From Streptomyces angustmyceticus (GTDB taxonomy: Bacteria; Actinomycetota; Actinomycetes; Streptomycetales; Streptomycetaceae): DNA of 64,000 bases. Shown piece after piece: positions 1 through 64,000 of the stretch. The stretch's first letter is position 1, and each line of letters starts with the position of its first letter. Made by a program: the position numbers and the translations under genes. The DNA lies in the NCBI RefSeq assembly GCF_019933235.1, contig NZ_CP082945.1:186001-250000 (forward strand), in the 5' to 3' direction. The notes beneath the pieces were generated by a model, which did not search any database, had not been told where the DNA came from, and saw nothing but the letters and a program-made list of their open reading frames with translations.

Positions 1-518
1 GGGTGGACGGCGTGGGCCGTGCGCAGTGTCGCGGCGCTGACCTCGCTCAGCCCGATGTGGCGCACCAGTCCGGCCGCCACCAACCGGGACATGGCGCCGA
101 CCGTCTCCTCGACGGGCGTGGCGGGGTCTCGGCGATGCGCGTAGTAGAGGTCGATGTGCTCAACTCCCAAGCGGCGCAGGGATGCCCGGCAGGCGACGGG
201 TACGTAGTCGGCGGAGGTGTCGACGTCACCGACGCGGCCGGTCGACGCGTCGTGGCGGAGTCCGAACTTGGTCGCCACGACCATCCGGTCCCGCTCGCGG
301 GCGTGCCGGCGCAGCCACCGGCCGACCAACTCCTCGTTGGCGCCCTGCCCGTAGGCGTCGGCGGTGTCCAGGAAAGTGAGGCCCGTCTCGTAGGCGCGGT
401 CCAGCGTGTGCTGGGACTCCTCCTCGTCGGGGACGCCGTAGGCGACGGACATGCCCATGCAGCCCAGACCGATCGCGGACACCTCGGGGCCGTTGGCACC
501 CAGCGTGCGGTACTTCAT
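1..518 (-). CDS. aldo/keto reductase, 3' part beyond the window edge
   Basis: This is the N-terminal 172 residues of an aldo/keto reductase, an NAD(P)H-dependent cytosolic carbonyl reductase with a TIM-barrel fold. It begins with [19 protein letters not shown], the usual opening of the YajO/AKR13-like group. The catalytic tetrad can be placed as D51 and Y56 (in LDTADAYG), K84 (VATKFG) and H128 (YYAHRRDP). The start ATG is preceded by AGAGGAAG at good distance. The family is about 320-340 residues, so roughly half is missing off the left edge. It diverges from the SDR gene at 1052. The substrate cannot be deduced. Confidence 0.93.
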
Positions 519-1051
519 CGAGTCTTCCTCTCAGTGGACCGGACAGCGGCGCGGGGCGGGGGGCGGTGCGGGCGCGGTGCTACAGCTATGCGATCTCTTC
601 GGTGCGGCCCCCGCCTCTGTAGGTATCCGGGCCACGCGGGGCCGGCGTCCGTACCGGTGGACGGTCGTACCGTTTCGCGCGCGGCGCCGGCGTCGGCGGT
701 CCGCCCCTGCACCATGGTGTTCGGCTAGCCGTCCGACGGTGCCGGCCCCGCCGGCTGCCCCACGGTACGCCGCCGGAGAGCACGCCGGTCGGGCGAGGCC
801 GGCGGCGCGATGCGGAACGGCACGGCGCGGCGCGAATGTTCCCGCGTGGGCTGATGATGGCTCAGGTCCGCACGAGCGGAGGTCCGTCGCCCTCGCCTGG
901 TCGCACTGACCGCTCCGGGTGGCCGGGCTGTTCCTCGGGGTGTCGCGTACCGGACCGAGCGGGCGTCGCTCGGACAATACGTCTCCGAGCGGAGGGTGCG
1001 CCCTCCCTGACCCCGTGGCCTGCCCCGTGCCCGTCGAGAAAGGTGACAGCC
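519..1051. other. intergenic region between divergent oxidoreductase genes
   Basis: These 533 bases hold the divergent promoters of the aldo/keto reductase and the SDR gene. The open frames here on both strands are Arg/Pro-rich, have no start with a ribosome binding site and resemble no family. I see no convincing small gene, tRNA or strong hairpin. Confidence 0.6.
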
Positions 1052-1792
1052 ATGAAGTTCACAGTGATCGGTGGTACCGGGCTGATCGGCTCGCAGGTGG
1101 TCCGGAAGCTGACCGCAGCCGGCCATCAGGCCGCCCCCGCGGCGCCGTCCACCGGTGTCGACCTGATCACCGGCGAGGGCCTGGACCAGGCCCTGGAAGG
1201 CGCCGAGGGCGTGATCAATCTGGCCAACTCGCCGACCTTCGACGAGGCGTCCTTGGAGTTCTTCCGCACCGCCATGCACAACCTGCTCGCCGCCGGAGAG
1301 CGTGCCGGCGTCCGGCACCAGGTCATCCTCTCGATCGTCGGCGTGGACCGGGTGCCCCAGTTGGACTACTACCGGGCCAAGACCTTGCAGGAGGATCTGC
1401 TCCGCCAGGGGCCCACGCCGTACTCCATCGTGCGCGCCACCCAGTTCTTCGAGTTCATGGACGCCGTGTTGTCGTGGACGTCCGACGACAGCACGGTCCG
1501 GCTGCCGGCCACCCCCATCCAGCCGATCGCCGCCGCGGATGTCGTCGACGCGGTCGCCCACGTTTCGACCGGCACTCCGCTCCACGGCATCTACGAGGTG
1601 GCCGGCCCGGACGTCTGCCCGCTCGACGAACTCGGCAGGGTCACCCTGGCCGCGCAGAAGGACGCCCGGACCGTCACCACCGACGCCCAGGCCGGCATGT
1701 TCGGGGCCATCACCGGCGACGCACTCCTCCCGGGACCGCACGCACACCTGGCGTCCACGCACTACCAGGAGTGGGTCCAGAAGGCGGGATGA
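1052..1792 (+). CDS. atypical SDR / NmrA-like NAD(P)-binding protein
   Basis: A 246-residue Rossmann-fold protein. GGTGLIG at residues 7-13 is the atypical-SDR dinucleotide loop, and the later YYRAK fits a YxxxK active-site pair. The middle resembles NAD(P)H-binding SDRs annotated as NmrA or YwnB-like. It probably reduces or senses a small carbonyl compound in the cytosol, but the substrate is unknown. The start at 1052 is chosen because GAGAAAGG lies 8-16 bases upstream and the protein then begins directly with the beta strand MKFTVIGGTG. It is transcribed away from the aldo/keto reductase. Confidence 0.88.
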   Translation: MKFTVIGGTGLIGSQVVRKLTAAGHQAAPAAPSTGVDLITGEGLDQALEGAEGVINLANSPTFDEASLEFFRTAMHNLLAAGERAGVRHQVILSIVGVDRVPQLDYYRAKTLQEDLLRQGPTPYSIVRATQFFEFMDAVLSWTSDDSTVRLPATPIQPIAAADVVDAVAHVSTGTPLHGIYEVAGPDVCPLDELGRVTLAAQKDARTVTTDAQAGMFGAITGDALLPGPHAHLASTHYQEWVQKAG

Positions 1793-1933
1793 CCGGGTGG
1801 TGGCTGGGGAGACCGGGCGGCCGGGGCGCAGGGAGCCACCGGGGGGAGGTAGCCGGCTGGTCGACCGCTGAGGGGCGGGCCGCCACCGGACCCACGGCCC
1901 GGCACCCTGCGCCCCAGCACAACAGCGCGGCCC

Positions 1934-2662
1934 TCACTCACCCGCACCCGCCGTCCGGGTGGTTGCGCGACCCGGCTCCCGGCCGTCCCGGGCTGTGCTC
2001 GTCGACGGCCGGGATGCCTTGGCACCCTGCGCACGGCGTGGCAGTACGGCGGCGGCCAGCGCTCCGAGCGCGGCGAGGGCCGCGAGGGCCGGCAGCGTGG
2101 CGCCCATGGCCGACGTGAACACCTCGGGGGGCACGTGTGGTCCGCCGGCGGTCGGCTCCGTGCCGGTCGAAGCCGGTGCCGTGAGGGTCATCAGCATGGT
2201 TGCCACCGCGGCACCCAGCATCGGACCGATGTTCATCGCGGTCTGCTGGAGGCCGCCGGTCACCCCGGCGTGTTCCATGGGCGCCTGGTGCACGATGACG
2301 GCCGTCGCGGTGACCATCACGGTGCCGAACCCGGTGCCCAGCAGGAGGAATCCCCCGCAGATGACGGGTGTCGAGGCTGTCCGGTCGAGTGAGGACAGCA
2401 CCAGGATGCCGAGGACGACGAGGGCCATGGCCGCCATGGTCGTGCGGCGGGCACCGTGCCGCCGCTGGAGCACCGCGGCGGCCGGCGCGCCCAACACCAT
2501 CATCACCGCCAGCGGCAGCGCCCGAAGACCGCTCTGCAGCGGGTCCAGGGCGAGGACGTCCTGCAGGAAGTAGGTGCCGACGAACAGTGCGCCGAACATG
2601 GCGGCCGACGCGGAGAGCAGTACGGCCAGCGCCGCGGCAACGGAATCAATCGCTCCGGCCAG
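1934..2662 (-). pseudogene. 5'-truncated MFS (DHA2 family) efflux transporter
   Basis: The frame encodes only the C-terminal half of a 14-TM drug:proton antiporter, from about TM9 on (FVGTYFLQDVLALDPLQSGL, then GTGFGTVMVTATAVIV and GGLQQTAMNIG). Family members are about 450-500 residues; here at most about 240 can be read. Homology continues upstream of the ATG at 2599, but the frame closes at a TGA near 2660 and the next gene on the opposite strand starts at 2758, so the first eight or so helices are absent. I infer a truncated remnant. A short protein from ATG 2599 would not be a working transporter. Confidence 0.75.
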
Positions 2663-2757
2663 ATTTGGTGATCATTTGGCATGCGGCACCTGTTTCTCGC
2701 CCCGGGCCTGCTCTACGTTCTGCCTTACCGCACTCACCAGGCACTTCAGGGGGAATC

Positions 2758-3504
2758 GTGCCCACTCGGGACAGCACACCTACCCAGAGCGCTCCGGCCA
2801 CCCCGGAGACGCAGACAGCTCCGGTCCTCGGCCGGCCGGCGCCACCGGCGCGGTCCAAGGGCGCCGCCGCCCTCGGCTGGCTGCTCACCATCGGCCTCAA
2901 CATCGTCGCGCCGATCTTGACTTACCACGCGCTCCGCGATCACGGCTGGAGCGAGTCCGCGGCACTCCTGGCGGGCGGCGCCTGGCCCGTGCTGGAGAGC
3001 GTCGTCCACCTCGTGTGGCGCCGCCGGATCGACGAATTCGCCGTGGTCACCCTGGCGTTCCTGGTGCTCACGGCCGTGGTGTCACTCGTGGGTGCGCACT
3101 CGGCCCGCGCCCTGCTGCTCAAGGACTCGGCCATCACGGGGCTGTTCGGGCTGCTGTGCCTGGCGACGCTGCTGGCACCGCGCCCGCTGATGTTCTATTT
3201 CGGCCGCAAGTTCGCGACCGACGGCACCGCGGAGAGCACCGCGTGGTGGAACGGTCTGTGGCAGTTCGAGGGATTCCGTACGACCCTGCGGACCATGACG
3301 GCGGTCTGGGGCGCGGCCTACTGCCTGGAGGCCCTGGCCCGGGTCGCGCTGGTGTACGTCCTGAGCACGGACACCATGGTGGTCCTGAGCCCGGTGCTGG
3401 TCTACGGCGTTCTCGGCGCACTGGCCGTGTGGACGGCCGCGTACGGCAAGCGGGCACGGCGCAAGGGCGAAGCGCGCGCCGCGGCAGCCGCGGCGGCGGC
3501 CTGA
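2758..3504 (+). CDS. VC0807-like integral membrane protein
   Basis: A 248-residue membrane protein resembling the VC0807 family of unknown function. A polar Pro/Thr-rich N-terminus of about 38 residues precedes five or six hydrophobic helices, with conserved-looking GGAWPVLESVVHLVWRRR and PRPLMFYFGRKF stretches. The C-terminus ends in a basic patch followed by an alanine run. The GTG start at 2758 is chosen because CAGGGGGAA lies just upstream and the N-terminus then matches the family layout; longer in-frame starts reach into the neighbouring remnant. It is convergent with the MerR gene at 3645. No transport substrate can be proposed. Confidence 0.8.
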   Translation: MPTRDSTPTQSAPATPETQTAPVLGRPAPPARSKGAAALGWLLTIGLNIVAPILTYHALRDHGWSESAALLAGGAWPVLESVVHLVWRRRIDEFAVVTLAFLVLTAVVSLVGAHSARALLLKDSAITGLFGLLCLATLLAPRPLMFYFGRKFATDGTAESTAWWNGLWQFEGFRTTLRTMTAVWGAAYCLEALARVALVYVLSTDTMVVLSPVLVYGVLGALAVWTAAYGKRARRKGEARAAAAAAAA

Positions 3505-3644
3505 CCAGCGGTTCGCCGCGGCGGCGGTGAGAGCACGGGCGGGGCGCGGGTACGGGTACCGAAGACCCGGGCCCGTCCCCGGCCCGGAGACGCCAACGCC
3601 AGAGCCATCGCCCCCCGGAGACACGGTCGGCCGCCGAAAAGCCC

Positions 3645-4103
3645 TCAGCCCGCCGCCCCCGGCGACCGGTGGCGCGCCCACAGCTGGCCGGCGTCGCCGG
3701 CGGCGAGGCGGTCCCGGTAGACGTCGATCTTGCGGGCGATGAGTTTCAGGTTCTCCTGGAGTTCGGCGATGTCGGCGAGTACCTGGTCGCGATGTGACTC
3801 CAGCACCTCCAGCCGTTCGGCTTCGTTGCCGCCGCCTGCCGCGACGAGTTCGGCGTAGCGGCGGACGCCCTTGATGGGCATGCCGGTCGCGCGCAGCATC
3901 GTGCAGATGGTGATCCATTTCAGGTCGAGCGCGTGGTAGCGGCGCCGGCCGCTGTGGGTGCGGTCGACGGGGGTGACGACCAGGCCGGCGCGTTCGTAGT
4001 AGCGCAGGGTGTGAGCGCTCACTCCGGTACGGCGAGCGGCCTCGGCGATGCTCAGTCCTGCCTCGGGGATGGGCTCGTGCGGCTGCTTGTTGACTTCGAC
4101 CAC
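3645..4103 (-). CDS. MerR family transcriptional regulator
   Basis: A 152-residue MerR-type regulator. Residues about 17-45 form the winged HTH (LSIAEAARRTGVSAHTLRYY, then ERAGLV), followed by an RYH wing and a C-terminal coiled coil (residues about 85-135) for dimerisation. There is no cysteine metal site, so it is probably of the small-molecule-responsive class. The GTG start at 4103 has no Shine-Dalgarno sequence, so leaderless translation is likely. It is divergent from an MFS exporter with only 24 bases between start codons, the usual layout for a regulator controlling an efflux pump. Confidence 0.9.
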   Translation of the reverse strand: MVEVNKQPHEPIPEAGLSIAEAARRTGVSAHTLRYYERAGLVVTPVDRTHSGRRRYHALDLKWITICTMLRATGMPIKGVRRYAELVAAGGGNEAERLEVLESHRDQVLADIAELQENLKLIARKIDVYRDRLAAGDAGQLWARHRSPGAAG

Positions 4104-4120
4104 GCTCTAAAATCTAGCGT
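4090..4120 (+). promoter_or_regulatory. MerR-type promoter/operator between merR and MFS genes
   Basis: TTGACT at 4090-4095 and TAGCGT at 4115-4120 are separated by 19 bases, the elongated spacing typical of MerR-activated promoters. A dyad ACGCT-N9-AGCGT covers 4102-4120. The element overlaps the GTG of the merR gene, and the predicted transcription start lies at or next to the MFS ATG (4128), so the MFS mRNA would be leaderless. Read by eye; not tested. Confidence 0.45.
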
Positions 4121-4127
4121 CCCCGAC

Positions 4128-5597
4128 ATGCCCGAACACCTCCCTTTCCTCAGTCCTCGTCGCCGGCTGCTGGTGCTCGCGATCTGCTGCGCCAGCATGG
4201 TCGTCGTGGTGATGGACATCTCCATCGTCAATGTCGCGCTGCCGTCGATCCGTCGTGATCTGCACACCTCGCAGTCCGGCCTGCAGTGGACGGTAGACGC
4301 CTACACCCTGGTCCTCGCCGGCTTCCTCGTGCTGGCCGGGTCCACCGCCGACCGCGTCGGCCGTCGGCGCGTCTTCCACATCGGCCTCGCCACCTTCGGT
4401 TTCGGCTCGCTGCTGTGCGGCCTGGCGCCGAGCATCGACTGGCTGATCGTGGCGCGCGTGGTGCAGGCCGTCGGCGGCACGATGCTCAATCCGGTGGCGA
4501 TGGCGATCGTCGCCACCACGTTCCCCGACCCGGCCGGGCGCGCCAGGGCCATCGGGGTGTTCGCCTCGATGAGCGGCCTGTCGCTGGCGCTGGGGCCGAT
4601 TCTGGGCGGTGCCCTGGTCGACGGCTTCGGCTGGCACGCCATCTTCTGGATCAATGTGCCGATCGTGGTGGCCGCGTTCGTGTGCACCGCGCTGTTCGTC
4701 CCCGAGTCCCGCGCTTCGCGGGGGCGCCGGTTCGACCCGGTGGGCCAGACCTTGATGGTCCTGGTGCTGGGCGGCGTCGTCTTCGCGATCATCGAGTCCG
4801 GGCCGTGGGGCTGGACCTCGCCGGTCATCCTGGGACTGCTCGCCGTCGCGGTGCTCGGCGTGCTCGGCATCGTCCTGTACGAACCGCGCCGCGTCGACCC
4901 GCTGTTGGAGCTGCGCCTGTTCCGCAGCGTGCCGTTCAGCTCGGCGCTGGTGATGGCGGTCTTCGCCCTGTGCGGGTTCGGCGCGTTCCTGTTCGTGACG
5001 ACCCAGTATCTGCAGGACGTACGGGGCATGTCGGCGTTCACGGCCGGGCTGTGCCTGCTGCCGGTCGGGGCGCTGGTCATCGTGCTGTCGCCGTTCACCG
5101 GCCGGCTGCTCGGCGCGCGCGGCCCCCGGCTGCCGCTGGTGGTCGCCGGGAGTGCGCTGGCGCTGGGCGGCGGCGCGTCGCTCTGGCTCGGACCGGCCAC
5201 GCCCCTGCCGGCCGTGCTCGCCGTCTACCTGCTGTTCGGAGTCTTCATGGGCACGGTCAACCCGCCGATCACCAACACCGCGGTCTCCGGGATGCCCCGC
5301 TCGATGGCCGGGGTGGCCACCTCGCTGGCCTCCGCCGGCCGGCAGACCGGCACCACCCTGGGCGTCGCCGTCGCCGGGACCATGGTGGGGTCGGCCGCGC
5401 ATCACAGCGCGACGGCGTTCACCGGAGCGGAGCACGGCGTGTGGTGGATGGTGCTCGGATTCGGCCTGGGCATCGTGGTGCTGGGGCTGGTCAGCACCGG
5501 CCGCCGGGCCTCGGACACCGCAGCGCGGGCGGCGGAATCGTTCGAGGACGTGAGCCGTGGCGTGCGTCGTCCCGCCGCGCCCACCGTCCGCCGGTGA
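4128..5597 (+). CDS. MFS transporter, DHA2 (EmrB/QacA) family
   Basis: A 489-residue, 14-helix drug:proton antiporter of the inner membrane. Motif A appears as GSTADRVGRRRVF (residues about 68-80), motif C-like GPILGGALVDGFGWHAIFWI follows helix 5, and helix 1 carries the D-x-x-x-V pattern (MDISIVNVALPSIRRDL) typical of DHA2 pumps. Full length and intact, in contrast to the remnant at 1934. The ATG at 4128 was chosen because an upstream in-frame extension would run through the divergent merR gene. The neighbouring MerR regulator probably induces it on binding a toxic ligand; the ligand is unknown. Confidence 0.93.
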   Translation: MPEHLPFLSPRRRLLVLAICCASMVVVVMDISIVNVALPSIRRDLHTSQSGLQWTVDAYTLVLAGFLVLAGSTADRVGRRRVFHIGLATFGFGSLLCGLAPSIDWLIVARVVQAVGGTMLNPVAMAIVATTFPDPAGRARAIGVFASMSGLSLALGPILGGALVDGFGWHAIFWINVPIVVAAFVCTALFVPESRASRGRRFDPVGQTLMVLVLGGVVFAIIESGPWGWTSPVILGLLAVAVLGVLGIVLYEPRRVDPLLELRLFRSVPFSSALVMAVFALCGFGAFLFVTTQYLQDVRGMSAFTAGLCLLPVGALVIVLSPFTGRLLGARGPRLPLVVAGSALALGGGASLWLGPATPLPAVLAVYLLFGVFMGTVNPPITNTAVSGMPRSMAGVATSLASAGRQTGTTLGVAVAGTMVGSAAHHSATAFTGAEHGVWWMVLGFGLGIVVLGLVSTGRRASDTAARAAESFEDVSRGVRRPAAPTVRR

Positions 5598-5709
5598 GCG
5601 GCGGGGCGGCGCCGCGCCCACCAGACGCCTCGGAGCCCGTCAACTGCAGTGTGCGGCACAGCCGTTGACGCCCACTGGACCGTTGCGGAGGACGCCCTTC
5701 ATCAACGGC

Positions 5710-6199
5710 CTACGGGTTCCCGGCACCCTCGACGTTGGAGATCATCCTGCGCAGCACCTTCAGCGCGGCCACGTACTCCTCGTCGCTGATGCCGTCGTGG
5801 ACCACGGCACGGAGTTCGGTCACCAGCTCGCGCAGCCGCGTCCTGGCCGCTTCTCCCGCGTCGGTGAGGTGGAGACGCTGTCCGGCGTCGGCCCGCAGCC
5901 AGCCGCGGTGGCAACTGGGCCACGGTGCGGGGGATGTCGTGTGGTCCGTCCGCGAGGGACAGCAGCCGCGCGGCCACCTCGTCGCGACTCGGCCCCTCGG
6001 GACAGTACTTGACGCTGTTGAGTACCCAGTACTGCGGCTGCGTGACGTCGATCTCCGCCAGGGCGTCACGCAGCTGCCGGGTGACGACCGCGTGAGCCCG
6101 GCCGCTCCAGTAGCCGATGGGCTGGCCGGCCGGCATGTCGTCGGTGGCAGCCGGATCGGCCGGCGCCTGGTCGGTGGTGGCGCCCCTCAGGATCTCCAT
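5710..6199 (-). pseudogene. MarR family regulator, frameshifted
   Basis: Two reading frames together give one MarR-type winged-helix regulator. The first (from ATG 6199) encodes MEILRGATTDQ, the N-terminal helix GYWSGRAHAVVTRQLRDAL and the recognition region to IPRTVAQL. The reading then shifts near 5911, and the second frame continues with HRGWLRADAGQRLHLTDAGE to EEYVAALKVLRRMISNVEG and a stop at 5710. Between CAG TTG and CAC CGC one base remains where relatives appear to have a Leu codon, so a loss of two bases is the simplest explanation. It lies 54 bases downstream of the alpha/beta-hydrolase and could once have been co-transcribed. Confidence 0.78.
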
Positions 6200-6253
6200 G
6201 ATCGCGACGCTGCCTCCGTGTGCCCGGCCTGAACACTGCCGGAACATGGTCGG

Positions 6254-7054
6254 TCACCCGACGACCGCAAGGCCGTTGAGCAGGTGGCCGAGCTCTGTCG
6301 GCGCCTCGATGTGGGCCATGTGCCCCTGACCGGGAAGCAGGTGGACTTCGGCGCGGGTGACGCGCTGCCGGACGTCGTCGAACGACGTTCCGTAGGGGGC
6401 CGTTCCGTGATTGCGCCTGCCGATGATCAGATCGACACGGTCCGCCCGTCGCGCCAACTCCTCCGGTGGCGGTGCCGAGTTGAGCGCGGCGAGCTCGCCG
6501 TACGCCGCTCTGCCCAAGTCCCGCAAGGCCGCCCATACTTCACGGTCGGCCCGCAGCGCCTCGACATGTGCCGTGCCGAGGCCGGCGACCCTCCGGTTCA
6601 CGATCTCGACGGTGGCGTCCCAGTCCGCCGCCTCTTCGGCGGCCCGCAGATCCGGCAGGACGTGACGGCCGAACGGCCGTATCACCGGCTCGTAGGCCAT
6701 CACCTGGCGCAGGGGACGCTCGTTGGCGGCCAGCAGCGCGATCAAGCCGCCGTAGCTCCAGCCGAAGAGCGCCTGGGTGCCTTTGCGCTCGTCGAGGACC
6801 ACGCCGAGGTCCTCGACCTCCGCTTGCAACGAGTAGGCGCTGGTCAACGGCCCCGAGGGGGCGCGGCCCCGGCGGTTGACGACCGTCACCGACGGCCAGG
6901 CGTCGAGCGCGGTCGCGACATGACGCCAGCCGTGAGCGTCGGCCATCGCGCCCGGGACGACGACGAGGCCCGGGGCATCCGGCTCTCCGTACACATCGAC
7001 CGTGACCCAGCTGCCTCCACCGACCGGCAGTCTTTTCTGAATCGTTTGCTCCAT
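6254..7054 (-). CDS. alpha/beta-fold hydrolase
   Basis: A 266-residue alpha/beta hydrolase. The nucleophile elbow is GWSYG with Ser100, the histidine is about H245 (LPGQGHMAH), and the usual opening strand and oxyanion region VVVPGAMADAHGW lie near residues 31-43. It probably hydrolyses an ester or lactone in the cytosol; the substrate is unknown. It is divergent from a TetR gene, and both ORFs begin with ATG codons inside one perfect inverted repeat (7041-7077), which implies repression by that TetR. No Shine-Dalgarno is visible before the ATG at 7054. Confidence 0.88.
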   Translation of the reverse strand: MEQTIQKRLPVGGGSWVTVDVYGEPDAPGLVVVPGAMADAHGWRHVATALDAWPSVTVVNRRGRAPSGPLTSAYSLQAEVEDLGVVLDERKGTQALFGWSYGGLIALLAANERPLRQVMAYEPVIRPFGRHVLPDLRAAEEAADWDATVEIVNRRVAGLGTAHVEALRADREVWAALRDLGRAAYGELAALNSAPPPEELARRADRVDLIIGRRNHGTAPYGTSFDDVRQRVTRAEVHLLPGQGHMAHIEAPTELGHLLNGLAVVG

Positions 7055-7077
7055 AAATTTATTATGGAGCAAACGAT
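7041..7077. promoter_or_regulatory. 37-bp palindromic operator between alpha/beta-hydrolase and TetR
   Basis: A perfect 14-base inverted repeat (left arm 7041-7054, right arm 7064-7077, half-site ATCGTTTGCTCCAT) with a 9-base AT-rich centre, AAATTTATT. The left arm is the first 14 bases of the hydrolase gene, and the right arm contains an ATG in frame with tetR. The AT-rich core in a high-GC genome suits a divergent promoter bound by the TetR dimer. Confidence 0.75.
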
Positions 7078-7090
7078 CTACAATGCAAGG

Positions 7091-7711
7091 GTGCCCCAGC
7101 CCACCCGTGGACGACCACGAGCCTTCGACCGCGACCGCGCGGTCCTCGACGCCGCCCGCCTCTTCTGGCGTCGCGGCTACTCCGGGACGTCGACCCGCGA
7201 CCTCACCTCGGCCCTCGGACTCTCGACCTCCAGCCTCTACGCCGCCTTCGGCAGCAAGGCCGGACTGTTCGAAGAAGCGGTGCGGACCTACGCCGAGCCC
7301 TACCGGGAGATCTACCGGCAGGCCGTCGCCGAGAAGGACGTCCGGAACGTCATCGACCGGATCCTGATCGGCTCGGTCGAGGAGTTCACCCGGCCAAGTG
7401 ACGCCCATCCAGGCTGCCTTCTCAGCAGCGCCGCGATGACCGACAGCACGAGCACGCTCGACACCAGCGCCTACTACGCCGAACTGCAGGGCTGGAACGA
7501 GCGCGCCCTCCTCGCACGCGTCGAGCGAGCGGTCCAGGACGGGGAACTGGTCGCCGGCACCGACGCGGCGGCCCTGACCGGACTCGTCCAGTCCGTCGTG
7601 CACGGACTGTCCGTGCAGGCCAACCTCGGCACGGCCCACGAGGATCTGCGGGCGACGGCGCGGTTCACCCACGAGCTGATCTGCCGACAACTCACGCCGC
7701 CCACACCCTGA
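7091..7711 (+). CDS. TetR/AcrR family transcriptional regulator
   Basis: A 206-residue TetR regulator. The N-terminal HTH covers residues about 9-55 (FDRDRAVLDAARLFWRRGYS, then TSTRDLTSALGLSTSSLYAAF), followed by an all-helical ligand domain with the C-terminal pattern GCLLSSAAMTDS found in the TetR_C_16/YxaF-like group. The GTG at 7091 gives the normal family N-terminus MPQPTRGRPR; an in-frame ATG at 7064 would add nine residues and sits inside the operator. It is divergent from the hydrolase at 7054 and likely represses both genes through the shared palindrome. Confidence 0.9.
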   Translation: MPQPTRGRPRAFDRDRAVLDAARLFWRRGYSGTSTRDLTSALGLSTSSLYAAFGSKAGLFEEAVRTYAEPYREIYRQAVAEKDVRNVIDRILIGSVEEFTRPSDAHPGCLLSSAAMTDSTSTLDTSAYYAELQGWNERALLARVERAVQDGELVAGTDAAALTGLVQSVVHGLSVQANLGTAHEDLRATARFTHELICRQLTPPTP

Positions 7712-8062
7712 CCCGCAACGCCGCGCAGGATCGGCCGGGGGCCTCACCGGCCGGGAAGGCGGACGGCCGGAGGTGGCCGGCGCGACTCGGCTCGGCGCGC
7801 GGCATTTTCTGTAATCTGCAATTTCTCGCAAAATGATGCGGATGCCGCTGCCACCTCATTCGGGCGGGTTCGGCGCGGGTGTAAGCTCCAGATAAAACGT
7901 ACATATGCGGCGTATCCGACCTGCCTGTGGGGCGATCACCAGGAGGCGGTTGTCCCGGGACAGCACCCGAATCTCCCGCTCCCGCCCACCGCGGGACCTC
8001 GCAGGGGACTCGTCAACGGGTGGCGGACCGCCAGATCCCTAGGACGAAGAAGGTGTGGACCT
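7712..8062. other. intergenic region upstream of a small secreted protein
   Basis: About 350 bases with no supported gene. The middle (about 7800-7910) is AT-richer than its surroundings and probably carries the promoter of the gene at 8063. No clear sigma-factor consensus was identified. Confidence 0.5.
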
Positions 8063-8332
8063 ATGTCCACCAATCGTTTGACACGAGCCATCGCTCTGAC
8101 CGCAGGTGGACTCCTGCTGGCCGGCGGCGCCGCGGTCGCCACGGCCGGGACGGCAACCGCCGTCGAGCCGACACACGCACCGACCAGCTACTCCGCCTAC
8201 GACGGCGGCTACGGCTGGGGCCACCACGACCATGACCGGGGATACGGCGACTACTACGGCCTCGTGGTCCTCGTGCCCGTGGGCGGCTACGGCGGCTACT
8301 ACGACCTGGGCGGCTTCCCCGGCTACTACTGA
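8063..8332 (+). CDS. small secreted Gly/Tyr-rich protein
   Basis: An 89-residue exported protein. A classical signal peptide (basic TNRLTR, hydrophobic AIALTAGGLLLAGGAAVATA) probably ends near residue 34. The mature part, about 55 residues, is very rich in Gly and Tyr with GGYGWGHHDHDRGYGDYYG and repeated GGYGGYYD-type motifs, ending GGFPGYY. The HHDH stretch might bind metal. AAGAAGG precedes the ATG at suitable spacing and a strong terminator follows, so it is a monocistronic unit. It is not a chaplin (no chaplin domain or cysteines). Function unknown; low-complexity Gly/Tyr proteins often self-associate, which is inference only. Confidence 0.8.
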   Translation: MSTNRLTRAIALTAGGLLLAGGAAVATAGTATAVEPTHAPTSYSAYDGGYGWGHHDHDRGYGDYYGLVVLVPVGGYGGYYDLGGFPGYY

Positions 8333-8363
8333 GCTGGCCGGCCCATGACGACTCAAACCTGCT

Positions 8364-8391
8364 GATGCCCGGGACCCCCGTCCCGGGCATC
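8364..8391 (+). terminator. intrinsic hairpin after the Gly/Tyr-rich protein
   Basis: A perfect 12-bp stem (8364-8375 with 8380-8391) and 4-base loop, 31 bases after the stop codon. It lies between convergent genes and may serve both. Confidence 0.8.
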
Positions 8392-8501
8392 CCTCATGTC
8401 ACCTGAGGGCCACCCCGTGGTCGGCACTCTCGGTGCCAGGGGCGACACAGCGAGTGCTGTCCTGGCGATCGTCGCGGGCCGCAGCGTCCGCCCCGCGCCT
8501 C

Positions 8502-9626
8502 CTACGCCGTCTCGTCCGCCTCCGCCCGGCCGCCCTGCCGCGCCCTCACCAGGCCGGCAACGAGGTTCGCCCGCTCGGCCATCGCGTCGACCACCAGGTA
8601 CTCGTGGTCGGCGTGGGCACCGCCGCCGACCGCCCCCAGACCATCGAGGGTGGGCACCCCCAGCGCGGCCGTGAAGTTGCCGTCGCTCCCGCCGCCGACC
8701 GCCGTGCCGCCGATGCCGGGGAGCAGCGTCTTCGCCAGCGCGAAGAGCTCGGCCGACGCCGACTCGGGCATCGGCGGCCGGCTGACGGCTCCCGTGACCG
8801 CGATCTGCGCCTCGTCGAGATGCGGAGCCAGTGCCGCGAAGGCGGATTCGACGCGTTCCTTCTCGTCGGCGGACTCGACCCGGACGTCGACGACGACGGT
8901 CGCCTCCGCCGGCACCACGTTGTCCAGGGTTCCGGCGGACGCGACGGTCGGGGTGACCGTCGTGCCCCTGTCGGGTCGGGCGAGCGCCGCGATGTCCAGT
9001 ACCTGGTGCGCGGCTTCGGTCAGGGCGTTGACCCCGGCGGCGGGCTCCAGGCCCGCGTGTGACGCCCGGCCCGTGACCGAGACCTGGAACGTGCCACAGC
9101 CCTTGCGGCCGGTCTTCAGGGCGCCGCCCTCCCCGGCGCCTTCGACCACGAGGACGGCGCCGCAGGCCAGCGCCCGTGCCTCGATGAGCGCGCGCGAGGA
9201 GCGGGAGCCCACCTCCTCGTCGGCGGTCACCAGGATCTCGACACCCGACCGGTCGTCGAGCGTCGCCAGGCCGTGCACGGCCTGTACGAGACCGCCCAGC
9301 ATGTCGAAGACGCCGGGACCGGTGGCGTGCCCGCCCTGGACCATGAACGGGCGGCGTTCCAGGGTGCCGAGCGGGAACACCGTGTCGTGATGACCGAGGA
9401 TCAGTACCGCGGGATCGCCGCCACCCGACCAGTGGACGTGCGGCCCGGCTTCGCTCTCCACCAGGACGGCCTGCCCGCCGAGGCGGCTCTCGATGACCTC
9501 GGCGACCACCTTGGCCGACTCCGTCAACGCGGCGAGATCACGCGAGGGAGACTCGGTCTCGACGAGTGTCCTGAGATCCTCGATCATCGCGTCGACACTC
9601 ACCGGGCCGGTCTTGTGCATCGTCAT
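8502..9626 (-). CDS. M20 family metallopeptidase (carboxypeptidase G2-like)
   Basis: A 374-residue M20/M28-type zinc peptidase of the ArgE/DapE/CPG2 group. Metal and catalytic residues are visible in GHHDTVFP (His and Asp ligands, residues about 78-80), the bridging Asp in GPGVFDMLGG, the catalytic base pair in TADEEVGSRSS and a late His ligand in GGAHADHEYL. The dimerisation (lid) domain lies between, about residues 175-290. There is no signal peptide, so it is cytosolic, probably trimming an N-acyl amino acid or C-terminal Glu-type substrate. It is the first of several minus-strand genes; no operon partner is evident. Confidence 0.92.
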   Translation of the reverse strand: MTMHKTGPVSVDAMIEDLRTLVETESPSRDLAALTESAKVVAEVIESRLGGQAVLVESEAGPHVHWSGGGDPAVLILGHHDTVFPLGTLERRPFMVQGGHATGPGVFDMLGGLVQAVHGLATLDDRSGVEILVTADEEVGSRSSRALIEARALACGAVLVVEGAGEGGALKTGRKGCGTFQVSVTGRASHAGLEPAAGVNALTEAAHQVLDIAALARPDRGTTVTPTVASAGTLDNVVPAEATVVVDVRVESADEKERVESAFAALAPHLDEAQIAVTGAVSRPPMPESASAELFALAKTLLPGIGGTAVGGGSDGNFTAALGVPTLDGLGAVGGGAHADHEYLVVDAMAERANLVAGLVRARQGGRAEADETA

Positions 9627-9781
9627 ACGAGAACGGTAGACGCCCGGGGCTCATGCCGTCACAACCCATGACGCACGGCCCGCCCGCCACGGCCGCCGGC
9701 CATACGGCCTGCCCCGACACGACACACGCACGCTCCCCATCGGTCGGCCGGTGCGGCTTCCCCGCCCGAGCGGCGACTTCA

Positions 9782-10954
9782 CTACTGAAGAACGACCGTG
9801 ACACCGCGTCGTTCCAGCAGCCGGACGATGTCCTCGACATAGCCGAGCTTCCCGTCCGGGTCCGAGACGGTGCCGGCCAGTGCCCGGCGCGCCACCTCGG
9901 CGTCGTGCCAGATCAGGGTGAAGGGCGGGGCCACTCCGAAGCCGCCGTTCAGACAGTCCTCGAAGGCGTTCCGCTCCCGGCCGAAGTAGCCGCCGGGACC
10001 CACCAGCGCCTCGGCCATCGCGCAGTGCAGGCCGGGCACATCGGTGACGAACCTTCCGTCGAGCCAGTAGCTGCCGCCGGAGCGGTCCGGGCCCTGGCCG
10101 CTCATGCCGGTGGCCGTCAGGTCGAGCCACTCGGCTCTGCCGTGCTCGCAGTACGGGGCCCACTGGTTGCGGGTGGTCGGGACGCCTCGGCGCCAGGTCT
10201 CCCAGACCGGCCGGGCGAGCAGCGGCGGGCGGTCGTCCCCGCCGTCGGTGAGTGTGATGTCGACGAGAGTGCCGCCGAGCACGGACGGTCGCGCCTCCTC
10301 GATGCCCAGGTACACATGGTGGCGGTACATCGTCCGGCCGTGGCGGTCCAGCGCCCGCAGCTCCGCCCAGTTCCGCGCCCACTTGCGCGGTCGGCGCAGG
10401 ACGGCGAGCAGGGGCTCGGCGGCCTCACATCCGATGAGGTGCAGTGGAGTTGGCGGCGGAGCCACGCGGGCGCGGAACAGCCCGTCCACTCTGGTGCAGT
10501 GACCGGCGGGACGCACGCCCACGCTGGTCCGTACGAACAGCCGGCAGTGCGCCGACGCGGGAAGAGTGTGCTGCCACGCGTGGTCTTCTTGGACCCCTGC
10601 GCCGACGACCACATCCACCCGGGCCGGATCGGTGCGGTTCGGCCGGCAGGCGAGGACGGCGGTGTCGACCAGCGTCCACCACTGGAGCGGCTGCTGCTCG
10701 TCCCACACCTCGACGCAGACGTCACCGAGCAGGCCCGTTTCCTCCCCGGCCGGGGAGAGGGCATCGCGCAACGCGCCGGTGGGAGTGCACCCGTGCAGCG
10801 TCAGCACCTCGCGCGGCGGCACCTTGTCCAGGAACAGGCCCTCGACGCCCGCGCACCGCCCCCAGTACTCCGTCTCGCCGTCCTCGTCCTCCCGGACCAG
10901 GAGGTACCTGACCGGGAAGTCCCGTTCCCAGGCGACATGATCCGCGACCCGCAT
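9782..10954 (-). CDS. barstar-domain protein with long N-terminal region
   Basis: About 390 residues. The last 90 form a barstar-like RNase-inhibitor domain: YFGRERNAFEDCLNG aligns with barstar YYGENLDALWDCLTG, PFTLIWHD with the EYPLVLEW strand, and the end is a VRLLERRGVTVVLQ helix-strand. The first 290 residues are soluble, rich in Trp and His, with two segments that look internally related (CAGVEGLFLDKVPPREVLTL and CTRVDGLFRARVAPPPTPLH), suggesting a duplicated module of unknown function. Barstar itself inhibits barnase, but no barnase-type RNase is seen nearby. The start could instead be GTG at 10969. Three 19-bp direct repeats lie just upstream. Confidence 0.75.
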   Translation of the reverse strand: MRVADHVAWERDFPVRYLLVREDEDGETEYWGRCAGVEGLFLDKVPPREVLTLHGCTPTGALRDALSPAGEETGLLGDVCVEVWDEQQPLQWWTLVDTAVLACRPNRTDPARVDVVVGAGVQEDHAWQHTLPASAHCRLFVRTSVGVRPAGHCTRVDGLFRARVAPPPTPLHLIGCEAAEPLLAVLRRPRKWARNWAELRALDRHGRTMYRHHVYLGIEEARPSVLGGTLVDITLTDGGDDRPPLLARPVWETWRRGVPTTRNQWAPYCEHGRAEWLDLTATGMSGQGPDRSGGSYWLDGRFVTDVPGLHCAMAEALVGPGGYFGRERNAFEDCLNGGFGVAPPFTLIWHDAEVARRALAGTVSDPDGKLGYVEDIVRLLERRGVTVVLQ

Positions 10955-11001
10955 CTCTCCCCCGTACACGCGAACGATCTCATGCTCAGGGTACGGGGCC
11001 G

Positions 11002-11058
11002 GTTCGGGACATCAGGCGGCGTTCGGGACATCAGGAGGTCTTCGGGACTTCAGAGGCG
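11002..11058. repeat. three 19-bp direct repeats upstream of the barstar gene
   Basis: Tandem units at 11002-11020, 11021-11039 and 11040-11058 share TTCGGGAC[AT]TCAG. They start 48 bases upstream of the barstar-domain start codon, where an operator would lie, and also lie downstream of the DUF1259 gene. Confidence 0.65.
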
Positions 11059-11180
11059 TCGGCAGCGGCGGAGTGCCGAGTCGCCGGCGCAACGGCCTTT
11101 ACCACAGCGAGCGTTGCTGGTTCGGAAGGCTGGGCGGCTGCCGGTGGTCGCGACAGCCGCCCGGACGGGTGGCCGGCGGG

Positions 11181-12182
11181 TCAGCCGCCGGCTGGAACGA
11201 CGTTGGTGGCCTCCACCGCCGGGCGCAGGGCCCGGGCGAGTCTGACGCCGTCACCGACGGCCCAGAAGTGGGTGAAGAACAGGCGGGGTTCGTCCCTCAG
11301 GCCGTGGTTGTGCAGCTCGACGAGTTCGGCTCCGGCACGCCGCAGGGCCACCAGGACGTCCTGGACCTCCCCGGCGATCATGGCGCAGTCGCCGCTGATC
11401 GCGGCCCGGCCACGGCCCAGCGGCTGGAAGTTGAACGCGCTGGTCGACCCCAGCCCCGGCGGCAGTACCAGGCGCCCGTCGGTGATGGTCTCGCGGCGCA
11501 CGAAGATGCATTTGTAGATCCCGTCGTCGACGGATCCTTTGGCGCCCAGGGCGGCGTCGATGCCGGCGGTGTCGAGGTCGACGCGTCCCGGCGCGGCGGT
11601 CGGTCGTGGGCGCGGGGTGCCGGTGCGGTCGAACGCCGCGCGCAGGCCCTGGGCAATGGCTCCCGGGTCGTGGCCGTGTGCGTGGACGTGAACCCACCAG
11701 AGGTCGGGGGCCTGGGAGAGCAGATGCTTGTGGATCGCGGTCTGCTCGATCCGGTGCTTGTGCAGGACATCGATGAACTGCTGCAGTTCGTCCTCGGTGA
11801 CCACCACGTCGCCCATCGCCAGTGTGCTGCCGTCGCCGTAGCGGACGAAGGACACGTGCGAACCCAGGGCGAGTGCCGGATGGACGTCGATCTTGCGGGA
11901 GCGCACCCGCAGGTCCCGGCGCGGCAGTCCCGTATGGAACATCACCTTTCGCTTCATGTCGCCGGCTCCGCCGAGCTTCTCGGACACGCTCGTCCAGTCC
12001 GGCAGCGCGGTGTTCACCGGCTTGAGCAGCCCGTTCTTTCCCGGTTCGGTTCCCCCGTCGGACAGGGCACGAGCGGGAGTCGGTGCCCCCGCCAGCATCG
12101 GGGCCAGGGCGGCCGCGGCCAGCACGCGTCGCCGCGGCGCACCCGCATGCGGGTGGGTGTCCTGCTGTCGGTCTCCAGCCAT
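11181..12182 (-). CDS. exported DUF1259 (LppY/LpqO-like) protein
   Basis: A 333-residue protein built from two DUF1259-like halves, the family of mycobacterial LppY/LpqO. The recognisable pattern WWVHVHAHGHDPGAIAQGLR lies near the middle, and a second HNHGL and FFTHFWAVGD near the end fit the duplicated module. The N-terminus APRRRVLAAAALAPMLAG looks like a Tat or Sec signal. The biochemical role of the family is unknown; the clustered histidines hint at metal binding, which is inference. GGAGGT lies at ideal distance before the ATG at 12182. It is 0.4 kb downstream of the tyrosinase operon on the same strand. Confidence 0.8.
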   Translation of the reverse strand: MAGDRQQDTHPHAGAPRRRVLAAAALAPMLAGAPTPARALSDGGTEPGKNGLLKPVNTALPDWTSVSEKLGGAGDMKRKVMFHTGLPRRDLRVRSRKIDVHPALALGSHVSFVRYGDGSTLAMGDVVVTEDELQQFIDVLHKHRIEQTAIHKHLLSQAPDLWWVHVHAHGHDPGAIAQGLRAAFDRTGTPRPRPTAAPGRVDLDTAGIDAALGAKGSVDDGIYKCIFVRRETITDGRLVLPPGLGSTSAFNFQPLGRGRAAISGDCAMIAGEVQDVLVALRRAGAELVELHNHGLRDEPRLFFTHFWAVGDGVRLARALRPAVEATNVVPAGG

Positions 12183-12594
12183 CACGTGAGTACCTCCATG
12201 CCGAGATGGAAGCACGGGCCGACTCGTGACTCCGTGAACCCTGTCGTTGCTTGCGGCCAGCTGGCCTAAGCAGTCGCCACGGCAGGTGAGACGTCCGGGT
12301 GGACGTCCGGGTGCGGGGCGCTCGGGGGCGCGCCCGCGGCCCGTACGAGGGCGCCGGGGCGCCCGCCCGGCATCCTGGCAGTGGCCGGATGCCGGGCACG
12401 ACGGCCCCCGCGCACCACGGGCGCGGGGCGGCGCCGAGCGCATCTCTGCGCCGCCCCCGGCACTCTCAGGAAGGCCCGCGGCGACGGACGAGGATCCGTC
12501 CCGCCGCCACGAACTCCCCTTCACGTGCGCGCAGTTCCCTCAACGACAGGTCACGCAAGGCCGGTCACGGCGAGCTATAAATGTCATGCACCTG
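12183..12594. other. intergenic region below melC2
   Basis: About 410 bases without a gene. It contains a perfect 12-bp tandem repeat (12290-12301 and 12302-12313, GACGTCCGGGTG) and a hairpin at 12366-12396 (9-bp stem CCCGGCATC with its complement) that could end the melC transcript. The promoter of the DUF1259 gene must also lie here. Confidence 0.5.
12366..12396 (-). terminator. possible terminator of the melC operon
   Basis: A 9-bp perfect stem (12366-12374 with 12388-12396) and a 13-base loop, about 200 bases after the melC2 stop. It has no T-run, so support is modest. Confidence 0.35.
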
Positions 12595-13413
12595 TCATGC
12601 GTAAGTGTAGAACTTGGTGTGGTCCAGCATGTCCGCCGGTGTGACGTCGTTCCACGGCTTCATCGTGTCGTTGAGGTCGACGACATTGGGAGTGTTGCCG
12701 GTCGGCAGGTACCCCGACTTCGGGTGCAGGCGCTGCCAGTCGGCCCAGAGCTTGTCGATGAAACAGTGGTGCAGCCAGAAGACGGGGTCGTTGGGCGAGG
12801 CACCGGTGGTCATCTGCCCGCCGACCCAGACGTGCACCCGGTTGTGCAGATTCGGGCCGCGCCAGCCCTCGATGTTGTTGCGGAAGCCGTCGGAGGAGCT
12901 GTTCCACGGGGCGGCGTCGTAGACGGTCATGGCGAGCACCCGGTCGACCTCGGCGCGGGTCGGCAGTTCCCGGACGCCGGCACCGAGCGAGCGGCGCAGG
13001 AAGGTACGGCCGTCCACGCGTATGTTCATCGGCCACTTGCCGCTGCTGAAGGCGAACGGCCCGGAGGGCACCCGGCCGTCACCGCTGCGCCCGTCGCCGC
13101 CGAGGAAGTCGTCGGCCCACAGGGAGCTGCGGGGGGAGCGGTCGACGGTCCAGTCCCAGTAGGGCAGGGTGACCGACGGGGTGATGCTCTGCAGGGCTTC
13201 TTCGAACTGCAGCAGGAACCTGCGGTGCCAGGGGAGGAACGACGGGGACCGGTGGCCGGTCCGCTCTCCCTCGTCGGTGTCACCGATGATGAAGGCGTTG
13301 TGGGTGCTGATGAACTCGTCGTAGCGGCCGCTGCGCTTGAGTTCCAGCACCGCATCGACGAAGTTCCGCTTCTCGGTGGCGGTGAGGTCCGCCTGATTCT
13401 TCCGGACTGCCAT
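12595..13413 (-). CDS. melC2: tyrosinase MelC2
   Basis: A 272-residue type-3 copper monooxygenase that hydroxylates monophenols and oxidises them to o-quinones, leading to melanin. All six copper ligands occur at canonical Streptomyces positions: H38, H54 and H63 for CuA, and H190, H194 and H216 for CuB. The length equals known MelC2 enzymes (272-274 residues). It has no signal peptide; it is known to be carried out of the cell as a complex with its partner MelC1, which is encoded 41 bases upstream. Copper loading depends on MelC1. The gene looks intact. Confidence 0.98.
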   Translation of the reverse strand: MAVRKNQADLTATEKRNFVDAVLELKRSGRYDEFISTHNAFIIGDTDEGERTGHRSPSFLPWHRRFLLQFEEALQSITPSVTLPYWDWTVDRSPRSSLWADDFLGGDGRSGDGRVPSGPFAFSSGKWPMNIRVDGRTFLRRSLGAGVRELPTRAEVDRVLAMTVYDAAPWNSSSDGFRNNIEGWRGPNLHNRVHVWVGGQMTTGASPNDPVFWLHHCFIDKLWADWQRLHPKSGYLPTGNTPNVVDLNDTMKPWNDVTPADMLDHTKFYTYA

Positions 13414-13454
13414 GTCGAGGACTCCTCGGTGGGGGGACGGTCTGGGTGCGGGCC

Positions 13455-13931
13455 TCAGCCGGTGACGACGGGTACCAGGTCGGCGCCCTGGAGTTCACGG
13501 ACGGCGGCGCGCGCCAGGGCCCGTGGCGTGGTGAACGTCTCGTAGTGGTTCACCAGACTGATCCAGGTGCCGTCCGCGTTCCGCATCACATGGAGGTCGT
13601 CGTTGTCGATGCGCACGACGAAGTCCATGCCGTCGTGTGGACCGGCCGGGGCGCTGCGGGAGTGCGCCCGGCCTCCGTGGCCTGCGTGGTGTCCGTGCTC
13701 CGGTGCTCCCTCGTCCGCCGGCCAGCCCTCGATGTGGCGGCCCTGGTACATCTCGTCGAAGGGCTCCGGCATCTCGTGGCCCGCGGGGGCCTGGTGGCCC
13801 TCCGAGTGCCCGTGACCGGCGGTGGGACGGGCACTGGCGGTGCCGGCAAAGGCGACCGGGGCGGCGAGCGCCGTTCCTGCCAGGGCCGCGGCGCTGACGT
13901 GCAGCACCTGGCGTCGGGTGGGACGCGACAT
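13455..13931 (-). CDS. melC1: tyrosinase copper chaperone/cofactor MelC1
   Basis: A 158-residue partner that delivers copper to apo-tyrosinase and mediates its export. The N-terminus TRRQVLHVSAAALAG is a twin-arginine signal. Next comes a His-rich linker (GHGHSEGHQ and EHGHHAGHGG) likely to bind copper, then the conserved MelC1 domain with FDEMYQGRHIEG, FVVRIDNDDLHVMRNADGTW and HYETFTTPRALARAAV. The His-rich linker makes it somewhat longer than classical MelC1 proteins (about 125-150). GGAGTGG precedes the ATG. First gene of the melC operon. Confidence 0.96.
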   Translation of the reverse strand: MSRPTRRQVLHVSAAALAGTALAAPVAFAGTASARPTAGHGHSEGHQAPAGHEMPEPFDEMYQGRHIEGWPADEGAPEHGHHAGHGGRAHSRSAPAGPHDGMDFVVRIDNDDLHVMRNADGTWISLVNHYETFTTPRALARAAVRELQGADLVPVVTG

Positions 13932-14368
13932 GGTCCACTCCTGTGTTCGTCTCGGCTGCCCCTCCGCGTCGGAAACCGCGGGAAAGGGGCTCTTCGCGCC
14001 GACGGGCCGGAGCTCGGCCCGCGCCGCCACATGCTGGCAGGGACGAACGGATCATCAAGTTGGCCTCTCCCAGCCGGCAACGAACCGGACAACACCTGTG
14101 CGAAGGTGCAGAGTTCAACGGCGGGGATCGTGCTTGCGCCCCGCCGCACCCGCTCACGGAACCGGATATTCCGCGATCTGGAGCGCCCTCGGCCGCAGAT
14201 CCTCCACCCCGGCGTCCCAAACCGTGAGACGCCCCACGGCCGGAACTCGGCGCGAATTCAGGGGGCTTGAGGTGGACGGTGTTTGGACGTGAGTCTGGAG
14301 ATGAGGCTGGGGCCGGGCTTCCGCATCGTGGCGCGCGGAGTGCCCGTGGAGTGGGTGCGGAGTTCGTA
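13932..14368. other. melC promoter region and downstream flank
   Basis: About 437 bases between melC1 and the hypothetical gene ending at 14369, both on the minus strand. The first part must hold the melC promoter. No coding pattern or strong inverted repeat was found. Confidence 0.5.
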
Positions 14369-14905
14369 TCAGGGGGACTGGGGAGGCGGGAGCTGCCAGT
14401 TTCCCGAGTGGCCGGGTGGGAGGGCCAGGTCGCGCCGGACGGCCGCGTAGTAGCGCTCGCGTGCGGTCCGCTGCCTCTCCAGGAGGGCCGACCAGGTCTC
14501 CGGGCTCTGTGTCCGGTCGCGCAGAAACTGCTCCATGTCCATGACCGTGACGACCCATTCACGGGCCATGGCCACGACGTCCGGGGCACCGAGCATCAGC
14601 AGCGCCTCGCCGGCCGGGTCCCTGGCATCGCTGGCCTCGGCCACGTGCGGCGCTGCCTCTTCGGGTGACAGGGGGTGCGGATGGGGGTCGTTGCCGAGGT
14701 GGGAGGCGATGCGGTACGTGAGGGTGACGGACTTCTTCAGCGCTCGCGCGAAGTCCGTGTAGGCCGCCAGACGCCGCTCGTCCCAGCGGGCCGCCTGTTC
14801 GCGGCGGAAGCGTGCCTGATCACCGCGCGTGGTCGCCAAGTAGGATCCGAGGGCACCGACAAGTACGCCGATCAGCGCGGGGAGTTGCTGCAGGAATCCG
14901 GACAT
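14369..14905 (-). CDS. hypothetical single-pass membrane protein
   Basis: 178 residues. A hydrophobic N-terminal helix (FLQQLPALIGVLVGALGSYL) is followed by a basic, helical, probably cytoplasmic domain starting RGDQARFRREQAARWDERRL and containing TDFARALKKSVTLTYRIASH. This layout, one TM followed by a long helical body, occurs in many Streptomyces proteins of unknown function. The start at 14905 gives the best N-terminus; an upstream in-frame ATG (15073) would add only low-complexity Arg/Gly sequence. No function proposed. Confidence 0.7.
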   Translation of the reverse strand: MSGFLQQLPALIGVLVGALGSYLATTRGDQARFRREQAARWDERRLAAYTDFARALKKSVTLTYRIASHLGNDPHPHPLSPEEAAPHVAEASDARDPAGEALLMLGAPDVVAMAREWVVTVMDMEQFLRDRTQSPETWSALLERQRTARERYYAAVRRDLALPPGHSGNWQLPPPQSP

Positions 14906-15097
14906 GGCCGCACGGTATCCCGCGGCCCCGGCGGCCGATTCCGGTGCGTTTCCGCCCGCCCCGAGCAGAAGACCGCCCCGAGTATCAGCCAGGCGGGATC
15001 TCCCGCCCCCTCGCCGGCTCCGGTCGGCCGTACCGGTTGCAGCTGGTGGATCAGTGGCTCGTCGGTGGCTCATCGGCGGCCGGGCGCGGCCGATGAC

Positions 15098-15718
15098 TCA
15101 GGGCTGAGTGGTGGCGACCTTGATGCCGAAGCCGATCAGGACGATTCCGGTGACCCGGTCCATGGCCCGGCGGACGGCGGGCCGCTCGAAGAACGCGCGG
15201 GCCCTGGCCAGCAGCATCACATAGCCGCTGAGCCAGACGAAGGTGAGGAGCGCGTGCAGCAGGACCAGCAGCGCCATCCCGGTCTGCGGGGAGAGGCCGG
15301 ACGGGGCGAGGGTGGGCAGCAGGCCGGTGTAGAAGACGGCGATCTTCGGGTTGAAGAGGTTGCTGACCAATCCGGTCCGCCACGGGTTGCCCGCCGGGGC
15401 CGGCGCGCCGGGCGCCGGGGCCCCCGAGCGGCCGCGGCGGCTGTGCCACAGTGCCTGGACTCCGAGGAAGGCCAGGTAGGCCGCTCCGGCCAGCTTCACG
15501 ACGGTGTACGCCGTGGCGGACGCGGCCAGGACGGCGGCCAGGCCCAGTACGGTGAGTACGCCCCACACCAGCAGCCCCGCCGTGATCCCGCCGACGGTCC
15601 GCAGGCCGTCCTGCCAGCCGGAGGTGAGGGCCTGTTTGGTGGTCACGGCCATGTCCGGGCCGGGCACCATGGTCAGCACGGCGAGCACACCCGCGGCGGC
15701 GAGGAACTGTAGGAGCAT
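15098..15718 (-). CDS. LysE/RhtB family amino-acid exporter
   Basis: A 206-residue, six-helix exporter of the LysE/RhtB superfamily. It has the family opening VLTMVPGPDMAV and the central KLAGAAYLAFLGVQALWHSR and NLFNPKIAVFYTGLLPT. It probably exports an amino acid or derivative across the plasma membrane. The start at 15718 (MLLQFLAAAG) follows AGTTCCTCGCC poorly, but the upstream alternative at 15748 only adds a polar stretch. A second LysE homologue lies at 36992. Confidence 0.9.
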   Translation of the reverse strand: MLLQFLAAAGVLAVLTMVPGPDMAVTTKQALTSGWQDGLRTVGGITAGLLVWGVLTVLGLAAVLAASATAYTVVKLAGAAYLAFLGVQALWHSRRGRSGAPAPGAPAPAGNPWRTGLVSNLFNPKIAVFYTGLLPTLAPSGLSPQTGMALLVLLHALLTFVWLSGYVMLLARARAFFERPAVRRAMDRVTGIVLIGFGIKVATTQP

Positions 15719-15898
15719 GGTCGCAGTGTCACATCCGTGCGCCGCCATGCCGAGCGCCGGTGCCCGGAATCGGCCCTGCCACTTCCCGGCTCCACCGCTG
15801 CCCGGCTCCGCCCGCTCAAGGGCTCAAGCGCTCCACCACCCCCACCGCTCCCCCGCTCCGGCTCTGCGGCCGGGGCAGGGGCCGTATCCGCACCGTTC

Positions 15899-17539
15899 TC
15901 AGCGGGAACGGGAGCCGTCGGGACCCACCGACGGCAGGTAGCCCGGTGCCCGCCAGGCGTCCAGCCGGTGTTCCACCGCCGCGCCCAGCGACAGCAGCTC
16001 GGCATCCTGGTGATCGCCGGCCATCAGGAGCAGGCCGACGGGGAGCTTGTTCACGAAGCCGGCGGGTACCGACAGCGACGGGTAACCGGCGACGGCCGCG
16101 GGGGTCGAGGACGGGATCACGTCGTTGTCGCCGCGGGCGCAGTCGGTGGTCCAGGCCGGAGGGTTGGTCGGCGAGGCGATGGCGTCCAGGTGGTGGGTGC
16201 GCAGGGTTTCGTCGATGGAGTTGCGGGAGAGGCGCCGCAGCTCGGCGCGCATGGCCCGGTAGGCGGGGTCGGTGGTGGCGGGCGCGGCGAGGGCCTTCTC
16301 GAAGAGTTCCTGACCGGCGAAGCAGGTGCGCTCGGCCGGGTGGGTGCGGTTGAACTCGATCAGTTCGCCGAGGTTCCGCGGCCCGTGGCGCGTGGCGAGG
16401 TAGGCGTCGATGTCCCGGTGGAACTCGCTGAGCAGCGCCGGGAATTCGAGCTCCGCGAGCCGTGCCTGGTGCGGGGGCGTCACCTCGACGACCTCGGCTC
16501 CCGCGGTACGGAGCTGCTCCGCCGTACGGGTCATCACGGCGTCCACCGCCGGCCCGAGCGACGGCAGCCGCCACAGGCCGACCCGCTTGCCGCGCAGACT
16601 GCCGGGGTGCGTCAGGTCGTTCAGGGGTCCGAGGGAGCCCGGGGAACCGCCGGCGCGCGAGGTGTTGCCGCCCGCGAGCACGGAGAGGGTGAGCGCGGCA
16701 TCGGTCACGTTGCGGGCCATCGGCCCCGCGGTGTCCTGCTCGGCGGAGATGGGCACCACACCGGCTCCGCTGACCAGTCCGAGGCTGGGCTTGTGGCCGA
16801 CCACCCCGTTCATCCCGGCCGGGCAGACGATCGAGCCGTCCGTCTCGGTCCCGATCGCCACCTGTGACAGCGACGCGGCGAGCGCGGCGCCCGCACCGGC
16901 GGAGGACCCGCACGGGTTCCGGTCCAGCACATAGGGGTTGGCGGTCTGTCCGCCGACCGCCGACCACCCTGAGGTCGGCTTCTCCCCGCGGAAGTTCGCC
17001 CACTCCGACAGGTTGGTCTTGCCGAGGATCACCGCCCCCGCGTCCCGCAGCCGGGTGACCAGGGCGGCATCGGTGTCCGGCGGGTCCCCGGCGAGCGCCA
17101 GCGACCCGGCCGTCGTCGGCATGTCGCGGGTGTTCACGTTGTCCTTGAGCAGGACGGGGATGCCGTCGAGCGGGCCACGGGTCGCGCCGTGCCGGTGCCT
17201 GACGTCGCTGGCGGCCGCCTGGCGCAGGGCCGTCGGGTCGGTGCGCAGCACCGCGTGGATCTTAGGGTTGACGGCCTTGATCCGCCGCAGATAGGCGCTG
17301 GTCAGGGCCGACGGGGTCAGCGCACCGCGGGTCATACGGGCCTGCAGCTCCGGGATCGTCACCGTGTCGAGGTCGACTCCCGGCAGCGGGGACGCACCGG
17401 CCGACGGCAACGGGCTGCCGTCGCCGGGTCCGGTGGCTCCCGTCTGCGGGTTCGGTGCGCCCGTGCTCGTACTCATGCCCGTGAAAAGGGACCCCGCGGC
17501 CAGCGCGGCGATCAGTGCGGACCTGCTCTTCTTCCCCAT
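15899..17539 (-). CDS. secreted amidase (amidase signature family)
   Basis: A 546-residue amidase-signature enzyme. The Ser-cisSer-Lys triad is K132 (PVLLKDNVN), S212 (NPCGSSAGAG) and S236 (GTETDGSIVCPAG). The N-terminus KKSRSALIAALAAGSLFTGM is a signal peptide, possibly with a shortened h-region, followed by a Gly/Pro/Thr linker to about residue 55. It would hydrolyse amides outside the cell; family members include peptide amidases and 6-aminohexanoate-type hydrolases. The start ATG at 17539 fits the signal peptide. It is 204 bases downstream of the acyl-CoA dehydrogenase on the same strand; co-transcription is unclear. Confidence 0.9.
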   Translation of the reverse strand: MGKKSRSALIAALAAGSLFTGMSTSTGAPNPQTGATGPGDGSPLPSAGASPLPGVDLDTVTIPELQARMTRGALTPSALTSAYLRRIKAVNPKIHAVLRTDPTALRQAAASDVRHRHGATRGPLDGIPVLLKDNVNTRDMPTTAGSLALAGDPPDTDAALVTRLRDAGAVILGKTNLSEWANFRGEKPTSGWSAVGGQTANPYVLDRNPCGSSAGAGAALAASLSQVAIGTETDGSIVCPAGMNGVVGHKPSLGLVSGAGVVPISAEQDTAGPMARNVTDAALTLSVLAGGNTSRAGGSPGSLGPLNDLTHPGSLRGKRVGLWRLPSLGPAVDAVMTRTAEQLRTAGAEVVEVTPPHQARLAELEFPALLSEFHRDIDAYLATRHGPRNLGELIEFNRTHPAERTCFAGQELFEKALAAPATTDPAYRAMRAELRRLSRNSIDETLRTHHLDAIASPTNPPAWTTDCARGDNDVIPSSTPAAVAGYPSLSVPAGFVNKLPVGLLLMAGDHQDAELLSLGAAVEHRLDAWRAPGYLPSVGPDGSRSR

Positions 17540-17743
17540 GAGGGGTAGCCGACTACATCCCCGCGTCCGGCACAAGAGCGCCGCCCGGACACCCGGCACG
17601 CGGACTGTGCCGGTACCGGGTGTCCCTCGGGCGGGCCGCGCCAGGTGTCCGTATTCCGTTTACGGGCCGTGCCACGGAGTGCGCCGTCGCGCGGCGTCGC
17701 CCCGTAGGTCCATAAACCCGTAGCCCCGTAAACCCGCGCGCCC

Positions 17744-18910
17744 TCAGCCGTCGAGCCCCCCGCGCTTCACGAGCTGGCTCGCGATCACATTCCGCTGGAT
17801 CTCGTTGGTGCCCTCCCCGACGATCATCAGTGGGGCGTCTCGGAAGTACCGTTCGACGTCGAACTCGGTGGAGTATCCGTAACCGCCGTGAATGCGGACG
17901 GCGTTGAGGGCGATCTGCATGGCGGTCTCCGAGGCGAAGAGCTTGGCCATACCCGCTTCCATGTCGACCCGGCGGCCGGCGTCGGCCTCGCGCGCCGCGT
18001 GCAGGGTGAGGTGCCGTGCCGCGGAGAGCGAGGTGGCCATGTCCGCGAGGTAGTTGCCGACGGCCTGGTGCTGCCAGATGGGCTTGCCGAACGACTCCCG
18101 CTCCTGTGCGTACGCCAAGGAGTCCTCCAGCGCCGCGCGGCCCACCCCGAGCGCACGGGCGGCGACCTGGAGCCGGCCGGTCTCCAGTCCTTTCATCATC
18201 TGCGCGAATCCCTTGCCCACCTCGCCGCCCAGTACCGCGCCGGCGGGAGCCCGATAGCCCTCGAAGGACAGCTCGCAGCTCTCGACTCCCTTGTAGCCGA
18301 GCTTCGGCAGGTCGCGGGAGACCGTGAGTCCGGGCCCGTGCTCGACGAGGAGGACCGACATGCCCTGGTGCGCGGGCGTGGCGTGCGGGTCCGTCTTGCA
18401 CAGCAGGGCGATCAGCCGGGACCGCCGGGAGTTCGTGATCCAGGTCTTCGCGCCGTCGATCACATAGTCGTCGCCGTCCCGGCGTGCGACGGTGCGCATG
18501 GCCTGGAGGTCGGACCCGCCGCCGGGTTCGGTGAGGGCCATGGTCGCCCGGATCTCGCCGGTCGCCATTCGCGGGAGGTAGCGGCGCTTCTGCTCCTCGG
18601 TGCCGTAGCGCAGCAGCAGCTTGGCGACCACGGTGTGTCCGCCCATCGCGCCGGCCAGGCTCATCCAGCCGCGGGCGAGTTCCTCGGTGATCAGGACGTA
18701 GCAGGGGGTGGAGACCGGGGTGCCGCCGTACTCCTCCGGAACGGCGAGCCCGAAGATGCCGAGCTGCTTCATCCTCTCGATCTGGGCCTCGGGGTAGGTG
18801 TCGGCGTGTTCGAGTTTCCGGACGACCGGTTTGACGTCCTTGTCGACGAAGTCGTGCACCGTGCTGACGATGGACTGCTCGTCCTCGGAGAGGATGTCGA
18901 GAGTGCTCAT
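17744..18910 (-). CDS. acyl-CoA dehydrogenase
   Basis: A 388-residue FAD-dependent acyl-CoA dehydrogenase. Typical signatures are ATMALTEPGGGSDLQAM near residue 125 (FAD/substrate loop), WITNS near 160, YAQERESFGKPIWQHQAV near 265, and the C-terminal HGGYGYSTEFDVERYFRDA with GEGTNEIQRNVIA, in which the glutamate of the YxTE...EGT region is the usual base. It introduces an alpha,beta double bond into an acyl-CoA. The gene follows a CaiB-type CoA-transferase by 74 bases and was probably co-transcribed with it for catabolism of an unusual carboxylic acid. Confidence 0.95.
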   Translation of the reverse strand: MSTLDILSEDEQSIVSTVHDFVDKDVKPVVRKLEHADTYPEAQIERMKQLGIFGLAVPEEYGGTPVSTPCYVLITEELARGWMSLAGAMGGHTVVAKLLLRYGTEEQKRRYLPRMATGEIRATMALTEPGGGSDLQAMRTVARRDGDDYVIDGAKTWITNSRRSRLIALLCKTDPHATPAHQGMSVLLVEHGPGLTVSRDLPKLGYKGVESCELSFEGYRAPAGAVLGGEVGKGFAQMMKGLETGRLQVAARALGVGRAALEDSLAYAQERESFGKPIWQHQAVGNYLADMATSLSAARHLTLHAAREADAGRRVDMEAGMAKLFASETAMQIALNAVRIHGGYGYSTEFDVERYFRDAPLMIVGEGTNEIQRNVIASQLVKRGGLDG

Positions 18911-18984
18911 GCCGTAGCGCTCCTTGCTGGGGGCTGGAAGGGGTGGGGACTCCCTCCCCGTGTCCGATGCCGTAGGGGCGGCCC

Positions 18985-20184
18985 TCACACGACGTGGTCG
19001 GCCCGCATGCCGTCGATCTCGGTGGTGCGGTAGCCCAGTTCGGCGAGGATCGCCGCGGTGTGCTCGCCGACTGCGGGGACGGCGTCCATGCGCGGCACGG
19101 TGCCGGCGAGGTCCGCCGGCGGCAGGAGCGCCGACACCCTGTCCCCGGCGGGCAGCCGCACGTCCCGCCAGCGGTCCCGGCCGCTGAGCACCGGGTGCGC
19201 GAGGAACTCCGCGACGTCGTTGACCCCGGCGTTGGCGATGCGCGCCTGGTCCAGCAGCCTCATCGCCTCCTTGCTGTCCGACCTACGGAACCGCTCGGCC
19301 ACGATCGCGTTCAGCTCGTCGCGGTGGGCCACGCGGTCGGAGCCGGTGGCGAAGCGCGGATCCGCGACGAGGCCGGGGCGCTCCAGGAACTGTTCGCACA
19401 GGGCGGCCCATTCGCGCTCGTTCTGGATGGAGAACAGGACGTCCTTGCCGTCGGCCGCGGTATAGGCGCCGTACGGGGCGATGGTGGCGTGCTGGGTGCC
19501 GATCCGCGGGGGCTGGGTTCCGCCGTACGAGGTGTAGTACGCGGGCTGGCTCATCCACTCGGCCAGCGCCTCGAACAGCGAGACCTCCACGGCGCGCGCC
19601 ACGCCCCTGGTCGCGCGGGTGAACAGCGCGGTGAGGATGCCCGAGTAGGCGTACATACCGGCGGCGATGTCGGCGACCGACACCCCCACCCGGGCCGGCT
19701 CCCGCGCGCTCCCGGTCAGTGAGACCAGGCCCGTCTGACACTGCACGAGCAGGTCGTACGCCTTCCGGTCGGCCCATGGCCCGGTGGATCCGTAGCCGGA
19801 GACGGAGCACGGGATCAGCGACGGGAAGCGCTCCGCCAGGGACTCGGCGTCCAGGCCCATCCTGGCGGCCGCGCCCGGCGCCAGGTTCTGCACGAAGACG
19901 TCCGCCCGGGCGAGCAGGCGTTCCAGGACGTCCCGCCCCCGGTCCGACTTGAGGTCGAGCGTGAGGGACTCCTTCGACCGGTTGAGCCACACGAAGTAGC
20001 TCGACTCGCCCTTCACCGTGGTGTCGTACCGGCGGGCGAAGTCCCCCTCCCCGGGGCGCTCCACCTTGATGACCCGCGCACCGAGATCGGCCAGCTGGCG
20101 GGTGGCGAACGGGGCCGCCACCGCCTGCTCGACGCTGACGACGGTGATGCCGGAAAGCGGCAGTTCTTCGGTGGGTCCGGTCAT
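18985..20184 (-). CDS. CaiB/BaiF (class III) CoA-transferase
   Basis: A 399-residue class III CoA-transferase that moves CoA between carboxylic acids through an aspartyl-CoA intermediate. The family pattern LADLGARVIKVERPGEGDFAR lies near residue 31, and KAYDLLVQCQTGLVSLTG (about residues 140-157) carries the conserved active-site Asp in YDLLVQ. Paired with the acyl-CoA dehydrogenase downstream, it likely activates that enzyme's substrate. The start ATG has GGAGGTCACC just upstream on its strand. Confidence 0.94.
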   Translation of the reverse strand: MTGPTEELPLSGITVVSVEQAVAAPFATRQLADLGARVIKVERPGEGDFARRYDTTVKGESSYFVWLNRSKESLTLDLKSDRGRDVLERLLARADVFVQNLAPGAAARMGLDAESLAERFPSLIPCSVSGYGSTGPWADRKAYDLLVQCQTGLVSLTGSAREPARVGVSVADIAAGMYAYSGILTALFTRATRGVARAVEVSLFEALAEWMSQPAYYTSYGGTQPPRIGTQHATIAPYGAYTAADGKDVLFSIQNEREWAALCEQFLERPGLVADPRFATGSDRVAHRDELNAIVAERFRRSDSKEAMRLLDQARIANAGVNDVAEFLAHPVLSGRDRWRDVRLPAGDRVSALLPPADLAGTVPRMDAVPAVGEHTAAILAELGYRTTEIDGMRADHVV

Positions 20185-20537
20185 ACGGTGACCTCCAGGC
20201 TGGACGGGCGGCGGCGAGGCGGGGCGACATCGGTTCCGCTACGACTACGGCTTCGACTCCGACTCCGGTTTCGGTGCGCTGCGCGGTTCGGCTCCTGTGC
20301 GGTGTCCCGGCCGGGCCGGGTTCTTCCGTCGTACGGTGGGGGCTCGCGTGTACGGCAGTGCCCTCATGAAAGCGCATGCCACGTGAAGGGAACAGCAACT
20401 GCTGAGGGCAGATGGTGCTGGTGCCGTCCCCGCGGCCTCGAAAGGAACCCCGAGGAACTCCATGGCACCACCGGACAACGTCCCGCTGCTCACAGCTCGT
20501 ATCCCGCACGCCACGGCGGAAGCGACGTTCGCAGGAC
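20185..20537. other. intergenic region, CaiB promoter side
   Basis: About 350 bases with no supported gene. Near 20230-20275 there is a short degenerate CTACGACTACGGCTTCGACTCC-like run. Both flanking genes are on the minus strand, so the promoter of the CoA-transferase operon lies here. The rest shows nothing. Confidence 0.45.
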
Positions 20538-21425
20538 TCACACGCGGGTCGGCACACCGGCATTGACGAGGATCTCGCGCACGGGCAGGGCGGTGCTCTG
20601 CGCGGCGGTCATGCCCGAGGCGGCCAGGTGGGCGTCCACGATGCGCAGTCCGACCGCGTACCCGGCGAAGTCCGGCAATCCCACGGGCTGTTGACCCATC
20701 CGGCGGGCCGTGGCATCGCCGAAGACGTACGGGGGCAGGTTCGGCATCCCGGCCACGTCGATCGCGGCCGTGACCTTCTCGTAGGCGCGGTCCAGCGCGG
20801 TGCCGGTCAGGCCCGTCGACCAAGGCCCCATGGCCTCCTCGCCGGCCAGCTCCCGTACGAAGGCCTCCGCCAATCCCTCGGCGGCCACCTGCTCCCCCAC
20901 CGTGACGGTGGTCGGGTCCCAGGCCACGTTCGCGTAGCGCACATTGTGGTGGAGCTCGTGTGCCGCGGCATGGCCGATCTTCCGCAGGCTGGTGTCGGTG
21001 GGCCACATCGTCAGGTGGATCGCGCCGGGGATACCGCCCATGCCGAGATAGCCGGCACTGCGGACGACGAGCTGTTCGTCGTCGGGATCGCCGAGAACGA
21101 GGACGACATGGACGGTCTCGGCGTGCCTGATGCCGGGCACCGCACCATGGAGTCGCTCCCACCCGGCGGCGAGAGCAGCCTCGATCCGGGTCCACACATC
21201 CGCGTCCTGCATCCGGCGCAGTGCGGGCACGTACCGCGGGTCCTCACGGTCGACGGCGAAACCACAGCCCATCTCATGCATGCGGACCAGGTCCATCTCA
21301 CCCGCCACGGACATCACGTTCTGGAGCGGGCGGTACATCTCCCGCAGGGCGTCGGGCCGTTCTTCCCGCGGTCGCCGCAGGAGATCGAGCATGGCGGACG
21401 CCGTGTCATGAACAACAATCTTCAT
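20538..21425 (-). CDS. DUF2268-type putative Zn-dependent protease
   Basis: A 295-residue protein with an HEXXH zinc-protease motif, HELHH at residues 156-160, and a downstream glutamate in VAAEGLAEAFVREL suited as third ligand. This matches the DUF2268 (YjaZ-like) group of predicted metalloproteases. It has no signal peptide or TM segment, so it is probably cytosolic. The ATG at 21425 begins MKIVVHDTASAMLDLL, typical for the group; the longer start at 21464 has no added conserved sequence. Substrate unknown. Confidence 0.75.
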   Translation of the reverse strand: MKIVVHDTASAMLDLLRRPREERPDALREMYRPLQNVMSVAGEMDLVRMHEMGCGFAVDREDPRYVPALRRMQDADVWTRIEAALAAGWERLHGAVPGIRHAETVHVVLVLGDPDDEQLVVRSAGYLGMGGIPGAIHLTMWPTDTSLRKIGHAAAHELHHNVRYANVAWDPTTVTVGEQVAAEGLAEAFVRELAGEEAMGPWSTGLTGTALDRAYEKVTAAIDVAGMPNLPPYVFGDATARRMGQQPVGLPDFAGYAVGLRIVDAHLAASGMTAAQSTALPVREILVNAGVPTRV

Positions 21426-21566
21426 GACTCGGGACCGTAGGTCTTCACGTTGCGTAAGAGTCAACCGCGTTGACGGGGCCGGAGCGGGCGCATCGGGAGT
21501 ACGGCGGACGAGGCCGACGCCGTCCGCGCCCTCCCCTCGCCCACGCTCCGCTCGCTTCCCTTCCCC

Positions 21567-21965
21567 TCACCGGATCCCCGCCGGGCCGGTGGGGTGCACT
21601 TCGGTGTGCGCCATCAGCTGTACGGGGGCGTGGTCGCCGTCCTGGCATTCGGCCCACTCCCAGTAGTGGGCGCGAGGGCCGTTCTGGACGTAGCCCAGGC
21701 GTGCGAGCGCCTTGCCGCGTGCGGTGAGAGTGGGCACCTGCGGTCCGGGCAGTTCCGTGGCGGGCCACTCGTCGGCGGGGACGCCGTAGAGGACCACGGC
21801 GACCTCCCAGCGTGCGTCGTCGGCCAGCCAGGTCAGTTGTGCACGGGTGAGGTGACCGTGGGCGGTGGGCTCCGGTTGCGGGCCGGGCAGTTCGGCCTGC
21901 GGTTCGGTGACCTCGGTCTCCGGGGCGAGAGGACCGGTCTGGGGTACGGGAAATTCGGCGGTCAC
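21567..21965 (-). CDS. hypothetical protein, Streptomyces-type small acidic protein
   Basis: 132 residues, acidic and Pro/Glu-rich at the N-terminus, then a compact part WEVAVVLYGVPADEWPATEL, ARGKALARLGYV and HYWEWAECQDG. The VVLYG-x-P-x-x-EWP pattern reminds me of the DUF6303 family, but I cannot verify that. The ATG at 21965 follows GGAGAGCC on its strand. It has no neighbour on the same transcript. Function unknown. Confidence 0.55.
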   Translation of the reverse strand: MTAEFPVPQTGPLAPETEVTEPQAELPGPQPEPTAHGHLTRAQLTWLADDARWEVAVVLYGVPADEWPATELPGPQVPTLTARGKALARLGYVQNGPRAHYWEWAECQDGDHAPVQLMAHTEVHPTGPAGIR

Positions 21966-22535
21966 GGGCTCTCCTCACGTCAGGTGGCACGGTCACGACG
22001 GCCAACATCGGTCACGGCGGGCAGCGCCGCCACTCCGAGCGGCGCCGGCTCGCGCACCGGTGTTGTGGCCGGGAAGCGTGCCCGCCGCGCGCGCTCCGAA
22101 TCCCCGAACCACTCGATCGGGCCGTGTTCCACTCCCCCGCTCCTCCCTCACCGATCGTGTCCCGCTGCCGCATGGGCCGCACCCCATCCGTGTGGCCGTG
22201 GCCTCGTGCGGTGTTCGCTGCGTGCCGTGCTTCCCTGCGCTTACCCAGCGCATCGGACCCGAAAGGGATTCACCCCGACAAAACCTGCCGGCTCCTCTCC
22301 TCCACCGCCTGCGCACGCGCACGAAACCGCAGGTGGCAGCCCTGGAACGGGTTCGTCCGCCGCAGGGAATCCGAGTCGCCTCCGTCCCTGATTCGGCCCC
22401 TCTCTAGATGCTGGCGCGTGTGACGTTCTGTTACCTGGGTAGGGCACGGTGACGAGCCGGGGTGGCGTCGCGGCGGCGGTCAACCTCGCGGAGCCGCCCC
22501 GGCCCGATAGTGCTGAGAGAAAGGAACCGACCGTC
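21966..22535. other. intergenic region between divergent genes
   Basis: About 570 bases without a supported gene between the hypothetical gene at 21965 and the PRC-barrel gene at 22536. It carries the SigB-like promoter listed at 22418 and otherwise shows only low-quality frames. Confidence 0.5.
22418..22442 (+). promoter_or_regulatory. SigB-like stress promoter of the PRC-barrel gene
   Basis: GTGT at 22418-22421, 15 bases, then GGGTAG at 22437-22442. This fits the Streptomyces SigB-type consensus GNNT-N14-16-GGGTAY except for the last base. It sits 94 bases upstream of the start codon. PRC-barrel genes are common in osmotic-stress regulons, which supports the reading. Confidence 0.45.
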
Positions 22536-22895
22536 ATGAAGAACATCTGGACGTACCCGGCAGACGTGGGCTACCAGGGGCACGAGCCGTTGACGGGGTT
22601 CACCGTGGAGACCCCCGACGGGACGTTGGGGCAAGTGGAGCGTCAGATGAACGAGCCGGGCCGGCAGCACCTCATCGTCGACACCAGCGTGTGGGTCTTC
22701 GGCAAGAGCCTCCTGGTCCCCGCCGGCATCGTGCGCGCCATCGACACGGCCTCCAGGACGGTCACGGTCACCCATGCCAGGGACGAGATCAAGGCCGCCC
22801 CCCGCTTCAGCTTCGACAGCCAGACCACCGAAGCGGCCTACCTCACCGAGGTCGACACGTACTACGCCGGGCTCGGCCAGCCCGCCGCCCTGTAA
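22536..22895 (+). CDS. PRC-barrel domain protein
   Basis: A 119-residue protein with one PRC-barrel-like beta domain: LTGFTVETPDGTLGQVERQ, HLIVDTSVWVFGKSLLVPAG and VRAIDTASRTVTVTHARDEI, followed by an acidic helix ending near the C-terminus. Such proteins bind proteins or RNA, and in Streptomyces they are often stress-induced, as the SigB-like promoter suggests. GAGAAAGGA precedes the ATG at good spacing. It is a single-gene unit closed by a strong terminator. Confidence 0.82.
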   Translation: MKNIWTYPADVGYQGHEPLTGFTVETPDGTLGQVERQMNEPGRQHLIVDTSVWVFGKSLLVPAGIVRAIDTASRTVTVTHARDEIKAAPRFSFDSQTTEAAYLTEVDTYYAGLGQPAAL

Positions 22896-22932
22896 GTCCC
22901 ACGGCCGAAGCCACCAGGCCCTGAGAAACCCC

Positions 22933-22982
22933 GGGCCGGGTGCTGTGCACACGACGCAACCCGCGTGCACAGCACCCGGCCC
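22933..22982 (+). terminator. strong intrinsic terminator after the PRC-barrel gene
   Basis: A perfect 18-bp stem (22933-22950 with 22965-22982) with a 14-base loop, followed by TTGT. It starts 37 bases after the stop codon. Confidence 0.9.
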
Positions 22983-23615
22983 TTGTCGTGGCATCGCCCG
23001 TGCGAGCCTCCAGAGCGCGTTATTACCCGGCGTAACCTTCGCCACCGATAGCGAGATTCCCCCGAAGGCATCGCCCGACATTCTCCGCAACCTGGCTTTC
23101 TTTCCGCAATCCCTGGAACACCACCAGAGCGCGGCTTCGTGGAGCATCACGGACGGCATTCCAAGGCCCCGCTATCGCCGTTAATCCATCACGACGTCAC
23201 CAGAAATGCGCAGGTCATGCCCTCTATCAAGAGAGGTTTACTTGCTCGCGGAAGAAAGGGATGGCGCCCGCATACCCCCATTCGAGTGAATCGCGCGGGA
23301 CGTCAACGCAGAAACTCCCGGAGGGAAATTGTCTCCCATCAGAGCGCCAAATGGGTGACGCAATCGAGAAAAGATTTCCAAAATGTATTTGCCCGATTCC
23401 CACGCTAGCATCGAACGAAGGTTGTGATCTCTGACCGTCTCTCGTGTCGGGCGCAGACGACATCGGGACTGGACCTCCCGCCGACGGCCTCGCCGTCCGT
23501 GCCGACACCCCACCCACCGCTCGGTTCGCCCCCTCGGGCTGGCGCCGGAACAGGTAAAGGCGCTCGGTGCCAGGGCACTGGACGACGGCGGCCGGAACTT
23601 CCCGAGGGAGCACAC
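22983..23615 (+). promoter_or_regulatory. long leader/promoter region of the split synthetase operon
   Basis: About 630 bases upstream of the operon have no coding pattern. The portion from about 23010 to 23420 is clearly richer in A and T than the rest of the window, with runs such as AAAAGATTTCCAAAATG near 23371-23387, so the promoter is probably here. An open frame at 23139-23408 has no ribosome binding site or family resemblance and was not called. CGAGGGAG at 23603-23610 is the ribosome binding site of the first gene. Confidence 0.5.
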
Positions 23616-26165
23616 ATGACGGGAAAGTCGTTCGAAGCGATGCCCCCTGATCTGGGGGCCTCCCCCACGGTCCGGGGCGCGATCGCCGCCCCGGCGGCCG
23701 GAGTCGAGGGGGTTCTGGCCGCGGTGCTGGCCGATGTCGTGCGCGTCGGTGAGGTGTCGGCCGACAGCCACTTCTTCGACGACCTGGGCGCCGACTCGAT
23801 GGTGATGGCGCAGTTCTGCGCGCGGGTCAGGAAGCACGCGGATCTGCCCTCCATATCGATGAAGGACGTCTACCGGCATCCGACGATCCGAAGCCTGGTG
23901 ACGGCGCTCGCGGCCTCCGTGCCCGCCGCCCCCACTGCACCGCCGGCCTCCGCTCCCGCCGCCCCCGGTGAATCATCGGCCCCCGCACCGTCGGCTCCGA
24001 CGGGCACGCCCCGCTACGTCCTGTGCGGAGCGCTGCAACTCCTGGCGTTCCTCGGGTACTCGTACCTCGTCGCGTTCGTGGCCGCCAGGGGCTACACCTG
24101 GATATCCGCCGGCTCCGGCCTGGGTGACGTGTACCTTCGGTCGGTACTGTTCGGCGCGGCGGGCTTCATGGGGCTGTGCGTCTTCCCGGTCCTGGTGAAG
24201 TGGGTCCTCATCGGCCGGTGGAAGCCGCGGCAGATCCGCGTCTGGAGCCTGGCGTACGTCCGTCTCTGGATCGTCAAGACGCTGGTCCGTTCCGACCCGA
24301 TGGTCCTGTTCGTGGGTTCGCCGCTCTATGCGCTGTATCTCCGGGCGCTGGGCGCGAGGATCGGGCGGGGCGTCGTGATTCTCTCCAGGAACGTGCCCTT
24401 GTGCACGGATCTGCTCGCCGTCGGCGACGGCGCCCTGATCCGCAAGGACGTGTATTTCACCGGCTATCGGGCGCAGGACGGGGTGATCCGCACCGGCACG
24501 GTCACGCTGGGCAGGAACGCGGTCGTCTGCGAAGCCACCGTGCTCGACATCGACACCGCGCTGGGCGAGGCGGCCCAGCTCGGCCACGCCTCCTCGTTGC
24601 ACAGCGGACAGGCGGTGCCCGACGGCGAGCGCTGGCACGGGTCACCGGCGCAACGCACCGATGTGGACTACCAGGCGGTGGGCCCGGTCGCGTGCGGTGC
24701 CGCGCGGCGGGTGCTGCACAGCCTCGTGCAGTTGCTGACCGTGCTCCTCGTGTACGTGCCGCTGGCGATCGGGGCCGTGGGTCTCCTGCTCGCGGTGGCG
24801 CCGCAGCTCGCCGCCGCTCTGGAGCCAGGGCCCTCGGCCCTGACGACCTGGACGTTCTACGCCGACGCCCTGGCGTTCTCGCTCGTCGTGTTCTTCGGTG
24901 CCCTTCCGCTCGGTCTCCTGCTGATGGTCACGGTGCCGCGTCTGCTGAACCGGACCATCACACCGGGCAGGGTCTATCCCCTGTACGGCTTCCACTACGG
25001 GGCGCACCGGGCGATCACGTTCCTGACCAACCGGCGGTCCCTGATGCGGCTGTTCGGTGACAGCTCCTGCGTCGTCCACTACCTGCGGTGCCTGGGGTAC
25101 GACCTCTCGCGGATCGAGCAGACCGGGTCGAACTTCGGCACCGAGGTCAAGCACGAGACGCCGTACCTGAGTTCCGTCGGCAGCGGCACGATGGTCGCCG
25201 ACGGGTTGTCGGTCAACAACGCCGACTACTCCAGCACGTCGTTCCGGGTCGCGCGGACGTCGATCGGGCCCCGCAACTTCCTCGGGAACCGGATCGCCTA
25301 CCCGTCGCGGGGCAGGACGGGCGACAACTGCCTGCTCGCGACGAAGGTGATGGTCCCCGTCGACGGGGAGGTCCGGGAGGGTGTGGGGCTGCTGGGCTCG
25401 CCCAGTTTCGAGATTCCGCGGTCGGTGCGGCGCGACAGCAGCTTCGACGGGCTGAAGAGCGAGGAGCAGCTGCGTCACCGCCTGCCCGCCAAGAACAGGC
25501 ACAATGTCGTCACCATGGGCTGGTACCTGCTGGTCCGCTGGATCTACTTCTTCCTGGTCACCCTGCTCGTCTCGGCCGCCGCCGACCTCTACGCCCCGTT
25601 CGGCGCGGCGGCGATCGCGCTGGCCAACGTCCTGGTCGTGCTGTTCACGGCCGTGTACTACGTGCTGGTCGAGCGCGCCGTCACGGCCTGCCACCCCACG
25701 GGCCCGCTGTTCTGCTCGATCTACGACCAGCGCTTCTGGCAGCGGGAACGCTTCTGGAAGGTGCCGTCGGAGACGTATCTGCGGCTGTTCGACGGCACTC
25801 CGTTCAAGAGCCTGATCTGGCGGATGCTGGGGGTCCGCACCGGCCGCCGGGTCTTCGACGACGGCTGCTATCTGACCGAGCGGACGATGGTGACCCTCGG
25901 GGACGGCTGCACGCTCAACACGGGGAGCGTCGTCCAGTGCCATTCGCAGGAGGACGGCGCCTTCAAGTCCGACCGCAGCACGGTCGGTCCCGGAGCGACG
26001 CTGGGGGTCGGCGCCTTCGTGCACTACGGGGTGGCGATCGGCGACGGCGCCGTGCTCGCCCCCGACTCCTTCCTCATGAAGGGCGAAGTCCTCCCGCCGC
26101 GTGCGCGGTGGGGAGGAAATCCGGCCCGGCAGATCGGCCGGGGCGACGGCGGGGAGTGGAGGTAG
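23616..26165 (+). CDS. Pls/PosA-type synthetase, carrier plus membrane/hexapeptide part, no adenylation domain
   Basis: 849 residues. An acyl/peptidyl carrier domain comes first (residues about 28-105) with Ser61 in DLGADSMVMAQF as the phosphopantetheine site. After a Pro/Ala linker come six hydrophobic segments in pairs (about 131-200, 365-445, 630-690) separated by three soluble domains with left-handed beta-helix hexapeptide character (GARIGRGVVILSRNVPL; SVGSGTMVADGLSVNN; CTLNTGSVVQCHSQEDGAF). This is the C-terminal architecture known from epsilon-poly-L-lysine synthetase and the poly-L-Dap synthetase, where it joins amino acids without a normal condensation domain. Those enzymes carry an adenylation domain in the same chain; here it is missing and encoded 4 bases downstream. 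I infer iterative polymerisation at the membrane. Confidence 0.88.
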   Translation: MTGKSFEAMPPDLGASPTVRGAIAAPAAGVEGVLAAVLADVVRVGEVSADSHFFDDLGADSMVMAQFCARVRKHADLPSISMKDVYRHPTIRSLVTALAASVPAAPTAPPASAPAAPGESSAPAPSAPTGTPRYVLCGALQLLAFLGYSYLVAFVAARGYTWISAGSGLGDVYLRSVLFGAAGFMGLCVFPVLVKWVLIGRWKPRQIRVWSLAYVRLWIVKTLVRSDPMVLFVGSPLYALYLRALGARIGRGVVILSRNVPLCTDLLAVGDGALIRKDVYFTGYRAQDGVIRTGTVTLGRNAVVCEATVLDIDTALGEAAQLGHASSLHSGQAVPDGERWHGSPAQRTDVDYQAVGPVACGAARRVLHSLVQLLTVLLVYVPLAIGAVGLLLAVAPQLAAALEPGPSALTTWTFYADALAFSLVVFFGALPLGLLLMVTVPRLLNRTITPGRVYPLYGFHYGAHRAITFLTNRRSLMRLFGDSSCVVHYLRCLGYDLSRIEQTGSNFGTEVKHETPYLSSVGSGTMVADGLSVNNADYSSTSFRVARTSIGPRNFLGNRIAYPSRGRTGDNCLLATKVMVPVDGEVREGVGLLGSPSFEIPRSVRRDSSFDGLKSEEQLRHRLPAKNRHNVVTMGWYLLVRWIYFFLVTLLVSAAADLYAPFGAAAIALANVLVVLFTAVYYVLVERAVTACHPTGPLFCSIYDQRFWQRERFWKVPSETYLRLFDGTPFKSLIWRMLGVRTGRRVFDDGCYLTERTMVTLGDGCTLNTGSVVQCHSQEDGAFKSDRSTVGPGATLGVGAFVHYGVAIGDGAVLAPDSFLMKGEVLPPRARWGGNPARQIGRGDGGEWR

Positions 26166-26169
26166 CGCG

Positions 26170-29100
26170 ATGACCACGCCTCTGAAGCACGATGTGGGCC
26201 CGCGCCACGAGGTGGCCGCCGCGGGCGGGTTCGCCACGGTGCCGCGCTGGACCCGTACCCCGGTTCCGGGTACCGCCGTATACGAGGCGGGGCTGCCCGA
26301 GGATCTGCTGCCGGCGCTGGAGCGGTGGGCACGGGAGTGGGGCGTCGCGCGCGACTCGGTGCTGCTGGCCGCGCATGCCAAGGTGCTCGGCGCGCTGAGC
26401 GGTGAGCAGAGCGTCGCGACCCGATACGTCCCGGTGGCGGGTGGCGGTCCGGTGCCCTGCCGGCTGTCGGCCGCGGGCGAGTCGTGGCGGTCGCTGGTGC
26501 GTGACACGCATCAGGCCGTCTCCCGGCTTACGGCGCGGCCGGGCTCCCCGGGCGACGGCCCCGGGGACGCCGCGGAGCCGTCCGCTCCGTTGCCCGAGAC
26601 GGCGTTCGACCCGACCGGTGCCGGAGGCGCGGCCGAGGGCGCGGTGCTGCGGGTGGCGGTGGTGCGCCAGGACGGCGCGGACCTGCTGCGGCTGCAGTAC
26701 CGGACCGAGGTGCTCGACGAGGCCGCCGCCGCCAGGATCGCCGGATACCACCTCACCGCGCTCACCCTGCTCGCCGCCGGCCCGGAGGCGGCGCACGGGC
26801 GGCAGAGTCTGCTGTCCACCGAGGAACTGCGCTTCCAGCTCGCAGCGCTCGCCGGCCCGCACCGGGCGCTGCCGGAGTACCGGTTCCACGAGCTGTTCGA
26901 GCAGCGTGTACGGGCGCACCCGGACGCCGTCGCGGCCGTGCACGGCGACCGGCGGTGGACGTACGGGGAGCTCAACGCCCGCGCCAACCGGCTGGCCCAC
27001 GCCCTGCGGGCCGCCGGACTGCGTCGGCAGGACGTGGTCGCGGTGGTGACCGCACGCACTCTGGACTGGCCGGCGGCCGTCCTCGCGGTCTTCAAGGCCG
27101 GAGGCACGTACCTGCCCGTCGAACCGCACTTCCCCGCCGACCGGATCGCCGCGATGCTCTCCCGTGCCTCGTGCGGGCTGGTGCTGACCGAACCCGGCAG
27201 CACGGCCACCCTCGACCAGGCCCTGGAGTCGCTGCCCGGGGTCCGGCGGCTCTTCATCGACGCGGCGTGCGAGGGAAGCCCGGACGAGAGCGACCCCGGC
27301 GTGCCCGTCGCCCCGGACGACCTCGCGTACGTCTTCTTCACGTCCGGCTCCACCGGTGAGCCCAAGGGCGCGATGTGCGAGCACGAGGGCATGCTCAACC
27401 ACCTCTACGCCAAGATCGACGACTTGGAGATCGGTGAGGGGCAGGTCGTCGCCCAGACCGCGCCGCAGTGCTTCGACATCTCCCTGTGGCAGCTGCTGTC
27501 CGCGCTGCTGGTCGGCGGGCGGACGCTGCTGGTCGAGCAGGAGGCCGTCCTGGACGTCGGGCGGTTCCTCGACACCATCGACGGTGGCCGGGCCGACGTG
27601 CTCCAGGTGGTGCCGTCCTACCTCGACGTCGTGCTGTCCTTCCTGGAGCAGCACCCCCGCGAACTGCCTACCCTGCGCTGTGTGTCGGTCACCGGCGAGG
27701 CGCTGAAGAAGGAGCTCGTCGAGCGCTGGTTCGCGGCCGCGCCCCGGATCAGGCTGGTCAACGCCTACGGGTTGACCGAGACCTCCGACGACACCAATCA
27801 CGAGGTCATGGACCGGGTCCCGGACGGCGAACGGATCCCGCTCGGCCGTCCCGTCAACAACGTGCGCCTCTACCTGGTGGACGCGCATCTGTCCCCGGTG
27901 CCGCTCGGTGCCCCCGGCGAGATCGTCTTCTCCGGGGTGTGCGTCGGCCGCGGATACGTCAACGACCCGGAGCGCACCCGGCTGGCCTTCACCACGGATC
28001 CGTACCGTCCGGGCAGCCGGCTCTACCGGTCCGGCGACTACGGCCGGTGGCGGCCGGACGGAAAGCTGGAGTTCCTCGGCCGCCGGGACACCCAGGTCAA
28101 GATCCGTGGCTTCCGGATCGAGACCGGCGAGATCGAGAACACCCTGCTGCGGGTGCCCGGGGTCCGTGACGGTGCCGTCGTGGTCTCCCAACAGGCCGGC
28201 CGGGGGCAGCGGCTGGTGGCCTTCTACTCCGGTCCTCGCCCGCTGGAGGCGGGTGCGCTGCAGGACCGGCTGGGCCGGTCGCTGCCCGCGTACATGGTCC
28301 CGTCGGCCTTCCACTGGCGGGAGAGCCTCCCGCTGACGGCCAACGGAAAGGTCGACAAGAAGGCGCTGGCCGCTCTCGCCGACGCGGACGACCCCGCCGA
28401 GGACGACCGCCGCCCGCCCGGCACACCGGCCGAAGAGCGGCTCGCCGCCGCCTGGGCCGAGGTCCTCGGGATTCCGCCGGACCGGATCGGCGGCCAGGAC
28501 GACTTCTTCGCGCTCGGCGGCACCTCGCTCTCGGCCGTCAAGGTCGCGATCCGCCTGGAGCGGGTGGTCTCCCCCAGGGACCTGGCCCAGCATCCGGTCC
28601 TCGCCGACCTGGCCCGGCTCGTCGAGAGCCGCACCGCGGCCGGCTCCGCGCCGCCGCCGACGCGGCCCGAGGGGCGCGCCCCGGTGCACGACACCGGCCG
28701 GGCCCCCGCCGCAGCAGACCGAGCCGACGCCGACCGAAAGGACACCACGATGGCTTCCTCCCTCCCGACCTCACTGCCCGGCCTGGAGTCCCCGGCCGGC
28801 CGGACACCGATGCTGCGGCTCGACGCCGCCGTCGACGCGGCGGACTGGGTGGCCGAACACCGGGACGCGCTGCGCGCCGCCGTCGTCGAACACGGTGCGC
28901 TCCTCGTCCGCGGTCTCGGCCTCCGGCACCCGGACGAGGTCGGCGCGGTCCGTCAGCGGATGGGCCTGCTTCCGGTGACGGAGAAGGAGTCCTTCGCTCC
29001 CCGGAAGACCCACTCCGAGGGCGTCTACTCCTCGTCCGCCTGGCCGCCGAACCAGCCGATGTGCATGCACCACGAACTGAGCTACACGCTGGAGTTCCCC

Positions 29101-29754
29101 GGCCTGATGCTGTTCGCCTGCCTCGGCGCCCCCGGTGAGGGAGGAGCCACCGGCGTCGCGGACTCCGCGGCGGTGCTCGACGCGCTGCCGCCGGGGCTCA
29201 TCGAGCGGTTCGAGCGGGAGGGCTGGCTGCTGGACCGCAGCTACCACGACGAGATCGGCGCCTCCTTGTCGGAGGCGTTCGGCACCGACGACCGCGGCGC
29301 CATCGAGGACTACTGCCGTTCTCACGCCATTCAGTTCACCTGGCAGCCCGACGGCGGACTGCGCACCCGCCAGCGCCGCAGCGCCGTGGTGCGCCACCCC
29401 GTCAGCGGGCGGCGCTGCTGGTTCAACCAGATCGCGTTCCTCAACGAGTGGACGATGGCACCCGAGGTGCGCGAGTACCTCATCGACGAGTACGGCGCCG
29501 ACGGGCTGCCGTTCAACACCCGTTACGGCAACGGCGACCCCCTCACCGAGGACACCGTCCAGCTGCTCAGCAAGGTCTACGACGCACACACCGTGCGCCG
29601 CCCCTGGCAGGCCGGTGACCTGCTGCTCGTCGACAACGTCCGCACCGCACACAGCAGGGAGCCCTTCGCAGGACCACGGGAGGTGGTGGTGGCGATGGCC
29701 GAGCCGCTGCGCCTGGCCGACTGCTCACCGACCATCGAGGTGACCGTCCCGTGA
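26170..29754 (+). CDS. NRPS protein: half-C, adenylation, carrier, fused SyrP-like 2-oxoglutarate oxygenase
   Basis: 1194 residues. Residues about 35-225 resemble the C-terminal half of a condensation domain, lacking the HHxxxDG half. The adenylation domain (about 235-735) shows A3 FFTSGSTGEPKGA near 389, A5 NAYGLTETSDD near 531, A8 near 640 (VKIRGFRIETGEIE) and A10 LTANGKVDKK near 722. The carrier domain follows with Ser near 786 (FFALGGTSLSAVK). Residues 861-1194 are a TauD/SyrP-like Fe(II) oxygenase: H966/E968 in MCMHHELSY, distal H1161 and 2-oxoglutarate Arg R1170. It probably activates the amino acid supplied by SbnA/SbnB, loads it for the membrane protein upstream, and may hydroxylate it while tethered. 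No thioesterase is present. Confidence 0.9.
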   Translation: MTTPLKHDVGPRHEVAAAGGFATVPRWTRTPVPGTAVYEAGLPEDLLPALERWAREWGVARDSVLLAAHAKVLGALSGEQSVATRYVPVAGGGPVPCRLSAAGESWRSLVRDTHQAVSRLTARPGSPGDGPGDAAEPSAPLPETAFDPTGAGGAAEGAVLRVAVVRQDGADLLRLQYRTEVLDEAAAARIAGYHLTALTLLAAGPEAAHGRQSLLSTEELRFQLAALAGPHRALPEYRFHELFEQRVRAHPDAVAAVHGDRRWTYGELNARANRLAHALRAAGLRRQDVVAVVTARTLDWPAAVLAVFKAGGTYLPVEPHFPADRIAAMLSRASCGLVLTEPGSTATLDQALESLPGVRRLFIDAACEGSPDESDPGVPVAPDDLAYVFFTSGSTGEPKGAMCEHEGMLNHLYAKIDDLEIGEGQVVAQTAPQCFDISLWQLLSALLVGGRTLLVEQEAVLDVGRFLDTIDGGRADVLQVVPSYLDVVLSFLEQHPRELPTLRCVSVTGEALKKELVERWFAAAPRIRLVNAYGLTETSDDTNHEVMDRVPDGERIPLGRPVNNVRLYLVDAHLSPVPLGAPGEIVFSGVCVGRGYVNDPERTRLAFTTDPYRPGSRLYRSGDYGRWRPDGKLEFLGRRDTQVKIRGFRIETGEIENTLLRVPGVRDGAVVVSQQAGRGQRLVAFYSGPRPLEAGALQDRLGRSLPAYMVPSAFHWRESLPLTANGKVDKKALAALADADDPAEDDRRPPGTPAEERLAAAWAEVLGIPPDRIGGQDDFFALGGTSLSAVKVAIRLERVVSPRDLAQHPVLADLARLVESRTAAGSAPPPTRPEGRAPVHDTGRAPAAADRADADRKDTTMASSLPTSLPGLESPAGRTPMLRLDAAVDAADWVAEHRDALRAAVVEHGALLVRGLGLRHPDEVGAVRQRMGLLPVTEKESFAPRKTHSEGVYSSSAWPPNQPMCMHHELSYTLEFPGLMLFACLGAPGEGGATGVADSAAVLDALPPGLIERFEREGWLLDRSYHDEIGASLSEAFGTDDRGAIEDYCRSHAIQFTWQPDGGLRTRQRRSAVVRHPVSGRRCWFNQIAFLNEWTMAPEVREYLIDEYGADGLPFNTRYGNGDPLTEDTVQLLSKVYDAHTVRRPWQAGDLLLVDNVRTAHSREPFAGPREVVVAMAEPLRLADCSPTIEVTVP
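28736..28752 (+). promoter_or_regulatory. internal ribosome-binding site and ATG at the oxygenase domain
   Basis: GAAAGGAC lies at 28736-28743 and an in-frame ATG at 28750. This ATG is exactly where the oxygenase domain begins (MASSLPTSLPGLES), so a separate 334-residue oxygenase could be translated as well as the fusion. Confidence 0.45.
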
Positions 29755-30824
29755 ACACCGTCCGCTCCAGCGCAACGGAGTCCGCCATGACCGAATCGCC
29801 GCTCACCGTGCCCCCGTTCGCGGTGATCTCAGGAGCCCGGGTCCGCGCCGCCCTGCACGGACGCGAGAAGCACCTCGTGGCCGTGGTCGAGGAGACCTAC
29901 CGGCTGCACGGCGCCGGGGACTCGGTGAACCCGCCGTCCTCGTTCCTCCGGTTCCCCGACCGCCCCGCGTCGCGGATGATCTCGCTGCCCGCCTCCATCG
30001 GCGGGGAGGCGCGGGTGGACGGGCTGAAGTGGATCTCCAGCTTCCCGGAGAACGTGGCGTCCGGCCTGCCCCGGGCATCCGCGGTGCTGATCCTCAACGA
30101 CCCGGCCACCGGCTACCCGTTCGCCTGCCTGGAGAGCTCGATCATCAGCGCCACCAGGACCGCCGCGTCGGCGGCGTCGGCGGCCGACTGGCTCAGCCGC
30201 GGCCGCCCGCGGCCGGTGCGCGTCGGATTCTTCGGTGCGGGCCTGATCGCCCGCTACATCCACACGTTCCTGGAGGGCACCGGCTGGTCGTTCGACGAGA
30301 TCGGCGTGCACGACCTGTCCGCGGACAGCGCGGCCGGCTTCCGCCGGTACCTGGAGCAGTCCGGCACCGCGGGCCGGATCATCGTGCACCGCAGCGCCGA
30401 GGAGCTGATCCGTCAGAGCGATCTGGTGGTCTTCGCCACCATCGCCGGTGAGCCGCATGTCGACGACCCCTCCTGGTTCGCCCACAACCCGGTGGTCCTG
30501 CACATCTCGCTGCGCGACCTCGCGCCGCGGATCCTGCTGGCCTCCACCAACATCGTCGACGACGTCGAGCACTGCCTCCACGCCGCCACGTCGCCGCACC
30601 TGACCGAACAGCTCACGGGCAACCGGGACTTCCTGCACGGCACGCTGGACGACGTGATGCGCGGACGGGTGACGATCCCGGCGGACCGGCCGGCCGTCTT
30701 CTCCCCGTTCGGCCTCGGAGTGCTCGACCTCGCGGTCGGCAAGTACGTCTACGACGAGGTCGCCCGCTCGAGACAACTGCAGGTCATCGATGACTTCTTC
30801 CACGAACTGCGCCGGTACGGATGA
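29751..30824 (+). CDS. sbnB: SbnB-like N-(2-amino-2-carboxyethyl)-L-glutamate dehydrogenase
   Basis: A 357-residue member of the ornithine-cyclodeaminase/mu-crystallin family. In the staphyloferrin B pathway SbnB oxidatively cleaves N-(2-amino-2-carboxyethyl)-L-glutamate with NAD+ to L-2,3-diaminopropionate, 2-oxoglutarate and NADH. Family signs are the Rossmann loop VGFFGAGLIARYIHTFLEGT near residue 160, the substrate region SRMISLPASIGG with GLKWISSFPEN, and the C-terminal SPFGLGVLDLAVGKYVYDEV. The GTG start overlaps the stop of the preceding gene (GTGA, 29751-29754), so translation is coupled; ATG 29787 is an alternative. Its by-product 2-oxoglutarate is the co-substrate of the fused oxygenase. 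Confidence 0.9.
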   Translation: MNTVRSSATESAMTESPLTVPPFAVISGARVRAALHGREKHLVAVVEETYRLHGAGDSVNPPSSFLRFPDRPASRMISLPASIGGEARVDGLKWISSFPENVASGLPRASAVLILNDPATGYPFACLESSIISATRTAASAASAADWLSRGRPRPVRVGFFGAGLIARYIHTFLEGTGWSFDEIGVHDLSADSAAGFRRYLEQSGTAGRIIVHRSAEELIRQSDLVVFATIAGEPHVDDPSWFAHNPVVLHISLRDLAPRILLASTNIVDDVEHCLHAATSPHLTEQLTGNRDFLHGTLDDVMRGRVTIPADRPAVFSPFGLGVLDLAVGKYVYDEVARSRQLQVIDDFFHELRRYG

Positions 30825-30908
30825 GCCCGGCCCCGGATAGGTGAGGAGCCCGCCACTGCCGTCGGATGGATATTCCGAGGGTGCTCTGCTCCAGAGGAGG
30901 GACCCATC

Positions 30909-31994
30909 ATGCCAGTCATCACCGTTCCCTACGCCTTCAACGAGGAAGAGCTCTACGTCGACCTCGAGGCGATCTTCGGGCAGTCACTGTTCCTCAAGTG
31001 CGAGGGCCTCAACTTCGCCGGGTCGATCAAACTGAAGGCCGCAACAGAAATGGTGGAGGCAGCCGAGCGGGAGGGCGCCCTGACTCCGGAATCGGTCCTG
31101 GTCGAGTCCTCGTCCGGCAACCTGGGCGTGGCACTGAGCATGATCGCGGCGAGCAAGGGCTACCGGTTCCTGTGCGTGACGGACTCCCGCTGCAACCTGT
31201 CGACCCGGCTGATGATGGAGGCGCTGGGCAGCCAGGTGCACGTCGTGGCCGCCGACGAGGCGAGCGGCGGCTTCCTCGGCGCGCGGCTCGACTACGTCCG
31301 CGATCTGTGCGCCTCCGACGACCGCTGGGTGTGGCTGAGCCAGTACACCAACCCGGGCAACTGGCAGGCCCACTACCGCAGGACGGCACCGGCGATCGCC
31401 CGCTGGTTCCCGCGCCTGGACGTGCTGTTCATCGGGGCCGGCACCACCGGCACCCTGATGGGCTGTGCGCGTTACTTCCGCGAGTGGCACCGGCCGGTGC
31501 AGATCATCGCGGTGGACAGCGTGGGTTCGGTGACCTTCGGCGGCGCACCGGGGCGCCGCATGATCCCCGGCCTGGGCATGAGCGTCCATCCCCCGCTGCT
31601 CGACGAGTCCTTCGTGGACGAGGCGGTACGCGTCGAGGAGGCGGACACGGTCCGCGCCTGCCACCAACTGGCCCGGCACGGCTTCCTCTTCGGCGGCTCG
31701 ACGGGCACTGTCGTCAGCGGCGCGATGGACTGGCTGTCCCGGCACGACACCCGCGGCCTCACCGCCGTGGCCATCGCCCCTGACCTGGGCGAGCGCTACC
31801 TCGACACCATCTACCAGGCCAACTGGGTGCAGGACCTGTACGGCGAGGAACTGCTCGGCTCCGACGGGGCCTTGGACGGGCCCGCCCCGGTATGCCCGCT
31901 GCCCGCTCCCCCGGAAGCCCGCCCGGCGCCGCCGAGGCGTTCACCCGACCCCCAGCCGCGCGAGGAGCGCAAGGAGCAGGCGGGCGATATCTGA
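30909..31994 (+). CDS. sbnA: SbnA-like N-(2-amino-2-carboxyethyl)-L-glutamate synthase
   Basis: A 361-residue PLP enzyme of the cysteine-synthase fold. SbnA condenses O-phospho-L-serine with L-glutamate to the precursor cleaved by SbnB. The PLP lysine is K41 in FAGSIKLKAA, the phosphate and substrate loop is ESSSGNLGVAL, and the glycine loop is GAGTTGTLMG, with GGSTGTVVSG near the end. The last 40 residues or so form a Pro/Arg/Glu-rich tail that the family does not need. CAGAGGAGGG lies just upstream of the ATG; the gap to sbnB is 84 bases. Together with sbnB it supplies L-Dap for the synthetase genes. Confidence 0.92.
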   Translation: MPVITVPYAFNEEELYVDLEAIFGQSLFLKCEGLNFAGSIKLKAATEMVEAAEREGALTPESVLVESSSGNLGVALSMIAASKGYRFLCVTDSRCNLSTRLMMEALGSQVHVVAADEASGGFLGARLDYVRDLCASDDRWVWLSQYTNPGNWQAHYRRTAPAIARWFPRLDVLFIGAGTTGTLMGCARYFREWHRPVQIIAVDSVGSVTFGGAPGRRMIPGLGMSVHPPLLDESFVDEAVRVEEADTVRACHQLARHGFLFGGSTGTVVSGAMDWLSRHDTRGLTAVAIAPDLGERYLDTIYQANWVQDLYGEELLGSDGALDGPAPVCPLPAPPEARPAPPRRSPDPQPREERKEQAGDI

Positions 31995-32082
31995 GGCGGG
32001 CCTTGGTTGCGTCGGACGCGGGCTTCGGCTCCGTCTGGCGCGGGCTTCGGCTCCGTCCGACGTCGGCCTCGGCTGCGTCTCC
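31995..32082. repeat. four degenerate 22-bp tandem repeats after sbnA
   Basis: Units 31995-32016, 32017-32038, 32039-32060 and 32061-32082. The two central ones differ mainly in their last four bases (CGCGGGCTTCGGCTCCGTC core). The array begins directly after the sbnA stop codon. No terminator hairpin is seen, so the array may mark a recombination scar or transcript end. Confidence 0.7.
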
Positions 32083-32425
32083 CTGGCCCTGCGTTCTCTC
32101 CCGCCTCCGCTGACCGTCGGCCGCCTGGCCGTGCGGTCGGCGGGGGCGGGGCATGCAGGGGCAGGGACAGGGAGGAGATGGGGTGGGGTGGAGTGGGGCG
32201 GGGTGGCGCGGGCCGTCGGCCACAAAAGCTACTTGTTTGCATTAGGCGTCATCATCCCCTACCCTTTCATTAACGCAAAGTCTTTGCTTTAGACGGAGAT
32301 GCCGGTTCCACTTGACCATGGACCGCCGCACACACCGGCCCCCTCATCCCTCATCCCTCATCCCTCATCCCTACTCCGCACACCGCACACCGCACACCGC
32401 ACACCGCACACCGCAAGGACACTCC
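32083..32425 (+). promoter_or_regulatory. intergenic region with AT-rich segment, small palindrome and heptamer repeats
   Basis: A purine-rich run lies around 32155-32210, then an AT-rich stretch (32220-32292) containing the palindrome GCAAAG-T-CTTTGC at 32275-32287, a likely operator or promoter for the AtzG/AtzE-like pair. Two heptamer arrays run directly up to the ribosome binding site. Confidence 0.5.
32341..32417. repeat. two adjoining heptamer arrays
   Basis: CCCTCAT repeated four times plus one variant (32341-32375), followed by CCGCACA five times plus a sixth altered copy (32376-32417). The last unit blends into the AAGGA ribosome binding site of the gene at 32426. Confidence 0.9.
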
Positions 32426-32635
32426 ATGACATCCGTCGAACTCACCGCCGGGGACGTCGCTCGGTGGGCGCTGCACGCCGGGCTCCCGCTGCCGGACGAG
32501 CGCCATACCGACGTGGCCGCCACCGCGAACTACATCCACACCGTCATCAGCACTCTGCGCGAACTGGACTTCGGAGAGACCCCGCCCGCCGCGGCCTACA
32601 GCATCGAAGGGGTGGCGGCCGATGCAGCCGTTTGA
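32426..32635 (+). CDS. AtzG/GatC-like small subunit
   Basis: A 69-residue helical protein: LTAGDVARWALHAGLPLPDE, then a second helix VAATANYIHTVISTLRELDF, and a tail SIEGVAADAAV. It resembles the AtzG/DUF4089 group, small GatC-like subunits that wrap around a partner amidase. Its reading frame overlaps the start of the amidase gene by 14 bases, which is typical for such pairs. AAGGA precedes the ATG. Confidence 0.7.
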   Translation: MTSVELTAGDVARWALHAGLPLPDERHTDVAATANYIHTVISTLRELDFGETPPAAAYSIEGVAADAAV

Positions 32636-34025
32636 GCTGACTCTTGCCGAAGCGGCCACGGCCCTGGAGGAGCGGACGCTCTCCCCGGTGGAGCTGACCG
32701 AGTCCGTCCTCGAACGCATCGGCGCCGTCGACGAACGGCTGGGGGCCTATGTCACCGTGGCCGGCGAGACGGCGCGCAACTCGGCCGCGCGGGCGGAACG
32801 CGAGATCGCGGACGGCAGGTACCGCGGCCCGCTGCACGGCATCCCGTTCGGGCTGAAGGACATGATCGATGTCGCCGGAATGCCGACCACGGCCAGCTCC
32901 CGCGTCAGGGCCGGCCACCTCGCGCAGACGGACAGCACCGTGGCGCGGCAACTGTCCGCAGCAGGCGGGGTCCTGCTGGGGAAGACGCACACGCACGAGT
33001 TCGCCTACGGGCTGACAACACCTCAGACCCGCAACGCCTGGTCCCAGGAGCACGTGGCGGGCGGATCGAGTGGTGGTTCGGCGGTCGCCGTGGCCGCCGG
33101 CGAGGCCACCTTCGCCCTGGGGACGGACACCGGCGGCTCGATCCGCGTACCCGCGGCACTCAACGGGACGGTCGGCCTCAAGCCGACCTACGGCCTCGTC
33201 TCCCGGCACGGCGTGACCGCACTGTCCTGGTCGCTGGACCACGTCGGCCCCCTCACCCGCACGGTCCGGGACGCGGCCCTCGTCCTCTCCGCACTGGTGG
33301 GCCACGACCCCCAGGACCCGGCGAGCCTCCGCGCGGTGCCGTCCGCCTGCCCGCTGCCGCCGGACGGTGGCGACATGACGGGCCTGCGCATCGGAGTACC
33401 CGTCAACTACTACTTCGACCGAGTCGCCCCCGAGGTCGAAGCCGCCGTGCGCGAGGCGCTCACACAGATGACGGACATGGGAGCCGAACTCGTCGAGGTC
33501 GAGATCCCGATGACGCGCTACATCCAGCCGACCCACTGGGGCCTGATGGTCCCCGAGGCGACCGCCTACCACGAACGCACGCTGCGGTCCGTACCGGAGC
33601 TCTACGGCCCCGACGTACGGATTCTCCTGGAGGCCGGCGAGCTGGTCTCGGCGGGCGACTATCTGCGCGCCCAGCGCTCCCGCACCCTCATGCGTCAGGC
33701 GTGGCTGCGCCTCTTCGACGGCATCGATGTACTCGCGGCGCCCACCGTGCCGATAACCGCCGCCAAGACGGACCAGCAGACCGTCCAATGGCCCGACGGC
33801 ACCACGGAAGGCGTCCCCGACGCCTATGTCCGCCTCTCTGCCCCGGCGAACATCACCGGTCTGCCGGCCCTGAGCCTGTCGGCCGGACGCGATCGTGCGG
33901 GCCTGCCCATCGGGTTGCAGCTGATAGGGCGCCCGCTGGCGGAAGCGACCCTGCTGCGCACGGGCCACGCGTACGAGTGCGCCCGGGGCGTGGTCGACCG
34001 GGGGTCTGCCGTGGCAGGAGCCTGA
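32622..34025 (+). CDS. amidase, AtzE/GatA-like
   Basis: A 467-residue amidase-signature enzyme. K79 (GIPFGLKDMID), S149 (VAGGSSGGSA) and S173 (TDTGGSIRVPA) form the triad. The length and the overlapping small GatC-like gene match the AtzG-AtzE type (1-carboxybiuret hydrolase) better than tRNA amidotransferase, which would also need GatB. It has no signal peptide. Likely substrates are small amides or ureido compounds. Whether it belongs to the Dap operon is doubtful because 430 bases with a new AT-rich promoter-like segment separate them. Confidence 0.88.
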   Translation: MQPFELTLAEAATALEERTLSPVELTESVLERIGAVDERLGAYVTVAGETARNSAARAEREIADGRYRGPLHGIPFGLKDMIDVAGMPTTASSRVRAGHLAQTDSTVARQLSAAGGVLLGKTHTHEFAYGLTTPQTRNAWSQEHVAGGSSGGSAVAVAAGEATFALGTDTGGSIRVPAALNGTVGLKPTYGLVSRHGVTALSWSLDHVGPLTRTVRDAALVLSALVGHDPQDPASLRAVPSACPLPPDGGDMTGLRIGVPVNYYFDRVAPEVEAAVREALTQMTDMGAELVEVEIPMTRYIQPTHWGLMVPEATAYHERTLRSVPELYGPDVRILLEAGELVSAGDYLRAQRSRTLMRQAWLRLFDGIDVLAAPTVPITAAKTDQQTVQWPDGTTEGVPDAYVRLSAPANITGLPALSLSAGRDRAGLPIGLQLIGRPLAEATLLRTGHAYECARGVVDRGSAVAGA

Positions 34026-34152
34026 CGACCGTACCGAGGCCCAGGCCCAAGCCCCGGTCCAGGCCCAGGCCCAGGCCGGGATTGCCGCAGGCCCGGGACG
34101 GTCCGGGGCAATTGCGTTGTCGCTCCGGTGGGGCTGAGGGAGCATTCCGGTC

Positions 34153-34725
34153 ATGGGAAAGCCTGCTGAGACCCTTCGCTTCGACCAGGTCGAGCTGCGC
34201 CGTTGGCGTGGCACCGACATCGAGGCCCTCGACCGACTGATCACCGAGTCACGCGCTCATCTGCTGCCGTGGATGCCCTTTGCGGCCACCCATGACCGGA
34301 AGCAGGGAGAGGGGTTCCTGACCCGGTGCAAGGAGGAGTGGGAGTCGGAGCAGGCCTACCACTACGCGATCGTCTCAGCTGAAGAGGTGATCGGCAGCTG
34401 CGGGCTGATGCGCCGGATCGGGCCGGGAGGGCTGGACATCGGGTATTGGCTCCACCCCGCGTCAACGGGCAAGGGGCTGGCCACCATGGCGGCGTCCGCT
34501 CTGGTGCAGGAGGGACGGCAGCTGCCGGGCATCGACCGCATCGAGATCCACCACGACGAGGCCAACCCCGCCAGTGGCGCCGTCGCCCGCCGATTGGGCT
34601 TCACCGAGTTCGAGCGCGTACCGCTGCCGCAAGGAGCGGAGGCCCCGGGTGAGTCGGGCATCGACGTGCGATGGCGCCTCCAGATACGGACCGGGAGGAC
34701 CGACCCGGTGCACGGATCGCCGTAA
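34153..34725 (+). CDS. GNAT acetyltransferase, RimJ/RimL type
   Basis: A 190-residue N-acetyltransferase: LRRWRGTDIEALDRLI at the start, then HYAIVSAEEVIGSCGLM, the acetyl-CoA loop LHPASTGKGLATMAASALV and the RimL-type HHDEANPASGAVARRLGF. The residue after the Q/R-x-x-G-x-G/A loop has STGKG instead of the usual RGKG. Acceptor unknown. A CAGGCC-rich low-complexity stretch (34036-34079) lies between it and the amidase. Confidence 0.9.
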   Translation: MGKPAETLRFDQVELRRWRGTDIEALDRLITESRAHLLPWMPFAATHDRKQGEGFLTRCKEEWESEQAYHYAIVSAEEVIGSCGLMRRIGPGGLDIGYWLHPASTGKGLATMAASALVQEGRQLPGIDRIEIHHDEANPASGAVARRLGFTEFERVPLPQGAEAPGESGIDVRWRLQIRTGRTDPVHGSP

Positions 34726-35000
34726 CTGCCCTGCGCCGGAGCACTGGTGGAGGAGCGGAGGCGCCGGTGGGGAGGTGCTGGTGCGGAGGTGCGGGAGGGG
34801 GAGGTGCGGGGGGGGGGAGGCGACCTGCACCCGCTGGTTGGGCGGGGCTGCGCAGGGTCGTTCTGCGGCTCGCCTCCTCGGGATCGACCGTCGGCGAGTG
34901 TCGGCGCGCCGTGTCCGTGAGTGATCACCGGCGGGCCGGGGCCGACGTTAGTGTTCCGGTGTTCCAGTGTTCGGGCAGGGCAGGACGAGGAGAGCCGCTG

Positions 35001-35693
35001 ATGGAGTTCCTGGTCGACATGGTGACCACCGTTCCGGAGGGCACGTCCGAGGAGGCCGTGGCGGAGATCCGGAGCCGGGAGGCGGTGCGGTCACGGCAAT
35101 TGACCGCGCAGGGGAGCCTGCTCCGGCTGTGGCGTCCCCCGCTCGCTCCCGGTGAATGGCGCACATGGGGACTCTTCCGGGCGGACGACGCCGAGCAGTT
35201 GGAGCAGGTGCTCACTTCGATGCCGCTGCGGGTGTGGCGCCACGACACGGTGACGCCGCTGTCACCGCACCCGAATGACCCGGGCCCGGACGCGGTTGTC
35301 CCGGCGGTGCGTATCGCCGCGCCCCTTGACCATGACGCCGTCCTGCGCCGCGTCCTCGACGGTTGGAAGGCTGCCGTCGACGCGCATGAACCGCAGCGGG
35401 TCGCCTCTCACTTCACCGAGGACGCGATCTTCCAAGGGCTGCGCCCGTACAGCGTCGGGCGGCAGGGCGTCGCCGACTACTACGACTCCCAGCCGCTCGG
35501 GATGACGGCCGAGTACCGGATTCTCGAAGCCCGGCAGCTCGCCGACGGCCTCGTGCTCGGCTACCTGAGCGTCGACTTCGCGTTCACCGACAGAGCCACG
35601 ATCGTCGTCAACCTGAGCGTGCTGGTGAAGGACACGAAGGAGGGCTGGCGCATCAGCCACTACCAGGTCTCCCGTCTCGCACCGGCCGCCTAG
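35001..35693 (+). CDS. muconolactone-isomerase-like domain fused to NTF2/SnoaL-like domain
   Basis: 230 residues with two parts. Residues 1-88 (MEFLVDMVTTVPEGTSEEAV, RSRQLTAQGSLLRLWRPPLA, WGLFRADDAEQLEQVLTSMP) match the muconolactone delta-isomerase ferredoxin-like fold. Residues 110-230 (VLDGWKAAVDAHEPQRVASH, FTEDAIFQGLRPYSVGRQGV) match the SgcJ/EcaC-type NTF2-like fold. Both are small cone- or barrel-like folds used in isomerases and cyclases. GAGGAGAG precedes the ATG. No operon partners. The reaction is unknown. Confidence 0.8.
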   Translation: MEFLVDMVTTVPEGTSEEAVAEIRSREAVRSRQLTAQGSLLRLWRPPLAPGEWRTWGLFRADDAEQLEQVLTSMPLRVWRHDTVTPLSPHPNDPGPDAVVPAVRIAAPLDHDAVLRRVLDGWKAAVDAHEPQRVASHFTEDAIFQGLRPYSVGRQGVADYYDSQPLGMTAEYRILEARQLADGLVLGYLSVDFAFTDRATIVVNLSVLVKDTKEGWRISHYQVSRLAPAA

Positions 35694-35766
35694 CCAGGAC
35701 CACCGGAGACCGATGCGGTGCGCGCTCTGCCAGGGACGCTCCTGGTCATACGGGGCGGGTGCTTGC

Positions 35767-36204
35767 TCAGACGACCAGTTGTCCGATGCCCAGCAGGTTT
35801 CCCTCGCTGTCGCGGAACCAGGCACCGCGCTCACCCCGTGCTCCCTTGCTGGGGTAGTTGCCCTCGATCTCCGCGATGCCGTCGCTGGTGTGCCCGCCGC
35901 CCAACAGCCCCGGCAGCCCGACCTCCTCGAACACGACGCCCCGCCCCTTGAGCGTCGCGACGACGGCCTCGATGTCGTCGGCCTCCCAGGCCATCTGGGT
36001 GAAGGTGCCGGATGACGCGCCGGTCGACCGGAACACCACGAACTCCGCGCCACCGCACCGGTACAGCAGCCCAGCGGGCCGCTCGTCGACGGGCTCCAGC
36101 CCGAGTTGCCGGGAGTAGAAGCGCCGTGCCCGGTCCAGGTCCTGGGCCGGCAGTCTGGTCGCCACGCGCGCGCCGGACAGAATGTCCCTCTCGTCTGCGT
36201 TCAT
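35767..36204 (-). CDS. glyoxalase/VOC family protein
   Basis: A 145-residue VOC-fold protein, one glyoxalase unit: ATRLPAQDLDRARRFYSRQL, GLLYRCGGAEFVVFRST and GAWFRDSEGNLLGIGQL with the final Glu-type strand. Such proteins are dioxygenases, isomerases or antibiotic-binding proteins. Convergent with the fusion gene at 35001. The ATG at 36204 begins the domain after a ten-residue leader. Confidence 0.9.
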   Translation of the reverse strand: MNADERDILSGARVATRLPAQDLDRARRFYSRQLGLEPVDERPAGLLYRCGGAEFVVFRSTGASSGTFTQMAWEADDIEAVVATLKGRGVVFEEVGLPGLLGGGHTSDGIAEIEGNYPSKGARGERGAWFRDSEGNLLGIGQLVV

Positions 36205-36395
36205 GACTCCACTGTGCCCCGTGCTGCTGCCGGAAGGGCGGAGGCGCCGACTGCCCATCCGATCCACGGCGCCATGCAGCAAGTTGACGCGGTGCTCCCG
36301 CGGTTCGCCGCACCGAGCAGGCCGCGCCTCCTCTGGGTGGGTGAAGTCGCCCACGAGCCCCGTGTCCACCGCCTCCCCGGGCCGTTTGTGAAAGC

Positions 36396-36689
36396 GTGAT
36401 CTCCACTCGACGTATCTACACCGCGCTTGTCCTGACCGCGGGCGCCAGCGCCCTCGCGATGTCGTCCGCCTCGGCCGTGCCCGTGGCCCCACCCGCCCAG
36501 TCGGCCCCGCAGGGGCTGTCCGTGCTCAGTCCGCTCGACAGTCTCGGCGTCGCGGCCATCCCCGCCAACTACCAGGGACAGCTGCCGACGGTCACCGGTC
36601 AACTCCAGCACCTCCGTGACCTCGGCCAACTGCACCAGGTGACCGACATGGCCGCCCCGGTCACGGGCCTGCTGCCGGTCGGGTCCTAG
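36396..36689 (+). CDS. small secreted protein
   Basis: A 97-residue exported protein. The GTG-initiated signal peptide STRRIYTALVLTAGASALAM ends with SSASA near residue 27. The mature part is PVAPPAQSAPQGLSVLSPLD, then LGVAAIPANYQGQLPTVTGQ and LQHLRDLGQLHQVTDMAAP. It has no cysteine. The Gln/Leu-rich pattern is common among small Streptomyces secreted proteins of unknown role. Confidence 0.7.
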   Translation: MISTRRIYTALVLTAGASALAMSSASAVPVAPPAQSAPQGLSVLSPLDSLGVAAIPANYQGQLPTVTGQLQHLRDLGQLHQVTDMAAPVTGLLPVGS

Positions 36690-36991
36690 TCCTGCCTCCT
36701 TCGCACGGCTCGCGGCCGGGCGGAAGGCGGCCGTTGCCGCGTTCCACCGGCCTGACGAGGGTGCGTCGCCGACCGTTCCCCTGGGTCCGCGTCAGTGCGC
36801 GGATGCCAGGGGATCGCTCTGTCGGAGCACTGTCACGGTCCCCGGCCCACCGATCGCTCCAGCCCACGCCCAGCGACAGCCGCAGCCGCAGCCGCAGCCG
36901 CACAAGAACGTCAGCCGTCGGTGACCATCCACCGGACACGGAGGTCACACCCCGGGGCTCGGCTGATTCAATGGTCGCCGAGGTGAGAGAC

Positions 36992-37636
36992 ATGGTGTCG
37001 ACCGACCGACTGCTGGCGTTCGCGGCGATGGCGTTGCTGGTGATCGTGATCCCGGGCCCGAGTGTGCTGTTCGTGATCGGCCGTGCTCTGGCACACGGCC
37101 GCCGCACCGCGCTGGCGACGGTACTGGGCAATGTGCTGGGCTCGTATCTGCTGGTGGCCGCGGTCGCCTTCGGCCTCGGCTCGCTGGTCGAGCAGTCCGC
37201 CGCCGTCTTCCTCGCCGTGAAGCTGGCCGGCGCGGCCTACCTCGTCTTCCTCGGGGTCCAGGCGTTCCGGCACCGCAAGGACATGAAGGTGGGTGCGGTG
37301 GACCGGCCCGCACAGCCCGCCCGCGGCGACCTGCGGACGATCGCCGACGGCACCCTGGTGGGCATCACCAACCCCAAGGGCATCGTGTTCTTCGCCGCCG
37401 TGCTTCCCCAGTTCGTGGACCACGCGGCCGGCCGGGTGCCCGTCCAGATGCTCGTTCTGGGCCTGGTGCCGATCGGCATCGGCCTGATCACGGACACCGT
37501 GTGGGGGCTGACGGCCTCGGCGGCCCGCAACTGGTTCGCGCGCTCCGAGCGCCGGCTGTCGATGATCGGCGGCGCGGGCGGCTTCGCGATGATCGGTCTG
37601 GGCGTGACGGTGGCAGCCACCGGCCGCGCGGACTGA
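36992..37636 (+). CDS. LysE/RhtB family amino-acid exporter
   Basis: A 214-residue, six-helix exporter. VIVIPGPSVLFVIGRALAHG at the start, KLAGAAYLVFLGVQAFRHRK, and GITNPKGIVFFAAVLPQFVD are family hallmarks. Upstream in-frame sequence to 36734 is low-complexity and lacks a ribosome binding site; AGGTGAGAG before ATG 36992 decides the start. A second LysE-type gene of this window lies at 15098. It is convergent with the phosphatase gene. Confidence 0.9.
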   Translation: MVSTDRLLAFAAMALLVIVIPGPSVLFVIGRALAHGRRTALATVLGNVLGSYLLVAAVAFGLGSLVEQSAAVFLAVKLAGAAYLVFLGVQAFRHRKDMKVGAVDRPAQPARGDLRTIADGTLVGITNPKGIVFFAAVLPQFVDHAAGRVPVQMLVLGLVPIGIGLITDTVWGLTASAARNWFARSERRLSMIGGAGGFAMIGLGVTVAATGRAD

Positions 37637-37789
37637 CCGCGGCTCGCCCCAGACCATTCGCCCCGGCCAAGAGCCCTCCCTGTCGCCCCGAGCCCGTTCG
37701 CCGCCGCCGGCCCGTTGGCCCTCGCCCCAGTCCCTTCTCCCGGGCCACGGCCCTCTTCACCCCGCCCCGGTTGCCGCCGCCCCGGAACC

Positions 37790-39925
37790 TCACCCCTCCG
37801 CCCGATGAACCCGCGCCAGCAACAGCACCGTGTCATCCGTCGGCGAACTGGGTACGAGGCGGCCGAGGATGCGGTCCGCCGTGGCTTCCAGTGAGCCGGG
37901 GGGCCGGGCCACTTCCGTGCGGAGGGCTTCGAGGCCCTCGTCGATGTCGTGGTCCCGTGCCTCGATGAGGCCGTCGGTGTACAGCACGAGCAGGGCGGCG
38001 TCCGGCAGTTCGAGTTCCGTCGTACGGAAGGGGAGGCCGCCGACGCCGAGGGGGACCCCCAGGACGTCGTCGATGAGCTGGATCCGGCCGTCGGGGTGGC
38101 GGACGAGGGGCGGCGGGTGGCCGGCACTGGCGATACGGGTGCTTCCGGTGGCGGGGTCGTAGCGGATGCAGAGGCAGGTCGCGAGTTCGATGCCGGCTTC
38201 TTCGGCGCACTGGTCGAGTTCCGTGAGCAGTTCGTCCGGTTCCTGGTCGTGCCGGGCCAGCGCCTTGGCGGCGATGCGCAGCCGGCCCATCGCCGCGGCA
38301 GCCGACACCCCGTGCCCCATGACGTCGCCGACGACGAGGGCGACGCGGCCGCCGGGGAGCCGGATCACGTCGTACCAGTCGCCGCCGACCTCGGTGACCC
38401 GGCTGCCCGGCAGGTAGCGGTGGGCGAGGTCCATGTGCGGGCCGGTGGCCAGCGAGGTGGGCAGCAGGGCCCGTTGGAGGGTGAGCGCGATGTTGCGCTC
38501 GCGGTTGTAGAGGCGTGCGTTGTCCAGGCACAGCGCCGCCCGGGAGGCGAGTTCGCCGGCCAGGCTGAGGTCCTGCTCGGTGAAGCCCGGCCGGGCGGCG
38601 GACCGGCCGAAGACCGCGATGCCCTGCACGGTTCCCCGGGCGATGAGCGGGGCGAGGAGGAGGCAGGCCAGCCCGCTGCCGGCCAGCAGCCGGGCGCGCG
38701 CGGCGTTCAGTACGGTCCGGGCGATGAACTCCTGGTTCACCGGTACGCACAGCGGACGGCCGGTCCGCAGCATCCGGTGGATGGCGGAGCCCGGTGGGTA
38801 GTGCACGGCTTCCAGCCCGCTGACCAGTTCCGTCGCGGGAGGGGGCAGGACGGTGCCGTGGGCGATCCGGTGGGTGTCCACCGGCTGGGCCGGGTCGAAG
38901 CCCGTGTGCTCGTCCTTCCACTCGACGAGTTCGACGACGGCCGCGTCGGCGAAGTCCGGCACCGCGGCCCCGACCAGTTCCTGGGCCGTGACCTGCACGT
39001 CCAGGGTGGTGCCGATCCGGGCGGTGGCGCGGTTCAGCAGTGCCAGCCGCTGCCGGGTGGCGGTCGCCTCGACGATGGCCTGCTCCCGGTCGGTGACGTC
39101 GACCAGGAGGCCGCCCACTCCCTGGCGGGTGCCGACGGCCTGGGTGAGCGGGAAGAAGCTCACCGAGAGGACCTTGTCCCGGTCCGGGTGGCCCCGGGTG
39201 CGCATCCCCACCCGTACCCCCGCGACGGGTTTGCCCTCCGCGACGACCGCGCGCAGCATCCGCTCGTACTCGCCGCCGTCCGAGGTGATCATGATCTCGG
39301 CGAGGCGGCGTCCGAGGTGCTCCTCGATGGGGAGGCCGTTCATGTCGGCGAGCGCCTGGTTGAGGTGGAGGTAGCGCAGCTCCTCGTCGAACATGGCCAG
39401 GCCGATGGGGCAGGTCTCGAAGAGGGCGTCGAGGAAGGCGAGGTTGGTCTTCACCCGGTCCAGTTCGTCGCCGCGGCTGGCCAGCGCCATGACCACCGAA
39501 TGCCCGCCGGCGCCGGTCACCGGGAAGGCGCGGAATCCGCAGTCGAGGGCGGTGCCGTCCCGGTGCGCGGCGTGCAGGCGGCCGCGCCAGTAGCCGAGGG
39601 TCCGGCCCCGCTCCGCCAGGCGGGCGCAGGCGTCGGGGCCGCCTCCGGGCGGCGCGGGGAGCAGGAGGGCACCGGGCCGGGACAGCGCCTCCGCCGCGGG
39701 GTAGCCGAAGAGGTCGCGGGCGCCGGGGCCCCAGTAGCAGATCCGGTTGTCGTCATCGATGCCGAACACGGCGACGGCCACATGCTCCAGCAGCGATCCG
39801 GGCTCGGACCAGAGCGGACCGCGGGCCCTGGAGTCGCTCGGCCGATCTGATGGCACCGGCTTTCCTTCCACCCGCCGCGCAAAGTGGCCGGCCCGCCCGC
39901 CGGACGGCAGGGCGGTTCTCTTCAT
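37790..39925 (-). CDS. PAS-PAS-GAF-SpoIIE (PP2C) signalling phosphatase
   Basis: 711 residues. Two PAS domains (about 42-150, NRICYWGPGARDLFGYPAAE; and 165-280, CPIGLAMFDEELRYLHLNQA) are followed by GAF (295-460) and a SpoIIE-type PP2C phosphatase (480-705: RVTEVGGDWYDVIRLPGGRV, VVGDVMGHGVSAAAAMGRLR, TDGLIEARD, TDDTVLLLA) with the Asp metal ligands of GGDW, GDV and TDD. In this family the phosphatase dephosphorylates an anti-sigma-factor antagonist, freeing it to bind an anti-sigma factor. It lacks a HATPase/RsbW domain of its own. The target is not encoded nearby. Confidence 0.92.
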   Translation of the reverse strand: MKRTALPSGGRAGHFARRVEGKPVPSDRPSDSRARGPLWSEPGSLLEHVAVAVFGIDDDNRICYWGPGARDLFGYPAAEALSRPGALLLPAPPGGGPDACARLAERGRTLGYWRGRLHAAHRDGTALDCGFRAFPVTGAGGHSVVMALASRGDELDRVKTNLAFLDALFETCPIGLAMFDEELRYLHLNQALADMNGLPIEEHLGRRLAEIMITSDGGEYERMLRAVVAEGKPVAGVRVGMRTRGHPDRDKVLSVSFFPLTQAVGTRQGVGGLLVDVTDREQAIVEATATRQRLALLNRATARIGTTLDVQVTAQELVGAAVPDFADAAVVELVEWKDEHTGFDPAQPVDTHRIAHGTVLPPPATELVSGLEAVHYPPGSAIHRMLRTGRPLCVPVNQEFIARTVLNAARARLLAGSGLACLLLAPLIARGTVQGIAVFGRSAARPGFTEQDLSLAGELASRAALCLDNARLYNRERNIALTLQRALLPTSLATGPHMDLAHRYLPGSRVTEVGGDWYDVIRLPGGRVALVVGDVMGHGVSAAAAMGRLRIAAKALARHDQEPDELLTELDQCAEEAGIELATCLCIRYDPATGSTRIASAGHPPPLVRHPDGRIQLIDDVLGVPLGVGGLPFRTTELELPDAALLVLYTDGLIEARDHDIDEGLEALRTEVARPPGSLEATADRILGRLVPSSPTDDTVLLLARVHRAEG

Positions 39926-40027
39926 TCTGCGCTTGTCTCCCGGGCGCGGACACTCCGCCGCGGGCGCGGGGCCCCGGGACCAGGGCCTTCGCGCCCGCCG
40001 GGCCCCTGACCGGCCCTGGGGCGGACG

Positions 40028-41341
40028 CTAGGAGCCGCCGCCCCCGCCGGACGGTGCGCGCCGCGGTCCGGGGACCGGCGGCGTCAGGACGAGTTCGGCG
40101 ACGGCACCGCCGTCCGGCGCGTTCGAGAACCGCAGCGTGGCACCGAGGACGCGGGCCTGTCCGGCGGCGATGGTCAGCCCGAGGCCGTGACCGGTCCTGC
40201 GGCCGCTCCCGGACCGGCTGCGGAATCGCTGCGGGCCGTGGTCGAGGAGGTGGCCGGGGTAGCCGTCCCCGTGGTCCCGCACGGTGATGACGAGGCCGTC
40301 GACGGTCAGGAGGACCGGCGGCCGGCCGTGCTGGTGGGCGTTGGAGACGAGGTTCCCCAGCACGCGCTGGAGCCTGCGCTGGTCGGTCTCCACCCGGGTG
40401 TCCCGCTCGACACGGACCTCGGCCTCCAGCCCGGTGGCCCGTACCGCACGCTCGGCCAGCGGTCCCAGCTGCTGCACCTCGACATCGGCCCGCTCCACCT
40501 CCGCGTCGAGGCGGGAGATCTCCAGCAGGTCCTCGGTCAGCCGGCTCATGGTCCGGATACGGTCCTGCACCATCTCGGCCGGGCGGCCGGGCGGCAGCAG
40601 CTCCGCCGCGACGTGCAGCCCGGTGAGCGGGGTGCGCAGCTCGTGCGCCACGTCGGCCGTGAAGCGCTGCTCGCTGTGCAGCTTGGCCTGCAGTGCGGCG
40701 GCCATCGCATCGAGCGCGGCCGCCACGGCCGCGGTCTCGTCCTGGGCGTAGGGGGCACTGCGGACATGCGGGTCGTCCACCCGGGCGTCGAGGTCGCCGG
40801 TGCTGATTCTGCGGGCCACCTGGGCGGTGTGGTGCAACCGCCGGGTGATACGGGAGACGCCGAACAGCCCGACGGCAAGGGTCAGTGCGATGGCGAAGGC
40901 CGAGGAGCCGATGATGGCCCGGTCCAGCCCGCGGATCGCGGCGGCCCGCTGGGTGTAGTCGAGGGGGACGGCCAGGGCCTTGCCGTCGGCGGGCGTGACG
41001 GCCCACATCACCGGCCGGCCCTGGTGCTCGGCGAGCTGGGTGCCGCGCTCGCCGCGCCGGGCCAGGGCGCGGAGCGGGGCGGGCAGGTCCGCCGGGTCGA
41101 CCGCGGCGCGGCGGCCGAGGGGCTCCCCCGCCGCGTACGCGGCCGCGACGGAGTCCAGTTCGGCCAGGGCCGCGTTCCGTGCCTGGCTCTCGGTCTGCCG
41201 CCCGACCAGGACGTGCACCAGCACCCCGACGACGGTGGCGAGCACACAGCACATGACGATCACGAAGACGGCGAACTTCCAGTACAGCGTCGCCGTCCAG
41301 GCGGGCAGGTGCCGCCGCGTCCGGGGCCGGCCGGTGCTCAC
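40028..41341 (-). CDS. sensor histidine kinase
   Basis: A 437-residue membrane kinase. TM1 is about residues 22-47 (FAVFVIVMCCVLATVVGVLV), an extracytoplasmic loop runs to about 140, TM2 to 165, then HAMP (RITRRLHHTAQVARRISTGD), HisKA with the phospho-accepting H233 in DVAHELRTPLTGL, and HATPase with N box VLGNLVSNAHQHG and GHGLGLTIAAG. The GTG start overlaps the stop of the upstream lipoprotein gene (41338-41341), so they are coupled. No response regulator is adjacent, unusual for this class. Confidence 0.93.
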   Translation of the reverse strand: MSTGRPRTRRHLPAWTATLYWKFAVFVIVMCCVLATVVGVLVHVLVGRQTESQARNAALAELDSVAAAYAAGEPLGRRAAVDPADLPAPLRALARRGERGTQLAEHQGRPVMWAVTPADGKALAVPLDYTQRAAAIRGLDRAIIGSSAFAIALTLAVGLFGVSRITRRLHHTAQVARRISTGDLDARVDDPHVRSAPYAQDETAAVAAALDAMAAALQAKLHSEQRFTADVAHELRTPLTGLHVAAELLPPGRPAEMVQDRIRTMSRLTEDLLEISRLDAEVERADVEVQQLGPLAERAVRATGLEAEVRVERDTRVETDQRRLQRVLGNLVSNAHQHGRPPVLLTVDGLVITVRDHGDGYPGHLLDHGPQRFRSRSGSGRRTGHGLGLTIAAGQARVLGATLRFSNAPDGGAVAELVLTPPVPGPRRAPSGGGGGS

Positions 41342-42048
41342 GGGGTGCGCTTCGGGACGGGGGCGGCGGAGTCCGCCTGGTCGAACTCCATCGACCGCAG
41401 GGCCATGGTCCGGGTCCGGGGGTCCCATGCGTAGACGGTGCGGGTGTCGTAGCCGGGTGTGCCGGTGGGCTCCCGCAGGATCAGATCACCGTTCGCGATC
41501 TCCACCGACAGCGGGGTCGCGCCGGCGTCCATGATCCGGGTGACCCGCCCGTGGTCGAGCGTGAAGACCCACAGGGCCAGCGACTGGTCCGGCGTCTCGA
41601 TGCCGACGATCAGTTCGGCCTTCCCGTCGCCCGTCAGATCCCGGTACTGGGGTGTGCGCACCGGGCAGCGCGCCGGCTGCGTGGCACAGGCCCTGATCCT
41701 CCGCATGGTGGCGGAGTCGAACTGCGGCCCGCCGCCGAGGGAGGAACCGGCGGCCGTCTGGGCCTTGACGACGGTGAGCAGACGCGCCGCTCGGATGTCC
41801 CCGGACGGCACGGGCGGCACCCCGGGAACGGCCGCGGGAAGGTTCTCGCCCTTGCCGCGCTCGGGCTGCGGCGCCGGCGTGCGCTCGGGCCACAGCCGCA
41901 CCGGGGCGGCGGCGGCCGGCGTATGGCCGGCACTCAGCGGCTCGCCGCGGTCCGTACAGCCGCTCAGCAGCACGGCCGTGCCTGTCGCCGCGAGTGCGAG
42001 CGAGATCGTCCGGAGCCCCGGGGGCGACAAGGAACGGTGAAGAGGCAC
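41338..42048 (-). CDS. lipoprotein with FG-GAP/VCBS-like segment
   Basis: A 236-residue lipoprotein: signal LRTISLALAATGTAVLLSGC with lipobox LLSGC (Cys about 31). A Pro/Ala linker follows, then a domain with TPQYRDLTGDGKAELIVGIE, an Asp-Gly-Asp-type calcium-binding-like repeat as in FG-GAP/VCBS folds, and LALWVFTLDHGRVTRIMD. Tightly coupled to the histidine kinase downstream, it may sense or modulate the kinase as CseA does for CseC; this is inference from the layout. Confidence 0.82.
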   Translation of the reverse strand: MPLHRSLSPPGLRTISLALAATGTAVLLSGCTDRGEPLSAGHTPAAAAPVRLWPERTPAPQPERGKGENLPAAVPGVPPVPSGDIRAARLLTVVKAQTAAGSSLGGGPQFDSATMRRIRACATQPARCPVRTPQYRDLTGDGKAELIVGIETPDQSLALWVFTLDHGRVTRIMDAGATPLSVEIANGDLILREPTGTPGYDTRTVYAWDPRTRTMALRSMEFDQADSAAPVPKRTP

Positions 42049-42164
42049 GTCTTTTCCCGTCGTGGTGCGCTGAGCCTCTCCGGATCATAATGCGCGCCGC
42101 GCACCGCGGGGACGGGCCGGGATCCGCCGGTGCGCGGTGGGGCGGCGCGCGGGCCGGGCCGGGC

Positions 42165-43691
42165 TCAGGCGGCCGGCACCGCGGCCGCGGCCCGCTTCTC
42201 CATGGCGCCCGACCAGGTGCGGCGGGGCGGGCGGCCGACGAACTTCCCGAAGAGCAGTGCCGCGGCGGTGGCCGCGAGCACACCGGGCACCATCTCGTAG
42301 ATGCCCGACTGGAGCGGCCCGAGGAGCGGGTCGATCTGCTTCCACAGGACGACGGTGACCGCCCCCGTCACGATGCCGGCCATCGCCCCGGCCCGTGTCA
42401 TGCGCGGCCAGTAGAGCGACAGCAGGATCACCGGGCCGAAGGCGGCGCCGAAGCCCGCCCAGGCGTACGCGACGATGTCCAGCACGGCGCCGCCGCTGAG
42501 CGCGATGGCGTAGGCCACCAGCGCCACCACGACGACCGTCACCCGGGCCGCCAGCACCATCGTCGCGTCCGAGGCCTGCCGCTTGACGAAGGCCCGGTAG
42601 AAGTCCTCGGTGAGGGCCATCGCCGAGACCAGCAACTGGCTGTCCGCGGTGGACTTGATCGCGGCGAGCACCGCGACCAGCAGGAGGCCGGCGACCCACG
42701 GGTTGACCAACTGGGCGCAGAGCTGGATGAAGACGGTCTCCGGGTTCTCCAGCGGCTGGTGGAGAGCGGCGATCCCGACCAGCCCCACGAGCGAGGCCCC
42801 CGCCAGGCAGACGACCACCCAGCTCACCCCGATGCGGCGGGCCAGGGGGATGTCGCGGGTGCTGCGGATGCTCATGAAGCGGACCAGGATGTGCGGCTGG
42901 CCGAAGTAGCCCAGTCCCCAGGCGAGCAGGGAGATGACGGCCACCGCGCCGAGCGGTTGGCCGGACGTCCAACGGGAGCCGTCGAAGTGGGCCTTGGCGC
43001 CCATGTCCAGCAGGGACGGCGCCTGGTGGTCGAGCAGGTGCCGCATCGCGCCGACTCCCCCGAGCAGCCCGATGCCGATCACGGGGAGGGCAATGGCCGC
43101 GCAGAACATCACCGTTGCCTGCACCGAGTGCGTCACACTCACCGCGCGGAAGCCGCCCAGCACGGTGTAGACAACGATGACCACGGCGAAGACGGAGAGC
43201 GCGAATTCGAAGCCGCCGCCGAAGATGCCCTCGAACAGCACTCCCCCGGCCAGGAGTCCGCTGGCCACGTAGACGGTGAAGAACACGACGATGACGGTCG
43301 CCGAGACCAGGCGCAGCATCCGGCTGCCGTCCTCGAAGCGCTCCTCCAGGTACGCCGACAGCGTCTTGGCGTCGCCGGCCAGCTCGGTGTACGTCCGCAG
43401 ACGCGGCGCGACCAGGCGCCAGTTGAGATAGGTGCCGACGGCCAGGCCGACGGCGATCCACGAGGCGCCGATGCCGGCCGCGTACACGGCGCCGGGCAGC
43501 CCCAGGAACAGCCAGCCGGACATGTCACTGGCGCCCGCGGACAGGGCCGCCAGCGGTGCGCTCAGCCGGCGCCCGCCGAGCGCGAAGTCGGAGAACGTCA
43601 CTGTGTCCTGGTAGGTCCAGATGCCCACGGTCACCATGGCGAGCAGGAATATTCCGAAAATGATCATGACCGGTACGATCAGGGGTGTCAC
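42165..43691 (-). CDS. putP: sodium/proline-type symporter (SSF family)
   Basis: A 508-residue, 13-helix sodium:solute symporter. The opening FALGGRRLSAPLAALSAGAS and DMSGWLFLGLPGAVYAAG match PutP, with the helix-1 sodium site region preserved, and WGLGYFGQPHILVRFMSIRS, AAIKSTADSQLLVSAMALTE and YAWAGFGAAFGPVILLSLYW follow. It probably imports proline with sodium. The GTG start at 43691 is preceded by GGAGCAG on its strand and begins TPLIVPVMIIFGIFLL; longer frames add non-family sequence. Confidence 0.92.
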   Translation of the reverse strand: MTPLIVPVMIIFGIFLLAMVTVGIWTYQDTVTFSDFALGGRRLSAPLAALSAGASDMSGWLFLGLPGAVYAAGIGASWIAVGLAVGTYLNWRLVAPRLRTYTELAGDAKTLSAYLEERFEDGSRMLRLVSATVIVVFFTVYVASGLLAGGVLFEGIFGGGFEFALSVFAVVIVVYTVLGGFRAVSVTHSVQATVMFCAAIALPVIGIGLLGGVGAMRHLLDHQAPSLLDMGAKAHFDGSRWTSGQPLGAVAVISLLAWGLGYFGQPHILVRFMSIRSTRDIPLARRIGVSWVVVCLAGASLVGLVGIAALHQPLENPETVFIQLCAQLVNPWVAGLLLVAVLAAIKSTADSQLLVSAMALTEDFYRAFVKRQASDATMVLAARVTVVVVALVAYAIALSGGAVLDIVAYAWAGFGAAFGPVILLSLYWPRMTRAGAMAGIVTGAVTVVLWKQIDPLLGPLQSGIYEMVPGVLAATAAALLFGKFVGRPPRRTWSGAMEKRAAAAVPAA

Positions 43692-44549
43692 CACTGCTCC
43701 TCGGTGCAGGCACTGCCAGGTATCGCGGGGCCGGGGCATCCCACCAGGAGATTCCGGACGGGAAGCCTCCGGCGCGAGCTGACAATACGGATCAGCCCTC
43801 GGGAGCGGCACCCCTTGGGACGGATGTCCCTTGCATTCAAAGGCCCGACAGCCCTCGGACGGGCCGCGCGCCGGGCCCATATACGGGCACAGTTCCGCAC
43901 AGCGGTCGCTTCCCGTCAACTGCCCCTGAACCTGGTGATTCGGGTCGGGGCAGAGCCGGGTGAGGGCTCCGGATCATGGTCGAGCCCTTCGATCCCGCCG
44001 GTCGCACCGGGCCGCCGGCCGACGCCTCACGCCCCTCCGCTTGCAAGGGAGTCGGGGTCCGACTACCGGTCATGTGACGGTGCCTCACCCGGTGGCGCCG
44101 CCCTTTTGCCGGCCGACGGGCAGGCGCACCGGCACCGCCGCGCCACCACCCCCGCAGGCCGCCTGCGAAACGAACGTCGCGGTGCGGCCGAGCACCCCGG
44201 CGCGCCGCGGGCGAGTCGCCGCGAGCCGGGGTGGCGAGGGACGCGGCCGACCGCCCAGTGGTGTGGCCCGCGTGGGTGGAGGTACATGCGGCGTACGCCC
44301 CGTGCCTGCGCCGCCGTGCTCCAACGGCCCTGGGTCCGGCCAGAAATGCCCTGAGGGGCGTCGTGGGGGCGAACCATACTGGTGACGCTTCGCCGCCGGC
44401 CGCCCGCTGCCGCCGGTCCGGCGGGGCCTTCCGGTCCTTCAGTCGCCTTCCTGCCCGCGTCCGCTCACCCTCCTGCTCGTGCGCGCCCCTTCCCACCCGG
44501 TCCGGGCGGCCCGCCCCTCCGGGCACCTTCGAAGAAGAGGAGTCTTCTC
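43692..44549. other. long gene-poor region between divergent genes
   Basis: About 860 bases with only unconvincing frames on either strand. It must hold the promoters of the symporter (minus) and the I36-type inhibitor (plus). A small palindrome GTCGG-GGT-CCGAC is at about 44051. The sequence is otherwise featureless to me. Confidence 0.5.
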
Positions 44550-44930
44550 ATGCGCCGCATCCGCTCGTTCGCCGTCGCCGCAGCCGCCGTCGCCGCGGCC
44601 CTGGGAACCGTCCCCACCGCGACCGCGACCCCGTCGGCGTCCGCCGCCCCGACGGCCTTCCATTGCACCTCCGGGTACTTCTGCATCTACAGCGACTGGA
44701 ACGGCGGAGGCACCCGCTGCCAGTGGTCCCAGTCGAGCAAGGCGAACACCGCCGACGACTGCTCCTTCATCCAGCGGGGCCAGAACGTCCGCTCCGTATG
44801 GAACAACACCGGGCACCGCGTGCAGTACTACACGCAGACCAACTACCACGCGCGCGTCGGCTCCACCCCCGCCGGCGCGGGCGGCAATCTGCAGGGCAGC
44901 TACCAGATCCGCTCCTTCAAGCCCCAGTAG
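44550..44930 (+). CDS. secreted peptidase inhibitor family I36-like protein
   Basis: A 126-residue secreted protein. The signal peptide RRIRSFAVAAAAVAAALGTV ends around residue 30. The mature domain has four cysteines in FHCTSGYFCIYSDWNGGG, TRCQWSQ and ADDCSFI, and NVRSVWNNTGHRVQYY, matching the beta/gamma-crystallin-like metalloprotease inhibitor family I36 (SMPI type). It probably inhibits a secreted protease. AAGAAGAGGAG precedes the ATG. Confidence 0.88.
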   Translation: MRRIRSFAVAAAAVAAALGTVPTATATPSASAAPTAFHCTSGYFCIYSDWNGGGTRCQWSQSSKANTADDCSFIQRGQNVRSVWNNTGHRVQYYTQTNYHARVGSTPAGAGGNLQGSYQIRSFKPQ

Positions 44931-44944
44931 GCAGACTCCGGACC

Positions 44945-45003
44945 GGGTTCAGGAGCCGGCCCCTCCCAGGCCGTCGGCCGCAGGGTGAGCGGCTCCTGAA
45001 CCC
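44945..45003 (+). terminator. hairpin after the I36-type inhibitor gene
   Basis: A perfect 14-bp stem (44945-44958 with 44990-45003) around a 31-base GC-rich loop, 15 bases after the stop. Confidence 0.7.
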
Positions 45004-45410
45004 GCGCCACGGGCGATCACCCGTGACGCACCCGGCGCCCCTCGGGCACCTCCTCCTCGTCTGCATGACGGATCGTCAACTCTCCCCGCATAAGCCTTGC
45101 TTTAGGAATCACCAAGCCCCGTTATGAGGGGAAATCACGTCGCATATCGGGTGCCGTGCCGAGCCGGAAATCGAGGCCGGCGGGCCCGGGCGCACAAGAT
45201 CCCGGAATCCGCACGCAAGGTCACGGGTTCACCACTCCCACCGTTCGCACATAAGTCCGCATTTGCGAATTTTGTACAGCGAACATTTCAGGCCCGACCC
45301 TGGCAAACCCTTGCTTGCGGGCGACGGACTCCGCCCAGAAGATCGGACAACTTCGCATGCCGCTCGGCCCTCTGCAGGCCGGGCTGCATGCCCGTCGTCG
45401 AGGAGGTCCT
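45004..45410 (+). promoter_or_regulatory. promoter region of the encapsulin operon
   Basis: About 400 bases without a gene. An AT-rich segment (45090-45290) with CATAAGCCTTGCTTTAGG at about 45090 and CATTTGCGAATTTTGTAC near 45258 probably contains the promoter. AGGAGG at 45401-45406 is a perfect ribosome binding site for the GTG at 45411. Confidence 0.5.
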
Positions 45411-46793
45411 GTGAACGCCCAGACGAGTCTCAGCCCCGATGCCGCACGGCAACTCGCGACCACTACCAAGACCACTCCGCAGATGCGCGGCATCACCCCC
45501 CGCTATCTGCTCCGCGCCCTGCCGTGGGTGGATGTCGAATCGGGTGTCTTCCGTGTCAACCGCCGCCGCACCTACGTCCTCGGCGACGATCGCATCAGCG
45601 TCCACACCGACAGCGGCTCGCCCCGCGTCATCCCGGGCGACCTGCGCGAACTGCCGTACCTCCGGGACGCCGACGACGCGCTGCTCACGGAACTGGCCGA
45701 CTCCTTCACGGAGGTCACCTTCGACGCCGGCGAGATGCTCGCCCAGGACGGCGAGGCGCACGACAAGCTGTGGGTGATCGTCCAGGGCCGTGCCGAGAAG
45801 CGGGTCAGCGGCCGCTACGGGGAGGACGCCGTCCTCGAAGTGATCGGTGACGGCCAGTTCTTCGACCTCGACGCCTGGACCCGCTCCGAGTCCATGCCGT
45901 ACCGCGTCAAGGCGCTCACTCCCGGCGTGGCGCTGTGCGTCGAGCGCAGTGTGCTCGCCGGGCTCTGCGACCGCGACGCGACCGTCCGGGGCGCGATGGA
46001 TGCCTACCTCGCGGCGGACGGGGTGCTGCCGGGCGCGGAGGTGCCCGTCGATCTCAGCGCCGGACATGTCGGCGAACCCGAACTCCCCATGACCTTCGTC
46101 GACTACGAGGACACGCCCCGCGAGTACCACATGACCCTCGCGCAGACCGTGCTGCGCGTCCACACCCGGGTCTCCGACCTCTACAACGGGCCCATCGACC
46201 AGACCCGCGCCCAGTCCAATCTCACCGTGCACGCCCTGCGCGAGCGGCAGGAGGCCTCGCTGCTCAACCACCCGGAGTTCGGGCTCTTCAACAATGTGGC
46301 CCCGGGCCAGCGGGTGCAGGCGCGGACCGGGTCCCCCACCCCCGACGACCTGGACGAGCTGCTGACCAGGGTCTGGAAGCAGCCCGGCTACTTCCTCGCG
46401 CACCCCAGGGCCATCGCCGCGTTCGGCCGGGAGTGTACGCGCCGGGGTGTGCCCCCGGTCATCGACAACCGGTTCGGCAGCCCGCTGCTGACCTGGCGCG
46501 GTGTCCCGCTGCTCCCCTCCGACAAGGTGCGCTTCTCCGGCGGCGCGGGCGTCGGCACCACCGAGATCCTGCTGATGCGCACCGGCGAGGCCGAGCAGGG
46601 CGTCGTGGGTCTGCGTCCCGCGAAGGTCGAGGACGAGGTGGAGCCCGGCCTGTCGATGCGGAACATGGGCGTCGACCAGAAGGGCGTCACCTCGTACCTG
46701 ATGACGGCGTACTTCAACACCGCGGTACTGGTGGAGGATGCGCTCGCCGTGCTCCAGAACGTCGAGGTCTCCAACTTCCATGACTACTCCTGA
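45411..46793 (+). CDS. family 2 encapsulin shell protein with cyclic-nucleotide-binding-like domain
   Basis: 460 residues. The N- and C-terminal parts are an HK97-fold encapsulin shell of family 2 (SrpI-like): RGITPRYLLRALPWVDVESG, DYEDTPREYHMTLAQTVLRV, NLTVHALRERQEASLLNHPE, FGRECTRRGVPPVIDNRFGS and the C-terminus SYLMTAYFNTAVLVEDALAV. Between them, residues about 80-205 form a Crp-like cNMP-binding fold (LADSFTEVTFDAGEMLAQDG, LWVIVQGRAEKRV, EVIGDGQFFDL), which defines subtype 2B. It assembles a protein nanocompartment; the overlapping downstream gene is the presumed cargo. GTG start with perfect AGGAGG. Confidence 0.93.
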   Translation: MNAQTSLSPDAARQLATTTKTTPQMRGITPRYLLRALPWVDVESGVFRVNRRRTYVLGDDRISVHTDSGSPRVIPGDLRELPYLRDADDALLTELADSFTEVTFDAGEMLAQDGEAHDKLWVIVQGRAEKRVSGRYGEDAVLEVIGDGQFFDLDAWTRSESMPYRVKALTPGVALCVERSVLAGLCDRDATVRGAMDAYLAADGVLPGAEVPVDLSAGHVGEPELPMTFVDYEDTPREYHMTLAQTVLRVHTRVSDLYNGPIDQTRAQSNLTVHALRERQEASLLNHPEFGLFNNVAPGQRVQARTGSPTPDDLDELLTRVWKQPGYFLAHPRAIAAFGRECTRRGVPPVIDNRFGSPLLTWRGVPLLPSDKVRFSGGAGVGTTEILLMRTGEAEQGVVGLRPAKVEDEVEPGLSMRNMGVDQKGVTSYLMTAYFNTAVLVEDALAVLQNVEVSNFHDYS

Positions 46794-48285
46794 CGTTTCC
46801 GGGAGCCGGTGGCCGCACACGGCTCCGACCGCGGACCCGCTCGCCGGCGGCGCGGCGCCCCTCGATCCGGCGGCGGTCCTGGCCGCGGCCCTCTCCCTGA
46901 GCACGGCCACGCACCCGCCCACGGACACCCCCGCGGACCCGGTCGCCGCCGATCCGACCGGCCAGGCCGCCCCTGCCGCGCAAGGCGCCCAGGACGGCCA
47001 GGCCGGCTCCCCGCCCCTCCAGCCCACCGCCCAGTCCGGACAACCCACCGGCCTCCCCGGCCAACCCGTCGCCTTCTCACCCGAGATGGTGCGCCGGGAC
47101 TTCCCGATCCTGCACCGGACCGTGAACGGGCATCCCCTGGTCTGGCTGGACAACGGGGCCACCACACAGAAGCCCCGCCAGGTGATCGAGACGCTGGCCG
47201 CCTTCTACGGATCCGGCAACTCCAACATCCACCGTGGTGCGCACACCATGGCCAGAGAAGCCACCGAGGCGTACGAGGCAGGCCGGGCGGCGGTCGCCCG
47301 GTTCCTGGGCGCACCGTCACCCGACGACATCGTCTTCGTCCGCGGCACCACCGAGGCGATCAACCTCGTCGCCCAGAGCTGGGGGCGGGCCAACCTCGGC
47401 CCCGGGGACGACATCCTGGTGCCCGTACTGGAGCACCATTCGAACATCGTCCCCTGGCAGTTGGTCGCCAAGGAGACCCGCGCCCGGGTGGTGCCCGTAC
47501 CGCTGCGGCCGGACGGCCAGATCGATCTCGACGCGTACGCCGATCTGCTCTCGATGCGCACCCAGCTCGTCGCGGTCAGCCAGGCGTCGAACGTGCTCGG
47601 CACCGTGCCGCCGGTGCGGGAGATGACCGCGCTCGCCCACCGTTACGGCGCCAAGGTGCTGGTGGACGGCGCCCAGGCGGTGGCGCACTTCCCGGTCGAT
47701 GTGCAGGACCTGGACGCCGACTTCTATGTGTTCTCCGGCCACAAGCTGTTCGCGCCGACGGGCATCGGCGCCCTGTACGCGAAGCCGGATGTCCTGCGGG
47801 GCATGGCGCCCTGGCAGGGCGGCGGCAACATGATCGAGTCGGTCGACTTCACCCGTACCACCTACGCACCCGTCCCGCACCTCCTGGAGGCCGGCACCGG
47901 GCACATCTCCGGCGTGGTCGGTCTGCTGTCCGCGCTGAACTGGCTGACGTCCTTCGACCGGGAGGCCATCGCCGCCTATGAGACCTCACTGATGGCGTAC
48001 GCCCAGCAGGCCCTGGCCACGGTGCCCGGTCTTGAACTGCTGGGCTCCGCGCCCGACCGGATCGCCGTACTGACCTTCACCCTCGCCGGCCACGACCCGG
48101 CAGCGATCGCCGGCTGGCTGGACCGCGACGGCATCGCCATCCGCGCCGGCCATCACTGCGCCCAGCCGGCGCTGGCCCACTACGGCCTGGAGAGCGCGGC
48201 GCGTGCCTCGCTCGCGCTCTACAACACGTCCGAGGAGGTGGACAAGCTGGTGGCGTCGCTGCACCGACTACAGCAGTCCGCCTGA
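46780..48285 (+). CDS. SufS-type cysteine desulfurase, encapsulin cargo
   Basis: 501 residues. The first 95 or so are a disordered Ala/Pro/Thr/Gln-rich extension (AAALSLSTATHPPTDTPADP, QSGQPTGLPGQPVAFSPEMV) of the kind that directs cargo into family 2 encapsulins. The rest is a group-II cysteine desulfurase: MVRRDFPILHRTVNGHPLVW, DNGATTQKP, PLP lysine K322 in FSGHKLFAPTGIGALYAKP, and catalytic C460 in RAGHHCAQP. It releases sulfur from L-cysteine as a persulfide. The ATG lies 14 bases inside the shell gene, so the two are translationally coupled. Confidence 0.93.
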   Translation: MTTPDVSGSRWPHTAPTADPLAGGAAPLDPAAVLAAALSLSTATHPPTDTPADPVAADPTGQAAPAAQGAQDGQAGSPPLQPTAQSGQPTGLPGQPVAFSPEMVRRDFPILHRTVNGHPLVWLDNGATTQKPRQVIETLAAFYGSGNSNIHRGAHTMAREATEAYEAGRAAVARFLGAPSPDDIVFVRGTTEAINLVAQSWGRANLGPGDDILVPVLEHHSNIVPWQLVAKETRARVVPVPLRPDGQIDLDAYADLLSMRTQLVAVSQASNVLGTVPPVREMTALAHRYGAKVLVDGAQAVAHFPVDVQDLDADFYVFSGHKLFAPTGIGALYAKPDVLRGMAPWQGGGNMIESVDFTRTTYAPVPHLLEAGTGHISGVVGLLSALNWLTSFDREAIAAYETSLMAYAQQALATVPGLELLGSAPDRIAVLTFTLAGHDPAAIAGWLDRDGIAIRAGHHCAQPALAHYGLESAARASLALYNTSEEVDKLVASLHRLQQSA

Positions 48286-48303
48286 TCCTGCTCCGTGCTG
48301 CGT

Positions 48304-48339
48304 CCGGGTTGCCGACCGGGGTTCCGGTCGGCAACCCGG
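48304..48339 (+). terminator. strong terminator of the encapsulin operon
   Basis: A perfect 16-bp stem (48304-48319 with 48324-48339) and a 4-base GGTT loop, 19 bases after the cysteine desulfurase stop. Confidence 0.92.
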
Positions 48340-48428
48340 CACCGGGGATCGAGCCTGTGGACAACGCGCCGGTGGCCTCGTCCGCGGGCCATACTGGGCA
48401 CCTGGCAGCGAAGAGGGGGAGCAGAGCC

Positions 48429-49088
48429 ATGACGGTGTCGCAAGGAGAGGCCCGGCCGCCGCACCGGGTCGATGACGTGTCGTCCGCCCGCTGGGTCGAG
48501 GAGGGGGCCGGCGGGTTCGACAGCGGGGTGCACGCCCTGCTGCCGTCGGGGTTCGAGACGTACGTACGGCTGCTGCATCCCAGCGAGCCGGCCGACGGCC
48601 GGTTCGAGCGGTGGGCGGAGGTCGCGCAGCGGTCCGGCCGCCGTCTGCATCCGCTGGCGCGCTTCGCGGAGGTGGCCGGACCGGGAGACGAGGCGCCGTG
48701 GCAGGGGTCGCTGCCCGAACACCTGCTGGCGGCGCTGTGCGCGGTGCTGAAGACGGAGACCACCACCCCGCAGCAGTGCCTCTTCGGGCTCTGGGAGGGC
48801 TGGGGCTGGCTCGATGACGAGGGGCCGAGGGTGCGGCTGAGCGGCCGTGCCTACGCGTTGTACGAGGGGCCGGTCGACGCGGCGACGGCACTGGGGGACC
48901 GCAGCGCGGGGGTCTTCTTCCCGCAGGCGCCGAATCTGTGGTGGCCACGGGACCGGGCCTGGTGTGTCGCCACGGACGTGGACCTCGACTCCACCTACCT
49001 CGGCGGGTCCGCCCGCCTGGCGGAGCGCTTGGCGGGCGACCCCCGCTTCGAGGTGTTTCCGGTGGCGCTCCACGACCGGATCGGCTGA
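48429..49088 (+). CDS. conserved-looking hypothetical protein
   Basis: 219 residues, soluble, acidic, with no signal peptide. Trp-rich pieces such as ARWVEEGAGGFDSGVHALLP, GFETYVRLLHPSEP, FGLWEGWGWLDDEGP and NLWWPRDRAWCVATDVDLDS stand out; the last resembles patterns in actinobacterial proteins of unknown function. The start at 48429 follows AGGGGGAGCAGAGCC. It is separated from the encapsulin operon by its terminator. No function proposed. Confidence 0.72.
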   Translation: MTVSQGEARPPHRVDDVSSARWVEEGAGGFDSGVHALLPSGFETYVRLLHPSEPADGRFERWAEVAQRSGRRLHPLARFAEVAGPGDEAPWQGSLPEHLLAALCAVLKTETTTPQQCLFGLWEGWGWLDDEGPRVRLSGRAYALYEGPVDAATALGDRSAGVFFPQAPNLWWPRDRAWCVATDVDLDSTYLGGSARLAERLAGDPRFEVFPVALHDRIG

Positions 49089-49141
49089 GCCGCCCGTGGA
49101 GCGCCCGCCGCCGAGGAATCAGCGGCTTCGCGGGAGGTCCG

Positions 49142-49657
49142 TCAGCGCTTCTTGCAGGCGTTGATGCGGACCGTGTTGCTGGTGTGCTTCACCTGCTTGG
49201 TGCGCGGGGTGTAGCCGGGCGGGAAGGTGACCACGCCGACGGAGTACCCCGTGTAGTTCTGCCGCTTCACACAGCGGCGCGCGGCGTTCTGGCCCACCTT
49301 GCTCTTCCCGGCGTTGACCTTGTTGCCGCTCTGCTTGTACAGCCTCCCGTTCTTGTACAGGGCGACGCGGATGGCGAGTTGGGCCACCGGCTTGGAGCAC
49401 TTGATATCGGCGGTGACGTTCACCATGTGCCGGTTGTCGGCGTGGGCGTGGTGGGAGTAGTGCGGGAGATGCGTAGTGATCTTGCAGGTGATCACGTCAC
49501 CACTGCGGGCATCCACCGTCTGCACGGTGCGGGCGCCCACCGCGGTGCGGGATCCCCCGTCGGCCGGCGCCGAAGCGCCCGCGGTCCCCGCTCCCATGGT
49601 CAGGGCCAGCGCCCCGGTCAACGCCCCCGCTAGCAACGTCCGCTGTACGGTCTTCAT
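49142..49657 (-). CDS. secreted four-cysteine protein
   Basis: A 171-residue exported protein. The signal peptide KTVQRTLLAGALTGALALTM ends near residue 29. The mature part is basic with four cysteines (DVITCKITTHLPHYSHHAHA, ADIKCSKPVAQLAIRVALYK, ARRCVKRQ, INACKKR), probably two disulfides. A His-rich HYSHHAHADNRH segment might bind metal. CAGGGGGAATTTC precedes the ATG on its strand. Function unknown. Confidence 0.78.
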   Translation of the reverse strand: MKTVQRTLLAGALTGALALTMGAGTAGASAPADGGSRTAVGARTVQTVDARSGDVITCKITTHLPHYSHHAHADNRHMVNVTADIKCSKPVAQLAIRVALYKNGRLYKQSGNKVNAGKSKVGQNAARRCVKRQNYTGYSVGVVTFPPGYTPRTKQVKHTSNTVRINACKKR

Positions 49658-49886
49658 GAAATTCCCCCTGTTTGGCGCCCGTTGGGGCGCACTGCTGACG
49701 GCGCCCCACCTCTCGAGAACAAGGGAGGTGAGGCGTGCTGGTGACAGCATCCCGTATCAGCGCGGCGGACGTGGGGGTATTTCACACATGCCCCCACAGC
49801 CCTCCCTCTTGGGGTCGCATTCGCGCGAACGCGGCATACCGCGTCCTTCGGCCCCTGCCCGTGGGGGGATCAGGCCACCGCGGAGA

Positions 49887-50453
49887 TCACCGACGGCCCG
49901 ACCTGTCGCGGTCCCGCCACTCCCGGGCCAGGACCGACCAGATCTCCATGTCGTGGCGCACGCCCCGGTACGGGAAGCTCTCCCGCAGTACTCCGTCCCG
50001 CACCATGCCGAGCCGCTTGGCGACGTTGATGCTCGCCGTGTTGCCCGAGGCCGCGACCCACTCCACGCGGTGCATCCCGCGCTGCTCGACCGCCCAGTCG
50101 ATGAGCACCCGGATCGCGCGCGTGACCAGCCCCCGCCCGACGCCCGCCTCCTCCAGCCAGCAGCCGACCTCACAGGTGCCGGACGCGACATCGAACGTCT
50201 TGAACAGGACACCGCCGACGAGCACACCGTCCAGCCAGATGCCGTAGAGCCGGCCGATGTCGGCGGCCGCCTTGTCCGCGTAGGACTGCAGCAGCGCCGT
50301 GGCGGACGCGAGGTCGGTGACGCGGTCCGGCAGCCCGATGTACCGGCCGATGTACTCTCGGCCCCGGTCCATGTGCGCGAGGTACTCCGCGGCATGCCAC
50401 ACCTCCAGCGGCCGCAGCTCCGCACCGTCGTCACCCAACGAAATCGCGAACAT
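49887..50453 (-). CDS. GNAT acetyltransferase, RimJ/RimL type
   Basis: A 188-residue N-acetyltransferase related to ribosomal-protein alanine acetyltransferases: LRPLEVWHAAEYLAHMDRGR, YGIWLDGVLVGGVLFKTF, acetyl-CoA loop EEAGVGRGLVTRAIRVLIDW, and VEWVAASGNTASINVAKRLG. The ATG at 50453 is chosen because GGGGGAGG sits just upstream; the ATG at 50474 lacks this. Target unknown. Confidence 0.9.
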   Translation of the reverse strand: MFAISLGDDGAELRPLEVWHAAEYLAHMDRGREYIGRYIGLPDRVTDLASATALLQSYADKAAADIGRLYGIWLDGVLVGGVLFKTFDVASGTCEVGCWLEEAGVGRGLVTRAIRVLIDWAVEQRGMHRVEWVAASGNTASINVAKRLGMVRDGVLRESFPYRGVRHDMEIWSVLAREWRDRDRSGRR

Positions 50454-50760
50454 CGCGTCCTCCCCCGCCTTCACTGTCTCGGTACGTTCACCGTCGTCCT
50501 GCTGCGCGCCCGCATCCGGGACGAGCAGCTCCGCGGCCGCCCGTGCGCCGCACCCGGCATCGTCGCACGTCGGCGCGCGCGAGCGGCCCGCCCCTCCCCC
50601 ATTGCCACCGGGCGACGAAGGGCGAAGAGGATGATCGCGACGGGGACGGCCGGCCGGTCCCGACGAGGGCCGATCGGGTCGGATCCGACCGCGGCAGCCC
50701 GATGATTCCGTGCCGCGGCGGAAGTCTTACTCCGGACCGCACCCTACGGAAGGTGGAACG

Positions 50761-51909
50761 ATGACCGGCCTGCAGCACATCCTGGAGACGTACATAGGCG
50801 ACGGACCGGTGCCCGGCGCGGTGACCCTGGTGGCACGCGGCGACCGGGTCGAGGTGCAGGCCGTCGGCTCGTCCGACGCCGAGGGCAGCTCGCCGATGGC
50901 CAGGGACTCGATCTTCCGCATCGCTTCGCTCACCAAGCCCGTCGTCGCCGCGGCGGTGATGATGCTGGTCGAGGAGGGCCGGCTCGGCCTGGCGGATCCG
51001 GTCGCGAAGTGGCTGCCGGAACTGGCGTCACCGGCCGTCGTCCGCACGCCGGACGGACCGGTCGACCAGGTGCGGCCGGCCACCGGACCGATCACCGTGT
51101 TCGATCTGCTCACCTCCCGCGCCGGATACGGCTTCCCCTCGGACTTCTCGCTGCCGGCGGTCGGCCTGCTGTTCAGCGAGCTGAAGCAGGGCCCGCCGCA
51201 GCCGCAGCTCGTCCCGGCACCGGACGCGTGGATGGCGGCGTTGTCCCGCATTCCGCTGCTGCACCAGCCGGGCGACGGCTGGCTGTACAACACCTCCTCG
51301 GACATCCAAGGGGTGCTGATCGCCAGAGCCTCCGGCCGCCCACTGCCCGAGTTCCTGGCTGAGCGGCTGTTCGAGCCGCTGGGCATGGCCGACACCGGAT
51401 TCGAGGTGCCGCCCGGCAAACTCGACCGGTTCACCAGCTACTACCGAGTCGGCCCGACGGGCGAACGCGAGCTGGTCGACGCGCCCGGCGGCCAATGGAG
51501 CAGCCGGCCGGCGTTCCCGTCCGGCGCCGGCGGGCTGGTCTCGACCGTCGACGACTGGCACGCCTTCGCGCGGATGCTGCTCGCCGAGGGGAGCGTCGGC
51601 GGCCGCCGGCTGCTGTCGCCCACGTCGGTACGGCAGATGACCACCGACCACCTGACCGGGGCCCAGCGCGAGGCCGGGCGGCTGTTCCTGGAGGGCCAGG
51701 GCTGGGGCTTCGGCGGCTCGGTGGACATCGGGACCATCGACCCCTGGAACGTACCGGGACGCTACGGCTGGGTCGGCGGAACCGGAACGACCGCGCACCT
51801 CGTCCCGTCCACCGGCGCGGTCGCCATCCTGCTCACGCAACTGGAACTCTCCGGTCCGACCGCGCCGCCCCTGATGCGGGACTTCTGGCGGTACGCGGCC
51901 GGGGTCTGA
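50761..51909 (+). CDS. serine hydrolase, class C beta-lactamase-like
   Basis: A 382-residue serine hydrolase of the beta-lactamase/transpeptidase fold (EstB/LACTB type). S56-x-x-K59 in FRIASLTKPV is the catalytic pair, YNT in GWLYNTSSDI is the second element, and GWVGGTGTTAH near the end serves as the KTG-like third. It has no signal peptide, so it is probably a cytosolic esterase or peptidase and not a resistance enzyme. GGAAGGTGGAA precedes the ATG. Convergent with the IPT repeat gene. Confidence 0.9.
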   Translation: MTGLQHILETYIGDGPVPGAVTLVARGDRVEVQAVGSSDAEGSSPMARDSIFRIASLTKPVVAAAVMMLVEEGRLGLADPVAKWLPELASPAVVRTPDGPVDQVRPATGPITVFDLLTSRAGYGFPSDFSLPAVGLLFSELKQGPPQPQLVPAPDAWMAALSRIPLLHQPGDGWLYNTSSDIQGVLIARASGRPLPEFLAERLFEPLGMADTGFEVPPGKLDRFTSYYRVGPTGERELVDAPGGQWSSRPAFPSGAGGLVSTVDDWHAFARMLLAEGSVGGRRLLSPTSVRQMTTDHLTGAQREAGRLFLEGQGWGFGGSVDIGTIDPWNVPGRYGWVGGTGTTAHLVPSTGAVAILLTQLELSGPTAPPLMRDFWRYAAGV

Positions 51910-52045
51910 GCAACGGACGGTCACCGCGGCGGCGGCCTGCCGCACCGCGCACTCATCGGCGTGGCATCCCACATCCCGTACCCCGGACTCCAGTTGACGG
52001 CTCCCGGCGAGGGAAGCGGCGCCGATTCCCTGGAGGCGAAGCGGC

Positions 52046-52075
52046 GCGCCGCTCCCGTACGGGAAGGAGCGGCGC
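52046..52075. terminator. hairpin between convergent genes
   Basis: A 10-bp perfect stem (52046-52055 with 52066-52075) with a 10-base loop, in the gap between the serine hydrolase (+) and the IPT gene (-). Confidence 0.6.
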
Positions 52076-52126
52076 TGTCCCGCCACCGGTTCGTAGCGCC
52101 AGGCGCCGGGGCCGGCCCGTCGCCCC

Positions 52127-53701
52127 TCAGATTCCGGGCGCCCCGACCCGGGTGTAGGTCACCGGTGCGCTGGTGCCGCCGGGGGTGATGACGGTGACAC
52201 CGACGGGCCCGACGGCTCCCGGCAGAGCGTCGACGACGAGGTGGGTGTCGGAGACGACGGTGAAGCCGGCGGGGTCGGTGCCGATGAGCACCTGGGTCGC
52301 CTGGGCGAGGTTGGTGCCGGTCAGGGTGAGGGTGATGCCGCCGGCGGTGGGGCCTTGGTTCGGGACCACCGTCGTGACGACGGGGGCCGGCAGGTAGGTG
52401 TAGGTGACCGGGTTGCTCGTCCCCCCGGCGGTGGTGACGGTGACGTCGGCGAGGCCGGCGGCTCCCGCGGGGACCACGGCGGTGATCTGGCTGTCCGAGA
52501 CCACCGTGAAGGTGGTGGCGGGGATGGCCCCGAAGCGTACCGCGGTGGCCTCGACGAGGTGGATGCCGGTGAGGGTGACGGTGTTCCCGCCCGAGAGCGG
52601 GCCCGAGAGCGGGGCGACGCCGGTGAGGACGGGGGCGCTGACGTAGAAGTAGGCGCTCGGGAGGGTGGCGCTACCGCCCGGGGTGGTGACGGTGACACCG
52701 ACCGGACCCGCCGTCGCCGCGGGGACCACGGCGGTGATCTGCGTCGGGGACACCACCGTGAAGGAGGTCGCGGGGGTGGAGCCGAAGGTGACCGCGGTCG
52801 TTCCCGTGAAGTTGGTGCCGGTGAGGGTGACGGTGTTCCCCCCGGAGGTGGGGCCTTGGTTGGGGATGATGCCGCTCAGGGTGGGTGCCAGGGCGTAGGT
52901 GTAGGAGACGCCGTTGCTGGTGCCGCCGGCGGTCGTGACCGTGACCTGCACCGTGCCGGTGCCGGCCGGGGCGACCGCGGTGATGTGGGTGTCGGAGACG
53001 ACGGTGAAGGAGGTGGCCGGCGTACTGCCGAACCGCACAGCAGTCGCGGTGGCCAGACCCGTACCGGTCAGAGTCACCGTCGTACCACCGGCCGGCGGCC
53101 CCGACGTGGGACTCACCGACGTCAGCACAGGCGCCGAAACCGACGTGTACGTGAACGACACACCGTTACTCGTACCACCCGGCCCCGTCACCGTGACCTG
53201 CACCGTCCCCGAACCCGCAGGCGCCACCGCAGTGATCTGCGACGCCGAATTGACCACGAACGACGCCGACACCCCACCGAACCGCACCGCCGTCGCACCC
53301 ATGAAACCCGAACCCGTCAACGTGACCGACGTACCACCGGCCGGCGGCCCCGACGTAGGACTCACCGACGTCAACGCCGGTGCGGGGGTGGCGACATAGG
53401 AGAAGGTGACGAACTGGTTGCTGGTGCCGATGGGGGTGGTGACGGTGACCTGCACCGTGCCGGTGCCGAGCGGGGTGGTGGCAGTGATCTGGGTGTCGGA
53501 GAGGACGGTGAACGACGGCGTCGGGGTGGCGCCGAAGCGCACGGCGGTGGCACCGGTGAAGCCGGTGCCGGTGATCGTCACGGTGGTGCCTCCGCCGGAG
53601 GAACCCGAGGCGGGAGAGACGGAGAGGACTGCGGGTGTGGCTGCGGCCGGCGTCTGCGCGGCGGAAGCGGTTGGCGGTTCTGCTGAGCGATTCACGGCCA
53701 T
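52127..53701 (-). CDS. protein of six IPT/TIG repeats
   Basis: A 524-residue protein almost wholly made of six immunoglobulin-like IPT/TIG domains of about 83 residues, each starting like SPTSGPPAGGTSVTLTGSGF and containing ATAVRFG and SDTQITA-type strands. The first 25 residues are Ala/Pro-rich and polar with no clear signal peptide or anchor, so how it leaves the cell (if it does) is unclear. Domains 2 and 3 are nearly the same in DNA over long stretches. It is followed upstream on the same strand by a three-domain IPT protein and a secreted repeat protein. Confidence 0.85.
   Translation of the reverse strand: MAVNRSAEPPTASAAQTPAAATPAVLSVSPASGSSGGGTTVTITGTGFTGATAVRFGATPTPSFTVLSDTQITATTPLGTGTVQVTVTTPIGTSNQFVTFSYVATPAPALTSVSPTSGPPAGGTSVTLTGSGFMGATAVRFGGVSASFVVNSASQITAVAPAGSGTVQVTVTGPGGTSNGVSFTYTSVSAPVLTSVSPTSGPPAGGTTVTLTGTGLATATAVRFGSTPATSFTVVSDTHITAVAPAGTGTVQVTVTTAGGTSNGVSYTYALAPTLSGIIPNQGPTSGGNTVTLTGTNFTGTTAVTFGSTPATSFTVVSPTQITAVVPAATAGPVGVTVTTPGGSATLPSAYFYVSAPVLTGVAPLSGPLSGGNTVTLTGIHLVEATAVRFGAIPATTFTVVSDSQITAVVPAGAAGLADVTVTTAGGTSNPVTYTYLPAPVVTTVVPNQGPTAGGITLTLTGTNLAQATQVLIGTDPAGFTVVSDTHLVVDALPGAVGPVGVTVITPGGTSAPVTYTRVGAPGI
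53075..53385. repeat. 249-bp near-identical internal repeat in the IPT gene
   Basis: GTACCACCGGCCGGCGGCCC recurs at 53082 and 53331, 249 bases (83 codons) apart, continued by an almost identical stretch. The stretch between is written with different synonymous codons (third-base A/C on the plus strand) from the flanking domains. Confidence 0.7.
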
Positions 53702-53870
53702 GGTCCTTCGAGAGCGTGAGCCCCGGCCGGCCGCCGAGGAGAAGCGCCGGGCCGAGGCTCGTCAGGTGAGCTGGGGGGGGGAGGGCCGGGCAGGGCAGGG
53801 CGCGCCCTGTCCGGACGGGTGGTGCGGTGCCTGGTCGGCGGACCAGGCGGTCAGTGGCTCGGGGTTCCGG

Positions 53871-54617
53871 TCAGATGCCGGGGCCGGCCAGGTAGGTGAA
53901 GTCAGCGGTGGCAACGCCACCAGTGGTGGTCACGGTGACCGTGGCGGGGCCGGGTGCTCCGTCCGGCGTCGGCGGGGTCACGACGGAAATGGTGGTGTCG
54001 CTGAGGACGGTGAACGGTGCGGGCGTGGCGCCGAAGAGGACCGACTGAGTGCTGCTGAGGTTGGTGCCGGTGATGGTCACCACGGTTCCGCCGCTGGCCG
54101 GGCCGGAGTTGGGGTTCAGCGTGGTGACGGTCGGGGCGTCGACGTAGGTGTAGGACAGGCCGTTGTTGGTACCGCCCGCGGTGGTGACGCTGACGCTCAC
54201 CGGACCGGGGCCCGTGCCCGCCGGCACGGCGACGGTCAGCTGGCCGTCGTTGACCACGGTCGGGGTCGCCGTGGCGGCACCGAAGTGCACCGCGGTGGCG
54301 GTGGTCAGGCCGGTGCCGTTGATGGTGACGGTGTTGCCGCCCGCGGTGACGCCGGATACGGGGGAGATACTGGACTTGAAGGGCGCGCCTACGTAGTAGA
54401 ACGACAGCGGGTTGCTGGTTCCGCCGGGGGTGGTCACGGTCACCGGAACCGTTCCGCTGCCCGACGGGCTGACGACGGTGACCGAGGTGGGCGTGTTGGC
54501 GGTGATGGTGGCTGTCTTGGTGCCGAAGTGCACGGCGGTGGCGCCGCCGAGGTTGGTACCGGTGATGGTGACGATGGTTCCGCCGCCGGTCGACCCCTGA
54601 TTGGGAGAGATGGGCAT
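53871..54617 (-). CDS. protein of three IPT/TIG repeats
   Basis: A 248-residue protein made of three IPT/TIG domains: ISPNQGSTGGGTIVTITGTN, ISPVSGVTAGGNTVTINGTG and LNPNSGPASGGTVVTITGTN, ending FTYLAGPGI, as the six-domain neighbour ends RVGAPGI. It has no signal peptide; the first domain begins at residue 2. It is a shorter paralogue of the gene at 52127, 169 bases away on the same strand. Probably binding or structural; partner unknown. Confidence 0.85.
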   Translation of the reverse strand: MPISPNQGSTGGGTIVTITGTNLGGATAVHFGTKTATITANTPTSVTVVSPSGSGTVPVTVTTPGGTSNPLSFYYVGAPFKSSISPVSGVTAGGNTVTINGTGLTTATAVHFGAATATPTVVNDGQLTVAVPAGTGPGPVSVSVTTAGGTNNGLSYTYVDAPTVTTLNPNSGPASGGTVVTITGTNLSSTQSVLFGATPAPFTVLSDTTISVVTPPTPDGAPGPATVTVTTTGGVATADFTYLAGPGI

Positions 54618-54738
54618 GGCGATGCTCCTTCGGTGAAATGGGTGAGTGGGAGAGATCAGCCGAGGCCGGCGGCCGGGTCAGCCGCCGGCGTCGGGGTGGG
54701 CTGCCTGGTGCGTGGTGGCCGGTGCACCGGCCGGGCCG

Positions 54739-55431
54739 TCAGGTGCAGCCGATGACGCTGCCTGACGGAGCACAGTTGTCCGGGGTGTTGCCGCTCACGT
54801 TCGTGCCCAGCAGGGTCGCGCCCCCGGAGTTGACGTAGATGCCGCCGCCGCTGGATCCGGCGGTGTTACCGGTCACGGAGCTGCCGACCAGCGACACGGC
54901 ACCGTTGTCGGTGTAGATGCCGCCCCCGGCGACGGCGGTGTTGCCGGTGACGGCACTGGTGAGCAGCGAGACGGTGCCCCCCAGGTTCGAGATGCCGCCC
55001 CCCGGCCAGGGGGAAACGGCGCTGCCGCCGCGGATGGTGACCCCCACCAGGCTCAACTGGCCTTTGGTTCCCGGAACGTTGGCGGCTCCCTGGACCTGGA
55101 GAATCCGGAATGCGGGTGCGCTCGGGTCACGGGCGATGGTGACGCCCACCCCCAGCAGGGTGATCGGGGTGGTGATGGGCGGGAGTCCGACCGGACCGGT
55201 GGGTCCGCTGCCGTGCGCGCTGGTGAGTTGGTAGGTGCAGAACGGCACCAGCGCCAAGGTGTCCCCGCCGGCCGCGTTGGCCGCTGTGATCGCGTTCACC
55301 AGCGCGGTCTCGCTGCACAGCACGGGGGTCTGGGCACGGGCTTCGTTCGGGACCGCGACCAGCCCGGCGGTCAGCGCCACGGTCAGGGCGCAGACACCGA
55401 GGATGGAGCGCAAGGTACGGACAGTTCGCAT
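54739..55431 (-). CDS. secreted protein with polymorphic/beta-helix repeats
   Basis: A 230-residue secreted protein. The signal peptide RTLRSILGVCALTVALTAGL ends AVPNEARA near residue 34. The following CSETALVNAITAANAAGGDT and LALVPFCTYQLT are typical of right-handed beta-helix proteins of the polymorphic membrane-protein/CSLREA type. The last third holds repeats GGGISNLGGTVSLLTSAVTG, NTAVAGGGIYTDNGAVSLVG, SSVTGNTAGSSGGGIYVNSG. Much shorter than usual for this fold. First of a minus-strand series ending with the IPT proteins. Confidence 0.85.
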   Translation of the reverse strand: MRTVRTLRSILGVCALTVALTAGLVAVPNEARAQTPVLCSETALVNAITAANAAGGDTLALVPFCTYQLTSAHGSGPTGPVGLPPITTPITLLGVGVTIARDPSAPAFRILQVQGAANVPGTKGQLSLVGVTIRGGSAVSPWPGGGISNLGGTVSLLTSAVTGNTAVAGGGIYTDNGAVSLVGSSVTGNTAGSSGGGIYVNSGGATLLGTNVSGNTPDNCAPSGSVIGCT

Positions 55432-56202
55432 GACGTCCCCAGGAAGAGGTGACGTGAGCCGACGCACCGGCCGGTGCCGACGAGCGGCACGGCACGCTGC
55501 CTTGACATCCTCTGCGCAGGAGGGAACCCGCGGCGGCACCGGGGCGGCACCACCGGCAACGCTGAAGTGGGTCTTCGGGTAGGCGAGTTGCCCCTCCCCG
55601 AGAGGATGGGCGGCCCACCGGATTGGATGACCTCAGTAACCCACCCGAGTGAGCACGCCTGCAACGCTCTTGATGGTCCGTCACCCGGATGGCAGAGCGC
55701 GCTTCGGGCAGGGTGCACAACGTCGGTGGTGCGGGCGGTTCCGGGCCCTGCGCCACCCCGGCTGTCCGCCTTCGCCGGGCTCGGATGTCTGCACCCGGCG
55801 GGCCCGGATGTCTCTCCTCGACGAGCCCGGACCACCGCAGCAGGCACCACCTCTCCCGAGGGATCACGGCCCTACCCGAGGAGCCCCGACCCCGCCACTT
55901 GAGACCTTGGGTAACCGACTCGGCACGTTCAGCCATCACCCCGCTGCCGTCCGGTCCGCGCACGCCCGGTCCCTATGAGAGAGGAATCGCCCGGTGAGAG
56001 AGGAGTCCACCGGGCACCGGCGCCCCGAGACAGTTCACCGGCGGCCGGCCGGTCCGGAAGCCCCGGGCTTTCCGCAGCTCACGGCGGCCTTCCGCGTCCG
56101 GTACCGAGCGCGTCACGCGAGGGCCACGCCGGTTCAACACCACGGTCATGGCCGACCCTCCACGCTGGCTAGCGACGGCCCATCCACTCAAGAGGAGGCA
56201 TC
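55432..56202. other. gene-poor divergent region
   Basis: About 770 bases between the beta-helix gene (minus) and the Thr/Gly repeat gene (plus). Frames here are low quality. A near duplication GAGAGAGGA[AG]TC-N6-GG occurs at 55976-56014. AAGAGGAGG just before 56203 is the ribosome binding site of the next gene. Confidence 0.5.
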
Positions 56203-57120
56203 ATGGCGTCGAATATCCGGAAGCGCATTCCCCATGTGATAGGTGCGTCTTTCCTGGCCCTGACGCTCACCGGAACGGTGGGCGCGATCACCGCGATGAG
56301 CAGTGAATCGCCTCAGACAGCGAACGCTTCCGCCCCGAGCAGCAACGAACAGACCACAGGTGCCACGACAACCGGTGCCACGATCGGTGGCGGAGGTGGA
56401 ACCACAGGAGCCACCACCACCGGCGCGACCATCGGCGGCGGCGTCGGCGGGACCACAGGCGCCACCACGACCGGCGCCACCATAGGCGGCCTCGTGGGCG
56501 GCACGACCGGCGCGACCACCACGGGCGCCACCATAGGCGGCCTCGTGGGCGGCACGACCGGTGCCACCACCACAGGCGCCACCATAGGCGGCCTCGTGGG
56601 CGGCACGACCGGCGCGACCACGACCGGCGCGACCATCGGCGGCGGCCTCGGCGGAACCACAGGCGCCACCACTACCGGTGCGACGATCGGCGGTGGCGGC
56701 GGAGTGACCTGCCAGGTCCGCGTCGTGCAGGGCCGGCTCGTCCTCCTCCCGAGGGGCTGCAGGCTCGGTGGCGGGACCACGGGTGCCACCTCGACCGGCG
56801 CCACCATCGGTGGCAGGGTCGGCGGCACGACGGGCGCCACCACCACCGGCGCGACCATCGGCGGCGGCCTCGGCGGGACCACCGGTGCCACCACCACGGG
56901 TGCCACCATCGGCGGCGGCGTGGGCGGCACGACCGGTGCCACCACCACCGGCGCGACCATCGGCGGCGGCGTCGGCGGGACCACCGGTGCCACCACGACC
57001 GGTGCCACCATCGGCGGCGGCGTGGGCGGCACGACCGGTGCCACCACCACCGGCGCGACCATCGGCGGCGGCGTCGGCGGGACCACCGGTGCCACCACCA
57101 CCGGTGCCACCATCGGCTGA
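56203..57120 (+). CDS. secreted protein with 14 Thr/Gly/Ala repeats
   Basis: 305 residues. An N-terminal export signal (RKRIPHVIGASFLALTLTGT, VGAITAMSS) ends near residue 42. Then the motif TTGATTTGATIGG is repeated 14 times with a period of 17 residues, the spacer being GVGG, LVGG, GLGG or similar. Between copies 7 and 8 sits the only different piece, about 22 residues with two cysteines (VTCQVRVVQGRLVLLPRGCR). No aromatic residue occurs in the repeats. Such regularity suggests a beta-solenoid or fibre, which is inference. AAGAGGAGG precedes the ATG. I recognise no known family. Confidence 0.8.
   Translation: MASNIRKRIPHVIGASFLALTLTGTVGAITAMSSESPQTANASAPSSNEQTTGATTTGATIGGGGGTTGATTTGATIGGGVGGTTGATTTGATIGGLVGGTTGATTTGATIGGLVGGTTGATTTGATIGGLVGGTTGATTTGATIGGGLGGTTGATTTGATIGGGGGVTCQVRVVQGRLVLLPRGCRLGGGTTGATSTGATIGGRVGGTTGATTTGATIGGGLGGTTGATTTGATIGGGVGGTTGATTTGATIGGGVGGTTGATTTGATIGGGVGGTTGATTTGATIGGGVGGTTGATTTGATIG
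56353..57117. repeat. 51-bp tandem repeat array
   Basis: Fourteen copies of a 51-bp unit encode the 17-residue repeat, interrupted once at about 56703-56770. Synonymous third-base changes are scattered between copies, while the encoded core is nearly constant. Confidence 0.9.
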
Positions 57121-57533
57121 CACCAGCCACGCGCTGTGCAGAGCCTTCGGCGGCGGGGACGACCTGATGGTGGCAGCGGGCGCCTAGGAGCGCGCCCGCT
57201 CGGGGGACCTCCAAAGGGGGCGTGGGCCACCGTTCCCGCCGCCGAGCAGGTGGATTGGTAGTCAATCCTCCCCGCGACCGTCCACGTTCCGCGTCGGAAC
57301 GGTGGTACCGATGCAGGACGGTCCTGGGGCCAAGCCCTCCCGGGTGACCCTCACCCGGGAGGGCTTGGCGCGCCCGCCCCGCAGGTCCGTGCAGGGGACG
57401 TGGGGGAAGGGGTGGTGGAAGGGGGTGGTGGAAGGGGGTGCCGCGGACCGGTTCCCCTCGGGAAGGAATCGCCGCGGAGCAGCGAACTCACCGGCCACCC
57501 GGGCTTGTTCGGCCGGATGGCAGGATGAGCGTC
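57121..57533. other. intergenic region with strong hairpin
   Basis: About 410 bases without a supported gene. It contains the terminator at 57329-57369 and GGGTGGTGGAAGG-like tandem purine repeats around 57398-57438. The promoter of the phosphotransferase gene lies after these. Confidence 0.5.
57329..57369. terminator. very strong symmetrical terminator
   Basis: A perfect 19-bp stem (57329-57347 with 57351-57369) and a 3-base CCC loop, 208 bases after the repeat-protein gene. Works in either direction by structure. Confidence 0.85.
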
Positions 57534-58562
57534 ATGATGACGCGACTTCCCTTCGGAGACCGGTTACGGGAGGAGCTGGGGACGCCCGGGAAGCACCGGG
57601 CCCTTCAGAGCAGTCCCCGCTCACATGTCTGGCGCGTCGAGCTGGACGGGACACCGGTGGTGGTCAAGCAGCTCGTCGAGGCGCCGGATGCCGCCGAGCG
57701 GTATGCGCACGAGGTGGCGGCCCTCCGGCTCGCCTCCCGGTCCCAACCTGCCATCGTGCCCGCCTTGTTGGGCACCGACGACGCGGAGCGCGTCCTGGTC
57801 CTGGAGCACCTGGAGGCCCGCGAGCCGTCCCCCGACTGGCTCGTCGACTACGCCGCCACGCTCGCCCGGCTGCATGCCACCGGCACCCCCGAGGACGCCG
57901 GCCTCCTGCCGGTCTGGTCCGGCCCGGCGCAGGACGACATCGACTCCTTCCTCCGCCTCGCCGAGTCCCTGGACGTGTCCGTGCCGTCCTGCGCACCCGC
58001 TGAACTGGAGGCGCTCGTCGACCGGATCGGCCGGGCACCGGGGCACGCCCTGCTCCACGGAGACCCGTGCCCCGGCAACGACCTGCACACCGCCCAGGGC
58101 GTCAGGTTCATCGACTTCGAGCAGGCCGCGCTGGGCAGCGGCATCATGGAACTCGCCTACCTGCGCATCGGGTTCCCCACCTGCTGGTGCTCCACCGCGC
58201 CCACCGCCGCGCTCCTCGACCGCGCCGAGGCCGCCTACCGGGCCGCGTGGGCCGGAGCGACCGGCACCGAACCCCAAGGCGATCTCACCGGCGCCTGTGC
58301 CGGCTGGCTGCTGCGCGGCGACGCTCTGGTGCAGCGGGCGCACCGTGGCACCGTCGACCACCTGGCCCGGATCCCGGACCGGGACTGGAAGTGGGGTACG
58401 GCGACGGCCCGTCAGCGGCTTGCCTACCGGCTCGGTGTCGTCGCCCATCGGACGGCCGGGCGAGACGACCTCCGCGGACTGCACCGCCTCTGCGCCGACC
58501 TGCGCGGGCGCATGCTGACCCGGTGGCCCCGCCTCGGGCCGCTGCCCTCGCGGCGCCCGTAG
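57534..58562 (+). CDS. aminoglycoside phosphotransferase-fold protein
   Basis: A 342-residue APH/choline-kinase-like protein. PVVVKQLVEAPDAAERYAHE supplies the ATP lysine and helix-C Glu, HALLHGDPCPGNDLH is the Brenner motif with catalytic Asp, and VRFIDFEQAALGSG holds the metal Asp. The usual role is phosphorylation of a small molecule; an antibiotic-resistance role cannot be told from sequence alone. The ATG at 57534 follows AGGATGAG at suitable distance; the ATG at 57525 has none. Confidence 0.85.
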   Translation: MMTRLPFGDRLREELGTPGKHRALQSSPRSHVWRVELDGTPVVVKQLVEAPDAAERYAHEVAALRLASRSQPAIVPALLGTDDAERVLVLEHLEAREPSPDWLVDYAATLARLHATGTPEDAGLLPVWSGPAQDDIDSFLRLAESLDVSVPSCAPAELEALVDRIGRAPGHALLHGDPCPGNDLHTAQGVRFIDFEQAALGSGIMELAYLRIGFPTCWCSTAPTAALLDRAEAAYRAAWAGATGTEPQGDLTGACAGWLLRGDALVQRAHRGTVDHLARIPDRDWKWGTATARQRLAYRLGVVAHRTAGRDDLRGLHRLCADLRGRMLTRWPRLGPLPSRRP

Positions 58563-58775
58563 CGGCCGGCCCGCGCAGCCGTCCGGCAGGGGCCTGCTTC
58601 AGGGCACGGGGTCAGGTACGGGTACCGGCCGGCGGGTGGACGCACGGCTGCCAACTGCGCCCCGGTGCCGTCCGCCTCAGGGCGACTGAGGGCGAACCAC
58701 CCTCCCCCGTACGGCTGATGTGGTTGCGTCACCAGGCCGATGCCGCGGACATCGGCACCGCCGGACCATCGGAAC

Positions 58776-59474
58776 ATGACCGGACCGGAGACACCCGAGA
58801 AAGACACCTCCGACGAATCAACGCGGCCGCCCGGAGCGGCAGAGTCGGACGGCGGCCCCGCAGCCCCTGGACGGGCAAGGCGCCCCGCCGTTCGCCGGAT
58901 GTCGGCGAAGCTGCACGGCCGGGCGGCGGAAGGCGTGCCCCGATGGGCCGTGTGGGCCGCATACGCCACCACACTGACCACGCTGCCCTCCTGCGTATGG
59001 CGGATCGCGGCCATGAACTTCCATGCGCCGCTGCTCGAACCCGCGAAGACGATGGTCCGTGGTCATGGGCCGGTGGTGTTCACCGGCTGGTGGTACGTGC
59101 TCGCGCTGAGCGTGGTCAGCGAGGCGCTGGCCTACCTGACCGTCGGGCTGGTCAGCGAGTGGGGCGAGGTGGTGCCGCGCTGGGTCCCCGGACTGGGCGG
59201 CCGCCGGGTGCCGGTCCTCGCCGCCGTCGTTCCCGCCGGCCTGGGCGCGACGGTGCTCACGCTGCTCTTCCCGTACGCACTGATCATGTCGGGCCTCGGC
59301 CGGATGCTCGACGGGACGCCCGGCTCGGGTGTGATCACGCACGGTTGGCAAACCGTCGCCTTCGCCGTTGCCTACGTGCCGTTGGCCGCCTGGGGCCCGC
59401 TGCTCGGAATCGTGACCGTGCACTACTACCGGCGCCGCCGCGCCCCCGGAGGGTTCACCGCAGCACCGCGGTGA
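58776..59474 (+). CDS. hypothetical polytopic membrane protein
   Basis: A 232-residue protein: a polar Pro/Glu-rich cytoplasmic N-terminus of about 60 residues, then four hydrophobic helices (AVWAAYATTLTTLPSCVWRI, WWYVLALSVVSEALAYLTVG, VPVLAAVVPAGLGATVLTLL, TVAFAVAYVPLAAWGPLLGI) and a basic tail HYYRRRRAPGG. This layout is common in actinobacteria, with no known function. Start uncertain; ATG 58740 is also in frame. Confidence 0.75.
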   Translation: MTGPETPEKDTSDESTRPPGAAESDGGPAAPGRARRPAVRRMSAKLHGRAAEGVPRWAVWAAYATTLTTLPSCVWRIAAMNFHAPLLEPAKTMVRGHGPVVFTGWWYVLALSVVSEALAYLTVGLVSEWGEVVPRWVPGLGGRRVPVLAAVVPAGLGATVLTLLFPYALIMSGLGRMLDGTPGSGVITHGWQTVAFAVAYVPLAAWGPLLGIVTVHYYRRRRAPGGFTAAPR

Positions 59475-59482
59475 ACCCTCCG
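59447..59482. terminator. bidirectional terminator overlapping the membrane-gene stop
   Basis: A perfect 15-bp stem (59447-59461 with 59468-59482) and a 6-base loop. It covers the last codons and stop (59472-59474) of the membrane gene and serves the convergent protease gene too. Confidence 0.85.
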
Positions 59483-59520
59483 CGCGGGGCGCGGCGGCGG
59501 GAGGCCCTCCGGGGGCCGGC

Positions 59521-60600
59521 TCAGCCGAGGTGCGATCCGGTCTTCTCCAGGGCCTCGCGTACGGGCTGATAGAAGGACTCGCCGTTGGAAGCGCAGGTGC
59601 CGCGGCCGCCCGAGGTGATGCCCAGTGCGGTGTCGCCCTCGAAGAGCGGGCCTCCGCTGTCACCGGACTCCGCGCAGATGGAGGCCTGGACCAGGTCGTC
59701 GACCGGCCCTTCCTGGTAGTTGGCCGTCACCTCGACGGCGATGACGTCACCGCTGCGGAGGCGGGTGCTGCTGCCGCTGCGCCGCACCGGCTCGCCCACG
59801 ATGGCGTCGCCGACCTTGCCGATGGCCTGCATGCTGCCGTTGTAGAGGTCCACCCGGCCGGGGTGCGCGTCGGTGGCGTCGGTGTACTTCGCGATCCCGA
59901 AGTCGTCGCCGGGGAAGGAGCCGGCCTCCGTCACGGCGAACTCCGGGCCCCCTTGCGAGGCGGACCAGCTCCGTACCGCGTTGGCACAGTGTCCGGCGGT
60001 CAGGAAGTACGGCTGCCCGTCCCTGATGACGTTGAACCCGAGCGAGCAGCGTGCGGCGGTCCCCCAGATGGCGTTGCCACCGGCGATCAGAGGCCGGAGC
60101 GCGCCGGGCGACTGCTTGAGGACGGCCCGGTCGCCGAGCGAGGCGACGACCTTCTTGAGCTGCGTCAGGCGGTCGCCGGTGACCGTCCGGTCGGCGACGA
60201 CGACCACCTGGTTGGACTTGGGGTCCATCGCCCAGGACGTCCCGACGATCGTGGCCTTCTGCTTGAGGGTCGCGCGGGCGGCGTTCAGCGACGTCAGGGA
60301 GTGCCTGACGAGCTTGGCCTCGGCGCCGGCCCCGCGGACCTTGGCCGCGGCGGTCCGGGTGGTGACGTTGACGACGAGCTTGCGGTGCGGGGCGTCGTAG
60401 TAGAAGCCCGCCGCGTCGGGGCCGAGGGCGGAGCTGATGGTCCTGGCGCGCTGTGCGGCGGCGGTGGCTGTCGGGGGTTCGGCGTCGGCCTTGGCGGGGG
60501 CGGCCTGGGCGCTCTGCAGGGTGAGTGCGGCGGCGATCAGGGCCACCGTCCCCACACTGCCGAGGACGGTGCGGGACTGAGGTACGCGTGTGTGCTTCAA
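59521..60600 (-). CDS. secreted serine protease, streptogrisin/S1E family
   Basis: 359 residues. Signal peptide SRTVLGSVGTVALIAAALTL, an inhibitory prodomain to about residue 170 (AAQRARTISSALGPDAAGFY, VVVVADRTVTGDRLTQLKKV), and a chymotrypsin-like protease with His in FLTAGHCANAVRSWSASQGG, Asp in FPGDDFGIAKYTDATD and Ser in CAESGDSGGPLFEGDTALGI. Streptogrisins are exported and cleave their own prodomain. The protease domain begins about IAGGNAIWGTAARCSLGFNV. The nearby I36-type inhibitor at 44550 acts on metalloproteases in its known family, so it need not be a partner. Confidence 0.94.
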   Translation of the reverse strand: MKHTRVPQSRTVLGSVGTVALIAAALTLQSAQAAPAKADAEPPTATAAAQRARTISSALGPDAAGFYYDAPHRKLVVNVTTRTAAAKVRGAGAEAKLVRHSLTSLNAARATLKQKATIVGTSWAMDPKSNQVVVVADRTVTGDRLTQLKKVVASLGDRAVLKQSPGALRPLIAGGNAIWGTAARCSLGFNVIRDGQPYFLTAGHCANAVRSWSASQGGPEFAVTEAGSFPGDDFGIAKYTDATDAHPGRVDLYNGSMQAIGKVGDAIVGEPVRRSGSSTRLRSGDVIAVEVTANYQEGPVDDLVQASICAESGDSGGPLFEGDTALGITSGGRGTCASNGESFYQPVREALEKTGSHLG

Positions 60601-61427
60601 CTCAAGACCTTTGGTGTGGAGTTGGGCCTGCAGGGGATATCCGGTCCCGCGGGAGGCGGGCGTATTTTCCCCTCCCCCGTGACGATGTCGTGCCGGCGGC
60701 CGCCCCGTCCTTCGCGCGGGAATTCCCGCGCGCCGGCGACGGCACAGGAGATCGCTCTATATCGCCGTACCGCTCCTACCGGACACCATCTGCGTCGACA
60801 TGTGCTGCCTCGTCATATGCCTTGCCCTTGTGAGTAATCGGCGCCACAGGCGGCCGGTGGGTGTGGCTCGGCGGAATGGAATCATTCTTTCCTGCACCGG
60901 CTGCGCGCTACACCCACCCGGCCACAGCTCCGCAGGAATCACCTGTACGGCCGGTGGCGCAACCGGTCGGCATCCGGATATCACCGCACCCGTCCGCGCT
61001 CCATGACGTTCGCGCGGGGAATGCTCCCCGGCCGGCACATACGGCGGACTTCCGCTGACGAAGCCCCCAATCCGCGAGTGTGTTCCCTGAATCCGCTCCG
61101 TGAACGCGTAATGAATTCCCTCCGCCGCCGATGCACTCCGTCAAACGCGTTTCGCGAAGAACTCATGCCCTCTGCCGCTATCACACGCCGGATCCCATGA
61201 TGCGTACGGCACTCACAAGGCGCTGCGCCGTACGAGTGAAATCGGGTAGCTCTTCTATGCACGGGACACGGGGCGATGGGTGAATCGAGGTATCCGCGCG
61301 ACGGGCCGCCCATTCCTCCGCACGGGCCGGATCAGCCGTTCTCCCGGTCCCCGGCGACCCCACTCGCGCCTCCCTCCGCACGTGCGTGGTCGTCATGGGC
61401 CTGGGCGTTCCCCCGCAGGAGGCCCTC
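60601..61427. other. long divergent intergenic region
   Basis: About 830 bases between the protease (minus) and acyltransferase (plus). Partly AT-richer (60870-61260). Several short frames exist on both strands, none with a good start and family resemblance. No strong hairpin was found. Confidence 0.5.
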
Positions 61428-62624
61428 GTGCACGATCTCCCCAGGCCGTCGTCCCGGTCCACCGCCACGGCCGGCCGCGTCGTCGGCCGCATCGGTGCGG
61501 ACGGGCCGTCGGCGAAGGACGGCACACGCCCCGGCCGCCCCCAGCGGCTGCCGTCCCTGACCGGTCTGCGGTTCGCGGCCGCGGGCGGGGTCGTCTTCAC
61601 CCACGGTTCCCTGCTGGTCGATCCTCACCTCGCGCAGACCCTCGGGCCCGAAGTGTGGGTGGGGGCGAGTGCGGTGTCGCTGTTCTTCATTCTGAGCGGC
61701 TATGTGCTGACGCATTCCGCCCGCCCGGCCGACACCGCCCGCGCCTTCTGGCGCCGGCGGGCCGCGAAGATCCTGCCCAATCACGTCCTGACCTGGTGTG
61801 TGGTGGTGGCCGCGCTCGCCTGTGCCGGTGCGGCCGCCGCCACGCGCGCCTCCGCATGGCCGGCGAACCTCGCCAGTCTCCTTCTGGTGAACACCTGGGT
61901 CCCCACTCGGCAATTCGTCTCCGCGGGCAATCCGGTTTCCTGGTCCCTGGCCGCCGAGATGTTCTTCTATCTTCTCTTCCCCCTGCTCCTGCCGTGGGCC
62001 GAAAGGCTGTCCCGCCGGGGGCTGTTGATCGGTGCGGGAACCGCCGTCGCCGTCGTCTGGATCTGCCCGGCGCTCTACGAATTCGTCCTCAACCCGGGCG
62101 GTCCGTCGTTCCCCGGATACTGGTCCCTGTACATGCTGCCGGTCACACGGCTGCCCGAATTCGTCCTCGGCATGTTGCTGGCCCGCATGTCCGCGACGGG
62201 AATGCGGATTCCGCGTATCGGTGTGCTCCCGGCGGCGCTGGGCGTCATCAGCACGATCGTGGTGAACAGCGCGTTCCTGCCGCGCAGCTTCCTGTACGCG
62301 GCTTCGACCGCGGTGCCGCTCGCCGTGCTCGTCCATGCGACCGCGGAGCTGGACCTGCGCGGCAGGCGGTCCCTGCTGCGCGCGCCCGCCCTGGTGTTCC
62401 TCGGTGAGATCTCCTACGCCATGTACCTCGTCCATTTCCTGGTGCTGGGCCTGATGTACCTGGCCCTGACGGGGCAGGGATGGAGCAGCCTCGCCGCGGT
62501 GCTGGCCGGCCTTCCCGTCGTACTGCTGGCCTCGTGGCTGATGTACGCGGGCGTGGAACGGCCGTGTGTGCGGCGCTTCTCCGTGTCGCGCCGGGCCCGT
62601 GCTCGTACCGCCACGACTTCGTGA
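61428..62624 (+). CDS. membrane acyltransferase (acyltransferase 3 / OafA family)
   Basis: A 398-residue, roughly ten-helix membrane O-acyltransferase: RLPSLTGLRFAAAGGVVFTH near residue 42, then SAVSLFFILSGYVLTHSARP, RRRAAKILPNHVLTW, WSLAAEMFFYLLFPLLLPWA and FLGEISYAMYLVHFLVLGLM. It transfers acyl groups to cell-surface sugars or specialised metabolites. The GTG at 61428 is chosen because AGGAGG at 61417-61422 is perfectly placed; the ATG at 61386 lacks one. Confidence 0.9.
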   Translation: MHDLPRPSSRSTATAGRVVGRIGADGPSAKDGTRPGRPQRLPSLTGLRFAAAGGVVFTHGSLLVDPHLAQTLGPEVWVGASAVSLFFILSGYVLTHSARPADTARAFWRRRAAKILPNHVLTWCVVVAALACAGAAAATRASAWPANLASLLLVNTWVPTRQFVSAGNPVSWSLAAEMFFYLLFPLLLPWAERLSRRGLLIGAGTAVAVVWICPALYEFVLNPGGPSFPGYWSLYMLPVTRLPEFVLGMLLARMSATGMRIPRIGVLPAALGVISTIVVNSAFLPRSFLYAASTAVPLAVLVHATAELDLRGRRSLLRAPALVFLGEISYAMYLVHFLVLGLMYLALTGQGWSSLAAVLAGLPVVLLASWLMYAGVERPCVRRFSVSRRARARTATTS

Positions 62625-62784
62625 ACACGCCCCCGCTCACCGGTGGCACGTGCGGCGCGTACCCGCCCCCCGGAGTCCGCCCGGCACACCCCGCCCGCCC
62701 GGCGTCCCGCGTCCGCCCTCCGTACCGGTGTCAGCGCTCCCCCCTCAGGACCACCTCCAGGACTACCTCGGAAAGAAGCCCCCC

Positions 62785-63846
62785 ATGATGAGTACGCGAA
62801 GCGCGCAGATCGCCGCCCACCGGCCCCGTTACCAGGACGAGCTGGCCCGTGGGCTGGACCGGTTCTTCGAACCGCGGCGCACCACATGCCCCTGGTGCAG
62901 CTCCTCGCGGCTGCGCGGGCACCTGCGCACCACCGACCACCCCCAGCACAAGCCCGGGACGTTCGTCCTCGACCGGTGCCGCAGTTGCGGCCATGTGTTC
63001 CAGAACCCCCGGCTGAGCGCCGACGGGCTGGATTTCTACTACCGGGACTGTTACGACGGCCTGGGCGAGGCGACGATGGCGCGGCTGGCCGGTTCGCCCC
63101 TCGCGGTGCGGCTCTACCGGGCCCGCGCCCGCGCGCTGCTCCCGTTCGGCCGCCCGTTGCGCTGGCTGGACGTGGGCACCGGTCACGGCCACTTCTGCGC
63201 CGAGGCCCGCAGGGTCCACCCGGACACCCAGTTCCACGGGCTCGACTGGGGCGAGGGCGTGGAGATCGCCGCACGCGAGGGCCGCATCGCGCGGGCCTAC
63301 CGGGGCTCCTTCGTCGGAATGGCGGGCCAACTCGCCTGCCAGTACGACGTCGTGAGCATGCACCACTATCTGGAACACACCCTGGCGCCACGGCAGGAAC
63401 TGGCCGCCGCCCACACCGCGCTGCGGCCCGGCGGTCACCTTCTGGTGGAGGTGCCCGACCCGGAATCGGCATCCGCCCGGCTGCTCGGCCAGTGGTGGGG
63501 CCCGTGGCTCCAGCCGCAGCATCTGCACTTCGTCCCCCTGGACAACCTGTGCGGGGCGCTGGCCGAGCAGGGTTTCACCGTCGTGGCCACCGACCGGCAC
63601 GAGCCCCATGTCCCCACGGATCTGACGTCGGCGGCGGTGAACCTGCTCAAGTCCGTTCTGCCGAGCGAGGATCTGCCGTGGCTGCCCGAGCGGCCGGGAG
63701 CGCTCAGCCGCTGGGCCCGCCGGCTGGGCCTGCTGGCCGTCGCGCCCGTGCTCCTCGTCCTCATAGGGATCGACTTCGCGCTGGCCCCGCTCACCCGGCG
63801 CACCCGGCTGTCCAACGCCTACCGGGTGGTCGCCCGCCGCGACTGA
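62785..63846 (+). CDS. class I SAM methyltransferase with N-terminal zinc-ribbon
   Basis: 353 residues. Two Cys pairs (CPWCSSSRL and CRSCGHVFQNPRLSADGL, residues about 33-74) look like a zinc-ribbon seen in sugar C-methyltransferase-like proteins. Residues about 115-235 are the methyltransferase: LRWLDVGTGHGHFCAEARRV (SAM loop), YDVVSMHHYLEHTLAPRQEL, and GGHLLVEVPDPES. A C-terminal hydrophobic helix (LLAVAPVLLVLIGIDFALAP) suggests membrane association. Its place beside a surface acyltransferase suggests cell-envelope sugar modification. Confidence 0.88.
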   Translation: MMSTRSAQIAAHRPRYQDELARGLDRFFEPRRTTCPWCSSSRLRGHLRTTDHPQHKPGTFVLDRCRSCGHVFQNPRLSADGLDFYYRDCYDGLGEATMARLAGSPLAVRLYRARARALLPFGRPLRWLDVGTGHGHFCAEARRVHPDTQFHGLDWGEGVEIAAREGRIARAYRGSFVGMAGQLACQYDVVSMHHYLEHTLAPRQELAAAHTALRPGGHLLVEVPDPESASARLLGQWWGPWLQPQHLHFVPLDNLCGALAEQGFTVVATDRHEPHVPTDLTSAAVNLLKSVLPSEDLPWLPERPGALSRWARRLGLLAVAPVLLVLIGIDFALAPLTRRTRLSNAYRVVARRD

Positions 63847-64000
63847 CCCCGGCGCCGGGCCGCCCGCGCAGGCGCCCCGCCGCCCTTGGGGGAACGCAGC
63901 CCGGCCCTCGTCCACCACACAACTGCGGGTGTTCTCCCGCGTTTTCGGCTGAACAAGAAGTTCATCGGTACACCACCCGAGTGAAGCCGAGCGCGGCCGG
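63847..64000. other. non-coding right edge
   Basis: 154 bases after the methyltransferase stop, without a supported gene or hairpin. Confidence 0.5.

What the first reader, a model, noticed from the sequence alone, without database searches (positions are those of the whole stretch)
23616..31994. Split Pls-type synthetase with its own diaminopropionate supply: candidate system for a Dap polymer or oligomer
Four tightly linked genes combine (1) a carrier domain plus the 6-TM/three-hexapeptide-domain part of poly-lysine synthetase without an adenylation domain, (2) a separate half-C/A/T protein with a fused Fe/2OG oxygenase, (3) SbnB and (4) SbnA. Seen in sequence: domain order, 4-bp gap and GTGA overlap. 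Known: poly-epsilon-lysine synthetase and the poly-L-Dap synthetase of Streptomyces albulus are single chains A-T-TM-hexapeptide; SbnA/SbnB make L-Dap. Inferred: here adenylation is supplied in trans and the product may be a hydroxylated or otherwise altered poly- or oligo-Dap.
Basis: partly seen in the sequence, partly recalled or inferred. Interest (0 to 1): 0.93.

Follow-up and report, generated by a model that had tools for sequence, protein, structure and literature searches.

The report
Split synthetase for oxidised diaminopropionate oligomers
This genome carries a gene set, kept together in dozens of actinomycete genomes, that is predicted to make the amino acid diaminopropionate, likely oxidise it on a carrier protein and likely link it into short chains, which would be a new kind of natural isopeptide.

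Summary
Four genes (23616-31994) encode an A-less Pls/PosA-type membrane synthetase with its own carrier domain, an A-T protein fused to a TauD oxygenase, SbnB and SbnA. It is not a one-off. Of 70 split-type loci, 63 have the A protein alongside, 61 TauD, 59 SbnB, 60 SbnA; 0 of 21 single-chain Pls loci have TauD, SbnB or SbnA. The order is the same in 55 of 64 complete loci. The A pocket is nearly fixed (DIWQSTADDK in 70 of 82 relatives, otherwise one or two changes) and matches PvdL's pocket at 7 of the 9 positions aligned. It differs from the lysine-type pocket of the genome's own single-chain enzyme. TauD is usually a separate gene. A-T, TauD, SbnB and SbnA also occur without the Pls-type protein in 10 loci, so the oxygenase probably acts on the monomer. 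Best reading: Dap is made, loaded in trans, oxidised on a carrier and joined into an isopeptide oligomer. Dap specificity, oxidation and oligomer formation are inferred. I found no product or description of this set in the openly licensed papers searched. New variant of a known kind.

The parts
23616..26165 (+). PlsT: A-less Pls/PosA-type membrane synthetase with its own carrier domain (849 aa)
   Evidence: TIGR02353 full length 760.7 bits; PF00550; AlphaFold2 model
23715..23909 (+). carrier domain T1 of PlsT (residues 34-98); phosphopantetheine Ser61
   Evidence: PF00550 9.5e-10; the Ser is present in 63 of 63 loci with A and 8 of 8 without, and is shared with single-chain Pls
24021..26126 (+). 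six-TM / three-hexapeptide (C1-C3) region, residues 136-837
   Evidence: TIGR02353 1-695/695; predicted long helices 131-164, 169-198, 362-394, 412-445, 616-662, 664-692 and three beta-helix domains; weak matches to hexapeptide acetyltransferases
26170..29754 (+). N-terminal region - A - T - TauD fusion (1194 aa)
   Evidence: single open frame
26170..26844 (+). N-terminal region, possibly the remnant of a condensation domain (half-C)
   Evidence: 42-56% identity in the 26 of 34 genome-contig loci that have it; weak partial PF00668 match in relative L090 only
26896..27957 (+). adenylation domain core, pocket DIWQSTADDK
   Evidence: PF00501 6.1e-84; code; PvdL alignment
28435..28623 (+). carrier domain T2
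   Evidence: PF00550 5.1e-14; GGTS serine in 61 of 61 readable relatives
28750..28752 (+). internal ATG (residue 861) with AAAGGA just upstream, near the place where relatives start a separate TauD gene
   Evidence: alignment
28834..29694 (+). TauD-type Fe/2OG oxygenase domain (residues 889-1175)
   Evidence: PF02668 6.2e-43; H-x-E in 61 of 61 and distal H and R in 59 of 59 readable relatives; AlphaFold2 model pLDDT 83.8, TauD-family fold
29751..30824 (+). SbnB (2,3-diaminopropionate biosynthesis)
   Evidence: TIGR03944 405.9 bits, cut-off 326.9; GTGA overlap with the gene before
30909..31994 (+). SbnA (2,3-diaminopropionate biosynthesis)
   Evidence: TIGR03945 384.8 bits, cut-off 349.95

Best explanation
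The window holds a five-activity gene set (an A-less Pls-type membrane synthetase with its own carrier domain, an A-T protein fused to a TauD oxygenase, SbnB and SbnA) that is conserved as a unit in actinomycetes and is predicted to make L-2,3-diaminopropionate, load it on carrier domains, likely oxidise it there and likely join it into an isopeptide oligomer. Inferred steps: SbnA and SbnB make Dap; the A domain adenylates it and loads its own T domain and, in trans, the T domain of PlsT; TauD uses iron and 2-oxoglutarate to oxidise carrier-bound Dap (hydroxylation most likely, desaturation possible); the three hexapeptide-fold domains of PlsT make amide bonds at the membrane. In about half of relatives a thioesterase follows A-T and may release or edit carrier-bound material. 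Shown by calls: domain content, linkage, pocket conservation, retained iron ligands and carrier serines. Not shown: substrate, oxidation, chain length, biological role.
For: Linkage: 32 named split-type loci have A 26, TauD 25, SbnB 24, SbnA 26; 38 unnamed Streptomyces-type split loci have A 37, TauD 36, SbnB 35, SbnA 34; 21 single-chain Pls loci have SbnB 0, SbnA 0, TauD 0. Four of the 63 loci with A lack SbnB and four lack SbnA; L153, L151 and L060 (both genes) and L093 (SbnA) are cut by a contig or fetched-region end, L049 truly lacks SbnB nearby. Same order in 55 of 64 complete loci; SbnA sits upstream in the other 9 (three of the 64, L051, L053 and L075, count a fragment at a contig end). 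Trans supply: 5 of 6 genomes with an isolated PlsT encode the A protein at 65-71% identity elsewhere, and the sixth has contig-edge pieces at 70%. Family core kept: 88 positions, the carrier serine among them, are shared by 25 split and 21 single-chain proteins. Pocket: DIWQSTADDK 70, DIWQSTTDDK 10, DIWQCTTDDK 2 of 82 readable; the PvdL domain aligned reads DIWELTADD, 7 of 9 the same, the tenth position lying outside the alignment (that this PvdL module takes Dab is recalled). PMC12283262 (passages): Dap codes are 80% like Dab codes, and DVWQMIGDDK goes with beta-hydroxy-Dab. Monomer-stage oxidation: A, TauD, SbnB and SbnA stay together without PlsT in 10 of the 12 such loci fetched (L177-L186); A-TauD fusions in 3 of 80 relatives plus the window, at separate places in the tree. 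Three of those 10 loci add a phosphoglycerate dehydrogenase above its equivalog cut-off near SbnA, fitting phosphoserine supply for Dap.
Against: No product is known. The pocket test does not separate Dap from Dab or a related short diamine. PlsT is only about 27% identical to single-chain Pls, so polymerising activity is by family analogy. The model's carrier domain and second hexapeptide domain are low-confidence. The closest PDB relative of the TauD domain is an Arabidopsis protein whose record names no reaction; clavaminate synthase matches only weakly, so its reaction is open. Thioesterase was not found in 37 of 83 loci, the window aside (a few of these are cut). Two loci without PlsT (L194, L195) have A, TE and TauD but no SbnA/SbnB in the stretch fetched. 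The split loci were chosen by PlsT similarity, not at random, and two loci can come from one genome. One named characterised Dap system makes Dap from Ser and Orn, not phosphoserine (PMC4668381).
Confidence: 0.5

Rival explanations
1. PlsT does not polymerise: it couples one oxidised-Dap residue (or a dimer) to another small acceptor, giving a small amide metabolite.
For: The sub-cassette occurs without PlsT in 10 loci, with NRPS genes beside the four scanned for them, so it looks like a building-block maker; TE is present in 46 of 83 loci; no exporter or second synthetase is conserved beside the set; C1-C3 weakly resemble acetyltransferases.
Against: The characterised members of the Pls/PosA family named in the passages read of PMC10522769 make oligomers or polymers; 88 positions of that family's core are kept; no gene for a second acceptor is conserved.
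Confidence: 0.25
2. The product is plain or comb-like poly-Dap: both carrier domains deliver Dap, one for the backbone and one for the side residue, and TauD does something else or acts only at a chain end.
For: A comb-like L-Dap polymer from a Streptomyces is reported (Takehara 2021, seen only as cited in PMC10522769 and PMC9606270); two separate carrier domains are kept here.
Against: TauD is present in 61 of 63 loci with A and the other two end at a contig edge; its iron ligands are intact where readable. It stays with A, SbnB and SbnA even without PlsT in 10 of 12 loci fetched.
Confidence: 0.15
3. The A domain takes a different amino acid (such as 2,4-diaminobutyrate or 2,3-diaminobutyrate) and SbnA/SbnB serve another purpose.
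For: Pocket closest to PvdL among those aligned, apart from one PDB domain of unnamed substrate (9n1u); in one clade the pocket has Thr for Ala at position 7 and a threonine-synthase-like gene is added (10 of 12 loci, against 0 of 70 others); L194 and L195 keep the pocket without SbnA/SbnB in the stretch fetched.
Against: SbnA and SbnB are each beside A in 59 of 63 loci with PlsT and in 10 of 12 fetched without it; both exceed equivalog cut-offs for Dap synthesis in the window.
Confidence: 0.08

Closest known systems
Poly(L-diaminopropionate) synthetase PDAPs with NjxA/NjxB, Streptomyces albulus PD-1 (PMC4668381, parts 1-3 of 5 read)
   Same: Dap monomer made by homologues of the two Dap enzymes; Pls-type terminal domain
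   Different: PDAPs is one chain A-T-TM; its Dap genes are stated not to lie close to it; no oxygenase is described in the parts read; pocket has Phe at position 2 (PMC10522769, passages) where this one has Ile, and this one lacks the Glu at position 3
epsilon-Poly-L-lysine synthetase Pls and PosA (TIGR02353 family; PMC10522769, section 10 and passages read)
   Same: carrier domain plus six-TM / three-hexapeptide region above the family cut-off; 88 shared conserved positions
   Different: A domain in a separate protein of another A-domain type; extra TauD and often TE; about 27% identity in the shared region; the length filter of that paper's network (1100-1800 aa) would leave out proteins of about 850 aa
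Streptothricin ORF5/ORF18/ORF19 (ORF18/ORF19 seen in passages of PMC9606270; ORF5 and the T-C make-up of ORF18 recalled)
   Same: separate A proteins serve a carrier protein in making a diamino-acid isopeptide chain
   Different: no Pls-type membrane region (recalled); beta-lysine; chain growth by a stand-alone A domain
Capreomycin CmnI/CmnA (PMC12400406, title and abstract in search listing)
   Same: A domain shared in trans with an A-less module; that the antibiotic contains Dap is recalled
   Different: ordinary NRPS modules, no Pls-type protein (recalled)
Staphyloferrin B SbnA/SbnB (PMC3179956, title and start of abstract in search listing)
   Same: same two Dap enzymes
   Different: different assembly enzymes and product
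On-carrier amino-acid oxidation by Fe/2OG enzymes, e.g. SyrP (recalled) and AmbC/AmbD (PMC4357302, title and start of abstract in search listing)
   Same: Fe/2OG oxygenase with a thiotemplate partner
   Different: different amino acids; no Pls-type protein (recalled)

Membership tests
Pls/PosA homopoly(amino acid) synthetase | TIGR02353 terminal region above curated cut-off | tested here: met
   760.7 bits, cut-off 423.1, full length
Pls/PosA homopoly(amino acid) synthetase | six TM helices around three soluble hexapeptide-type domains | tested here: met
   predicted model, weak matches to hexapeptide acetyltransferases; second domain low-confidence
Pls/PosA homopoly(amino acid) synthetase | conserved core positions shared with single-chain members | tested here: met
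   88 positions with at most one exception in each of 25 split and 21 single-chain proteins
Pls/PosA homopoly(amino acid) synthetase | A domain in the same chain | tested here: not met
   no AMP-binding match in PlsT; A is on the next gene
Pls/PosA homopoly(amino acid) synthetase | pocket with Asp at position 1 and Glu at position 3 (as stated in PMC10522769) | tested here: not met
   DIWQSTADDK: Trp at position 3
Pls/PosA homopoly(amino acid) synthetase | makes a homopolymer with isopeptide bonds | not testable with these tools
   needs enzyme assay or mass spectrometry
SbnA/SbnB Dap synthesis | both proteins above curated equivalog cut-offs and adjacent | tested here: met
SbnA/SbnB Dap synthesis | makes L-Dap in vitro | not testable with these tools
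   needs assay
TauD-type Fe/2OG oxygenase | family match, H-x-E...H iron ligands and distal Arg | tested here: met
   PF02668 6.2e-43; ligands invariant in readable relatives
NRPS A domain for a short-chain diamine | pocket like a diaminobutyrate/diaminopropionate domain | tested here: inconclusive
   7 of 9 aligned pocket positions identical to PvdL; that the PvdL module takes Dab is recalled, and the pocket does not tell Dap from Dab
NRPS condensation domain (half-C) | PF00668 match in the N-terminal 225 residues | tested here: inconclusive
   none in the window or L046; weak partial match in L090

The most novel reading that the evidence does not exclude
A widespread, undescribed class of natural isopeptides: oligomers of oxidised (beta-hydroxylated or dehydro) diaminopropionate, built by a Pls-type membrane synthetase that is loaded in trans by a Dap-specific A-T protein, the residue being oxidised on its carrier before it is joined.
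Probability: 0.4. Interest if true: 0.8.

Novelty: new variant of a known kind. Interest (0 to 1): 0.62.

Why it matters
In the passages read here, the characterised Pls-type synthetases are single chains that carry their own A domain. A split form that shares its A-T partner with other biosynthetic clusters would show how such synthetases acquire modified monomers, and would give a trans-loading system for engineering polyamides. The A partner occurs in 116 of 295 sampled genomes of the window's genus (some of these lack PlsT), so its product may be common and overlooked. The pocket and the fixed gene set make it directly testable.

Tried and rejected
Rejected: that the arrangement is unique to this genome. 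Rejected: that the TauD fusion is a defining trait; A and TauD share a frame in 3 of 80 relatives. Rejected on pocket evidence: that the genome's single-chain synthetase is the Dap polymerase; it reads DAESVGTVVK, and the 20 other single-chain loci read DAESIGTVVK, one of them with two positions missing. Rejected: that isolated PlsT copies work in genomes without this A protein; the six such genomes tested have it elsewhere, in one as contig-edge pieces only, and in five an A copy sits beside another PlsT. Two more PlsT pieces without A (L074, L079) are cut by contig ends and were not tested.

Led nowhere: papers holding the pocket strings (none), NAPAA plus diaminopropionate plus Streptomyces (none), hydroxylated Dap names (13 papers; two opened in passages, both other compounds), wider searches (no description of an A-less Pls with Dap genes seen in the listings; eight papers in all were opened, in parts or passages). 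The library holds only openly licensed PMC papers, so absence there is weak evidence. BLAST of the PlsT protein against itself found no internal repeat. Two alignments of single-chain with split PlsT used wrong reading frames for several single-chain proteins; their identities and position lists are withdrawn, frame-checked, replaces them. The largest PDB scores for the A domain came from summing two LgrA domains, so only the pocket segment was compared.
Full report
WHAT IS THERE. The window is bases 186001-250000 of an 8.1 Mb single-contig genome; the named relatives among the closest PlsT proteins are Streptomyces, so I call it Streptomyces-like. Four genes lie on the + strand. PlsT, 23616-26165, has a carrier domain and a complete TIGR02353 region but no adenylation domain. 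Protein 2, 26170-29754, has AMP-binding, AMP-binding_C, a carrier domain and TauD. SbnB, 29751-30824, and SbnA, 30909-31994, pass their curated Dap-synthesis cut-offs. The 4-bp gap and GTGA overlap are real. An AlphaFold2 model of PlsT from 50 sequences (pLDDT 72, pTM 0.74) shows a carrier domain, six long helices in three pairs and three beta-helix domains, the carrier and second beta-helix poorly defined; weak structural matches are hexapeptide acetyltransferases. Aligned with 21 single-chain proteins, 25 split PlsT share 88 conserved positions, the carrier serine among them, at about 27% identity between the classes.

IT IS A CONSERVED CASSETTE. A scan of named genomes gave 34 loci. Two (L078, L079) had too short a PlsT match and were left out of the count. 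Of the other 32, the A protein is within the stretch in 26, TauD in 25, SbnB in 24, SbnA in 26. Complete or nearly complete sets come from Streptomyces, Kibdelosporangium, Amycolatopsis, Actinoplanes, Pseudonocardia, Blastococcus, Modestobacter, Lentzea and Rhodococcus. From a search of 295 genomes of the window's genus I chose 38 further split-type loci out of a listing that was itself cut; A is present in 37, TauD in 36, SbnB in 35, SbnA in 34. As a control I took 20 single-chain Pls loci from the same listing plus the one of this genome: 0 of 21 have SbnB, SbnA or TauD in the stretch. Among 64 complete loci (8 more split loci were added to the pool) the order PlsT-A-TauD-SbnB-SbnA is kept in 55; in 9 SbnA lies upstream of PlsT. 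Three of the 64 count a gene fragment at a contig end. Apart from antisense frames that I take for artefacts, no other gene is conserved beside the set in most loci.

TRANS ADENYLATION. Six loci have PlsT but no A gene nearby (L048, L054, L061, L069, L071, L103). Five of the six genomes encode the A protein elsewhere at 65-71% identity, and the sixth has contig-edge pieces at 70%; in the first five an A gene stands beside another PlsT copy. The carrier serine of PlsT is present in 63 of 63 loci with A and 8 of 8 without; the T2 serine in 61 of 61 readable. So PlsT keeps a carrier domain that must be loaded from outside, and the A protein found constantly with it is this one (inference).

SUBSTRATE. 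Pocket residues read by position from the window (motif anchoring recalled from GrsA) are DIWQSTADDK. Of 83 relatives 82 could be read: DIWQSTADDK (70), DIWQSTTDDK (10), DIWQCTTDDK (2). Aligned to PvdL of the PDB, 7 of the 9 pocket positions covered are the same, PvdL having Glu and Leu where the window has Gln and Ser (that this module takes Dab is recalled). PMC12283262 (passages) says two Dap codes are 80% identical to Dab codes and gives DVWQMIGDDK for beta-hydroxy-Dab. PMC10522769 (section 10 and passages) says homopolymer synthetases keep Asp at position 1 and Glu at position 3, with Phe at position 2 for Dap and Ala for Lys. The window's A domain is not of that type, whereas the single-chain synthetase of the same genome reads DAESVGTVVK, the lysine type. 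With SbnA and SbnB adjacent, Dap is the best substrate guess; not assayed.

OXIDATION BELONGS TO THE MONOMER. In most relatives TauD lies in its own frame, often as a gene of about 334 aa. The iron ligands H-x-E are present in 61 of 61 and the distal His and Arg in 59 of 59 readable, and the domain models as a TauD fold. I fetched 12 loci with the A protein but no PlsT in the stretch; in 10 (L177-L186) the A, TauD, SbnB and SbnA genes remain together with the same pocket, in two (L194, L195) A, TE and TauD are there without SbnA/SbnB. Pfam scans of chosen genes beside L180, L182, L184 and L185 show NRPS genes: A-methyltransferase modules, an A-KR-T protein and A-T-TE proteins; beside L177 and L179 the genes scanned are of fatty-acid-synthesis type among others. 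L177, L179 and L183 also have a phosphoglycerate dehydrogenase above its equivalog cut-off near SbnA, which fits phosphoserine as Dap precursor. A-TauD fusions occur in 3 of 80 relatives (L177, L178, L192) and in the window, at separate places in the tree. TauD therefore most likely acts on Dap held by the A-T protein, and the polymer or peptide is built from the oxidised residue. The window's fusion still holds an ATG (28750) behind AAAGGA near where separate TauD genes start, so both forms might be made.

ORIGIN. In a quick tree of 84 A domains the PlsT-linked rows form one side of a branch (support 67, so not firm): one coupling of this A-T/TauD/Dap unit to a Pls-type protein is not ruled out. 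The A protein occurs at E <= 1e-200 in 116 of 295 genus genomes; five of these are listed with no TIGR02353 match at all (G006, G026, G069, G127, G138), consistent with the PlsT-less form. Two later calls to count PlsT itself failed.

READING. The set works like Pls in having a carrier domain and a membrane C1-C3 region with the family's conserved core, but fails two stated features of that family (A domain in chain, D-x-E pocket). I file it as a new variant: a split, trans-loaded Pls-type system with an on-carrier oxidation step. The oligomer, the oxidation product and the role are inferred. Searches of openly licensed papers gave no description of this set that I saw; subscription papers are not held. 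A length filter of 1100-1800 residues in the network of PMC10522769 would exclude proteins of about 850 residues.

Noticed in passing
L050:10657-11814, L047:17592-18845, L063, L077 and others: A threonine-synthase-like PLP gene sits near SbnA or SbnB in 10 of 12 loci whose A pocket has Thr instead of Ala at position 7, and in 0 of 70 with Ala. The 12 are one clade, so this is one event; it hints at a changed substrate.
   Followed up: partly
L177-L186: A-T(-TE)/TauD/SbnB/SbnA unit without any Pls-type protein in the stretch; NRPS genes beside the four loci scanned for them. Their products could reveal the modified Dap residue.
   Followed up: partly
L177:4623-6260, L179:13957-15681, L183:14947-16551: Phosphoglycerate dehydrogenase (TIGR01327 above cut-off) next to SbnA in PlsT-less loci, as if to feed phosphoserine.
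   Followed up: partly
P0023, P0024, P0040, P0045 and others: PlsT relatives with two or three tandem carrier domains before the membrane region, among them a Pseudonocardia protein.
   Followed up: no
L090:5052-8588, 46 of 83 loci: Many relatives carry a thioesterase (PF00975 in L090) behind A-T; none is seen in the window's protein.
   Followed up: partly
L048, L054, L061, L069, L071, L103: Isolated PlsT copies without an adjacent A gene but with an intact carrier serine.
   Followed up: partly
own genome C1:7535130-7537178 (L088) and C1:7220752-7222698 (L089): A single-chain lysine-type Pls and a second SbnA/SbnB pair (about 50% identical) about 0.31 Mb apart on the same chromosome.
   Followed up: partly
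L194, L195: A-T-TE with the same pocket plus TauD on the other strand, but no SbnA/SbnB in the stretch fetched.
   Followed up: no
window 32312-34025: A small unassigned gene and an AtzE-like amidase (PF01425) follow SbnA; neither was found in the related loci searched.
   Followed up: partly
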